Shown one piece after another: positions 1-41,136 of a stretch of 41,136 nt of DNA. Position numbers and translations under genes: made by a program. A model generated the notes under the pieces. The model worked only from the letters and a program-made list of their open reading frames with translations. It did no database searches and had not been told where the DNA came from. The stretch covers positions 1 to 41,136 of the forward strand of contig DUPM01000010.1 in the NCBI GenBank assembly GCA_012838315.1, written 5' to 3'. The stretch comes from Clostridiaceae bacterium (lineage in GTDB: Bacteria > Bacillota > Clostridia > Saccharofermentanales > Saccharofermentanaceae). Every line of letters begins with the position of its first letter. Position 1 is the first letter of the stretch.

Positions 1-64
1 CGTGCTTGATTAAGGCCTTGTATAAAGATTATAGAGCATTGGATTTATAAGTGAATGTGTTTTA

Positions 65-103
65 AAGCGAAAAACTCGGAGTGGCAGTCGTGCCGCACCG
101 AGT
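65..103 (-). terminator. Rho-independent terminator of the RND-tetR operon
   Basis: Read on the minus strand, ACTCGG (98-103) pairs with CCGAGT (74-79). Inside this, GGCA pairs with TGCC, with two mismatches along the stem, and a short CGAC loop closes it. A run of T follows (complement of the A-rich stretch 65-74). It lies about 35 nt past the tetR stop, so it fits as the end of that operon. Confidence 0.75.
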
Positions 104-137
104 CTCGTTCAATGAAGGGAGTCAAAGATAAATGTTG

Positions 138-815
138 CTATTTAAGTGCTCGGAGAATCAAATTAATCGTTCTTTTTTTGAGTGATTCGATTCCCTCTTG
201 TAAGTGTTGTCGTGCTGCCGGATCCTTCGGTAATTGCGGTAGGCTCAAAGTCATAACACCATCCGTTGATCGACTTAACATGAAACGTGCCTCATTGGAA
301 AATGCAGAGATCATCCCAACAAGGAGGAGGCGACACTCGTCTGCATGAATTTCCTCGGCAATCAGGCCCTCTGCTCGGCCCATTTCATATATCGATTGAC
401 TCATTTTAACGATACCGGCTTCAACGGATGCCATGAGCTCAGGTGTCTTGGAGTTCATGCGCTTCATTTCCGCATAGTTGAGATTAAGGAACATGAGTAG
501 CAAGCTCGAGAAACGAGTCTGAAGCATATCGACAACATAATCGATGCACTTCTCGACAATTCCCAGAAAGTCTGCTTCGTCATTCACGAACGCTGAAAAC
601 GCATCGAACTCATGACAGACATGGTAACTGATGGCCGCGCTGATGATATCCTCTTTGCTCGAAAAGTATTCGTATGCGGTGCCCTTGCCCATTCCGGCGG
701 CCGCAGCAATATCGGCAACCTTCAGCTCGTGCAGGCTATGTCCTTTTTGAAGCAAATCAATAACGCCTTCAAATATGGCTATTTCTTTCGTTGAGTATTC
801 GCATTTTTCTTTCAT
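138..815 (-). CDS. TetR/AcrR-family transcriptional repressor, probable regulator of the adjacent RND exporter
   Basis: A 225-residue protein of usual TetR length. The N-terminal helix-turn-helix lies at about residues 28-51 and contains VADIAAAAGMGKGTAYEYF, the classic TetR recognition-helix pattern ending in Y-x-YF. The C-terminal two thirds is helical and variable, as expected for the ligand-binding and dimerisation domain. I chose the ATG at 815 because AAGGA stands 7 nt upstream; the ATG at 821 would have only 1 nt of spacing. The gene starts 13 nt after the stop of the RND transporter gene, so the two are one transcript. A palindrome of the kind TetR proteins bind lies over that operon's promoter, so autorepression relieved by a pump substrate is the likely scheme. 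The ligand is unknown. Confidence 0.88.
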   Translation of the reverse strand: MKEKCEYSTKEIAIFEGVIDLLQKGHSLHELKVADIAAAAGMGKGTAYEYFSSKEDIISAAISYHVCHEFDAFSAFVNDEADFLGIVEKCIDYVVDMLQTRFSSLLLMFLNLNYAEMKRMNSKTPELMASVEAGIVKMSQSIYEMGRAEGLIAEEIHADECRLLLVGMISAFSNEARFMLSRSTDGVMTLSLPQLPKDPAARQHLQEGIESLKKRTINLILRALK

Positions 816-828
816 AGTCATGTCCTTT

Positions 829-3800
829 TCATTCTTCATCGCTTGACACAAGTAGATGCCTTGCATTCTGGCGGCGATGGAACAAGTCATAGAGTATCGG
901 AACAACAAACAGTGTAAGGAGTGTCGCGTAGGTGAGGCCACCTATCGTTACAATGCCCATCGGTTGCATGATCTCAGATCCGGCATTGAGTCCGAGAGCC
1001 ATCGTGCTCATGGCCAGAATTGTCGTCAGTGCGGTCATCAGAATGGGTCTGATACGTGCTTCGCCGGCATCAATTAATGCCTCTTTTTGGGGAATACCGT
1101 CATCTTTTAGTTGGTTAACATAACTAACGAACACTATACCGTTATTTACAACGATGCCGGCGAGAACAAGAAAGCCTAGCATTGCGATAATTGAAAGTTC
1201 CATGCCGGTCGCCCATAGCAACAACAGACCTCCGGTAAAGGCAAGGGGCAAGGTGAAGAGGACGATAAATGGCGATAAGAGGTCTTGAAATTGGGCGACC
1301 ATGATGAGGTAGATAAAGACGATTGCTAACAAAATCATCAACACCAAATCCTTGAGCGAAGACTGAATCATTTCGTTTTCGCCCTCGACAGTCACTTCAT
1401 AACCGGCAGGTGCCTGGTAATTCTCGAGTTTTGCCTCGACATCGCGACTGACCAAGCCGATGTTATAACCTTCGGCGATGCCGGCGCTGACGGTCATATA
1501 ACGTGATTGACCGGCACGATTGATGGATTGCAAACTTGGGGTATCCACGATTTCTGCAATATCGATTAAGAATACTTTGGACTGCGTGCCATCCATTTTT
1601 GTTACATCAAAACTGAAATAGGGAAGCATGTCTTTCGAAATTTGTTTCTGCTGGTCTTTAATTAAGACCACGGGGAAATTATCGTCATCTTGAGAGAGGA
1701 TTGTGGCTTGAACATCGGTTTGCAAAGCGTCAGCAATCTCACCGTAAACTTGTGCAACGGTCAGCCCTTCTCGCATCGCTGCTGATTTATCAATGATGAT
1801 ACGTGTCTCGGTATCCGCGTCTTCAAGGCCGTTAGTGACATCAGTTGTCCCGGGAACGGTCTTCAATATCTCAGCGACTTCGTTCGAAATGCTAGCGAGT
1901 TGGTCCAGGTCATAGCCTTTGATGTTGATTTGGATGCCGCTTCCGCCAAGCGCTGCCATATCCATGCTATCTGAACTGATCGACAGTTCGACATTAAGAT
2001 CTGCGACCTTTTCGGAAATGGCCTTTTCTACTTCGCGATTCGTCATGCTTCTTTTGTCCTTGAGAAGGATATAAAAAGTGGATTCGCTTTCGGATCCACC
2101 TCCACCGAGAAGAGCAAGACCGGATTGGCCACCGGCCATGGCGCCAACAGTTTCAACGTCTTTAACCTCAAGAATACGAGCCATGACCTCATCATTGAGT
2201 GCATAGGCTTCCTGATCAGAAAATTCTTCCGGCGTCGAAAGTGAAGCAGACAATTGAGGCGCATTCATTGCAGGAATAAATGCCGTGCCCATGACAGTGA
2301 CACCATAAATGCTGACGCCAAGAAGAATCACAGTAAGTATCAGCACAATAAACTTAAATCGTAGTGCGCCGGCAAGCATACGCTTGTAGACTTTGATTAC
2401 TGAGTCAAAGATGCCATGCTTTTTCTCGTTAACATTTCTCAACAATGTGGCACCCATTGCGGGAACTAACGTCAGGGCCACAATTAAGCTTGCGGTCAGA
2501 CTGTAGGCAATGGTCAGCCCCATATCGGTAAATAACTGACGCGAAATACCTTCAGTGAATACGATTGGCAAGAAAACGCAAATCGTTGTCAGAGTGGAGG
2601 CGAAAATCGCACCTGCAACTTGTTTGGCACCTTCAATTGCAGCTTTGGCAGAGGGTACGCCAAGATGCCGCATATGGTAAATGTTTTCAATAACAACAAT
2701 ACTGTTATCGACAAGCATGCCAACACCCAACGCCAGACCCGAAAGAGAGATAACATTCAACGTGACGTTTGTAAAATACATGAGTGTCACAGCGAACATT
2801 AAGCTGATCGGTATACTGAATGCAATGACAATCGTTGGGCGAATATCTCGAAGGAACAGTAAAAGAATTAATATTGCCAGAATTCCACCGATAACCAAAT
2901 TCTCAAGTACACTTCCGGTGACGATATCAATATAATCTCCTTGGTCCATCAATTGAGTGACTCTAAGCCCGGGGTGTTGCTTTTGAAGAGAAAGTATCTC
3001 GTCTTGGATGAGATCAGAGACTTCTGCGGTAGAGGCGGTGCTTTGCTTTTGAAAGACTAAGAGTACGCCGTCGTTACCGTTGATTTTGGCATAAAGTTCG
3101 TCGGAATTGTCGGTGAGGGTCACATCTGCGATGTCGGATAATAAAATATCGCCTACGGGTTCCGTGTTAAAAATGACTAAGTCGCGTATTTCTTCTGAGT
3201 CTGCAAATGAATCACCGACTTTGACAAGGTTTCTAACTTCGCCATCGACAAGGTATCCGGCAGGCATGCTGAAGTTCTGCGCGAAGAGGATGCCTTCGAG
3301 CATATCTTCAGTAATCATAGAATTCAGATCCAAACTAGTAAGTGCCTCACCCTTTGCTTTTTCAAATTCTGCAAGGGCCGTTTCGAGTTCAGTCTGTCCG
3401 TTTTGCAGTTGCATTTGGGCCTTTGCAAGTTCAATTGATGCAGTCATCTTACCGGACTCTAATGCGGAGTAGCCGGAATTTGCCTGGTCGAGAGCGCTTT
3501 GAATTTGAGGCTTCATGGCTTGCAACGCGGTCATTCGCATATCAATGTTTTGAATTTCCATGTCCAACTCTGCAATACGAGCTGGGGCTTTCATCGCTTG
3601 GTCCAAAAGAAGGGCAAGTTGCTCCTCGCTCATATTAGCGAGTTCCGGGGGAAGCTCCCCGTCCTCACCGGCGAGTCGTGCAAATATTTCAGACGGCGAA
3701 AGCCCCTGAATTCCTTCAGGGAAAGTGGTTTCCCACTGATTTATTAATTCCTGAATTTGCTCCCGCGTGGGGGCTTGGCCGGGTGTAAAGGGCGTCGTGA

Positions 3801-4662
3801 TAAAACCGGAAAACATTTGAAGGAGTTGCTCCAACCCAGCTTTTTCAGCCTGGAAAACGGCCTTGTTCGTCTCGAGCAATGTTTCCTCGGCTAAAATCGA
3901 ATTCAAATTGGCGATGGCATTGTTGAGTTGGCTTCCGGCCTGTCCCAACTTTGATGTCTGAGATTTCGTTTCGTCTGCGAGAGTTGCCTGGCCATTTTCT
4001 AGTTCGGTCATCGCATCCGTGAGTTGCTGTTGCGTCTCATCGAACTTCGACTCCATTTCTTTTTGAATCTTGTCATTCAATTCCTTGATGTTTTGAGGGT
4101 TGAGCTTGATTTCAACGCGTTTTTCGACCATGCCTTCCGGGCTGACGGAAGCCACACCATCAATACGCTCAAACGCCGGAATAACGGTCTCGGAAGCAAA
4201 TGCGGACAATTCGTCGACACTCATACCCTCATAATCCACACTTGCGACAATAATGGGCATCATATCCGGACTGATCTTCATCAGCATGGGAGACCCCACC
4301 ATGTCGTCAAAGTTGGCAGAAGCCATGTCAACAGTTCCGGACAGCTCAATCATTGCGCTGTCCATATTGGTACTTTGCACATATTCAAGAATGATGATGC
4401 TTGCATTTTCGCTGGATACGGACTGGAGATTGTCAAGTCCGCTCGACGTGCCAAGTGCCGCTTCTAAAGGGCGCGTCACGGATTGCTCCACCTTTTCAGG
4501 GCTGGCACCGGGATATGAGGTGACGACTACGACATAGGGAAGATCGAGGGATGGCAATAAGTCGGTTGCCATGCCTTGAAAAGAAATCACGCCGAGAACG
4601 ATGATAAGGATGACCGCAACAAGAACGGTGTAGGGCTTACGAACACTTAATTTTGATAGCAT
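829..4662 (-). CDS. RND-family efflux transporter (AcrB/SwrC-type) with a large coiled-coil insertion
   Basis: 1277 residues, compared with about 1050 for ordinary AcrB/SwrC proteins. The RND layout is clear: an N-terminal membrane helix, the first extracellular loop containing SYPGASPEKVEQSVTRPLE, a helix block with GLALGVGMLVDNSIVVIENI, a second extracellular loop, and a final block with AGIVVNNGIVFVSYVNQL. The extra length sits at about residues 196-440, between the EIKLNP strand and the segment ending in FAQNFSMPAGYL. It is rich in Q, E, A, L and K with heptad character, so coiled coil is likely. No membrane-fusion adaptor or outer-membrane channel gene is visible nearby, as expected for a monoderm. 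The start at 4662 has GGAG 8 nt upstream. It is probably proton-driven; the substrate (drug, lipid or surfactant) cannot be told from sequence. Confidence 0.92.
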   Translation of the reverse strand: MLSKLSVRKPYTVLVAVILIIVLGVISFQGMATDLLPSLDLPYVVVVTSYPGASPEKVEQSVTRPLEAALGTSSGLDNLQSVSSENASIIILEYVQSTNMDSAMIELSGTVDMASANFDDMVGSPMLMKISPDMMPIIVASVDYEGMSVDELSAFASETVIPAFERIDGVASVSPEGMVEKRVEIKLNPQNIKELNDKIQKEMESKFDETQQQLTDAMTELENGQATLADETKSQTSKLGQAGSQLNNAIANLNSILAEETLLETNKAVFQAEKAGLEQLLQMFSGFITTPFTPGQAPTREQIQELINQWETTFPEGIQGLSPSEIFARLAGEDGELPPELANMSEEQLALLLDQAMKAPARIAELDMEIQNIDMRMTALQAMKPQIQSALDQANSGYSALESGKMTASIELAKAQMQLQNGQTELETALAEFEKAKGEALTSLDLNSMITEDMLEGILFAQNFSMPAGYLVDGEVRNLVKVGDSFADSEEIRDLVIFNTEPVGDILLSDIADVTLTDNSDELYAKINGNDGVLLVFQKQSTASTAEVSDLIQDEILSLQKQHPGLRVTQLMDQGDYIDIVTGSVLENLVIGGILAILILLLFLRDIRPTIVIAFSIPISLMFAVTLMYFTNVTLNVISLSGLALGVGMLVDNSIVVIENIYHMRHLGVPSAKAAIEGAKQVAGAIFASTLTTICVFLPIVFTEGISRQLFTDMGLTIAYSLTASLIVALTLVPAMGATLLRNVNEKKHGIFDSVIKVYKRMLAGALRFKFIVLILTVILLGVSIYGVTVMGTAFIPAMNAPQLSASLSTPEEFSDQEAYALNDEVMARILEVKDVETVGAMAGGQSGLALLGGGGSESESTFYILLKDKRSMTNREVEKAISEKVADLNVELSISSDSMDMAALGGSGIQINIKGYDLDQLASISNEVAEILKTVPGTTDVTNGLEDADTETRIIIDKSAAMREGLTVAQVYGEIADALQTDVQATILSQDDDNFPVVLIKDQQKQISKDMLPYFSFDVTKMDGTQSKVFLIDIAEIVDTPSLQSINRAGQSRYMTVSAGIAEGYNIGLVSRDVEAKLENYQAPAGYEVTVEGENEMIQSSLKDLVLMILLAIVFIYLIMVAQFQDLLSPFIVLFTLPLAFTGGLLLLWATGMELSIIAMLGFLVLAGIVVNNGIVFVSYVNQLKDDGIPQKEALIDAGEARIRPILMTALTTILAMSTMALGLNAGSEIMQPMGIVTIGGLTYATLLTLFVVPILYDLFHRRQNARHLLVSSDEE

Positions 4663-4708
4663 GCTTCACGCTCCATATAAATTGTTTTATTTAAGCAATC
4701 TTCATTCC

Positions 4709-4724
4709 GACCGACCGGTCGGTC
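4709..4724. promoter_or_regulatory. 16-bp perfect palindrome, probable TetR operator
   Basis: GACCGACCGGTCGGTC is identical to its reverse complement. It lies just downstream of the -10 box of the RND-operon promoter and covers the predicted start of transcription, where a bound repressor would block RNA polymerase. Palindromes built from GACCG/CGGTC are typical TetR-family operators. Confidence 0.8.
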
Positions 4725-4729
4725 AAGTT

Positions 4730-4758
4730 ATTATCACACCCCACCAGAAGCTTGTCAA
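4730..4758 (-). promoter_or_regulatory. Promoter of the RND-tetR operon
   Basis: On the minus strand, TTGACA (4753-4758) is followed after exactly 17 bp by GATAAT (4730-4735). This is a near-consensus housekeeping promoter. The start site would fall near 4723, inside the palindrome. Confidence 0.8.
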
Positions 4759-4775
4759 TTCGAAAATTTTGACTC

Positions 4776-4804
4776 ATGACAATATTCATTAACTTGTATA
4801 GAAT
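4776..4804 (+). promoter_or_regulatory. Putative promoter of the CmpB-type membrane protein gene
   Basis: ATGACA (4776-4781), a 17-bp spacer, then TAGAAT (4799-4804). The match to consensus is fair. It faces away from the RND promoter, and the RND palindrome is about 50 bp upstream of its -35, so that repressor probably does not control it. Confidence 0.45.
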
Positions 4805-4870
4805 AGTGGAAGGGAATGAATAAGGCACAGTGCATTATCACAATCAATAGAGAGAAGACAGGGGGATATA

Positions 4871-5428
4871 ATGGAATCTGAATGTGTTTTAGGAAAGAAC
4901 GAGACAACACAAAAAACGGATCGTTTGGCAATAATATTTTTGAGCTTTTTTATATACAGTGTCGCTGGATATATTTATGAAACGGTATTGGAGGTCCTGT
5001 GGTATCGTACTGGGTTTACCAACCGCGGTTTTATGTTCGGACCGTACTTACCGATCTATGGTACGGGCGCCATCATTATCTTGGCCATATTTACAACATG
5101 GCGCCGGAAGGTGAGTGTTTGGCGAATTTTTGGTAGTTTTGTGGGTATATTTCTTTTGACGACTGTTGTGGAGTTAATTGGTAGTTATATTATGGAGGCG
5201 GTGACCGGAGAATTCATTTGGGACTACAGTCAATATGCGTTCAATTTCCAAGGACGGATTGCACCGAATCCGAGTTTACGCTTTGCCATTGGAGGGACAT
5301 TTTTGTTATACATGGTTCATCCTCCGTTTGAACACTCTGCGGAAAAATATCCGAAGGCTTTTCGAATTGCCGCAGCGGTGATTGCCGCCGTTATGTTGGC
5401 GGACCTAATCGTTTCGCTGATGAAGTAG
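4871..5428 (+). CDS. CmpB-type membrane protein (putative ABC-transporter type IV family)
   Basis: 185 residues with four or five hydrophobic segments and little outside the membrane. The segment SVAGYIYETVLEVLWYRTG, followed by NRGFMFGPYLPIYGTGA, is the hallmark of the CmpB family, which databases label a putative ABC transporter permease. That label is weakly supported and the function is unknown. The start has AGGGGG about 4 nt upstream (4860-4865). It appears to stand alone: the next gene begins 72 nt later and encodes an unrelated exported enzyme. Confidence 0.8.
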   Translation: MESECVLGKNETTQKTDRLAIIFLSFFIYSVAGYIYETVLEVLWYRTGFTNRGFMFGPYLPIYGTGAIIILAIFTTWRRKVSVWRIFGSFVGIFLLTTVVELIGSYIMEAVTGEFIWDYSQYAFNFQGRIAPNPSLRFAIGGTFLLYMVHPPFEHSAEKYPKAFRIAAAVIAAVMLADLIVSLMK

Positions 5429-5500
5429 GCCGATTACTGTTGTATAATAAATCGGAATTTATAGAATATTTATCCAAAGGACAGAGGAGAAAAAGAAATT

Positions 5501-6748
5501 ATGAAGTCAAACATGTTTCTAAAGATTCGTCACGTGCGTTCAATGATGCCGCATTCAGCCGTTAAAGGGTTGAAGTTGTTTGGAGTATTATTAGCACTCA
5601 CCGTATTTATGATTTCGGCAGTAGCTTGTGACAAAAATCCACAGAAGACGACGTTAGGGTCCGATACGGCCACTGTTACTACAGAGTCGGCGGAGACATC
5701 CGAACCGACCGCTTCCATAGAGCCGACGGCTACACCGGAGCCGACGGCCACACCGACGCCCAGCCCGACTCCGGCGCCGGGTTCGCCGCCTTTTGAGCCG
5801 CTAGTAACCAACATTTTTACTGCAGATCCTTCTGCACATGTTTTCGACGGTAGAATTTACATCTACGGATCGCATGATCAAGATGAGGTATTTCCGTCCG
5901 ATAACGATGGCGGCGCATATCGAATGATTGATTATCACGTGATTTCAATCGAGAGTTTCGATCAAGATGCTGTGGATCATGGCGTCGCATTTACAGTCGA
6001 TGATGTCGCATGGGCGGAGAAACAATTGTGGGCGCCGGATTGTGCATACAAAGACGGTACATACTATTTCTATTTTCCAGCGAAAGATTATGACGGAATA
6101 TTTCGGATCGGCGTTGCAACTTCAGATAAACCGGAAGGCCCATTTGTTCCTGAAGAGAATTACATAGACGGCAGTTTCAGTATGGATCCTTCTGTGTTCA
6201 CAGATGATGATGGCACGTCTTACATGGTGGTTGGCGGCATCTGGGGGGGACAGCTTGAAAGATGGCAGACCGGAGAATATGTTATTGACGGATCTACGCC
6301 CAGCGGCGATTTGCCGGCACTTACGCCTGCTATGACGGTGATGGCCGATGATATGCTGTCATTTAAGGACGAACCGGTGTTTATCGAAATTCTTGACGAA
6401 AACGGAGACCCGATAGCAGCAAATGATGAGGACAGGCGCTTCTTTGAGGGCGCATGGATTCACAAGTATAATGATACCTATTATTTATCTTACTCAACCG
6501 GTACGACGCATTATCTAGTCTATGCAACTTCCGACGATCCGATGGGTCCGTATACTTATCAGGGACGCATTCTTGAGCCGGTATCCGGGTGGACCACGCA
6601 TCACTCTATTGTGGAGTTTGAAGGCCAATGGTATTTGTTCTATCACGATGCAAAGATATCAGGAAGAGACTCGCAGCGAAATATTCGGTATGCTCCTCTG
6701 ACATACAATGAGGATGGCACGATTGCTCCGGTGACAATCCCTAAGTGA
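5501..6748 (+). CDS. Glycoside hydrolase family 43 lipoprotein (arabinanase/xylosidase-like)
   Basis: 415 residues. A positively charged N-terminus and hydrophobic helix end in SAVAC, so Cys43 is the likely lipidation site. A linker of Pro/Thr/Glu repeats (about residues 60-95) spaces the enzyme from the membrane. The rest is a five-bladed propeller of GH43 type with all three acidic residues visible: the base Asp109 in FTADPS, Asp229 in MDPSVF, and the acid Glu316 in FEGAWIHK. Family members cleave terminal or internal arabinose or xylose links in plant polysaccharides, so this one probably works on the cell surface. The exact substrate is unknown. AGGAG lies about 11 nt before the start. 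A strong terminator follows at 6769. No sugar transporter is adjacent. Confidence 0.9.
   Translation: MKSNMFLKIRHVRSMMPHSAVKGLKLFGVLLALTVFMISAVACDKNPQKTTLGSDTATVTTESAETSEPTASIEPTATPEPTATPTPSPTPAPGSPPFEPLVTNIFTADPSAHVFDGRIYIYGSHDQDEVFPSDNDGGAYRMIDYHVISIESFDQDAVDHGVAFTVDDVAWAEKQLWAPDCAYKDGTYYFYFPAKDYDGIFRIGVATSDKPEGPFVPEENYIDGSFSMDPSVFTDDDGTSYMVVGGIWGGQLERWQTGEYVIDGSTPSGDLPALTPAMTVMADDMLSFKDEPVFIEILDENGDPIAANDEDRRFFEGAWIHKYNDTYYLSYSTGTTHYLVYATSDDPMGPYTYQGRILEPVSGWTTHHSIVEFEGQWYLFYHDAKISGRDSQRNIRYAPLTYNEDGTIAPVTIPK
5700..5790 (+). repeat. Degenerate Glu-Pro-Thr/Pro-Thr repeat encoding the GH43 linker
   Basis: Several imperfect copies of a GAGCCGACGGC-like unit encode EPTA/TPTP repeats. This is a flexible, probably surface-exposed tether between the lipid anchor and the catalytic propeller. 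Confidence 0.8.
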
Positions 6749-6768
6749 TCGAAAGATGAATGAGAATT

Positions 6769-6806
6769 GCGGCAAGTCGGAGAAAACGACTTGCCGCTTT
6801 GCTTTT
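6769..6806 (+). terminator. Rho-independent terminator after the GH43 gene
   Basis: GCGGCAAGTCG (6769-6779) pairs perfectly with CGACTTGCCGC (6787-6797) over 11 bp. The 7-nt loop is GAGAAAA, and TTTGCTTTT follows. It lies 20 nt past the GH43 stop. Confidence 0.92.
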
Positions 6807-6818
6807 ATAGGAGGTCCT

Positions 6819-7088
6819 ATGTCGTATCGATTTTTTCAGAATCGGGCGTGTGAATTTTTCCCTTGTCATCACATATCGGAGCATAGCCAAGAGGCTTTCA
6901 ACTGTCTTTTTTGTTATTGCCCTTTATACCCGTTTCCGGATTGCGGCGGCCGATATTGGATGCTTCAAAATGGGCTTAAGGACTGTTCAAACTGTACCTT
7001 GCCGCATTACGAATATGACCTCATCGTCAATAAGTTGATAGAAAAGTATCCCGGTGCTTCTTCAGCGAAGACCGAATCCATGACATAG
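6819..7088 (+). CDS. Small cysteine-rich protein, probably metal-binding (PF04071-like)
   Basis: 89 residues with many paired cysteines: ACEFFPCHH, NCLFCYCPLY, CGG, then CSNC followed by PH. This matches the cysteine-rich small domain family (PF04071), in which Cys and His probably bind metal. The biochemical role is unknown; some relatives lie near cobalamin genes, but none are here. The ATG at 6819 is preferred because AGGAGG stands 5 nt upstream. An upstream in-frame start at 6756 would put the GH43 terminator inside the coding region. It is a single cytosolic protein with no export signal. Confidence 0.82.
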   Translation: MSYRFFQNRACEFFPCHHISEHSQEAFNCLFCYCPLYPFPDCGGRYWMLQNGLKDCSNCTLPHYEYDLIVNKLIEKYPGASSAKTESMT

Positions 7089-7348
7089 CGTATCAATGAA
7101 AGTTTTTTGAAAACCGGTGGCATTTTTCATGTCGTCAGTTAGCGCAAATTTTTTGATGTTTTTGGGGTATGATAATGGATGCGATTTCGTCAAAATCTTT
7201 TTGGAAAAATGAAGAATCGGAAAAATAAAAAAAGGTAATGAATGGTCTGTGAATTATCTGTAGCTTCATCAGATTCGGATGCATCATCGCGGGCGAATGT
7301 GATAAAATTGTTTTACATCTATTCTTCATACATTGAAAGGAGTCATTT

Positions 7349-7597
7349 ATGGAAAAGTATCAAATCATGATGATCCGGATCAATCACAGAATCAACAGCG
7401 CAGAATCTCTTCAAAAGGTGCTGACTCGATACGGTTGCAACATCAAGACTCGGCTTGGTTTACACGAAGCCGGAGACGTCTGCGGTGTTGACGGATTGAT
7501 TATTTTGCAATTAGTGAAAACGGATATGAGCAATACGGATTTCCTATCTGAGCTGAGTGCGCTGGAAGGCATAGAGGCAAAGCTTTGTGAAGTCTGA
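7349..7597 (+). CDS. Small ACT-like protein, similar to the iron-hydrogenase system putative regulator (TM1266-like)
   Basis: 82 residues with an alternating beta-alpha-beta pattern: MIMIRIN-type first strand, helix SAESLQKVLTRYG, a strand ending in RLGLHEAG, strand GLIILQLV, and a last helix and strand. This resembles the small ferredoxin-fold regulator seen with iron-only hydrogenase maturation genes. No hydrogenase genes are visible here, so the assignment rests on fold and length only. AAGGAG lies 8 nt before the ATG. It may simply be a small ligand-binding protein of the ACT type. Confidence 0.6.
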   Translation: MEKYQIMMIRINHRINSAESLQKVLTRYGCNIKTRLGLHEAGDVCGVDGLIILQLVKTDMSNTDFLSELSALEGIEAKLCEV

Positions 7598-7617
7598 TGT
7601 TTTTTTTCGACAATAAG

Positions 7618-7653
7618 AATGGCCCTCATCGATTCACATCTTTGAGGGCCATT
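7618..7653. terminator. Hairpin between convergent genes, possible bidirectional terminator
   Basis: AATGGCCCTCA (7618-7628) pairs perfectly with TGAGGGCCATT (7643-7653) over 11 bp with a 14-nt loop. It lies between two convergent genes. The T-runs next to it are poor, so termination strength is uncertain. Confidence 0.6.
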
Positions 7654-7687
7654 AGCATTTCTGGAATAAATACCGGAGACAAGTCAA

Positions 7688-8005
7688 TCAAGCAAAATGT
7701 GTGTGCTTCGCACGCCACTCTCTGAGCTTAATATGAAGCCAGAATGAGTAAATGCCCAAGGTGATGATTGATAAAAGAAACCACTTAATCCAGTTGCCGA
7801 AGAGCTGTGTCGCGGTACCGTCAAAAAACAGTCTGCGATCTTCGATAACGGTGTGCTTGGTCTCCCACGAATAAATCATGCATATTGCCCAGGGTGCACA
7901 AATACCCAAAGTAACAGCGGTGATAAGACTTCCGAGAATATACCATCCGACGAACTGACGAAGCTTGCCGTCAAAATAAGAGCGCTGTTCTAAGTTCTCT
8001 ACCAT
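7688..8005 (-). CDS. DUF898-like small membrane protein
   Basis: 105 residues with two hydrophobic hairpins. The two halves look alike: SYFDGKLRQFVGWYILG with TLGICAPWAICMIYSWETKHT, and LFFDGTATQLFGNWIKWFLL with TLGIYSFWLHIKLREWRAKHT. This internal duplication of FDG...TLGI...W..K is typical of DUF898 (YjgN-like) proteins, whose function is unknown. AAAGGAGG stands 6 nt before the ATG. It is a single gene with its own extended -10 promoter, converging on the ACT-like gene. Confidence 0.75.
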   Translation of the reverse strand: MVENLEQRSYFDGKLRQFVGWYILGSLITAVTLGICAPWAICMIYSWETKHTVIEDRRLFFDGTATQLFGNWIKWFLLSIITLGIYSFWLHIKLREWRAKHTHFA

Positions 8006-8037
8006 ACAAAACCTCCTTTGTAACTAATGTTAATTTC

Positions 8038-8046
8038 ATTTTAGCA
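8038..8046 (-). promoter_or_regulatory. Extended -10 promoter of the DUF898-like gene
   Basis: The minus strand reads TGCTAAAAT, an extended -10 box (TGn plus TAAAAT). It lies about 30 nt upstream of the ATG. I see no good -35 box. Confidence 0.45.
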
Positions 8047-8139
8047 TTAATGGGGTTCTATAGATATACCTTTCAGGCTACCGGAATAAATTTGAAAGTG
8101 TAATTTCAAAGTTCTGCAAATAATGAAAGTTGCACGAGT

Positions 8140-8342
8140 CGATAATAATGATGGGTATTGATTTTTCTTCGGGGTTCCCATATAGTCTATCGTGTTTGGC
8201 AGATTCCTTTTGACGCTTCAATTCGGGCTGTTTCAAACCTTGCAGGTCTGATTGGGCCGTAAGAATTGACCGCAGAGACAAGTACAACTGATGCTGTTGT
8301 CTCATGCATAGCTCCGGTCGACATTTTTCGATCGGGAGGAGG
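8140..8342 (+). promoter_or_regulatory. Structured leader before queT, candidate riboswitch
   Basis: This covers most of the 341-nt gene-free stretch 8006-8346. A first element pairs CGATA (8140-8144) with TATCG (8188-8192), with ATGGG (8151-8155) and CCCAT (8177-8181) inside. Near the gene, GAGACAA (8275-8281) pairs with TTGTCTC (8297-8303), enclosed by GACCG (8268-8272) with CGGTC (8315-8319). The same CGGTC can instead join a hairpin, roughly 8313-8321 with 8328-8336, that takes the first Gs of the ribosome site GGGAGGAGG (8334-8342). Two exclusive folds, one touching the ribosome site, are what a translational switch would show. QueT genes are often controlled by preQ1 riboswitches, but I do not recognise a known preQ1 consensus. 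Confidence 0.5.
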
Positions 8343-8346
8343 AATT

Positions 8347-8892
8347 ATGAACAAATCGACTTCGTCTCGTCAAGGTCGGTCACTGTATCTGGCGACTGCC
8401 GCTGTCATGGCGGCGCTGTATGTGGTGCTGACATTGCCTTTTGCGCAAATCGCTTTCGGACCGCTTCAATTTCGATTGGCGGAATGCATGGTAGTGCTTC
8501 CGATTCTTATGCCTGCGGCCATTCCGGGGTTGACCATCGGATGTTTTCTTGCGAATTTACTCAATCCCGGGAATCTCGGGCCCATTGACATTGTTTTCGG
8601 GTCACTGGCAACGCTTATCGCTGCAGTGTTGACGTACCGTATTGCAAAATGGGCGCCCTTTGCCAAGAGGATGCAAAACGACATCGTGGCTCTTCTTCCA
8701 CCGATTATCGTTAATGCATTGATTGTTGGCACATACCTTACTTTTTTGCTGACGGAAGGGGCAATTCGAGTTACAATGATTATCGTTAATATCGTATCTA
8801 TCGGACTGAGCGAGATGGTGATTGTATACATCATTGGACTTCCGATTTTGATTGTTTTACGAAAAGCAGGATTACGTTCGACAAAGGAGTAG
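8347..8892 (+). CDS. queT: QueT-family queuosine-precursor transporter (ECF S-component type)
   Basis: 181 residues with about five or six membrane helices. FGPLQFRLAECMVVLPILMP, GLTIGCFLANLLNPG and DIVFGSLATLIAAVLTYRI are the diagnostic QueT segments. The family takes up queuosine precursors (preQ0/preQ1) for the tRNA modification, probably using the shared ECF energising module encoded elsewhere. The start at 8347 has GGAGGAGG 4 nt upstream; an upstream in-frame start at 8266 lies inside the structured leader and has no ribosome site. It is the first gene of an operon; the methyltransferase begins 4 nt after its stop. No queuosine synthesis genes are in view, which fits a salvage-only route. 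Confidence 0.88.
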   Translation: MNKSTSSRQGRSLYLATAAVMAALYVVLTLPFAQIAFGPLQFRLAECMVVLPILMPAAIPGLTIGCFLANLLNPGNLGPIDIVFGSLATLIAAVLTYRIAKWAPFAKRMQNDIVALLPPIIVNALIVGTYLTFLLTEGAIRVTMIIVNIVSIGLSEMVIVYIIGLPILIVLRKAGLRSTKE

Positions 8893-8896
8893 ACCA

Positions 8897-9568
8897 TTGC
8901 GCCATACTAAAGACGGACAAACACAAGCGCACTATTTTTCGGAGCAACCTTCGACGCCGTCCATGCGCAAAGAAATTGCGTTTCGAATTCACGGTCAGGA
9001 CTACCTTTTTTATACGGATACCGAAGTATTCTCAAGGGGAGCTGTTGATTTTGGGACAGCGCTCATGTTGCAGACCGGGATTTCGGATCTTCTTGACCGG
9101 CGGATAAAGACCGGTGAACTCCTGGACCTAGGATGCGGATATGGTGTCGTTGGAATTGTGATGAAGCGCGTTTTCCCAGCGATGTCTGTGACAATGATCG
9201 ATATAAATTCTCGAGCAGTTTCTCTTTCGCAGGAGAATGCTAGGCACAATTTTGTCGGATCGGTACAGGTATTGGCGTCCGATGTTGTGGCGGGGCTTCC
9301 TGATCATTCAAAGAAGTTCGATATTGTTATGACTAATCCACCGGTTCGCGCCGGAAAAACAATTGTATTTTCATTTTATGATGCTTCGTATGAGCGACTA
9401 GTGGATGGCGGATTATTGTATGTGGTCTTGCAAAAAAAGCAGGGGGCTCCGTCTAGCTTGACTTATCTTGAAGGATTGTTCGGTCAGTGTGATGTCATCG
9501 TAAAAGAAAAAGGATATTGGATTATGAGGGCGATTAAGACGCCGAAAGAGGAAGGGGTTAGTCAATGA
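8897..9568 (+). CDS. RsmC/MTS-type class I SAM-dependent methyltransferase
   Basis: About 224 residues. SAM motif I is LDLGCGYGVVGIVM, motif II is MIDIN, and the catalytic TNPPVRAGK closely matches the NPPF/I-RAGK motif of RsmC-type 16S rRNA guanine-N2 methyltransferases (G1207 in E. coli). It is half the length of E. coli RsmC and matches the single-domain Gram-positive form. I place the start at the TTG at 8897 because AAAGGAG lies 7 nt upstream. An earlier ATG at 8852 in the same frame would overlap queT by 41 nt and lacks a ribosome site. The stop overlaps the next gene by 4 nt (ATGA), so the genes are translationally coupled. Confidence 0.85.
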   Translation: MRHTKDGQTQAHYFSEQPSTPSMRKEIAFRIHGQDYLFYTDTEVFSRGAVDFGTALMLQTGISDLLDRRIKTGELLDLGCGYGVVGIVMKRVFPAMSVTMIDINSRAVSLSQENARHNFVGSVQVLASDVVAGLPDHSKKFDIVMTNPPVRAGKTIVFSFYDASYERLVDGGLLYVVLQKKQGAPSSLTYLEGLFGQCDVIVKEKGYWIMRAIKTPKEEGVSQ

Positions 9569-10086
9569 GACTTTCCAGACATAAGCGCCTCGCTATCGTA
9601 ATGGTGATGATTGTTGCGACTTTTGCGTCGGCATCTTGTTCGGACCGCTCCACTAATAAAGCTACTGACAACTTTATTGGTGATTATAGTTATGACGCAC
9701 CCATTATCGCTATGGTTTACGAAGATCTTGATGATGAGGGTATGGGCATCTTGTACCGAGAGGTGTTGGATTTTGATAAACTTCTTGAGAAGACGGATAA
9801 GCCCATACTGATATACATGTACTCTTCAATGCATCCGGATGATACGGGAACAACGGCCTCAATTGAGCAAATGGCAGAAGACTATCATGACGTGATATTG
9901 GTTATTTCAGTCGATCTTTTTCAAGCCTCGGATGTTGCTGATCGTTATGAAGTTGCCGCTGTACCGGAATTCATCATTATTGATTCCGGCGATGAGATTT
10001 CGCGGTTTGATAGCGTAAACAAACAGGTATGGTATCCCGGAGAGGTCTTAGATTGGATGGTATCGGTCATAGAAACGATTGAATAA
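9565..10086 (+). CDS. Thioredoxin-fold-like lipoprotein lacking the CxxC motif
   Basis: 173 residues. A basic start and hydrophobic helix end in SASC, so Cys25 is the lipid attachment site. The body resembles a thioredoxin fold: strand KPILIYMYSS, helix TASIEQMAEDY, strand VILVISVD, then YEVAAVPEFIIIDSGD, whose VPEFII matches the cis-proline strand. The redox CxxC expected after the first strand is replaced by YSSMHPDD, so it should not act as a disulfide reductase. It may be a binding or scaffold protein outside the membrane. The start overlaps the methyltransferase stop by 4 nt, and ispF follows 64 nt later. Confidence 0.72.
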   Translation: MRLSRHKRLAIVMVMIVATFASASCSDRSTNKATDNFIGDYSYDAPIIAMVYEDLDDEGMGILYREVLDFDKLLEKTDKPILIYMYSSMHPDDTGTTASIEQMAEDYHDVILVISVDLFQASDVADRYEVAAVPEFIIIDSGDEISRFDSVNKQVWYPGEVLDWMVSVIETIE

Positions 10087-10150
10087 AGCAGTATAAGGTG
10101 CGGTGACGCGCACTTTGTCAGGGCGCATTGGAGAGCAAAGGAGCGATAAT

Positions 10151-10657
10151 ATGGATTATTTTTACTTTCAGGGCATCGGTCAGGACAGTCATCGATTTCT
10201 CAGTGATAATAGCCCGAATGATGCGCTTTCGAGACCGCTCATATTAGGAGGCACGATTATTCCGTCTGCCCCACCAATGGATGCGAATAGTGATGGGGAT
10301 GTGCTTTTTCATGCACTGACCAACGCGATTTCAGGTGTTACGGGGGTCAATATTCTGGGAGATATTGCGGATCAACTGTGTCTTGAGCAAGGCGTAACAG
10401 ACAGCCGTGTATATCTGGATCGCGCTCTGCAAGATCTCGATGATATTGAGCTGATACATGTCTCATTTTCAATAGAATGCTTGAGGCCGAAGCTTGCGCC
10501 GCATATTCCGGCCATCAAGACCTCTGTTGCGAGTGCACTTAAAATCGCCCCGTCTGCAGTCGGTGTCACGGCCACTACAGGTGAGGGGCTGACCGGTTGC
10601 GGACGAGGCGAAGGAATTGCGGTTCTATGTACTTTGAGCGTTAGACGTCCGAATTAA
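10151..10657 (+). CDS. ispF: 2-C-methyl-D-erythritol 2,4-cyclodiphosphate synthase
   Basis: 168 residues, the usual IspF length. The zinc ligands are visible in GIGQDSHRF (Asp12, His14) and in SDGDVLFHALTNAI. The C-terminal ATTGEGLTGCGRGEGIAV is the family's substrate-binding signature. It forms a trimer that makes the cyclic diphosphate in the MEP route to isoprenoids. I chose the ATG at 10151 with GGAG 7 nt upstream; an earlier in-frame start at 10103 adds 16 residues not found in the family. The stop overlaps by 4 nt the end of ispD, which runs on the opposite strand. Confidence 0.95.
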   Translation: MDYFYFQGIGQDSHRFLSDNSPNDALSRPLILGGTIIPSAPPMDANSDGDVLFHALTNAISGVTGVNILGDIADQLCLEQGVTDSRVYLDRALQDLDDIELIHVSFSIECLRPKLAPHIPAIKTSVASALKIAPSAVGVTATTGEGLTGCGRGEGIAVLCTLSVRRPN

Positions 10658-11439
10658 GTCTTTTCTTCTTGCTTCGCCTTGATGAGGCTTTCTGCAAAGT
10701 GTAAATCCTCGGGAGTCGTTATCTTGATATTTGAATACGAACCTTCGATGAGATGGACGCGATGACCCATGGCTTCAGCCAAAGAAGTGTCGTCTGTTGC
10801 AGTACGACCACGACGCATTGCCGCGGTATATGCTTCGACGAGAACGCTGTATCTGAATACTTGCGGGGTCTGAATCTCCTGTAGGGTCGCACGATCCGGA
10901 GTTGTAGCAACTTGATTGCTGTCCGGTCCCTCGGTCTGCTTTATCGTCCCTTTAACCGGCACGGCAGGTGCGCACACGTCGAAGTTGGAGGCCGCTTTAA
11001 GACATCGATCAAGCGTGTCTTGGTCAATCATGCATCGAGCACCGTCGTGGATAAATACGACGTCATCTTCGTTGGGAGGGAAGGGCAGTGAAGACATGGC
11101 CACAATGCCGTTCCAAACAGAATCTTGTCGTGTGTCGCCTCCGGGAACGATGCTCTTGACGAATTGAAATCTATTTTTATCGCAAAGCCCCTTAACCTTA
11201 AATATTTGCTCCTCGTGAGCAACAACGATGACTTGAAGCGAAAATGAGCCTCGGCGATTTAATCGATTAGAGAATTCATCGAACGCTTTCAGTGTGCGCT
11301 CGATAACGGATGAACCGGCGATTTCAAGGAATTGTTTGTTTTCAGGAGAACTCATGCGGCTTCCGATGCCTGCCGCAGGAATAATGACGAATAAACGCTT
11401 GATGTCAGTTGGTGCGGATTTAAAGGCGGATGTTCTCAT
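10654..11439 (-). CDS. ispD: 2-C-methyl-D-erythritol 4-phosphate cytidylyltransferase
   Basis: 261 residues. The CTP-binding loop is VIIPAAGIGSRMSSPENKQF. The conserved FIHDGARCMID, VPVKGTIK, TPDRATLQEIQTPQVF and ATDDTSLAE segments follow in the right order. It couples CTP with methylerythritol phosphate in the MEP pathway. It is slightly longer than the common 230 residues because of an N-terminal extension of about 15 residues and a longer middle loop. Its ATG overlaps the radA stop (ATGA), so radA and ispD are translationally coupled. In Bacillus the order is radA-disA-yacL-ispD-ispF; here disA and yacL are missing and ispF points the other way. Confidence 0.95.
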   Translation of the reverse strand: MRTSAFKSAPTDIKRLFVIIPAAGIGSRMSSPENKQFLEIAGSSVIERTLKAFDEFSNRLNRRGSFSLQVIVVAHEEQIFKVKGLCDKNRFQFVKSIVPGGDTRQDSVWNGIVAMSSLPFPPNEDDVVFIHDGARCMIDQDTLDRCLKAASNFDVCAPAVPVKGTIKQTEGPDSNQVATTPDRATLQEIQTPQVFRYSVLVEAYTAAMRRGRTATDDTSLAEAMGHRVHLIEGSYSNIKITTPEDLHFAESLIKAKQEEKT

Positions 11440-12908
11440 GTTACACCTCTCTTCAACTGTTTACTTGTGGGCTGGGTAGTGGGGCTTACTGAAAATATTA
11501 TATCAAAAGCCTCGGCTACTGAATCCGTGTAGATTATTTCCGGCAGAGATATTATAGCACGTTCTCGAGTATTAGCGTGAGCACTTGATGTGGTTTTTTT
11601 TGATAATTTGTCGATGGCGACTTGGTTAGCACCCGGTAATATACAAGTCGTGAAGCCAAGTTTGGAGGATTCTGAGATTCTTCGATCAACATCGCTGACC
11701 GGTCTTACTTCTCCGGTCAGTCCAATCTCGCCGAGAATCAATGTGTTTTGAAGCACCGGGATATCCTTGATTGCAGAAAAAACGGCAGCAATTATTGCAA
11801 GATCGCAAGCTCTTTCGGTGATCTTAAGCCCGCCGACGACGTTGATATAAGTGTCAAATCGATTGAGTCCGAGGTTGAATTTCTTTTCTAAAATGGCGAG
11901 GAGCATCCCGACGCGCGTCCGATCGATGCCTTGCGTAATCCTCTGTGGTGCACTATAGGCAGTTGGAGTCAGGAGCGCTTGGATTTCAACAAATACGGCC
12001 TTAGTTCCTTCCATGACTGAAGTAACGACAGATCCCGGCGATTGACGGGGACGGGCGGACAACAGTAGAGACGAGGCATACTCAACTTGTTCCAGACCGC
12101 GGTCGCTCATTTCGAAAAATGCAATTTCACCGGAAGCGCCAAAGCGATTCTTAATCGCGCGAACCATGCGGTAAGCACCGGAAAAATCTCCTTCGAAATA
12201 TAGGACGGTGTCCACCATGTGTTCAAGAACGCGGGGGCCTGCGATTGATCCGTCTTTGGTGACATGTCCGACCAAAACAATGGTGATGTTGAGTCGTTTG
12301 GCTATCCGCAACAAGCCGGCGGTAACCTCTCTGGCCTGACTAACACTTCCGGGAGCAGAAGAAATCGTCTCTGTATACATGGTCTGTATGGAGTCAATGA
12401 CGCAAAAAGAAGGCGCAAATTTCTCGAGGGTGTCCTGAATGAACTCGAAGGATGTTTGTGAACTCAGTGTAATGTCACTGTTTTCAATGCCAAGCCGCGC
12501 TGCTCTCATTCGAATCTGAGCCTTCGACTCTTCGCCCGATACATATAATACTTTTCCGGACTTATGAAGTTCGTGACAAACCTGCAAGAGGAGGGTGGAC
12601 TTGCCAATGCCGGGATCGCCGCCGACTAACACCATGGACCCCGGAACAAAACCGCCGCCCAAAACGCGGTTCAACTCGGAGTATCCCGACGAATATCGGA
12701 AAATATCCTCGTCCGATACGTCAGAAAGTGCAGTCACGCCGGTGTCTCCGGTCCAGTGAGAAGCAAGCGGCGCATTTTTTAATATGGTACTACGGACGTT
12801 TTCTTCGACAAGCGTATTCCAAGCTTGGCACGACGGACAACGTCCCATCCATCCGGAAGTCTCGTAGCCACATGAGTTACAGACAAATTGAGTCTTGGTC
12901 TTGGCCAA
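11436..12908 (-). CDS. radA: DNA repair protein RadA
   Basis: 490 residues with the full RadA layout. The C4 zinc finger (Cys10, Cys13, Cys24, Cys27) is followed by a RecA-type ATPase with Walker A GDPGIGKSTLL, the RadA-specific KNRFG motif, and a C-terminal Lon-like domain. RadA is a helicase-like branch-migration factor in recombination. It is about 30 residues longer than usual, mostly a C-terminal tail (TQPTSKQLKRGVT). The start is a TTG with AAGGAGGG 7 nt upstream, which is the only start placing the zinc finger at its usual distance from the N-terminus. It heads a two-gene unit with ispD. Confidence 0.96.
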   Translation of the reverse strand: MAKTKTQFVCNSCGYETSGWMGRCPSCQAWNTLVEENVRSTILKNAPLASHWTGDTGVTALSDVSDEDIFRYSSGYSELNRVLGGGFVPGSMVLVGGDPGIGKSTLLLQVCHELHKSGKVLYVSGEESKAQIRMRAARLGIENSDITLSSQTSFEFIQDTLEKFAPSFCVIDSIQTMYTETISSAPGSVSQAREVTAGLLRIAKRLNITIVLVGHVTKDGSIAGPRVLEHMVDTVLYFEGDFSGAYRMVRAIKNRFGASGEIAFFEMSDRGLEQVEYASSLLLSARPRQSPGSVVTSVMEGTKAVFVEIQALLTPTAYSAPQRITQGIDRTRVGMLLAILEKKFNLGLNRFDTYINVVGGLKITERACDLAIIAAVFSAIKDIPVLQNTLILGEIGLTGEVRPVSDVDRRISESSKLGFTTCILPGANQVAIDKLSKKTTSSAHANTRERAIISLPEIIYTDSVAEAFDIIFSVSPTTQPTSKQLKRGVT

Positions 12909-13000
12909 AAAAACGCCCTCCTTAAAATCTTATCAAGCATTATTAACAGTATAACATCGAAAAAATAATTATCGTTTGTCTATTTGCTGAAAGATGCGAA

Positions 13001-13825
13001 TTAATACAAGATTTTTGTAGCGTTTTCAAATAGAATTTTGTGAAGTTCTGAATCGGACAATCCAAGTTCGCTGATCAAATTTAGTTCTTTCTCAAGTGAC
13101 CACATCGGATAATCGGTTCCGAACACCACGTGGTCCGCTCCGAACACCGTGATGAGCTCGCGAGCCTTTTCTTTACTAAGAAAAGCCAAAGAACTCGAGG
13201 TATCGACGTAAACATTCGAAAGTCCGGCCAAGTGCTCCGGTGCTTTATACCACTCGCTCCATCCACCAAAGTGCGCTGCAACAATAGTGAGATTCGGATG
13301 GTCCTTCGCAAGCCGAGCAATTTGCTCGGGATGTGAATAGGAAAATCGATAGTCGCCGGCATGAATCAAAATCGGGAGCTTCCCCTGTAATTTACTGGCA
13401 ATGGAGTGGACAACCGGATCATCAGCCGCAATTTTTTGAAAATCGGGATGCAGTTTGACGCCTTTGAGTCCCCACTCAGTTATGACAGTAATTTCTTCTT
13501 CGATTTCAGCGGGTGTCATTTCAGGATGGAGTGTTCCGAATCCAATAAGGGCGTCCGGAGCCATTGAAACTGTGTCGCGAATAAATGCATGTATGGAACG
13601 CACTTGCGACCGTGCCGTTGCGGTGCTGAATACGACGGTTTTCTCAACAGAAAACTGAGCGGCTTCAGATAACAGTTCCTTCGTTTGACCGGATTTTGAC
13701 ATTGGTAAATCATAAAAAGTGCGAATAGATTCTACAGCCCGGGTCTGAATTTTATCTGGGAAGATGTGTGCGTGAATATTAATAATCGGGGATAGTCCCG
13801 CTAAGTGATTGTCTGAAAGCGGCAT
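13001..13825 (-). CDS. Amidohydrolase-family (PF04909-type) metal-dependent hydrolase
   Basis: 274 residues. Metal-binding motifs lie in the expected order: NIHAHIFPD (His18, His20), PILIHAGDY, VAAHFGGW and FGTDYPM, whose Asp completes the site. This is the small TIM-barrel group (amidohydrolase 2) that includes decarboxylases and lactone or amide hydrolases; the substrate is not clear. The ATG at 13825 has CAGGAGAG 5 nt upstream, while a longer in-frame start would run into the previous gene. It begins 23 nt after the permease-CPBP gene, so it is probably the last gene of that operon. Confidence 0.85.
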   Translation of the reverse strand: MPLSDNHLAGLSPIINIHAHIFPDKIQTRAVESIRTFYDLPMSKSGQTKELLSEAAQFSVEKTVVFSTATARSQVRSIHAFIRDTVSMAPDALIGFGTLHPEMTPAEIEEEITVITEWGLKGVKLHPDFQKIAADDPVVHSIASKLQGKLPILIHAGDYRFSYSHPEQIARLAKDHPNLTIVAAHFGGWSEWYKAPEHLAGLSNVYVDTSSSLAFLSKEKARELITVFGADHVVFGTDYPMWSLEKELNLISELGLSDSELHKILFENATKILY

Positions 13826-13848
13826 GATTACTCTCCTGAAATGAACTA

Positions 13849-16119
13849 TTATGCGATACCTATCATGCGCTTTTTTTCTGTTTTTTTCCAGTATATCGCC
13901 AAAATCAGAATTGATATAACCGAAATGAGCGTGACCGCCAATCCACCTTCCGGCCCGAATGCGCCACCGGTCCAAAGATCAATAGCAGAAGAACCATATT
14001 GAGTATCCAGAACGGAAGCCGATCCAATGCCGCCGCTGACACTCATACCCAATATGTTGCCTTGCGCAAAATTCCATGCCGTATGCGCAGCGCAGACGGT
14101 GTAGATCTCTCCTGTCGTTAATGAATAAAGCGCGAAAAACATTGCGATGAGAAGAAGATTCATAAAAGCAAGAAAGGAAAAGCCGGTGTTGGCAAAATGC
14201 AGGAGTGAAAAGAATAGAGACGAAAGAAATACGCCCGCAGGTACACCGAAGCGCGCTGATGTTCGAGGCAACATGTAACCGCGCATCATAACCTCTTCCG
14301 CGGCGCCCTGCGGAATCCACATCAGCACATATGCAAAAAATAAACCGATTTCTTGTTTTTGAAGGCGGATACCGATGGGGCGAATCTGTCCGGATGCGAA
14401 TAGAATGAGATACACCGAAGTAATCATGGATAAACCGAGAAGCAGTCCTCTGCCGTAAGATTTGAATGCTTTTCGGAGGGGAAAGGACGGAGTTGAACCG
14501 GACGTTGGGAACCCCAGAGTGGAGAGCTTGTTTTTTTCGATTTTAGTGACGATTAAAATGTAAGCGCCAATCATCAAATAATAGCTGATGGCCATGGATA
14601 GTAAGAATGTCGGCTGAGACATGAAGGTGGACATTATCTCGGAGATTGATGATGAGACCTGATCTGCAGAGGCGTTGCGGAGTGTCGCGGTTGCGTCGAT
14701 GATTATTTTGTATGCATCTTCTTGCTTCAAAAAATTCAAAATGGGTCCGATTAAGGATAAAGTCTGAAAAAATGACAAAATGGCAAGAGGCATCCAGAAA
14801 TGAGTGCTAATCGTTCGCATCGCCCGCCGAAGTCGTTTCGGACGATACCCGAATACGATGTTCTTGGAGGGAATTGCGGCAGCGCGCCGGGCTTCTTTAT
14901 GGGCTCGCTTTTCAGCAGCAATGAATACCTTACTTTCACTGTCATAAACGACGGTAAAGGCTTCGTAACGAAGAAGACGGATGGTAATCAGAGCCACGAC
15001 GGTGGACATAAGTATGCTTGTGAATGTGAGAAGCAACAGGTCAGCAAGTTGGGAATTTCCCAACAAGGCATCTGTGATCGCATGATAGTGTCCAAAAAAT
15101 GGAAGCTGTTTATAGATGGAGTAAATCGTACCTTCGCGTTGCATCGACATGACACAGATAACCAGAATCATCAAAAAGACCGGAAGAAAAGCCGTTTGTG
15201 CAGCAAGAATGTTTCTGCCCAGCACGGAGAACATGAAAGTGACGGTCGTCATTACCAATGCAAAAAGTACGCATACATATAAGGTAAGAAGAATTCCTGA
15301 AAGACCTACATTGATACGCATCAACATAATCAAAGGCATGAACAGGACAGCGGGCAAAATGGTTCGTAAAAAAATACCGAGCAAGTGCCCGAGAACTAAC
15401 TCGTGATGCTTGATGGGTGCTAACATCAAGCCGTAGAAGGTTCCTTTTTCTTTTTCTCCCGCAATGGAATTCACCCCGGAAGACATTGCAGCGTATGTGA
15501 TAATAATAATAAGTAGAAGTGGAATAATCATGCGCGCTGCCGTGGATTGTGGCGTTTCAAACGCTCTCTCTTCGGGTTGCAAAGTGGTCCGGTTTATTGC
15601 AAATCGGAAGGGCTCATCACGAAGTTCGAGGCCCTTTTGTGCAACAAGGTAAGATGAATAGCTCCGCAAAACATATTCGCAAATATCTTCAGGTTCAGAA
15701 CTGTCTGTGACGTCTGGGTTAATGTATGTCAAAACGTCTGGAACAGAAGAATCCGTATCGTCATTCAACTGATTATCAAAATTTGAGGGGAAAGCAATGG
15801 TCGCAATAGCATTTTGCTCGCGCATCGTTCGATTAATAGAAACGAAATCATAAATTGTCGAAGATTCGATATTGATAAAAGCCCTCTGTTCGTTCTCATC
15901 AAAAGATTCATAAAAAGAAGTTGGTGCATTAAAGACAACGATATTTGGCTGTTCGCTTTCAGTATCGTCACCAAGGTCCAAGGAATAAGAAGCCGCAATA
16001 AATAATAAGGAGACAAAGAATAATAGCACAGCTAAAAATGTTATCGCTGATATTCTTGTCTTGAAGCCTATTCCGGCCGAAAAAGTCTTTTTGGCTAATG
16101 TAAAAATGACACTTCTCAT
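13849..16119 (-). CDS. Fusion of ABC-2 permease (NatB-type) and CPBP intramembrane protease
   Basis: 756 residues. The N-terminal half (about 1-400) is an ABC-2/NatB-like permease: one helix, a large outside domain (about 50-190), then five or six helices, with GEKEKGTFYGLMLAPI as the conserved coupling segment. After a cytosolic stretch (about 395-430) comes a second membrane block. Its CPBP signature includes AAEEVMMRGYM (near residue 606), FSLLHFANTGF and HTAWNFAQGN, which carry the Glu-Glu and His residues of the metal site. All active-site residues look intact, so proteolysis in the membrane is plausible. The ATG overlaps the stop of the ATPase gene (ATGA). Confidence 0.9.
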   Translation of the reverse strand: MRSVIFTLAKKTFSAGIGFKTRISAITFLAVLLFFVSLLFIAASYSLDLGDDTESEQPNIVVFNAPTSFYESFDENEQRAFINIESSTIYDFVSINRTMREQNAIATIAFPSNFDNQLNDDTDSSVPDVLTYINPDVTDSSEPEDICEYVLRSYSSYLVAQKGLELRDEPFRFAINRTTLQPEERAFETPQSTAARMIIPLLLIIIITYAAMSSGVNSIAGEKEKGTFYGLMLAPIKHHELVLGHLLGIFLRTILPAVLFMPLIMLMRINVGLSGILLTLYVCVLFALVMTTVTFMFSVLGRNILAAQTAFLPVFLMILVICVMSMQREGTIYSIYKQLPFFGHYHAITDALLGNSQLADLLLLTFTSILMSTVVALITIRLLRYEAFTVVYDSESKVFIAAEKRAHKEARRAAAIPSKNIVFGYRPKRLRRAMRTISTHFWMPLAILSFFQTLSLIGPILNFLKQEDAYKIIIDATATLRNASADQVSSSISEIMSTFMSQPTFLLSMAISYYLMIGAYILIVTKIEKNKLSTLGFPTSGSTPSFPLRKAFKSYGRGLLLGLSMITSVYLILFASGQIRPIGIRLQKQEIGLFFAYVLMWIPQGAAEEVMMRGYMLPRTSARFGVPAGVFLSSLFFSLLHFANTGFSFLAFMNLLLIAMFFALYSLTTGEIYTVCAAHTAWNFAQGNILGMSVSGGIGSASVLDTQYGSSAIDLWTGGAFGPEGGLAVTLISVISILILAIYWKKTEKKRMIGIA

Positions 16120-16871
16120 GTTTCACCCTTTTTTGAAACGCCTTCAATATGGTGCAAAGCGTAAAGTTCCAAAAATGCATCCTCAAAACGAGTTGTGCTT
16201 GTCAGTTGAATCAATTCTTGAGTGGTCCCGGAGGCGACGATTTTGCCGTCAATCAGTACGGCTATTCGATTGCAAAGTGCTTCGGCTACCGAAAAAATAT
16301 GTGTCGAGAGCAAAACGGTATGGCCGGTGTCGCGGAGATGCTTGAGGTAATTTTGAACCTGGTGAGACGATAAAATGTCGAGCCCGTTTGTCGGTTCGTC
16401 AAAAATCACCACTTCGGGGTTGTGAATCAAACTGATTGAGATAGATATTTTCTGGCGCATTCCCGTTGACAGCTGGCTGATTTTTTTGTCCGCGAAGGGC
16501 GTAATTCCAAATCGCTCGAAACTCTCGATTTTACGCGCGGCTGAGGTCTTTTTGTCTATTCGATAGAGTCGGCCGAAATAGTCAAATAATCTGTTGGGGG
16601 TCGAATCCGGATCGAGCCGGACCTCAGTCGTCAAAAAACCCATATGCTTCTTAATCTCGAGCGCGTCAGTTGCGGTATTCATTCCGGAGATTAATATGTG
16701 TCCGGAACTGGGTTTCAATAGTGTTGAAACCATCTGCATCAAAGTTGTTTTCCCTGCACCGTTGGGTCCGAGCAAACCAAGTATTTCTCCCGGACAGACC
16801 TTGAAAGAAACATCGTTGACGACATTGATATTGGCTTTGTAGGCTTTGGCAACATTGAAGACTTCAATCAT
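16116..16871 (-). CDS. ABC transporter ATP-binding protein (NatA/CcmA-type)
   Basis: 251 residues. Walker A is GPNGAGKTTL (about 35-44), the signature is LSTGMRQK, Walker B is VVIFDEPTNGLD, and the switch His is in LLSTHIFS. It is the NatA type that drives ABC-2 exporters. It sits between two permease genes, overlapping the upstream one by 1 nt and the downstream one by 4 nt, so one ATPase (as a dimer) would serve a heterodimeric permease. The cargo is unknown; family members export sodium, drugs or peptides. Confidence 0.94.
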   Translation of the reverse strand: MIEVFNVAKAYKANINVVNDVSFKVCPGEILGLLGPNGAGKTTLMQMVSTLLKPSSGHILISGMNTATDALEIKKHMGFLTTEVRLDPDSTPNRLFDYFGRLYRIDKKTSAARKIESFERFGITPFADKKISQLSTGMRQKISISISLIHNPEVVIFDEPTNGLDILSSHQVQNYLKHLRDTGHTVLLSTHIFSVAEALCNRIAVLIDGKIVASGTTQELIQLTSTTRFEDAFLELYALHHIEGVSKKGET

Positions 16872-18178
16872 TATCTTCTCTCCTCAATTTCGTTGTATGA
16901 ATACGAAGATTTAAATATTTTGCGACAAATGACAAGTAGAATAATGGCAATTGCAACATGCGACGCAACGACCGTAATCATCTCTGAAGTGCTTGCGTTA
17001 TTGAGCAACACTTCTCGCATCATCGTTAATGCGCCATGAATCGGAATAAATACTTCAAAGGGGTGGGAAGAGGTTGATCGATAAATATTGACAAAAAAGT
17101 ACACGAGAAAAATGAGCAAAGGAATTTGGAGATTGAGAATGACATCCTGCGGTCTGTTACACGAAAAAATGACGATAAAACAAAACAGAGAAAGAACAAC
17201 AGCTGCACAAGTAATCAGAAGAAGTATCGACGCCATTTGGAGGGGAAAGGGAGTAAATCCGAATGGAATAAGCGAAAATGGATTGTTGCTGAAATTAGTC
17301 CAAGAGGCAATTATAAATACAACAATAATTGAAACACTGTTGAGTAATCCAATCAGAGCGACTGCGCCAGCTTTTCCGACGATGATATCAATTTTTCGAA
17401 CAGGTGTAAGTGCAACCTTTGCCAAAAAACCCCGCTCCCGCTCCGCTCCGATTGCGTCAAAGGCGATTGAATAAATACAATAGTAGAGCAATAAAAACAG
17501 AGCCGCTGGAAGTACTCTGGCCGCCGAAGCGTTCGCAACGCTTCTGTGAAGCATTATTTCTGAGAAGGGATTGAAGACGTTAATAGAAAATTGGCGCCCT
17601 CCGCCTGCTGAAACATACTCATTGCCGACGGTGTCGGACAGAAAGTCTTTGTATTCCGGCAGAATTTCCATTTCGAAAATTTTCGCAGTGATTGTTGATT
17701 TCATATTATCCGGATCGACCAAGACAGAAATAAAGGCAAGTGAGCCGGCTTGGTTGTCAGAGGAAGCATTCAAATAGTAGCGCTCAAGCTCGCCCTCGAA
17801 GGAGGTGGCTGAATCCTTATTGTCCTCGTATCGCGGGAATGAAGAGAAAACGACAAAAGCAGAACCTTGCTCGGCAAGGGCTTTGGCCGAGCCGTCTAAA
17901 AGAGCAACTGCAAACATTGATTCATCCATGTCACTGGTCTTATAGGATAAGTTTGCAGGTTTTGTATTTATGTATTCAGAAAATGAGGTTGGAGAATTGA
18001 CGAAGTAGAGTGTCGGCCTTCCAAGATTTCCGGTTGCCATAAAGTCCATGAGGAGCGGGAAAAGATACAGTACGAGTAGTAACACAAAAGAAGGAATTAC
18101 AAAAATTGTCATTGCTTGACGCCAATTAGTCAAGACTCGACGCAGTTCCCAGCGAAAAATGTTCCACGCAGAATTCAT
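16871..18178 (-). CDS. ABC-2 type permease
   Basis: 435 residues. One N-terminal helix (about 20-45), a large outside domain (about 55-215), and then about five helices. GAERERGFLAKVALTPVRK is the conserved coupling segment, parallel to the GEKEKGTF segment in the fused partner, so the two probably form a heterodimer. It is the first gene of the operon, with GGAG 5 nt before the ATG and an extended -10 promoter upstream. Confidence 0.9.
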   Translation of the reverse strand: MNSAWNIFRWELRRVLTNWRQAMTIFVIPSFVLLLVLYLFPLLMDFMATGNLGRPTLYFVNSPTSFSEYINTKPANLSYKTSDMDESMFAVALLDGSAKALAEQGSAFVVFSSFPRYEDNKDSATSFEGELERYYLNASSDNQAGSLAFISVLVDPDNMKSTITAKIFEMEILPEYKDFLSDTVGNEYVSAGGGRQFSINVFNPFSEIMLHRSVANASAARVLPAALFLLLYYCIYSIAFDAIGAERERGFLAKVALTPVRKIDIIVGKAGAVALIGLLNSVSIIVVFIIASWTNFSNNPFSLIPFGFTPFPLQMASILLLITCAAVVLSLFCFIVIFSCNRPQDVILNLQIPLLIFLVYFFVNIYRSTSSHPFEVFIPIHGALTMMREVLLNNASTSEMITVVASHVAIAIILLVICRKIFKSSYSYNEIEERR

Positions 18179-18209
18179 TTTATCTCCTACTTATCACTTT
18201 TGTCTGTTT

Positions 18210-18218
18210 ATTATAGCA
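18210..18218 (-). promoter_or_regulatory. Extended -10 promoter of the ABC-2 operon
   Basis: The minus strand reads TGCTATAAT, a perfect -10 box with the extended TGn, about 30 nt before the permease ATG. A recognisable -35 is absent. Confidence 0.65.
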
Positions 18219-18254
18219 ACATAAAAATGCAGAGAAATGAACAAAATCAAAATA

Positions 18255-18282
18255 ATGACAAATGCCTGAAAGTGTGTAAAAA
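18255..18282 (+). promoter_or_regulatory. Weak putative promoter of the DUF885 lipoprotein gene
   Basis: ATGACA (18255-18260), a 16-bp spacer, then TAAAAA (18277-18282). It lies back to back with the ABC operon promoter. Confidence 0.35.
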
Positions 18283-18330
18283 TGTGATGGAAAACAAATA
18301 ATGTTTATACATTTCGGGAGGTCACAAATA

Positions 18331-20232
18331 ATGAAAAAGAAAGAAATAATAAATTCCAAAAAAATAATAGCCATATTACTGGTTTGCATTCTTACTTTTG
18401 CTGCCGGTTGTCAATCTGGAATAAGTATTTTGTCCGAAAGTGAAACAGAGAAGACGTCTGCTAAGGTCACAACAACCGAGGAAACTGAGACGGAGACCAC
18501 CGAATCACAAGTGACTGAAGTCGTTGAGACGACATTGGCAACAGATCCTTTGGCATTTACCGAAGAGGATCAATTAGCGGCCATCGAGCAGATGGATGCA
18601 ATTGATATCAAGCTGGTTGAGAATGCCCTCGGCGGTGACTATCTCAGCATGTATTTTCGGTTGAGCCGTCCGGATGAGTTGGGTATAGAGTATCCGGCTG
18701 CGACTTTAGGTATTGAGACCTATGAAGATTATCTGGCAGATTTTGCGGTCTTCGATGAATGTGCTGATGCTCTGAAAGAAGTTAACCGAGACGCTTTGAA
18801 TCGTGAATACCAGATTATGTACGATGTGCTTGATTTAGAATTAAGTCAAATGCAATATGAGGAGCCGACTGATTTTTACCACTCCTCTGCATTTAACTCC
18901 ATCACCGGTCTACAATCAAATTTGCCGCTAACGCTTTCTCAAGTAAAGTTTAGCTCGATTGAGGACGCAGATTTATACATCGAACTGATTAACGACATCC
19001 CCAGATATTATGACGATTTCATCGCTTTAGAAAACGAGCGCGCTGATATGGGATTGACGGTCGAGGATAAGTATCTTGATAAACTTATTGAGAGCTGCGA
19101 TGCAATGTTGGCCGATCCTGATAATCACTTTATTCTCACTACATTCGAGGATCGCGTTGCGGCAATTGAGGGCATTACCGATGCTGAAAAAACCGATTTG
19201 ATTACAAGACATGAGGTGGCTGTTGCCGAGAGTTTTTTTCCGGCATATGAGACGCTCAAGTCCGCTTTTGAAGGCCTTAAGGGCAAAAGTGTTCGCGTTC
19301 GCGGACTCGAGGAAGTTGAGGGCGGGAAAGAGTATTTTGCTCGCTATTTTGCGCAACGTACGGGTATGTACATTACGCCTGAGGAGGGAATCACTCTGCT
19401 CGAAAGCGAGTTTGAGGCATTGCAAACCGAGTTGTTCGCATTGGCTGTAAAGGAAGGCGTCTTTGACGCATATATGAGTATGGATGTCACAATGGGAGAC
19501 GTGTCCGAAAACGTCGAATTTTGCAAACAAGTCATAGAAGAAGATTTCCCTGCACTGCCAGAGCACAATCTGATTCTCGAAGATGTTCCCTCTCAGGTCG
19601 AAGAGTTTTTTAGCCCAGCCGCATATTTTATGTGCCCGATTGATGACCCGAGTGTCAACATCATTGTTATCAATAATTCCCAGCTTTCTGATACACCTAA
19701 CATCTTGAGCACCATCGGACATGAAGGCTATCCCGGTCATCTTTTTGAAAATGTGTATCATGCATATCACATGACAACGAATTATCAGAAATTGTATAGT
19801 TCGACAGCTTACTCGGAAGGTTGGGCGGAGTATGCCGGTGAATATGTCATGTCTAAAGCCGACGTCAATCAAGATGCCGCGCGACTGGCAGCGATTGATT
19901 CGATGTACACAAAAATTCTTGTTTCGAGAATAGACATCGGTGTGAATTACGAGGGTTGGACTTACGAGGATACCAAGGCCTATATGGCGGAATTGGGAAT
20001 TTCCGATACCGCGACTATAGATCAAATTTGGGATATTGTTGTCGAGATTCCCTGCTACTACACCCCTTATTGCTTCGGTCATCTGGAGACGATTCGTATT
20101 CTTGGCGGTGCCATCGAGGCAACAGAAGGCAAGAAAACAATCAAAGAAGTTCACGAGGCCTATTTAGACGTTGGACCTGCCCCATTCCCGGTTATTGAGC
20201 AGTATATAAATGAATTTGTAAACAATGCTTAA
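18331..20232 (+). CDS. DUF885-family metallopeptidase-like lipoprotein
   Basis: 633 residues. The basic start and hydrophobic helix end in FAAGC, so Cys27 is the lipid attachment site. A Thr/Glu-rich spacer follows (about 35-70). The body matches the DUF885 family, including GHEGYPGHLFE (His464-Glu465 and His470) and SEGWAEYAGEY, a gluzincin-like arrangement pointing to a zinc peptidase on the outer face of the membrane. I chose the ATG at 18331 with GGGAGG 9 nt upstream; an in-frame ATG at 18301 would add ten residues and has no ribosome site. It diverges from the ABC-2 operon. The substrate is unknown. Confidence 0.88.
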   Translation: MKKKEIINSKKIIAILLVCILTFAAGCQSGISILSESETEKTSAKVTTTEETETETTESQVTEVVETTLATDPLAFTEEDQLAAIEQMDAIDIKLVENALGGDYLSMYFRLSRPDELGIEYPAATLGIETYEDYLADFAVFDECADALKEVNRDALNREYQIMYDVLDLELSQMQYEEPTDFYHSSAFNSITGLQSNLPLTLSQVKFSSIEDADLYIELINDIPRYYDDFIALENERADMGLTVEDKYLDKLIESCDAMLADPDNHFILTTFEDRVAAIEGITDAEKTDLITRHEVAVAESFFPAYETLKSAFEGLKGKSVRVRGLEEVEGGKEYFARYFAQRTGMYITPEEGITLLESEFEALQTELFALAVKEGVFDAYMSMDVTMGDVSENVEFCKQVIEEDFPALPEHNLILEDVPSQVEEFFSPAAYFMCPIDDPSVNIIVINNSQLSDTPNILSTIGHEGYPGHLFENVYHAYHMTTNYQKLYSSTAYSEGWAEYAGEYVMSKADVNQDAARLAAIDSMYTKILVSRIDIGVNYEGWTYEDTKAYMAELGISDTATIDQIWDIVVEIPCYYTPYCFGHLETIRILGGAIEATEGKKTIKEVHEAYLDVGPAPFPVIEQYINEFVNNA

Positions 20233-20278
20233 CCGTACGGTATTTTTATCGTTGACATCATTGCCTGTAAGTGCGGTA

Positions 20279-20287
20279 TGATATAAT
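20279..20287 (+). promoter_or_regulatory. Extended -10 promoter of the PP2C-like/LysM gene
   Basis: TGATATAAT gives a consensus -10 (20282-20287) with TGn in front. TTGACA at 20252 is too far away (24 bp), and TTGCCT at 20261 gives 15 bp. The extended -10 is probably sufficient. Confidence 0.65.
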
Positions 20288-20370
20288 AACAATGATTTTA
20301 TTGAACTATTTATCTGATGCTGTGCTTCGGCACAAGACAATGCATAAGGTATTTCTGGGAGGCTCACCTC

Positions 20371-22944
20371 ATGGCAAAGATGACTCGTCTTGCAACGACG
20401 ATAACAGCGAGATACTACCCGACTTCGGATATGACAGATGCTTTTTTCGCGGATGGCCGGTTGGCCGGTAAAAGAGAAAACCGTGCCGCCGATATCACGA
20501 TGGACAAGGAAGATGGCGGATTTCTTATGGCCGTCTTCTCACACACCCCCGAACTGAGCGGTGACGCTTCTGATACACCGGCTTACGAGCCGATTATCAA
20601 GCGACTTCACAATGACATCAAGTCCGGCAAGAGACAATTGGATGACCAGATTGGCGATTTTGTTAATACTGCTGTGATGGTCAGCGGTCGGATGAAGATT
20701 CAGGCTGAGAGCAACAGATCGCCATATTTTTCGGGATTTATTGTTAAGGATACTGAAGCCTTTGCGATTACTATGGGTAAAGGCTTGGCGTTCTTGTACC
20801 GTGATGACACGCTCTTTCCGATGACAGCAACGGATATTCCGATTGAGCCAATCAATACTCAGCGCCAAAAGGTTGATCATTTTTACAATTATTGTGCTTC
20901 GAAGACGGCGACTGCTTTGTGTTCAAATATTGCACAACTTAAAGTCGATGATTGCCTTATTATATGCAATAGGGAAGTCTATGATGCGCTCGGACAAAAA
21001 GAGTTGCTTCGAATTCTTTATGACGCGGAAGATCAGTGTGAAGCCGCAGGTAATGTCATTACAGAGGCTGCTGCAAAGATGCCGAATGTACCGCTTCAGT
21101 TCCTTATTTCATTTGTTGAGAATGTGACAGTTCAAGAACGCGGTGGTTTTTTCGGCTTTGGACGCAAGAAGAAAAAGAATGAAGAAGATGTTTCTCGTCA
21201 TCATGAGAGTTCTTCTTCCGGTTCTTCCGATGCTGTTGAGTCAGGGGCGACCATGGCTTTCAATCCGGTGAATCCCACAATCCCTGTTGCACCCGCTGTT
21301 CCGGTCACCCCTTCGGTGCCGACGGCGCCCGTGTTTGAGCCCTTGCTTTTTGATACGGATTCCTCTTCCGACCGCAAGATAGACGTAGCAAAGCCGGATT
21401 CGATATCCTTCGTATCAGATGAGCCGCCAGTAAATACAATTATTCCGGCAGACCAACTCAATCGGTCTGTCTCAGAACAAGAGCTCTCGTCCGAGCCAAC
21501 TGCTATAAGCGCGAAGAGTGACGGATTATCGAATGCGCCTGCTAAGGAGGACGCAATACCTGATGCGTCCCCAGTTGAGCAGCAGACTGATGCAGCCGGT
21601 TTTTTCAAAGTGGCTGAGACAGATGAAGATTCATCTGTTGATCAAGCGCAACCGCAAGCCACTTTTGCACAGAAAGAGGGTGCGCCTCAGGCGAGTCTCA
21701 GCGAGAGTCAGACGCATATCATGAGTGAAGCAGAAAGGGTGGATGAAGCTCGCACTTCTATTCAGCCGGCCAAGTCCGCGACATCGACTTCAGTTGCGGA
21801 AGAAACGGAGAGTAATATGAATCGTTTTGATTATGATGAAGACGAAGCACCGAAATTTCTGCAAGATGATGAAGACTTGGATGAATCCCCATTGTTTTTT
21901 GGAGACGCCCCTGAAGAGCCTGTTGTTTCGGATACCGATGCTGACAATTATGTAGATTTCACTCCGGATCAGCCGGATGAGAGTGTGCCTGAAGACTTCT
22001 ATTACAACGATGAGGTATCTGAGTCTCAGAAATCTCGACCGGTCGCTCAAGACGGCGGATACTATATTCCTTTTGAGGATACAGATATGCCGATTCCGGT
22101 TGTCGGACAGGCACAGGATATTCCTGAAATGCCGACTTATGCGGCACCTAGTTATTCACCGCCTAGTTTTGATAACGACGAGGCACCAGTGCAAGATGAT
22201 ACTGGTGTATATGCTAGAGGTTCATTCATTACGGACGAGGAGGCAGCTGCCCCTTCAACGTCGTATTCTGACTTTTCAGAGACGCCGCCGGCACCAGCGT
22301 TTGATTATGATACTTTTGAGAGATCCGCTTCAAGGCCTAGGCCTCAGGGCCCCCAAGGGGGCCGGACGGGTCCCCGCCCGGGCTCAGGTAGACCGCGATC
22401 GGGAGATCCTTTCGAAGAAGAAAAGGGATTTGACTACGGTCGGCCGGATTCTGCGTACCAGCGAAATAACTGGCTGATGTTCATTATGGCTGGAGTTTGT
22501 CTTGTTTTGATCATTATCATAATTGTTTTGTTTGTAGTCAAGGCATGTGATAAAGACGAAGCGCCGGCAGAAACAAAAAGTACCAGCGCGTCTCAGTCGG
22601 CTGTCATCGATTCATCTACACCGGCAACGGACCCGAATTCCACCGTCGATCCGAGTACTTCGGTTGATCCGAATGCTTCGGTTGATCCGAATGCTTCGGT
22701 CGATCCGAATGCCACTACCGCTGTGCCTGTCGTATCCGGAGACTCTCAGGGCACATTCGTGTTTTCGGAAAACACCGGATTTAGGACGTGGTGGGATCTT
22801 TTCCATACGGTATACAATATCAACATCACCGAGGAAACCGATCCTCGCATAGCCACAATTAAGACATACAACAATTTGCCTCCGGAATATGTGCCACAGC
22901 CCGGAGATAGTATCAATTTGCCACCGTCTGCGATGTTGCAGTAA
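20371..22944 (+). CDS. Single-pass membrane protein: degenerate PP2C-like domain, long linker, TM helix, LysM-like domain
   Basis: 857 residues with four parts. Residues 1-250 resemble a PP2C phosphatase: LKVDDCLIICNREVYDAL aligns with the usual L.LCSDGLYD.L pattern, and FLISFVENVTVQE with the last DN-containing strand. The metal-binding Asp residues look lost (NRAAD for NED, SHTPE for DGMGG, NRE for SDG). Residues 255-700 are a Pro- and acid-rich linker, preceded by a KKKK patch. One membrane helix (about 700-723) carries IIIII. Outside are DPNAS repeats and a C-terminal LysM-like domain (about 800-857, ending PGDSINLP). The ATG at 20371 has GGGAGG 8 nt upstream. It is probably a cell-wall sensor or scaffold; no kinase is adjacent. 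Confidence 0.7.
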   Translation: MAKMTRLATTITARYYPTSDMTDAFFADGRLAGKRENRAADITMDKEDGGFLMAVFSHTPELSGDASDTPAYEPIIKRLHNDIKSGKRQLDDQIGDFVNTAVMVSGRMKIQAESNRSPYFSGFIVKDTEAFAITMGKGLAFLYRDDTLFPMTATDIPIEPINTQRQKVDHFYNYCASKTATALCSNIAQLKVDDCLIICNREVYDALGQKELLRILYDAEDQCEAAGNVITEAAAKMPNVPLQFLISFVENVTVQERGGFFGFGRKKKKNEEDVSRHHESSSSGSSDAVESGATMAFNPVNPTIPVAPAVPVTPSVPTAPVFEPLLFDTDSSSDRKIDVAKPDSISFVSDEPPVNTIIPADQLNRSVSEQELSSEPTAISAKSDGLSNAPAKEDAIPDASPVEQQTDAAGFFKVAETDEDSSVDQAQPQATFAQKEGAPQASLSESQTHIMSEAERVDEARTSIQPAKSATSTSVAEETESNMNRFDYDEDEAPKFLQDDEDLDESPLFFGDAPEEPVVSDTDADNYVDFTPDQPDESVPEDFYYNDEVSESQKSRPVAQDGGYYIPFEDTDMPIPVVGQAQDIPEMPTYAAPSYSPPSFDNDEAPVQDDTGVYARGSFITDEEAAAPSTSYSDFSETPPAPAFDYDTFERSASRPRPQGPQGGRTGPRPGSGRPRSGDPFEEEKGFDYGRPDSAYQRNNWLMFIMAGVCLVLIIIIIVLFVVKACDKDEAPAETKSTSASQSAVIDSSTPATDPNSTVDPSTSVDPNASVDPNASVDPNATTAVPVVSGDSQGTFVFSENTGFRTWWDLFHTVYNINITEETDPRIATIKTYNNLPPEYVPQPGDSINLPPSAMLQ
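22348..22363. repeat. GC-only inverted repeat inside a GC-rich patch of the linker
   Basis: GGCCCCC (22348-22354) and GGGGGCC (22357-22363) are separated only by AA. They lie in a G+C-rich stretch (about 22331-22400) that encodes a Pro/Gly/Arg linker and is unlike the surrounding composition. It may form a stable mRNA hairpin. Confidence 0.7.
22627..22716 (+). repeat. Five tandem 18-bp repeats encoding [VT]DPNAS-type hexapeptides
   Basis: Five in-frame 18-bp units read TDPNST, VDPSTS, VDPNAS, VDPNAS and VDPNAT. The two central units are identical in DNA, a sign of recent slippage or duplication. They form the outside spacer between the membrane helix and the LysM-like domain. Confidence 0.92.
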
Positions 22945-22972
22945 TTGACGATTTGATTTCTTCGTGACACAC

Positions 22973-23016
22973 AGCACCAATCTTTGGGCAATAGCCTTTA
23001 GATTGGTGCTTTCTTT
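22973..23016 (+). terminator. Rho-independent terminator after the PP2C-like/LysM gene
   Basis: AGCACCAATCT (22973-22983) pairs perfectly with AGATTGGTGCT (23000-23010) over 11 bp with a 16-nt loop. TTCTTTT follows. Confidence 0.88.
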
Positions 23017-23066
23017 TGCTTCCCCTTGTTATTATGTAGAAAAAATGGGCGGATCTGTTTTTCCTC

Positions 23067-23095
23067 TGGTCAAAATTGTCTGGTACGTATAAAAT
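23067..23095 (+). promoter_or_regulatory. Putative promoter of the serine operon
   Basis: TGGTCA (23067-23072), a 17-bp spacer, then TAAAAT (23090-23095) within TATAAAAT. The -35 is only a four-of-six match. Confidence 0.4.
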
Positions 23096-23132
23096 CATAG
23101 GGGTATTCTTTTGAATTCGAGGAGGAATTGAC

Positions 23133-24209
23133 ATGCATAAGAAATTATTCATTCCGGGACCGGTTGATGTATGCCCGGAAGTCTTGGAGCAAATGAGCCG
23201 ACCCATCATCGGTCATCGTACGAAGGATATATCTTCACTTCAAGAGAGTATTTCAACTAAACTTCAAAAAATAATGTTTACGGACAATACCATTATCCTT
23301 TCGACCTCCTCCGGAAGCGGATTAATGGAAGGTGCCGTTCGATCATTTACAGCAAAGAGGGCCGCTGTTTTTTCTGTGGGTGCCTTTGGTGAGCGATGGT
23401 TTAAGATGTGTATCGCTAACGGTGTGCCTGCTGATATTTTTCGCTCAGAGCTTGGACAGCCGACAACCCCGGAGATGGTTCGCGACGCGTTGTCCTCTGG
23501 GGAATATGATTTAATTACCGTGACGCATAATGAGACTGCGACCGGAATACAGAACCCGGTTGGAGAGATTTCGAAGGTTCTCAAGGATTTTCCGGATGTG
23601 ACTTTTTGTGTTGATGCCGTCAGTTCTTTGGGCGGTGCTTACATTCCGGTGGATGAGTGGAAGATAGACGTATGTATCACCTCGACTCAGAAATGCTTGG
23701 CCCTGCCGCCAGGAATGGCCATTGCTTCGGTAACAGACCGCGCGATAGAAAAGGCAAAATCAATTCCGAATCGCGGCTTATACTTCGACTATGTCGAACT
23801 GTATAAATTTGTTCACGAGAAGGCATATCAGTACCCTTCGACTCCGTCTGTATCCCACATGTATGCACTAGATTTTCAATTGGATCGTATTCTTAATGAG
23901 GGATTTATGACGAGAGTAGATAGGCATGCACAGATGGCCGAACGGGTCAGATCATGGGCTACTAGAAACGCAGCACTTTACTCGAATCCGGAATATCTTT
24001 CGGTGACGGTGTCGTGTATTACTAATACGCTTAACATATCGTTTTCTGAACTCAATGCGGCGATGGGTAAGCGCGGATATCTGATGTCTAATGGATATGG
24101 TGCGCTCAAGGATGTGACGTTCAGAATTGCTCATATGGGCGACAATACCATCGAAGACATTGACGCGATGCTCTCCGATCTTGACGAGGTTATTGCATCA
24201 TTTCGTTGA
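23133..24209 (+). CDS. Class V aminotransferase, probable phosphoserine aminotransferase
   Basis: 358 residues of the alanine-glyoxylate/serine-pyruvate aminotransferase group. FIPGPVDVCPEVLEQM and IGHRTKDI mark the N-terminus, TSSGSGLMEGAV the PLP phosphate site, VDAVSSLGG the PLP Asp strand, and STQKCLALPPG holds the PLP lysine (Lys187). The gene directly before serA (46 nt) makes it the likely second enzyme of serine synthesis, converting 3-phosphohydroxypyruvate to phosphoserine in place of the classical SerC, as in several clostridia and archaea. GAGGAGG stands 7 nt before the ATG. Activity as a serine-glyoxylate transaminase is the alternative. Confidence 0.88.
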   Translation: MHKKLFIPGPVDVCPEVLEQMSRPIIGHRTKDISSLQESISTKLQKIMFTDNTIILSTSSGSGLMEGAVRSFTAKRAAVFSVGAFGERWFKMCIANGVPADIFRSELGQPTTPEMVRDALSSGEYDLITVTHNETATGIQNPVGEISKVLKDFPDVTFCVDAVSSLGGAYIPVDEWKIDVCITSTQKCLALPPGMAIASVTDRAIEKAKSIPNRGLYFDYVELYKFVHEKAYQYPSTPSVSHMYALDFQLDRILNEGFMTRVDRHAQMAERVRSWATRNAALYSNPEYLSVTVSCITNTLNISFSELNAAMGKRGYLMSNGYGALKDVTFRIAHMGDNTIEDIDAMLSDLDEVIASFR

Positions 24210-24254
24210 TGCTCGATGTACCAGTAAGCATACAGATGAACGCAGGAGGTCACC

Positions 24255-25862
24255 ATGAAAATTCTTATTACCGAAAAAATTGCACAAGATTCTGTCGATT
24301 ATCTCGTGAGCCGAGGCTTCGAGGTGGATCAAAAACTTGGGTTATCCCAAGAAGAGATTAAAACGGTCATTGCACCTTACGATGCATTGATTGTACGAAG
24401 CGTAACACAGGTGAACTCGGATTTGCTTGAAGCGGCCTCAAGTTTGAAGGTGGTTGGTCGTGCCGGTAACGGAATTGATAACATTGATGTGAAAGCGTGC
24501 ACGGATAAAGGCATCATCGCTGTCAATACGCCGGAAGCCAATATTATGGCTGCCGGTGAGTTGGCTGTCGCACTTGCTTTTGCCGCTTTCAGAAACATTT
24601 GCATAGCCAACGAAGCGGCAAGAAGAGATGATTTCAGGCGTGGCTCGATGATTGGTAATGAGCTTGAGGGAAAGACAGTCGGTGTGATTGGCCTTGGACG
24701 TATCGGCTCGATCGTTGCGCGCAAGTTAAAGGGCATCGGCATGAACGTTATCGCATACGATCCATACATATCCGGTGATTCGTTCGATCGTGTTGGCGCA
24801 AAGCGTTGTGCGACACTTGACGAATTGATTGAAGTTTCTGACTTAATTACTTTTCATACCCCTAAGACTAAAGAGACATACAACATGCTAGATGCCGAAA
24901 AGCTTGCGAAGTGCAAAAAAGGTGTTCGGATCGTGAATGCAGCTCGCGGCGGTCTGGTTAACGAGCAGGCCTTATATGACGCTTTGGTGTCCGGGCAAGT
25001 TGCAGCAGCGGGTATCGATGTTTTTGATCACGAACCTTCTTATGATAAAGCGCCCGGCGTGCAGAAATATCAGAATAAGCTGTTGGAACTTCCCAATTGT
25101 GTGGTTACGCCTCACTTGGGGGCTTCTTCGCACGAGGCCAATCATAATGTTGGATCTGCAGTCACTGAATTGGTCGCAAAGGCTTTGGAAGGTGACTTGG
25201 TCGCCGCCATCAATATGCCGAGTTGTTCGGGCAATATGGCGTTTCTTCGCCCATTCGCATCTCTTGCCGAGAAACTCGGCAAAATATATTACCAGGCGGA
25301 GAAGACGCCGGTTCGGAAGATTGAAGTTTGCTATCGTGGCGAAATTGCAAATCAAGAGACCGGCATCCTGACACTCTCAGTTCTCAAAGGTTTTCTATCG
25401 GCACTCACGACAGAACGCGTCAGTTTTGTTAATGTCCGACAATCGGTTGAAGCGCGCGGTGTCGAAGTAGTTGAGAGCAAGACAACACAAGTGAAGCGGT
25501 ATAACAATTTGATTCACGTGAAATTTTTCACGGAGGATGGTCGTGAATTGAGTGTTAATGGCACCGTTTTTGGAGTGAATACTGAGGTATTGGTGACTTT
25601 CTTCGGGTATCAGATGAATTTCGAACTTGCGCCGACGGTCATCGCAATGCAAAACGAAGATGTTCCGGGAATTATCGGCAAAGTCGCAACGAAGCTTGGC
25701 GAGAATAACATCAACATCGGAAGCATGCACTGGGGCCGTAAACCCGGCTCCGGCAAGGCTCAGTCTTTCATCGCGATTGATGAAACGGTTTCAGAGTCGG
25801 TTTTGGCGGAGCTCGAATCTATGCCGGGTGTTCTGAGAGTGACACAATTGGATTTTAATTAA
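24255..25862 (+). CDS. serA: D-3-phosphoglycerate dehydrogenase, long form with ACT domain
   Basis: 535 residues. The catalytic and NAD domains occupy about 1-310: GRAGNGIDNID, the Rossmann motif GLGRIGS (about 146-152), the substrate Arg in AARGGLVNE, and the catalytic His in TPHLGASSHEA. An intervening domain (about 320-450) is followed by an ACT domain (about 460-535, VPGIIGKVATKLGENNINIGSM). This is the first, committed step of serine synthesis, and the ACT domain suggests feedback control by serine. AGGAGG lies 5 nt before the ATG. It is in one operon with the aminotransferase; phosphoserine phosphatase is not in the window. Confidence 0.96.
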   Translation: MKILITEKIAQDSVDYLVSRGFEVDQKLGLSQEEIKTVIAPYDALIVRSVTQVNSDLLEAASSLKVVGRAGNGIDNIDVKACTDKGIIAVNTPEANIMAAGELAVALAFAAFRNICIANEAARRDDFRRGSMIGNELEGKTVGVIGLGRIGSIVARKLKGIGMNVIAYDPYISGDSFDRVGAKRCATLDELIEVSDLITFHTPKTKETYNMLDAEKLAKCKKGVRIVNAARGGLVNEQALYDALVSGQVAAAGIDVFDHEPSYDKAPGVQKYQNKLLELPNCVVTPHLGASSHEANHNVGSAVTELVAKALEGDLVAAINMPSCSGNMAFLRPFASLAEKLGKIYYQAEKTPVRKIEVCYRGEIANQETGILTLSVLKGFLSALTTERVSFVNVRQSVEARGVEVVESKTTQVKRYNNLIHVKFFTEDGRELSVNGTVFGVNTEVLVTFFGYQMNFELAPTVIAMQNEDVPGIIGKVATKLGENNINIGSMHWGRKPGSGKAQSFIAIDETVSESVLAELESMPGVLRVTQLDFN

Positions 25863-25914
25863 TCCGTTGATTATCGTAGCGTCAGAGAAATGACATATCT
25901 ATTAACATCACTTG

Positions 25915-25943
25915 GCCGCCTCATAACTAAGTTATGAGGCGGC
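25915..25943. terminator. Strong hairpin between convergent operons
   Basis: GCCGCCTCATAAC (25915-25927) pairs perfectly with GTTATGAGGCGGC (25931-25943) over 13 bp with a 3-nt TAA loop. It lies between serA and the convergent DUF2298 gene. T-runs on both sides are poor, but the position and strength suggest a shared terminator. Confidence 0.65.
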
Positions 25944-25989
25944 TTAATGCTATCCGGTCTTTTGATGTGGAAGATGCGGGAGAAAGAAA

Positions 25990-28638
25990 TTAGGAATTTA
26001 CTTTGACAATATAGAGGTCGTTAGTCTCGAATACGATTTGGCCGTGACTTTTGATTAAATCATCTTGAATGTTCGGAAAAACATTACGCTCTAGAAGTCC
26101 GACGATGATGTATTTGACCTCGTATTGATTGAGATATGACTGAACCAGCAAAACGTCCGTTGAAGTATAAATTTGTTCAACCGCAAATCTCCGTGGGTTA
26201 ATAATCTCTTGCCAGAGATCCGGCTTCTCCTTGTCCTGGACGAGCTCGTTATTATCAAGCACACCCTGGAAGCGCCACAACCATTCATGCGTGTACCAAC
26301 CAAAAATGGTTGGCAGACCGGTGTACGAAGACACGAGACAATTGTCAGTGTAGCTGTATCCGTAAGCCTCGACAATGTTGACGATTCCGGTGACATTGTC
26401 GTTGAGATAGTCGATTGCCTGAGCGTAAGACAAAAGGCTGCCGTGGCCCATATTGAGCTGCGGGCTGTTACGTATTTTCAAAGCGACAGTCCCGTCAATT
26501 CCCTTGTAATTGGTATACTTCAGATCCCCGGATCGTTGTTCTGTCGATACGAGAGGATAATGCATTGTGATGGCAAGCGAGGCAGATAAAAGAACGGCAA
26601 CGATCATTGCTGGTGCCGAATATGTTTGGATATTTTTTGTCTCTTTTCGGTATGAGAAAAAGCGCATTGTGATATATCCTGTAATGACCGACAAAATAAT
26701 GAAGGCCTGAAACGTGAATTTGAACATCGTATTGGCACGCTTGTAGTCACCACCGTAAATATCGACAACGTAGAATAATTCTGGAAGAAGAAGCATGATG
26801 AATCCGACTGCAGCAAGTCCGCACACAAACAAATCGGCAGGATTTATGGCGTTGAAAAAGCGCGAAATGATGCATGATGGAGAAGTTTTTATCTCAGACT
26901 TTGAAGACGGTTGTCGTAATTTACGAGAAGACAAGATAATGACAAATACGATAAACAAAATCGCAAATGTGAAATGAACCCCCCAGACCATAAAAAACTG
27001 ATATATTCCGGTGCGGGATTCGACGGGCAGCAATGCGCTTGAAATCATATCAAAATTGACATGAAATGGCATGGATAGGCCGAAGGCAAATGTGAAAATA
27101 AATGACAAGACCATTGATGTTCGACTGAGCGCACACGGGAAGGCGGAGGTGAGTATTAACGATACGCACAACACAATCATCTGGAATATGAAGTGGCGCT
27201 CGGGCTGTGCGGAATATTTGAGGTATACAAATAGAATAGCGAACATTTCAATGGCAAAAATGATTGCGCCGGGCCATGTCGAAAAGTGTTTGGAAAAGAG
27301 AGTTTTGGCGATAAGAATTGCCATGGCCGAAGCAATGAAGTATATGAGAAAATCCCAGTAGTTGCACATTGTACAGATGGCGAGAAGTGATGCAATCACA
27401 ATGTAGTGATATGAAAACAACGAAGATATTTCAAATCGGGCTTGTTGAACAGATTCTTTTCGCGAGAGCCCGAAAAGCGTGAAAGAGGAGGGGTCTTTTT
27501 CGCTGATGGGACTAGACGTAACGACGACGAATAGAACGGCTAATATCAGCAGGATGACCATTGTACCTACATAATGCGCGTGTAAATCTCCAATCAGATA
27601 GGAATAGTATGGGAATTCATGAATCGTGTAATCGCCGTTTTGGATTAGTTCTCCGGCAGCATTGACGATACGCGAATCCGGATTATGTCCGATGAATCGA
27701 GTTGAGTTGGGATAGAAAAAGGAGTCTGTCTTACCGGTATTAATTCCCAGGCGAGATAAAAAACGCAGGAAAACATTTCCGATGCTTTTTTCGTCGTAGA
27801 AAAATGAATGGGCATTGCCAAAGAAGCAAACGGAAAATGCGCTGACTAAACCGGCAATAGCGCGAAATGAGGATGGCGCCTTGACGCCTTTCTGAACAGA
27901 GTAATCAAATAGCATGCTACTCAAACCGAATGCCATGATAAATGCAATCGCGAGTGTCGTGCAAATGGACATCATATATGTTACGGATGTGGACAAACCA
28001 CTGAGTCGAGTGATGAAGGCGTAAATGTATTGTCCATAATAATAATAATTAATGCTACTGCCGGCCAGCCAAGGATCGGGCGCCGGCAGCGAGTTCGTAC
28101 GAACCAGCGAGTTAAGAAATGCATAATCCATGAACTTTTCTTCGCCATTGATTTCAGGAAAAAAGCCTTTGATGTAACAAAGAAAGAGTAATACAACAAG
28201 AAACATGAGCTCGACTATGATGATCTCGTCGCGGTCTTTTACGGATTTGAGCGCGGAAATCGCGTGCGTGCGGGTGTCTTTCTTTCCCCAAGACACCACG
28301 CCTATGAGTAATACAGAAATTGAAATACTGAAGATGTTTAAAGGGACAATCTTAAGGTAAACCAGTGTCCAGACTAGAAACGACGGCAACAGTATGCCGA
28401 TCGCCTTGCTGAAAGCGTAGCCCTTGCCCTGATAGCGTGAAAATATACTCGAAGTCAGCGGATAGACTGTCAGCCCGAGGACGAGTGTGGTAATCCACCA
28501 ACGAAAAATGGACATCGCATCTTTTCCGACCCGGATGAATAATAAAACGGAAACGAGCCCAAGAACGGATATTAAGAGTATTGATAGGGGACTCGGAGTA
28601 TCAGTTCGAACGATATGTGTTTTTAAATGGCGTACCAT
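25990..28638 (-). CDS. DUF2298 (Chlor_Arch_YYY) multi-pass membrane protein
   Basis: 882 residues, more than a dozen hydrophobic helices. The family marker runs FMDYAFLNSLVRTNSLPAPD, then DPWLAGSSINYYYYGQY (the Tyr run that names the family), IGDLHAHYVG and ANTMFKFTFQAFIILS. The overall plan, with many helices and acidic or aromatic outside loops, resembles GT-C glycosyltransferases, so a role with lipid-linked sugars is an inference; no activity is proven to my knowledge. The C-terminal outside domain (about 730-882) contains GWYTHEWLWR. GGAGGAG stands 2 nt before the ATG. It is the third gene after DUF1015 and the FAD oxidoreductase, but also has its own candidate promoter. Confidence 0.88.
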   Translation of the reverse strand: MVRHLKTHIVRTDTPSPLSILLISVLGLVSVLLFIRVGKDAMSIFRWWITTLVLGLTVYPLTSSIFSRYQGKGYAFSKAIGILLPSFLVWTLVYLKIVPLNIFSISISVLLIGVVSWGKKDTRTHAISALKSVKDRDEIIIVELMFLVVLLFLCYIKGFFPEINGEEKFMDYAFLNSLVRTNSLPAPDPWLAGSSINYYYYGQYIYAFITRLSGLSTSVTYMMSICTTLAIAFIMAFGLSSMLFDYSVQKGVKAPSSFRAIAGLVSAFSVCFFGNAHSFFYDEKSIGNVFLRFLSRLGINTGKTDSFFYPNSTRFIGHNPDSRIVNAAGELIQNGDYTIHEFPYYSYLIGDLHAHYVGTMVILLILAVLFVVVTSSPISEKDPSSFTLFGLSRKESVQQARFEISSLFSYHYIVIASLLAICTMCNYWDFLIYFIASAMAILIAKTLFSKHFSTWPGAIIFAIEMFAILFVYLKYSAQPERHFIFQMIVLCVSLILTSAFPCALSRTSMVLSFIFTFAFGLSMPFHVNFDMISSALLPVESRTGIYQFFMVWGVHFTFAILFIVFVIILSSRKLRQPSSKSEIKTSPSCIISRFFNAINPADLFVCGLAAVGFIMLLLPELFYVVDIYGGDYKRANTMFKFTFQAFIILSVITGYITMRFFSYRKETKNIQTYSAPAMIVAVLLSASLAITMHYPLVSTEQRSGDLKYTNYKGIDGTVALKIRNSPQLNMGHGSLLSYAQAIDYLNDNVTGIVNIVEAYGYSYTDNCLVSSYTGLPTIFGWYTHEWLWRFQGVLDNNELVQDKEKPDLWQEIINPRRFAVEQIYTSTDVLLVQSYLNQYEVKYIIVGLLERNVFPNIQDDLIKSHGQIVFETNDLYIVKVNS

Positions 28639-28684
28639 ATCTCCTCCAAGAGCAAATAGTTGCTACTGAACATCATCACATTTT

Positions 28685-28712
28685 ATCATATAGCATTGAT
28701 ATCTGCAGACAA
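28685..28712 (-). promoter_or_regulatory. Possible internal promoter of the DUF2298 gene
   Basis: On the minus strand, TTGTCT (28707-28712), a 16-bp spacer, then TATGAT (28685-28690). It lies in the 76-nt gap after the FAD oxidoreductase gene. Confidence 0.45.
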
Positions 28713-28714
28713 TC

Positions 28715-29803
28715 TTACGAGCAAATGTAATCGACAGGCGCGGAACCGGATACCGGTCGAATGGTTAGACGATTATCCCGAATGCGGTCGGCGATATCGT
28801 TTGCCAAAGCAACGCATGAATCCATTCTATATTCAGAGTTGCCGGATGAATTACCAATCATGGCCAAGCTACAAATGTAGAGGCCGGGAAGCGGGGTCGA
28901 GATGGAAGTCTCGGGAAAAGCAATCGGCAATGCATATCGCGTTCTCGTGAGTCGCCACGTTTTTATGTCAGAACGAAGCAAAGTCGGATTCGTCTTCTGG
29001 AGCGCTTTGAAGTAAGATTTAAAGACTTCTGAATCGGACTGTGTCCACATAGGATGTGTCGTTTGAAACGAACCCGATAAATATAGGATGTGACCACCGT
29101 ATTTTCGTTCTCCTACGAGATTCGAATGCTGGATTATGCGCTGAAAAGGATAATGGTCCTCGTTAAATGGGCGAGAAAAACATCCCGTTAATGGCGATTT
29201 CATGACCAAGAGCAATGTCATGTTCGCCCGATATGTCACGTCCATGAGAGAGTCGCGATAATCTGTGGGCAAGTCAAGGCTGTGAGTAATGTGCGCCAAA
29301 TTTCGGCACGAACCGGTAAACAAAACATCGTCGCAATCGATAAGCACAGAAGTACAATCGGCCAGAACGCAAGTAATCTGATAGGTATCTTTATCTTCGT
29401 TGCAAACCAAAGAGATATCAAGCGCAGTATATCCGTAATATATGATGCCGCCGTCGTCGGTGATTTCTTGGGTCAAAGCGGACACAAGTGTGTGGAATCC
29501 GCGTTCCGGATAACCCAATTTTTTGCGCCCCGCACGACCGTACCAATAGGAATCAAACCATGAGATGTCATCGAATAAACCCAATTCTTTGAATAGTGAA
29601 AGCATATTCCGGTCGTTTTTCCGAAGATGATGAGGGATGAGCTCTAAATATTCATGTCCGATACGCATCGAGGACAATGTGCCACCGGCCGTAGAATGTT
29701 GCTCCACAACTAATACCCTAAACCCATTGCGGGCGAGCTTTCTTGCGGCTACAAGACCGGTCAGCCCGGCGCCGATGACACAAATCGAAGGACGATGCGG
29801 CAT
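28715..29803 (-). CDS. FAD-dependent oxidoreductase (amine-oxidase/protoporphyrinogen-oxidase-like)
   Basis: 362 residues. The N-terminal ADP-binding fold is ICVIGAGLTGLVAARKLARNG, ending in VVEQHSTAGGTLSSM, typical of the amine-oxidase type of flavoproteins. The C-terminal GLYICSLAMIGNSSGN resembles the second FAD contact seen at the end of this fold. At 362 residues it is short for the family (usually 420-480). The substrate is unknown. The ATG overlaps the DUF1015 stop by 1 nt, so coupling is tight. Its place next to DUF2298 suggests work on a glycolipid or polyprenyl intermediate, but that is inference. Confidence 0.8.
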   Translation of the reverse strand: MPHRPSICVIGAGLTGLVAARKLARNGFRVLVVEQHSTAGGTLSSMRIGHEYLELIPHHLRKNDRNMLSLFKELGLFDDISWFDSYWYGRAGRKKLGYPERGFHTLVSALTQEITDDGGIIYYGYTALDISLVCNEDKDTYQITCVLADCTSVLIDCDDVLFTGSCRNLAHITHSLDLPTDYRDSLMDVTYRANMTLLLVMKSPLTGCFSRPFNEDHYPFQRIIQHSNLVGERKYGGHILYLSGSFQTTHPMWTQSDSEVFKSYFKALQKTNPTLLRSDIKTWRLTRTRYALPIAFPETSISTPLPGLYICSLAMIGNSSGNSEYRMDSCVALANDIADRIRDNRLTIRPVSGSAPVDYICS

Positions 29804-31131
29804 TAGTCGACTCCTATTACTATTGATTTGGCTTCCATATAGTATCGCTTTTCGAGTGCTTCTCCCATTGAAAACGTTTTTCTCGGGTATATACCAATTG
29901 AAGAAAGCGTTGGGAAAAAATCGGTTTTATATATCGGCGGCAAGATAAAACCGAGTCCGTCTTTCTCGGACAACGCTTCAACCACGTCCGCACCGTGAAT
30001 ATAATCGACTCGGATGGCGCCGTTTTGGGAGGTAAAGTCATCAAGAAAAATCTGGAGCGTGCCGACTGCAAGAGGGTGAACCGGCTTTAATATTTCGATC
30101 CGGTAGTATAACTTGGCGATGGTAGCAAAAAAGACCTGGCCTTCACACTCTGAAAAGACATCCACGGATGCGCTATCCGCCTGTGAAATAACTACATTGT
30201 CTTCACCGAAATATGCGGTGAGAGCCGTCGCAAAAGTCTCGTAATCGAGTCCGAAGACCATACGATGGATGGGCTCGAAATCAAGGCCCTCGTCGTGGAT
30301 ATTAACGACTTCTACGAGTGCAAAGCGAGCCGGGTGAACGCGGTATTCTTCAGCACTCAAGCCAGCTTTGATTGAATCCCAATGCGCTTTGGCAGTGGCC
30401 AGAGAGTGGTTACCGTCCCCGACAGCAAAAAGAAAACCGTCTTGAGAGGCATCCAAGAGATTGGATAGACCATCGACGATGACGCGGAAAGCCGAAGAGT
30501 CCGCTGAAGCGTAATAACCTCGCAAGTGTCCGCCGTTCATCATCAATTCGGTATCGTACACAATCGCATCAGACTGGTCCTTGAGGATGGAATAAGCCGC
30601 TTCCACGACCGTTTTATCCGGATCGTCAATCAGCAACATGATGTGTGGAATTTCAACTGCGGCGTCTTTGCGTATCCGAACTCTCGGAGGAATACGGGAC
30701 AGTACTGTGCCTTCTGTAGCGCGAATGCGACTTTTTGTTCCGGGCGTAAAATCATATTGATCCAGATCGACACTAAGCACAATACCCTTGCGAGAAGGGT
30801 GAAGAGGTGTCTTTCGATCAACTAATATGACTCCGGGTTCTTTTTTTTCGAGAATATCGTCACGAAGATATGACGAAATATTATGGTTAATCAACTCAAT
30901 CATTACGGAAATATGCTTCTCGTCCAACGACTCCAGAAACACTTCAGGCAAGACCATTTTAAGGGTTGAAGGCGATTCGCCGACTGTCTCGGCAACGCTT
31001 TTCCAGTAATCCGGTTCCGATGTGAATTGATCACAAGCGATGACCGCCCAACGGCTGAGATCAACTGAAGATTTTGGAAGAAGAATTTCGGGAGCTGCAA
31101 CCGCTAATTTTTTCAAAAATACTGAATTCAT
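29803..31131 (-). CDS. DUF1015-family protein, possibly linked to serine metabolism
   Basis: 442 residues. The motifs WAVIACDQFTSEPDYW, DRKTPLHPSRKGIVLSVDL, FAVGDGNHSLATAKAHWD and DYIHGADVV are those of DUF1015. The DGNHSLA segment is the conserved core and may be an active site. To my recollection, genes of this family often sit beside serA and aminotransferase genes in clostridia, suggesting a role in serine metabolism; here the gene is on the other strand about 4 kb from serA. I chose the ATG at 31131, with GAGG 5 nt upstream; a longer in-frame start at 31170 lies upstream of the ribosome site. Confidence 0.85.
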   Translation of the reverse strand: MNSVFLKKLAVAAPEILLPKSSVDLSRWAVIACDQFTSEPDYWKSVAETVGESPSTLKMVLPEVFLESLDEKHISVMIELINHNISSYLRDDILEKKEPGVILVDRKTPLHPSRKGIVLSVDLDQYDFTPGTKSRIRATEGTVLSRIPPRVRIRKDAAVEIPHIMLLIDDPDKTVVEAAYSILKDQSDAIVYDTELMMNGGHLRGYYASADSSAFRVIVDGLSNLLDASQDGFLFAVGDGNHSLATAKAHWDSIKAGLSAEEYRVHPARFALVEVVNIHDEGLDFEPIHRMVFGLDYETFATALTAYFGEDNVVISQADSASVDVFSECEGQVFFATIAKLYYRIEILKPVHPLAVGTLQIFLDDFTSQNGAIRVDYIHGADVVEALSEKDGLGFILPPIYKTDFFPTLSSIGIYPRKTFSMGEALEKRYYMEAKSIVIGVD

Positions 31132-31160
31132 ATAAACCTCGTTTGCACTTTGTAAACGGT

Positions 31161-31169
31161 ATTGTATCA
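31161..31169 (-). promoter_or_regulatory. Extended -10 promoter of the DUF1015 operon
   Basis: The minus strand reads TGATACAAT, a -10 box (TACAAT) with TGn, about 30 nt before the DUF1015 ATG. No good -35 is present. Confidence 0.5.
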
Positions 31170-31286
31170 CAGATTGATGGACGGCTGCACACCCAATAAC
31201 GCCTGGAAACGCATTTTTCGAGGTGAAATATTTGTTGAGTACATTGAAACCTGCAGTTTATGCGCGATGCTTAAGTCTGCCTCGAA

Positions 31287-32579
31287 TTATGCGCGAATAC
31301 GAGATAATTTCTGAGCATAAACGGCAAACAACAATAGAAAGATCAACGCAAAGACAGGAATCAAGTGAAGCGTTGTCGCATCGGCAACCAAAGCAACCAA
31401 AATCGGGAGGAGGGTGTATCCGATGTTGGCAAAACCCATCTGATAGCCGGTGGCAATCATCGCAAACGATCCAAAGCGAAGTGGTGTATCTTGCATGACA
31501 CAGGGATAAAGTGGTGCGAACCCAAAACCAATCAGCGCAATACCGACTGGACACAAAACATATGGATAAAAGGGAATGATCAATATAAGAAAGCCGACTA
31601 AGCTGATTGCAATACCGATTTTTATCGCGCGAGTCGTTCCGAGTTTTTCTACAAAAAATCCAATAAGAATTCGGCCGATTGTAATTGCCGCATAGTACAA
31701 AGATACCCATAATCCGGCACTTTTAACGGTCACGTGGCGAACTTCTCGAAAATATGTTGCGCTCCATAATCCGAGTACGGCCTCGGCACCAACGTAAAAG
31801 AAAAACGTGGCGACGGCATAGAATAAACCCTTGCGCGAAGTCATTTCGGATGCCGCCAGCCGGAGTTTTGCCCCGATGAAAGATATCGGATTTGAAAGCC
31901 GAACGTCCTTCGCTTTACGGTCTGGGGATTCCGGATTAGGTTCAAGCGATTTTTCGACAGAGGGCACCGGGGTTTCAATTTTGTCGTGGGAGGAAACAGA
32001 TGGTTCAGTTTCCGGGAGCGGTCGAGCATCATGAATGTTCCACACGCGCAGTGACAAAAAGAAAATGACGGCCAAAACAAGTTGGATGACTCCGACGATA
32101 TGATAGCCATTGCGCCAAGAGCCGAGAGATGTGATGGCAAAGGTCATCAATAATGGACCGGCAAAGGCACCGAGCCCCCAGAAGGCATGAAGCCAGTTCA
32201 TGTGCTTGGAAGTGAAGTGCCTCGCCACATAGTGGTTCATTGCTGCATCAACAGCGCCGGCGCCGAATCCCATCGGAATCGTCAACAAGACCAGAAACCA
32301 AAAACTACCGGAAAAGCCATAAAGAAATATCGATGCTCCGGTAAGCAAACAACTGAAGAGCACCAACGGACCGGTCTTCATTCGCTTGAGGATGTGGCCG
32401 CTCGAAAAAGACGCAATTGTTGAGCCGATTGTACCGACAATGGTCAAAAAGCCTGCTCCAGCCAGAGGCAAGTCGAAAGTGATGCGCATCTCCGGCCAAG
32501 CAACGCCGGTTAGCCCATCGGGTAAACCAAGGCTTAAGTAAGCCAAGTAGATGACAATGAGCAATAAAATGGTTGCCAT
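31287..32579 (-). CDS. Major facilitator superfamily transporter
   Basis: 430 residues with 12 probable helices in two six-helix halves. The central cytosolic loop (about 190-230) is long, polar and rich in Pro, Ser and Glu. YLSLGLPDGLTGVAWPEMR and GFGAGAVDAAMNHYVARHF are typical of the FucP/YfkF-like group of MFS proteins; the second resembles the sugar-transporter members. The cargo is unknown. A modest GAAGGGCG ribosome site precedes the ATG. The gap to the DUF1015 gene is 155 nt with its own promoter, so co-transcription is doubtful. Confidence 0.88.
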   Translation of the reverse strand: MATILLLIVIYLAYLSLGLPDGLTGVAWPEMRITFDLPLAGAGFLTIVGTIGSTIASFSSGHILKRMKTGPLVLFSCLLTGASIFLYGFSGSFWFLVLLTIPMGFGAGAVDAAMNHYVARHFTSKHMNWLHAFWGLGAFAGPLLMTFAITSLGSWRNGYHIVGVIQLVLAVIFFLSLRVWNIHDARPLPETEPSVSSHDKIETPVPSVEKSLEPNPESPDRKAKDVRLSNPISFIGAKLRLAASEMTSRKGLFYAVATFFFYVGAEAVLGLWSATYFREVRHVTVKSAGLWVSLYYAAITIGRILIGFFVEKLGTTRAIKIGIAISLVGFLILIIPFYPYVLCPVGIALIGFGFAPLYPCVMQDTPLRFGSFAMIATGYQMGFANIGYTLLPILVALVADATTLHLIPVFALIFLLLFAVYAQKLSRIRA

Positions 32580-32610
32580 AAACGCCCTTCATATCGGAGA
32601 TATATTCATC

Positions 32611-32638
32611 ATTATATCTGAAATGTGCATTTTTTCGA
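32611..32638 (-). promoter_or_regulatory. Promoter of the MFS transporter gene
   Basis: On the minus strand, TCGAAA (32633-32638), a 16-bp spacer, then a perfect TATAAT (32611-32616), about 30 nt before the ATG. Confidence 0.55.
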
Positions 32639-32700
32639 TCAGGATTGATTGATAATGTGGGTGAAGCAACTATCGCTTTTCGACCAGAAAGAAATAGGGA

Positions 32701-32729
32701 TTGCGAAAAATTGTAACATGTGTTATACA
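32701..32729 (+). promoter_or_regulatory. Promoter of the GntR operon with overlapping inverted repeat
   Basis: TTGCGA (32701-32706), a 17-bp spacer, then TATACA (32724-32729) with TGn in front. Inside it lies TAACA-TG-TGTTA (32714-32725), a 12-bp inverted repeat reaching into the -10 box. This is a good candidate operator for the GntR protein encoded just downstream. Confidence 0.55.
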
Positions 32730-32762
32730 TGATGTAGAACAAACAAAAAAGGAGGCAATATA

Positions 32763-33152
32763 ATGATAATAGAAGTCGATTTTTCCGGAGACATTCCGAT
32801 TTATACTCAAGTGAGAGATCAGATTGTGATTGGAATCGCTTCAGGTCAGCTCCTTCCGGGGGAGGCATTGCCGTCCGTGCGGCGGCTGGCGGCCGATATC
32901 GGAATTAACGTTCATACAGTCAATAAAGCGTATGCCATTCTTCGGGACGAAGGTTTCGTAAAGATGGATCGCAGATCGGGTGCCAAAATTGCTGCGATGA
33001 CGAAAGAGGACGGACCATTTGCCGAACAACTGAAGAGTCGCCTATGTCCGTATATCGCAGAAGCCATTTGCAGACAGATGGAGAGGGAAGATTTTCAAGA
33101 CATCGTCGCCTCGCTCTTTAATCAACTTGAAAATACCGGAGGTAAGAAATAA
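32763..33152 (+). CDS. YtrA-type GntR-family transcriptional regulator
   Basis: 129 residues: an N-terminal winged helix-turn-helix (about 10-75) and only a short helical tail for dimerisation, which is the YtrA type. IPIYTQVRDQIVIGIASGQLL..G..LPSVRRLAADIGINVHTVNKAY is the diagnostic GntR pattern. AAAGGAGG lies 7 nt before the ATG. Its stop overlaps the start of the membrane-protein gene by 1 nt (TAATG), so it almost certainly regulates its own operon. The signal is unknown. Confidence 0.93.
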   Translation: MIIEVDFSGDIPIYTQVRDQIVIGIASGQLLPGEALPSVRRLAADIGINVHTVNKAYAILRDEGFVKMDRRSGAKIAAMTKEDGPFAEQLKSRLCPYIAEAICRQMEREDFQDIVASLFNQLENTGGKK

Positions 33153-34330
33153 TGAATGACACTTTATTGTTTTTATTTATCATCAATCTGTTTATGGTCT
33201 TTTTAACCGGCGGCTTGCTTGCCGTTATTCCATACATAACAAGTCAATCACCTCTTTTTGGAGTTCGTATTCCAGCGAATCAGGCCAAGCATCCACAGGT
33301 TATTTCGCTTAAGAGACGTTTTAGGATGGTTATATCCTTCGCGTCGTTGGTGGTCGCCGGATTGGTGGTTGTTCAATATATGTACGTTCCCCAAATGTCC
33401 ATCCTGACGGCGATATATGCGCCGCTAATCATTATTCTGATGCAATTCGTCGTCTATATTCCGTCATGGAAGAGAGCACTTTTAATCAAGGCAGAGCATC
33501 AATGGGCGCTTTCCGAAAAAGGCAGTGCGGACATGAAGTTAACGATGTCACGCCAGACTTTTTCGCAATTGCCTTGGGCGTGGTACATTGTGAGTGCCGT
33601 GCTTGCCATTGTGGCAATTATTGTTGGCCTATATCTTTACCCGACACTTCCGGACCAAATCGCTACGCACTGGGGTGCATCCATGGAAGCAGACAGTTGG
33701 TCCGAGAAAAGTCTGATGTCTGTGTTGGCGATGCCGTTATTTGCATTGGGTATGGCCATTTTTATGATGGTCAGCAATATGATGACTTGGAGAATGAAGC
33801 TGCAACTTAATCAGGAGGATCCGGCGCGATCTTACGCACAGCATCGTATATATCGCCGTTATCTGAGTCATGTGCTCGGCGCAATAACCGTTCTGATGAC
33901 ATTTATGTTTCTGTTTTTCTACGGGCTTGCTCTGGAATTGTGGTCGCCTTCAAAAACGCTGATGTATATCGCAATGGGTGTACCGACTGTTTTGATGATT
34001 GTTTTACCGCTAGGCCTGTCACTGAAAGTCGGTCAGGCCGGAAATAAGATTAATCCGGACATATTAGAGGTGGATCGTGCTTCGGTTGGGTTAATCCCAC
34101 AGGCGTCTTCAAGACCCAGTGTGAGCCGGCAAGACGATAGGTATTGGAAGCTGGGTATGTTCTATTACAACAAAGAAGATCCGACCCTTTTTGTCGAGGA
34201 TCGATTCGGTACGAATGGCGGTTTCAACTATGCTAGGCCTTTTGCATGGGTCTTTGTCGCATTGATCTTTCTATTGACTGTCGGAACCGTTATACTCACG
34301 ACATTCCTTTATTTGAATAGCAACATTTAA
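33152..34330 (+). CDS. DUF1648/DUF5808 multi-pass membrane protein
   Basis: 392 residues with about eight helices. The middle carries the DUF1648 motif LYPTLPDQIATHWGASMEADSW, shared with SdpI-type immunity proteins. The C-terminal YWKLGMFYYNKEDPTLFVEDR is the DUF5808 pattern and precedes a last helix. Such proteins are typically paired with YtrA-type GntR regulators in Firmicutes and are thought to act in envelope stress or immunity, but the function here is inferred. GGAGG lies 9 nt before the ATG. A clear terminator follows. Confidence 0.86.
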   Translation: MNDTLLFLFIINLFMVFLTGGLLAVIPYITSQSPLFGVRIPANQAKHPQVISLKRRFRMVISFASLVVAGLVVVQYMYVPQMSILTAIYAPLIIILMQFVVYIPSWKRALLIKAEHQWALSEKGSADMKLTMSRQTFSQLPWAWYIVSAVLAIVAIIVGLYLYPTLPDQIATHWGASMEADSWSEKSLMSVLAMPLFALGMAIFMMVSNMMTWRMKLQLNQEDPARSYAQHRIYRRYLSHVLGAITVLMTFMFLFFYGLALELWSPSKTLMYIAMGVPTVLMIVLPLGLSLKVGQAGNKINPDILEVDRASVGLIPQASSRPSVSRQDDRYWKLGMFYYNKEDPTLFVEDRFGTNGGFNYARPFAWVFVALIFLLTVGTVILTTFLYLNSNI

Positions 34331-34667
34331 TATATTCATCCTTAATGTCAGAAGGGCTGTCTCAAAAGGCTTATAACAAAGTCGGATGAGGCAGCCCTTT
34401 TTTGTTAATTAGGCAAACTTGGTGGGATTATAAGATTATTGAGGCGCCAATTTCGAGATATCGAATGTGCCGGAAAAGTTTGTAACATATGGCATTTATG
34501 AACAAGGAGAGGAGAATATTTATAATTATTTATAAATCTTTCACTCTATAGTCCCATGATTGGTACATCATAAATGATAAAATCAAACTAATGGACTGTA
34601 GTATTGCCGATCATCGAAACAGTCCGATTTTTCCAGAGCACTTCAGCCCATCATTTTGGAGGTAGTC
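34331..34667 (+). promoter_or_regulatory. 337-nt intergenic region before the WYL regulator: terminator, AT-rich inverted repeat, promoter and hairpin
   Basis: No gene. After the terminator at 34352-34404 there is an AT-rich inverted repeat, ATTTATAA (34518-34525) with TTATAAAT (34530-34537). An extended -10 promoter follows (TGATAAAAT, 34575-34583). Downstream, GGACTGT (34593-34599) pairs with ACAGTCC (34619-34625), and GATTTTT follows. This hairpin plus T-run sits right after the predicted start of transcription, so it could attenuate transcription or be an operator. The ribosome site is at about 34658. Confidence 0.55.
34352..34404 (+). terminator. Rho-independent terminator of the GntR-DUF1648 operon
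   Basis: AAGGGCTGTCTCA (34352-34364) pairs with TGAGGCAGCCCTT (34387-34399) over 13 bp with one G-U pair and a 22-nt loop. A T6 run ends it. Confidence 0.92.
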
Positions 34668-35660
34668 ATGGCAGGAGTTGAGAATTCCAGAGCAAAATTG
34701 TTCTATATTCTACAGATTCTTTACCGGAAATCCGACAATGAGCGTGGTGTAACGCTTAAAGAGATTCAGGACTATTTGAGTGTCAGGGGGGCAAGTGCAG
34801 AGCGGAAGTCGATTTATCGAGATATTCATATTCTCAACGAGTGTGGTTACGGTATTTTCAAAAACGGTATTAAGCCGGTTGAGTACTGTGTCAGCGACCG
34901 ACAGTTTGATATTGCGGAGCTAAGGCTACTGGTCGATGCCATTCAGTCTGCTCGATTTATTTCTGAATCGACGACGAATACTTTGACAGCTAAGCTTGAG
35001 AGTTTGACCAGCGAGAGACTCGCAAAGATGATGCAGCGACAGATTTTATTTCATGGTCGCCCGAAGACCGGAAATGACGATGTGTCGGAGATTACGGCAA
35101 CGATTCAGGATGCGATGAACGAAGGCGTCCGTATTCAATTTAAATACCATGATTATCTGCCTTCTAAGTCGACGCAAGCCCGCCGCGATGGCTCGATCTA
35201 TCGAGTGAGTCCTTATGCATTAGTTTGGAACGATGACTATTATTATGTGCTTGGATACTACGAGCGGCGAGAGAAAATTAGCTTTTTTCGAATTGACCGA
35301 ATGCGCAAAGTTGAAAAAACAGAGATTCCGGCGATGCCAAAGCCAAAGTCGCTCAACATCTCGACTTTGGTTGAAGAAAGTTTTGGTATGTATTCCGGCA
35401 ATAATGAGAGTATGGATATAGCGTTTACAAGAGACCTGATTAATCCGGTCATTGATCGTTTTGGCGATAAGACGAGGATTATGTCGAGCAATGATACTCA
35501 TTTTGTTGCCCATGTCTCTGCGTCGTTGAGCCCTGTGTTTTTCTCGTGGCTATTCCAATTCGGTGACAAGGTTCGAATTATCAGGCCGGCCAGTGTCGTT
35601 AATCAATATAAAGAGATGATTGAGTCGGTATTAAAAACGATGACAGAAGATAATAGGTAA
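34668..35660 (+). CDS. WYL-domain (DeoR/HTH_11-type) transcriptional regulator
   Basis: 330 residues. N-terminal helix-turn-helix (about 8-60: LYRKSDNERGVTLKEIQDYL with SIYRDIHILNECGYGI). A linker (60-135) leads to the WYL ligand-binding domain (about 136-205: IQFKYHDY, YRVSPYALVWNDDYYYVLGYY, ISFFRIDRM) and a C-terminal extension. WYL proteins sense nucleic acids or small ligands and control stress, phage defence or metabolism; no target is next to it. I chose the ATG at 34668, with GGAGG 5 nt upstream, over the TTG at 34656. Confidence 0.93.
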   Translation: MAGVENSRAKLFYILQILYRKSDNERGVTLKEIQDYLSVRGASAERKSIYRDIHILNECGYGIFKNGIKPVEYCVSDRQFDIAELRLLVDAIQSARFISESTTNTLTAKLESLTSERLAKMMQRQILFHGRPKTGNDDVSEITATIQDAMNEGVRIQFKYHDYLPSKSTQARRDGSIYRVSPYALVWNDDYYYVLGYYERREKISFFRIDRMRKVEKTEIPAMPKPKSLNISTLVEESFGMYSGNNESMDIAFTRDLINPVIDRFGDKTRIMSSNDTHFVAHVSASLSPVFFSWLFQFGDKVRIIRPASVVNQYKEMIESVLKTMTEDNR

Positions 35661-35703
35661 CAAGCATCGGACGTCTGAAATCAGCGGTTGTGTCGGCATG
35701 TCG

Positions 35704-35732
35704 TTGCTCTTGGACTGCGATTATTGTAAAAT
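35704..35732 (+). promoter_or_regulatory. Putative promoter of alaS
   Basis: TTGCTC (35704-35709), a 17-bp spacer, then TAAAAT (35727-35732), about 75 nt before the alaS start. No T-box signature is visible in the short leader. Confidence 0.45.
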
Positions 35733-35807
35733 GATTGCTTGTGAAAGCTTTTTCAAAAGCACTTCTCAAGAAGAACGTTTTATTGAATTGCAGAATGGAG
35801 CACATAT

Positions 35808-38483
35808 ATGGAACCGTTGGGTCTTAATGAAATCCGGGAAAGATATTTGAATTTTTTCGAGCACAAGGCTCATTTAAGGTTGCCGTCATTTCCTTTGGTG
35901 CCGCAGAATGACCCGTCCATATTGTTGATCAATGCAGGGATGACGCCGCTTAAGCCGTTTTTTACGGGTGCGCAAACACCGCCTAGTCTTCGTATCACAA
36001 CGTGTCAGAAGTGCATTCGCACACCGGATATTGATAATGTCGGACAGACTGCGCGTCACGGTACGTATTTTGAGATGCTCGGCAATTTTTCATTTGGTGA
36101 TTATTTCAAGAAGGAAGCGATTCCGTGGGCTTGGGAATTCTGTACGAAGGTGCTTGAGATGCCTGAGGATCGCCTTTATCCTTCCGTATATGAAGAAGAT
36201 GATGAGGCATACGCGATCTGGCGTGATGATGTCGGTGTTCCGGAAGACCGGATTACTAGGTTGGGGAAAGCGGATAATTTCTGGGAGCACGGCACCGGCC
36301 CATGCGGACCTTGTTCGGAGATCTATTTTGACCGTGGCGAGAAATACGGTTGCGGTTCAGCGGATTGTAAGGTCGGCTGTGAGTGCGATCGATTTGTTGA
36401 GTTTTGGAATCTGGTTTTCACACAATATAATCGCGAAGAAGATGGCACGTATACCCCTCTTCAGAAGAAAAATATCGATACCGGCGGTGGATTGGAGCGT
36501 TTCGCATGCATTATGCAGGGCGTCGATAATCTTTTTGAAGTCGATACCATCCGAAGTATTTTGGACAAGGTCTGCGAATTATCGGGTGTTGTGTACGGTA
36601 AGAATCAAAAGGATGATGTTGCCATTCGCGTGATTACAGACCATGCGCGGTCATCGACCATGATGATTTCTGATGGCGTATTGCCTTCGAATGAGGGCCG
36701 AGGTTATGTTCTGCGTCGACTGATGCGCCGTGCGGCCCGATTTGGTCGCTTGCTCGGTATAAAGGATTTATTTTTGACGCAGATTGCGGATCAAGTCATT
36801 GAGCAGAATAAAGAGGCATATCCTTCTCTTATTGAGAAACGCAGCTATATCATGACTGTTATTCGAAAAGAAGAAGAGGCATTTGCAAAAACTGTGGAGC
36901 AGGGCTCGTCCATTCTGCAGAACATGATCGAAGCGGCTCAGGCTCAAGGTCTTTCGGCACTATCCGGGGAAGATGTATTTCGTTTACACGATACCTACGG
37001 TTTTCCGCTTGACTTGACCAGAGAGATTGCCAAGGATGCCGGGCTAACGGTTGACGAGGCCGGCTTTACCGCACAGATGAAGAAGCAAAAAGATGCTGCA
37101 AGGGCGGCGACTAAGGCCAAAACAGATACCGCATGGGGCGGAAAAGAGTTGCCCCAAGAGTTGCTTTCGGATCGTGAAGCGACAGACTTTGTGGGATATG
37201 ATGAGCTCGTATCCAAGGGTATCGTCAGATATATCATCAAGGAAGATGAAGAGGGCGCGCTTCAATTGGTCCCGGAGGCCTTTTCCGGTGATAAGGTGGT
37301 CGTTATTTTTGACAAGACTTCGTTTTACGCGACTTCCGGCGGCCAGACTCATGATATCGGAATGATCTTTGCAAATGAATTTTGCGCAGATGTCATAAGC
37401 GTAGACAAAGATGCTTCCGGCAAATTTCTACACTCGATTCTGATTAAAGAAGGCGCCATACGTCAAGGTGAGACCGTTGATCAAAAGGTCGATGTGGACC
37501 GTCGCCTTTCCACGGCGCGCCATCATACGACGACGCACATTTTGCAAAAGGCATTAAGAGATGTTTTGGGTGATCACGTGGAGCAATCCGGTTCGATGGT
37601 CTCCGACGAACGCCTTCGTTTCGATTTCACGCATTTTCAAGCGTTGACGCAAGAAGAACTGGAGTCGATAGAGCATCAAGTGAATGAGGTTATTCTTCGT
37701 GATGAGCCCGTCATGACACATGTTATGACGCAAGATCAAGCTCGCGCAATGGGTGCAATGGCCCTTTTCGGTGAGAAATACGGGGACACCGTTCGCGTCA
37801 TCACTGTTGGAAGTAAAGAAGCCCCCTATTCGATGGAACTTTGCGGCGGAACACACCTGACACATTCCGGCCAAGCGGGCATGTTCCGAATTCTGTCGGA
37901 GAGCGGTATCGCATCCGGTGTTCGCCGCATAGAGGCTGTCACCGGTCGATCGGCTATTGCACTTGCCAAGTCAGAACATGAAGTGATTAAGGAAATGACT
38001 TCTATTCTCAAAGCAACACCGGATCAGCTGGCCAAGAAGGTTATAGGAATGGCTGCAGAGATTAAGACGCTCGAAAAACAACTCGAGCAGGTTCGCGAAG
38101 CACAGTGTGGAAATGAGGCGCAAGATCTTGCCCAGAAAGCCGAGTCGATTGCCGGCGTTGATGTTGTTGTCGCAGAGATTCAGGCAGAGAGTGCCGATGC
38201 ATTGAGAGATACCGCCGATAAGGTTAGAGATCGCATGGATAATGGTGTTGTCGTTTTGGCGGCGGTTCAGTCTGACAAGCTCATGTTCGTCGTTATGGCT
38301 AGTCCAAAGGCAGTGTCTGCGGGCATTCACGCCGGCACGATTGTCAAAGCGGCTGCAACGGCTGCCGGTGGTGGCGGCGGTGGTCGCCCGGACATGGCGC
38401 AAGCCGGAGGCAAGAACTTAGACGCATTGCCGCAAGCGCTTTCGGCCGCTAAAGCAGAGGTTAATCGACAGCTTGGTGTCTGA
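35808..38483 (+). CDS. alaS: Alanine-tRNA ligase
   Basis: 891 residues, full length. The class II catalytic core starts with RERYLNFFEHKAHLRLPSFPLVP and contains GNFSFGDYFKKEAI and GTGPCGPCSEIYFD. The editing domain shows the zinc ligands ARHHTTTHILQKAL and CGGTHLTHSGQ. The C-Ala domain ends with GGGGGGRPDMAQAGG. It charges tRNA-Ala and clears mis-charged Ser/Gly. GGAG lies 7 nt before the ATG. An ordinary housekeeping gene, possibly followed in the same transcript by the HIT and zinc-ribbon genes. Confidence 0.97.
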   Translation: MEPLGLNEIRERYLNFFEHKAHLRLPSFPLVPQNDPSILLINAGMTPLKPFFTGAQTPPSLRITTCQKCIRTPDIDNVGQTARHGTYFEMLGNFSFGDYFKKEAIPWAWEFCTKVLEMPEDRLYPSVYEEDDEAYAIWRDDVGVPEDRITRLGKADNFWEHGTGPCGPCSEIYFDRGEKYGCGSADCKVGCECDRFVEFWNLVFTQYNREEDGTYTPLQKKNIDTGGGLERFACIMQGVDNLFEVDTIRSILDKVCELSGVVYGKNQKDDVAIRVITDHARSSTMMISDGVLPSNEGRGYVLRRLMRRAARFGRLLGIKDLFLTQIADQVIEQNKEAYPSLIEKRSYIMTVIRKEEEAFAKTVEQGSSILQNMIEAAQAQGLSALSGEDVFRLHDTYGFPLDLTREIAKDAGLTVDEAGFTAQMKKQKDAARAATKAKTDTAWGGKELPQELLSDREATDFVGYDELVSKGIVRYIIKEDEEGALQLVPEAFSGDKVVVIFDKTSFYATSGGQTHDIGMIFANEFCADVISVDKDASGKFLHSILIKEGAIRQGETVDQKVDVDRRLSTARHHTTTHILQKALRDVLGDHVEQSGSMVSDERLRFDFTHFQALTQEELESIEHQVNEVILRDEPVMTHVMTQDQARAMGAMALFGEKYGDTVRVITVGSKEAPYSMELCGGTHLTHSGQAGMFRILSESGIASGVRRIEAVTGRSAIALAKSEHEVIKEMTSILKATPDQLAKKVIGMAAEIKTLEKQLEQVREAQCGNEAQDLAQKAESIAGVDVVVAEIQAESADALRDTADKVRDRMDNGVVVLAAVQSDKLMFVVMASPKAVSAGIHAGTIVKAAATAAGGGGGGRPDMAQAGGKNLDALPQALSAAKAEVNRQLGV

Positions 38484-38564
38484 TAGCGATGAATGTAGAT
38501 CTTTCTTCGGTCGTGAAGTAAGGTCGATTATTTAATCCTTTTAACTCACGAAATGGAGGTTCTT

Positions 38565-38906
38565 ATGTGTATCTTTTGTAAAATAGCCAACAAAGAGATT
38601 CCGTCGACAATCGTCTATGAAAATGATGATGTTATCTGTTTTGATGATATTCATCCTTCAGCACCGGTTCACGTTCTGATTGTGCCGAAGCGCCATTTTG
38701 ATGATATCATCGATCTAAGTCAATCTGAAGATGGTGCAAAATCTTATAAAGCCATCTTGGATGCTATTCCGGTTATTGCGGACATCAAAGGGACGCGACA
38801 GGGTTTTAGAGTCATAAACAACTGTGGTGAGGACGGCGGCCAAACTGTTATGCACGTTCATTTTCACTTGCTCGGCGGGAAGAAGCTCAACGAGAAAATT
38901 ATTTAG
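38565..38906 (+). CDS. HIT-family nucleotide-binding protein
   Basis: 113 residues. CIFCKIANKEIPSTIVYEND at the start and the HIT catalytic loop HVHFHLLGG near the end, with three His alternating. The family hydrolyses nucleoside phosphoramidates or dinucleotides; the physiological substrate is not clear. The CxxC (Cys3, Cys6) resembles the zinc-binding subset. I chose the ATG at 38565, with GGAGG 5 nt upstream; an ATG at 38553 lies before the ribosome site. It lies 81 nt after alaS and 9 nt before the next gene. Confidence 0.93.
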   Translation: MCIFCKIANKEIPSTIVYENDDVICFDDIHPSAPVHVLIVPKRHFDDIIDLSQSEDGAKSYKAILDAIPVIADIKGTRQGFRVINNCGEDGGQTVMHVHFHLLGGKKLNEKII

Positions 38907-38915
38907 GAGAGCATT

Positions 38916-40532
38916 GTGCCATTCTCATACAAATGCCCGAATTGTGCTGCGAATCTTCTGTTTGACCCAGATGCACAAAAAATGCGATGTGCTTTTTGCG
39001 ACGCGAAAATATCCCCGAATGACATCGTTTCTCGAGATGGCATGGAAGGGTTTATGCCCGGTGAGGCGTGGGATGAATCGACAGACGCCTATGTTTGCGA
39101 AAACTGTGGTGCAGAAGTGTTGGTTGGAGATGATACAATGGCCACATTCTGCCTGTATTGCAGTTCATCATCGATTATTCGGCGCGCTGTTACAGGAGGT
39201 GTCAAGCCAAACAAAATCATACCATTTACTTTCGGCGAAGATGAAGCACGCCGGTTGTTTTTAGAGACATGCGAGGGCAAAAAACTATTACCGCGCAATT
39301 TTGCGAATGATGAGAGAATTGAAAAGCTCAAACCAATCTATATTCCGGTTTGGCTATATGATTATGCGGTCGATGTAGACGTCGAGTTTGATAAGAGTAC
39401 GGGTTCGGCTGGAAAAGTAAATTGTGATGTGTTGAGAGATCCTGAGAATGTTTCCAAAAATACATTGTCGAAGTTTTATCGTATAATCTCATCTTCGCGA
39501 CTATTTTCATCTTCGTCAGAGAAAGTGCCGGATGACAATGTGACATACCGGAGATGCGCTGGAAACATGCTCTGGACAAAAATACCGGTTGAGGCCTCTG
39601 AGCATTTGGATGAGTCGTTGTTTTCGCGCATTGAACCATATAATTATGACCGGATGCATCAATTTGAAACTCAATATCTTTCGGGTTTTTTCGCAGAAAA
39701 ATCAGGGTTGTCTCGAGAAGAATACGATAAAAATGCTCGTGACAAGGTGTCAAATTATTCTGTTCAACTGTCTGTGCTCACAGAGGATTCTCTACAGGGC
39801 AACTTTCGCTATTCAGATCATTCGAATTACTATCCGCCCATAGCAGAATATGGAGTGCTTCCTGTTTGGTTTCTTAATTATAATTATTTTGGGAAAAAAT
39901 ACGGATTTGCCATTAACGGACAAACCGGCCGAGCTGCGGGAGACTTTCCCGTCAGTATCTTCAAATTTTCTTTATTGGCACTGGGTCTAGCGTTGGCTTT
40001 CTTCGGCTTGGGCTACCTGTTATCATCGTTGCTTTTTGTCGCTGATGGCGCGTTTTTTGATCCCATATTTAAATGGATGGATTACGCATTTCTCATCGAT
40101 CCCCGCGTATATTTATTGGGCGTTCTGGCGCGTTATGTCTTGCCTCCTATTTTGCTTGTTTCTACTTTGGTGCAGCTTTTCAAAAAGCACAAGGGCATTT
40201 CTGTTGTTGATGCTCGTACATATGCGGATAATGAAGCGTTGTCGCAATTTTGGAAACATAAGGCGGGGATTGCTTTCGAAGATAGGATGTTAATGGAAGC
40301 AGAGAAAGCGATTAGAGAGAGGGCGCGCAAGAACTCTCAAGGATCAGAAGAGCCTCATTCGGATGAAGGGAGCACTTCTGTTGTTTCGGCAGAGCCGGAA
40401 CCCATTCGTGCGGATAAAACTCTTTCTGGCGTAACGCCTGAAATGGAGATGGCTCCTGATATTGAGATTGATCCATTAGAGGATTTGCCGAAATTTGATC
40501 CGAACGGGCCAGATCCTTTTGTAAAAAAATAG
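38916..40532 (+). CDS. Double-zinc-ribbon membrane protein of unknown function
   Basis: 538 residues with a GTG start and AGGAG 6 nt upstream. Two zinc ribbons open it: KCPNC...RCAFC (Cys7, 10, 25, 28) and VCENC...FCLYC (about residues 65-85). A beta-rich middle follows (IYIPVWLYDYAVDVDVEF is the conserved part). Two membrane helices lie at about 348-376 and 395-421, then a charged, disordered C-terminal tail rich in Glu, Asp and Pro. The layout matches proteins annotated as TFIIB-type zinc ribbon-containing in Firmicutes, and the function is unknown. It follows the HIT gene by 9 nt and is probably co-transcribed. Confidence 0.75.
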   Translation: MPFSYKCPNCAANLLFDPDAQKMRCAFCDAKISPNDIVSRDGMEGFMPGEAWDESTDAYVCENCGAEVLVGDDTMATFCLYCSSSSIIRRAVTGGVKPNKIIPFTFGEDEARRLFLETCEGKKLLPRNFANDERIEKLKPIYIPVWLYDYAVDVDVEFDKSTGSAGKVNCDVLRDPENVSKNTLSKFYRIISSSRLFSSSSEKVPDDNVTYRRCAGNMLWTKIPVEASEHLDESLFSRIEPYNYDRMHQFETQYLSGFFAEKSGLSREEYDKNARDKVSNYSVQLSVLTEDSLQGNFRYSDHSNYYPPIAEYGVLPVWFLNYNYFGKKYGFAINGQTGRAAGDFPVSIFKFSLLALGLALAFFGLGYLLSSLLFVADGAFFDPIFKWMDYAFLIDPRVYLLGVLARYVLPPILLVSTLVQLFKKHKGISVVDARTYADNEALSQFWKHKAGIAFEDRMLMEAEKAIRERARKNSQGSEEPHSDEGSTSVVSAEPEPIRADKTLSGVTPEMEMAPDIEIDPLEDLPKFDPNGPDPFVKK

Positions 40533-40863
40533 ACGAGTTCAAAAGAAATGTTCAAACCGATTATAGACAAGCGTCGAAAAGTTGGTTGGGTTAAATTGCT
40601 ACCATTATAGGTGGCAATTTTTCGTTTTATTGAGTATTTCTGAGTATATTTATAGCGAAACGTTTAAGCTTGTCAGATCATTTGATTATTTGCGCAATCA
40701 TATCATTTATTTGTCCAAAAACCTGAAAACGCCTGATTTGCATTGATTTATCAATTGATTTTATCTACAATTCTGCCCATGTGTGCATTTGATATTTCGC
40801 CATGTTGCACAAGACGAATGCTGGGGGATGACATTTTTTGTATCGGAAAGAGGAGGATCAATT
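40533..40863 (+). promoter_or_regulatory. 331-nt intergenic region: terminator, promoter and inverted repeat before an exported-protein gene
   Basis: No gene seen. After the terminator (40593-40629) an AT-rich stretch leads to a promoter: TTGATT (40743-40748), a 17-bp spacer, then TACAAT (40766-40771). ATTGAT-TT-ATCAAT (40742-40755) is a perfect inverted repeat over the -35 box and may be an operator. The leader of about 85 nt ends in the ribosome site GAGGAGG (40850-40856). Confidence 0.6.
40593..40629 (+). terminator. Rho-independent terminator after the zinc-ribbon gene
   Basis: AAATTGCTACC (40593-40603) pairs with GGTGGCAATTT (40610-40620), 11 bp with one G-U pair and a 6-nt ATTATA loop. 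TTTTTCGTTTT follows from 40618. Confidence 0.9.
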
Positions 40864-41136
40864 ATGACTGTAATCAGGGACATTCGTTCTAGAAAACCAT
40901 TGGCTTGGCTTGTAGTCCTTTCCGTTGTGTTTTCACTACTTATGCCTATAGTGGTTTTGTCTGGCACGGGTTCAGATCCCAGCACCGACATGGTTTTTTC
41001 TCTGGCCGATGAAATTAATCGTCGCGGCTTGAGCGAAGGCGACGCTTTCGGAAGTGATGGCGCGTTGTGGGTGACATCTGACATAATTCCGATAACGGTA
41101 ACGGATAGTGATGGCATTCATTTCACGGGAAGAACA
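40864..41136 (+). CDS. Exported protein of unknown function, N-terminal part, cut by the window end
   Basis: 91 codons run open to the edge of the window. The ATG has GAGGAGG 7 nt upstream. The N-terminus is a typical signal peptide or anchor: RDIRSRKP, then a hydrophobic stretch (about residues 14-32), then SGTGSDPSTD. The visible mature part starts with a helix (MVFSLADEINRRGLSEGDAF) and a strand with SDIIPITVTDSDGIHF, which is not enough to name a family. Confidence 0.75.
   Translation, partial: MTVIRDIRSRKPLAWLVVLSVVFSLLMPIVVLSGTGSDPSTDMVFSLADEINRRGLSEGDAFGSDGALWVTSDIIPITVTDSDGIHFTGRT

Follow-up and report, generated by a model that had tools for sequence, protein, structure and literature searches.

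A predicted transmembrane PP2C pseudophosphatase with an external LysM-type domain, conserved across an order of gut and digester Clostridia

In Gram-positive bacteria the kinases known to read the wall are the PASTA kinases and, on the phosphatase side, PstP of Mycobacterium tuberculosis carries a PP2C domain ahead of a single membrane helix. The PASTA kinases PrkC, PknB and StkP join a cytoplasmic signalling domain, through one helix, to an external peptidoglycan-binding domain (PMC6213207, PMC5786024), a layout shared by the protein described here, and PstP is transmembrane with an external part that has been considered a putative PASTA domain (PMC12088040). A 2025 classification of bacterial PP2C proteins gives zinc ribbon, kinase, TPR, FHA, PASTA and other domains as their partners, and LysM does not occur once in its text (PMC12088040). 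Among the animal PP2C pseudophosphatases, TAB1 works through binding and regulates TAK1 (PMC8622459, PMC12002173). Our search of the open-access literature yielded no paper joining LysM, PP2C, transmembrane and Clostridia and none on bacterial LysM-PP2C proteins, while its pseudophosphatase literature consisted of eukaryotic work or unrelated papers only; a LysM-bearing phosphatase counterpart to the wall-reading PASTA kinases is not described there.

The window, by which we mean the whole stretch of DNA analysed (41,136 nucleotides of a Clostridia genome), encodes a protein that is very probably a transmembrane pseudophosphatase, judged by its PP2C/PPM identity and its predicted catalytic death. 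The first-pass annotation had proposed such a protein with an external LysM-type, presumably wall-binding, domain, and the fold, the loss of ligands, the single helix and the homology of the LysM domain all agree with that proposal. The gene coordinates it gave were also right: the stop codon ends at 22944 and the ATG at 20371 yields a product of 857 residues, the start of which coincides in alignment with the 'MAKxTRLATT' N-terminus of relatives. A longer open reading frame starting at 20317 was rejected as unsupported, the ribosome-binding site and the N-terminus of relatives both favouring 20371. Scanning the whole protein against Pfam and NCBIfam gave no informative match. Its features, all on the forward strand, are as follows.

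20357..20362 (+), probable ribosome-binding site GGGAGG, read directly, 8 nt 5' of the ATG
20371..22944 (+), whole gene for the protein (857 aa) with the order pseudo-PP2C, linker, membrane helix, LysM-like domain; open reading frame, with the start backed by the ribosome-binding site and relatives
20371..21135 (+), PP2C-like domain, residues 1-255, predicted to be catalytically dead; AF2 and Foldseek, hhalign, table of the metal site
20434..20439 (+), T22-D23, counterpart of E-D in 'NED', the E lost and the D kept; ligand alignment
20452..20520 (+), hairpin insertion specific to the family (DGR...NRAAD...EDGG), about residues 28-50; alignment
20539..20544 (+), S57-H58, aligned with D60-G61, the metal-binding Asp-Gly, which is lost; ligand alignment
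20971..20976 (+), R201-E202, aligned with D239-G240, the metal-binding Asp-Gly of 'SDG', which is lost; ligand alignment
21088..21093 (+), V240-P241, counterpart of 'DN', D282-N283, lost; ligand alignment, hhalign
21136..22470 (+), acidic, poorly conserved cytoplasmic linker, residues 256-700; composition, conservation
22117..22140 (+), DIPEMPTY (residues 583-590), a short conserved motif and candidate docking site; conservation
22471..22545 (+), single membrane helix, residues ~701-725; hydrophobic segment read directly, in the same place in relatives
22546..22734 (+), fast-evolving Ser/Thr/Pro/Asp-rich stalk outside the membrane; sequence, dN/dS 0.45
22735..22941 (+), divergent LysM-type domain, residues 789-857; AF2, hhalign, relatives with Pfam LysM at this place

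The AF2 model of the N-terminal domain was built on 58 sequences and is of moderate confidence (pTM 0.75, mean pLDDT 70). When it was compared with the PDB by Foldseek, the best 50 matches listed were all PP2C-type phosphatases, headed by the Streptococcus agalactiae phosphatase 2pk0 (E 1.6e-9), and SpoIIE (5mqh) came at rank 33 among the matches listed; superpositions of the model on PDB structures had a high rmsd. In hhalign, the domain matched a profile of active PP2Cs that included intermediate relatives at 98.5% (E 3.2e-15, residues 22-257), against 1.1% for a reversed-profile control, and canonical PrpC proteins from the same group at 92% over residues 124-251. On the predicted structure and these profile comparisons, residues 1-255 are a PP2C (PPM phosphatase) fold, in keeping with the initial reading of the strand patterns. 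An unrelated fold resembling PP2C by chance would fit with the failure of the Pfam, NCBIfam and PDB sequence searches to match the domain (Pfam gave no informative match for any of the 35 N-terminal domains collected, and a PDB sequence search with the domain profile gave chance matches only), but the Foldseek result, hhalign with its reversed control, the intermediate sequences and the tree described below make it scarcely credible. The hairpin insertion is absent from PrpC-type enzymes and common to the intermediate relatives.

For the survey of the metal site, PrpC and the intermediates were aligned with 35 members representing four families of the order and with 58 members of the window's own family. 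Positions follow the numbering of PPM1A, in which E37 is one of the metal ligands. The counterpart of 'NED' is M21-T22-D23, and the Asp of this motif (D38-equivalent; D23 in the window protein), which we take not to be a direct metal ligand, is kept in 34/35. E37 (replaced by T/V/I/K/A/F/C/Q), D60 (by A/S/T), G61 (by H/S/Y/N/T/A) and D239 (by K/R/Y/C/G/N) are kept in 0 of the 35 + 58 aligned members. The D282 column contains V/T/A/I, with D in 3/35 and E in 2/35 in one register, and P/S/A/T, with D in none, under a one-column shift. In the first-pass annotation the lost motifs were placed at NRAAD, SHTPE, NREVYD and VENVT; SHTPE and NREVYD were correctly located, whereas NRAAD lies in the hairpin insertion and the counterpart of 'DN' is V240-P241 rather than VENVT. 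Despite these two misplacements the statement that every metal ligand is substituted stands, now at T22, S57-H58, R201 and V240-P241, and the survey shows the site to be conserved as lost across the order, with neither a fold other than PP2C nor a full set of metal-binding Asp residues found there. The domain is predicted to be catalytically dead and should not work as an enzyme.

The roles of D60, D239, D282 and R33 in PP2C enzymes have been described (PMC8622459), and the phosphate-binding Arg (R33-equivalent) is absent in 20/20 members checked. The earlier suggestion that the inside part binds rather than cuts phosphate is not supported: with this residue and the metal ligands lost, no element of the known phosphate site is left, and phosphate binding of the PP2C type was rejected on these grounds. 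The same loss counts against a dead domain that traps phosphoproteins, or competes for them, shielding them from an active PrpC-type phosphatase, because the ancestral hold on phosphate is gone; pseudophosphatases are known to act by binding and by competition (PMC8622459) and PP2C-type phosphatases are present in the same genomes, but we judge this explanation improbable. Ten residues (D23, D28, R30, D41, D91, S185, N186, N200, Q209 and Q243) are invariant or nearly so in the 35 sequences, as might be expected if the old active-site pocket had been rebuilt around a small ligand or other cofactor for a new activity; they correspond to no known motif, and such a conversion seems to us highly improbable.

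The linker extends over 445 aa, of which 49% are D/E/P/S/T, with a net charge of -57, and within this otherwise poorly conserved region a DIPEMPxY-like pattern recurs in 64/74 family proteins. No signal-peptide-like N-terminus was seen in the window protein, and relatives with short linkers carry a strongly basic stretch before the helix (e.g. RRGRGRR in L059). Under the positive-inside rule the N-terminal domain is then cytoplasmic and the C-terminal domain external, the topology that had been proposed initially. At the C-terminus, Pfam LysM (PF01476) is above cut-off at the same place in L059, L063, L067, L071 and L074, which belong to other families of the order, while in one genus SH3_3 is found instead; the window protein itself falls below the cut-off with no match. 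The classification of the latter as divergent LysM-type derives from homology with these relatives and not from a direct library match: hhalign aligned its C-terminal profile with their LysM domains at 93% (E 3.5e-7), as the LysM-like reading of the first-pass annotation had led one to expect. The AF2 model of the domain has a pLDDT of 92, and its Foldseek matches, weak individually with none under E 0.8, include many known LysM proteins, such as SleL and the ectodomains of LysM receptors. The domain is presumed to bind the cell wall, and the exchange of LysM for SH3_3 at one position is as expected if the task of the external domain is to hold the wall.

Searching the class with profiles uncovered relatives in several other families with the order PP2C, membrane helix, LysM, mostly 430-540 aa in length, and LysM is above cut-off in L199, L204, L206, L208, L274-L278, L283, L292 and L293. 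One of them, L276, shows what the first-pass annotation had missed, namely that the same architecture occurs elsewhere in the class with an intact PP2C site (E 4.7e-17, all ligands present); it bears two LysM domains. Intermediate states are found in L193/L204, which keep D60, G61, D239 and D282, have D at E37 and lack the GDSR Asp, in L274, with D60 and D282 kept, and in family f10, where mainly D60 is kept and in some members D239 too. We define these proteins as a transmembrane LysM-PP2C receptor family, characterised by a PP2C-like domain with the hairpin insertion, one helix and an external LysM, and the window protein fits this description, its LysM by homology. In L279 (1093-2307) and L284 (1701-3050) the PP2C domain and membrane helix are followed by an external Big_2 (Ig-like) domain, which implies that the external part has been swapped more widely than between LysM and SH3.

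In a maximum-likelihood tree rooted on PrpC, intact forms lie near the base. The window's order groups together as a single clade (100/100) with a stem 2.24 changes per site long, nested within a larger clade (100/98) whose members are mostly decayed; support is weak for several inner branches. The intact relative of the same layout and the tree together indicate a direction from active to dead, which depends on the PrpC root, and a wall-linked receptor phosphatase has apparently become a pseudophosphatase. The membrane-anchored PP2C-like proteins L282/L286 and L283/L292 have also lost metal ligands, apparently independently of the window's order, and these separate decayed lineages suggest that catalysis was lost more than once.

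Across the Saccharofermentans/Mageeibacillus order, which consists of gut and digester bacteria, the gene is as a rule present in one copy per genome; it was found in 49/51 good genomes of relatives and in 58/62 good genomes of the window's family. Records of relatives come from Saccharofermentans, Mageeibacillus, Ca. Scatonaster and other Clostridia MAGs, many of them from rumen and gut, and these names point to Saccharofermentanales as the order. Comparison of the window with its sister species gave a dN/dS of 0.018 for the PP2C-like domain and 0.023 for the LysM-like domain, compared with 0.14 for the linker and 0.45 for the stalk; the ratios are approximate because dS is high (1.6-2.2), and the contrast between the domains and the linker and stalk is clear. 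Such strong purifying selection (dN/dS ~0.02) argues that the dead PP2C-like domain has a function. Local pseudogene decay was ruled out by the open frame in nearly all genomes and the low dN/dS.

The gene lies among housekeeping genes that differ between families: in the window's family an upstream DUF885 peptidase and downstream serC/serA recur, and elsewhere the neighbours are radA-ispD or alaS. No gene-order link to prkC/prpC or another signalling partner appeared in the neighbourhoods examined, and a functional operon with the recurrent neighbours was ruled out, there being no signalling partner among them. In the window, the DUF885 protein (18301-20232, +) is directly upstream and is kept beside the gene in many genomes of the family. 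A DUF2298 / chlor_Arch_YYY membrane protein (25990-28638, -; TIGR03662, over cut-off) recurs near the pseudo-PP2C gene; its family name points to Chloroflexi and archaea and this copy is in a Clostridia genome. Further away are an RND-type permease of 1277 aa (829-4662, -), in which residues 178-436 (~250), preceding the permease part or lying within it, match an SMC-related coiled-coil model; an ABC-2 permease fused to a Rce1-like CAAX protease domain (13849-16119, -), adjoining an ATPase and a second permease; and a 538-aa protein (38916-40532, +) with an N-terminal TFIIB-like zinc ribbon and no other domain recognised.

PP2Cs occur in most Clostridia, and the co-presence of PASTA domains and canonical PP2C in 16/16 genomes checked, close together in several of them (e.g. 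the window's own genome, C120), has for this reason little weight as a link. It does imply that the dead protein adds to the standard circuit and replaces nothing. Being strongly conserved though dead, this form probably signals or scaffolds via protein binding. We propose that the LysM-type domain would hold the protein at peptidoglycan and that the inside domain would thereby sit at particular wall sites or feel the state of the wall, while the dead PP2C domain would act through a binding partner by recruiting it or regulating it allosterically, in the way that the dead PP2C TAB1 acts on the kinase TAK1 (PMC8622459); the likeliest partner would be the PASTA kinase/phosphatase circuit or a membrane protein that this circuit phosphorylates or dephosphorylates, and the long acidic linker with its conserved DIPEMPxY motif could offer an extra docking surface. 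The first-pass idea of a mirror of the PASTA kinases, regulating a partner kinase or phosphatase, is plausible. Taken as a whole, the explanation of a pseudophosphatase that arose from an active wall-linked PP2C receptor and works by partner binding is in our estimation evenly balanced; regulation or recruitment of a partner at the wall, most likely the PASTA circuit, is quite possible but falls somewhat short of that.

The main rival is a passive tether, in which a cytoplasmic assembly such as the division or growth machinery would be tied to the wall, with the PP2C-like domain as a scaffold without phospho-signalling. The lack of linkage to kinase or phosphatase genes, the LysM/SH3 swap, the long acidic linker with its conserved short motif and the order-wide conservation would all suit it, but one relative with this layout has an intact PP2C, so that the lineage probably began in phospho-signalling, and we hold a mere tether to be rather unlikely. 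Our own broadest proposal is tentative: that the order as a whole converted a wall-sensing receptor phosphatase into a non-enzymatic receptor, a bacterial wall-linked counterpart of TAB1, which may act solely through binding to control the PASTA-kinase circuit or some other complex of wall growth, and which would belong to a wider unrecognised class of LysM-PP2C proteins in Clostridia in which catalysis was repeatedly lost. If true, Clostridia possess LysM-bearing receptor phosphatases, and in one order a dead version has been retained among the core genes. This would be an example from nature of a pseudophosphatase taking over from its enzyme, offering a direct test of signalling by dead PP2Cs in bacteria.

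Compared with the bacterial PP2Cs of PrpC/Stp1 type (PF13672/PF00481; NF033484), the window protein has the same fold, with a profile match over residues 22-257; those enzymes are soluble with all metal ligands, whereas here E37, D60, G61 and D239 are missing throughout, D282 is lost, and a hairpin insertion, a membrane helix and a wall domain are added. SpoIIE (PF07228) also has a PP2C-type domain on a membrane protein, but it is active, has no wall domain, is not the nearest Foldseek match and carries a multi-pass N-terminal membrane region, where the window protein has a single C-terminal helix. PstP is closer in layout, with its PP2C domain followed by one helix, but it is active and its external part is not LysM, while the window protein is predicted to be dead and of LysM type; the PASTA kinases, in turn, carry a kinase and PASTA repeats in place of the dead PP2C and LysM. 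TAB1 and PHLPP2 resemble it in having a PP2C fold with metal ligands lost, but they are eukaryotic and not wall-linked, and both reportedly bind a single metal at the M2 site, the ligands of which are also gone in the window protein. The direct relatives are the LysM-PP2C receptor-like proteins (L276, L274, L193/L204 and others), which have the same domain order; L276 has an intact site and two LysM domains, and the others, unlike the window protein, retain part of the site. Both the PP2C fold and the wall domain are known, and it is their combination, with catalysis lost throughout an order, that is new with respect to the open-access literature searched.
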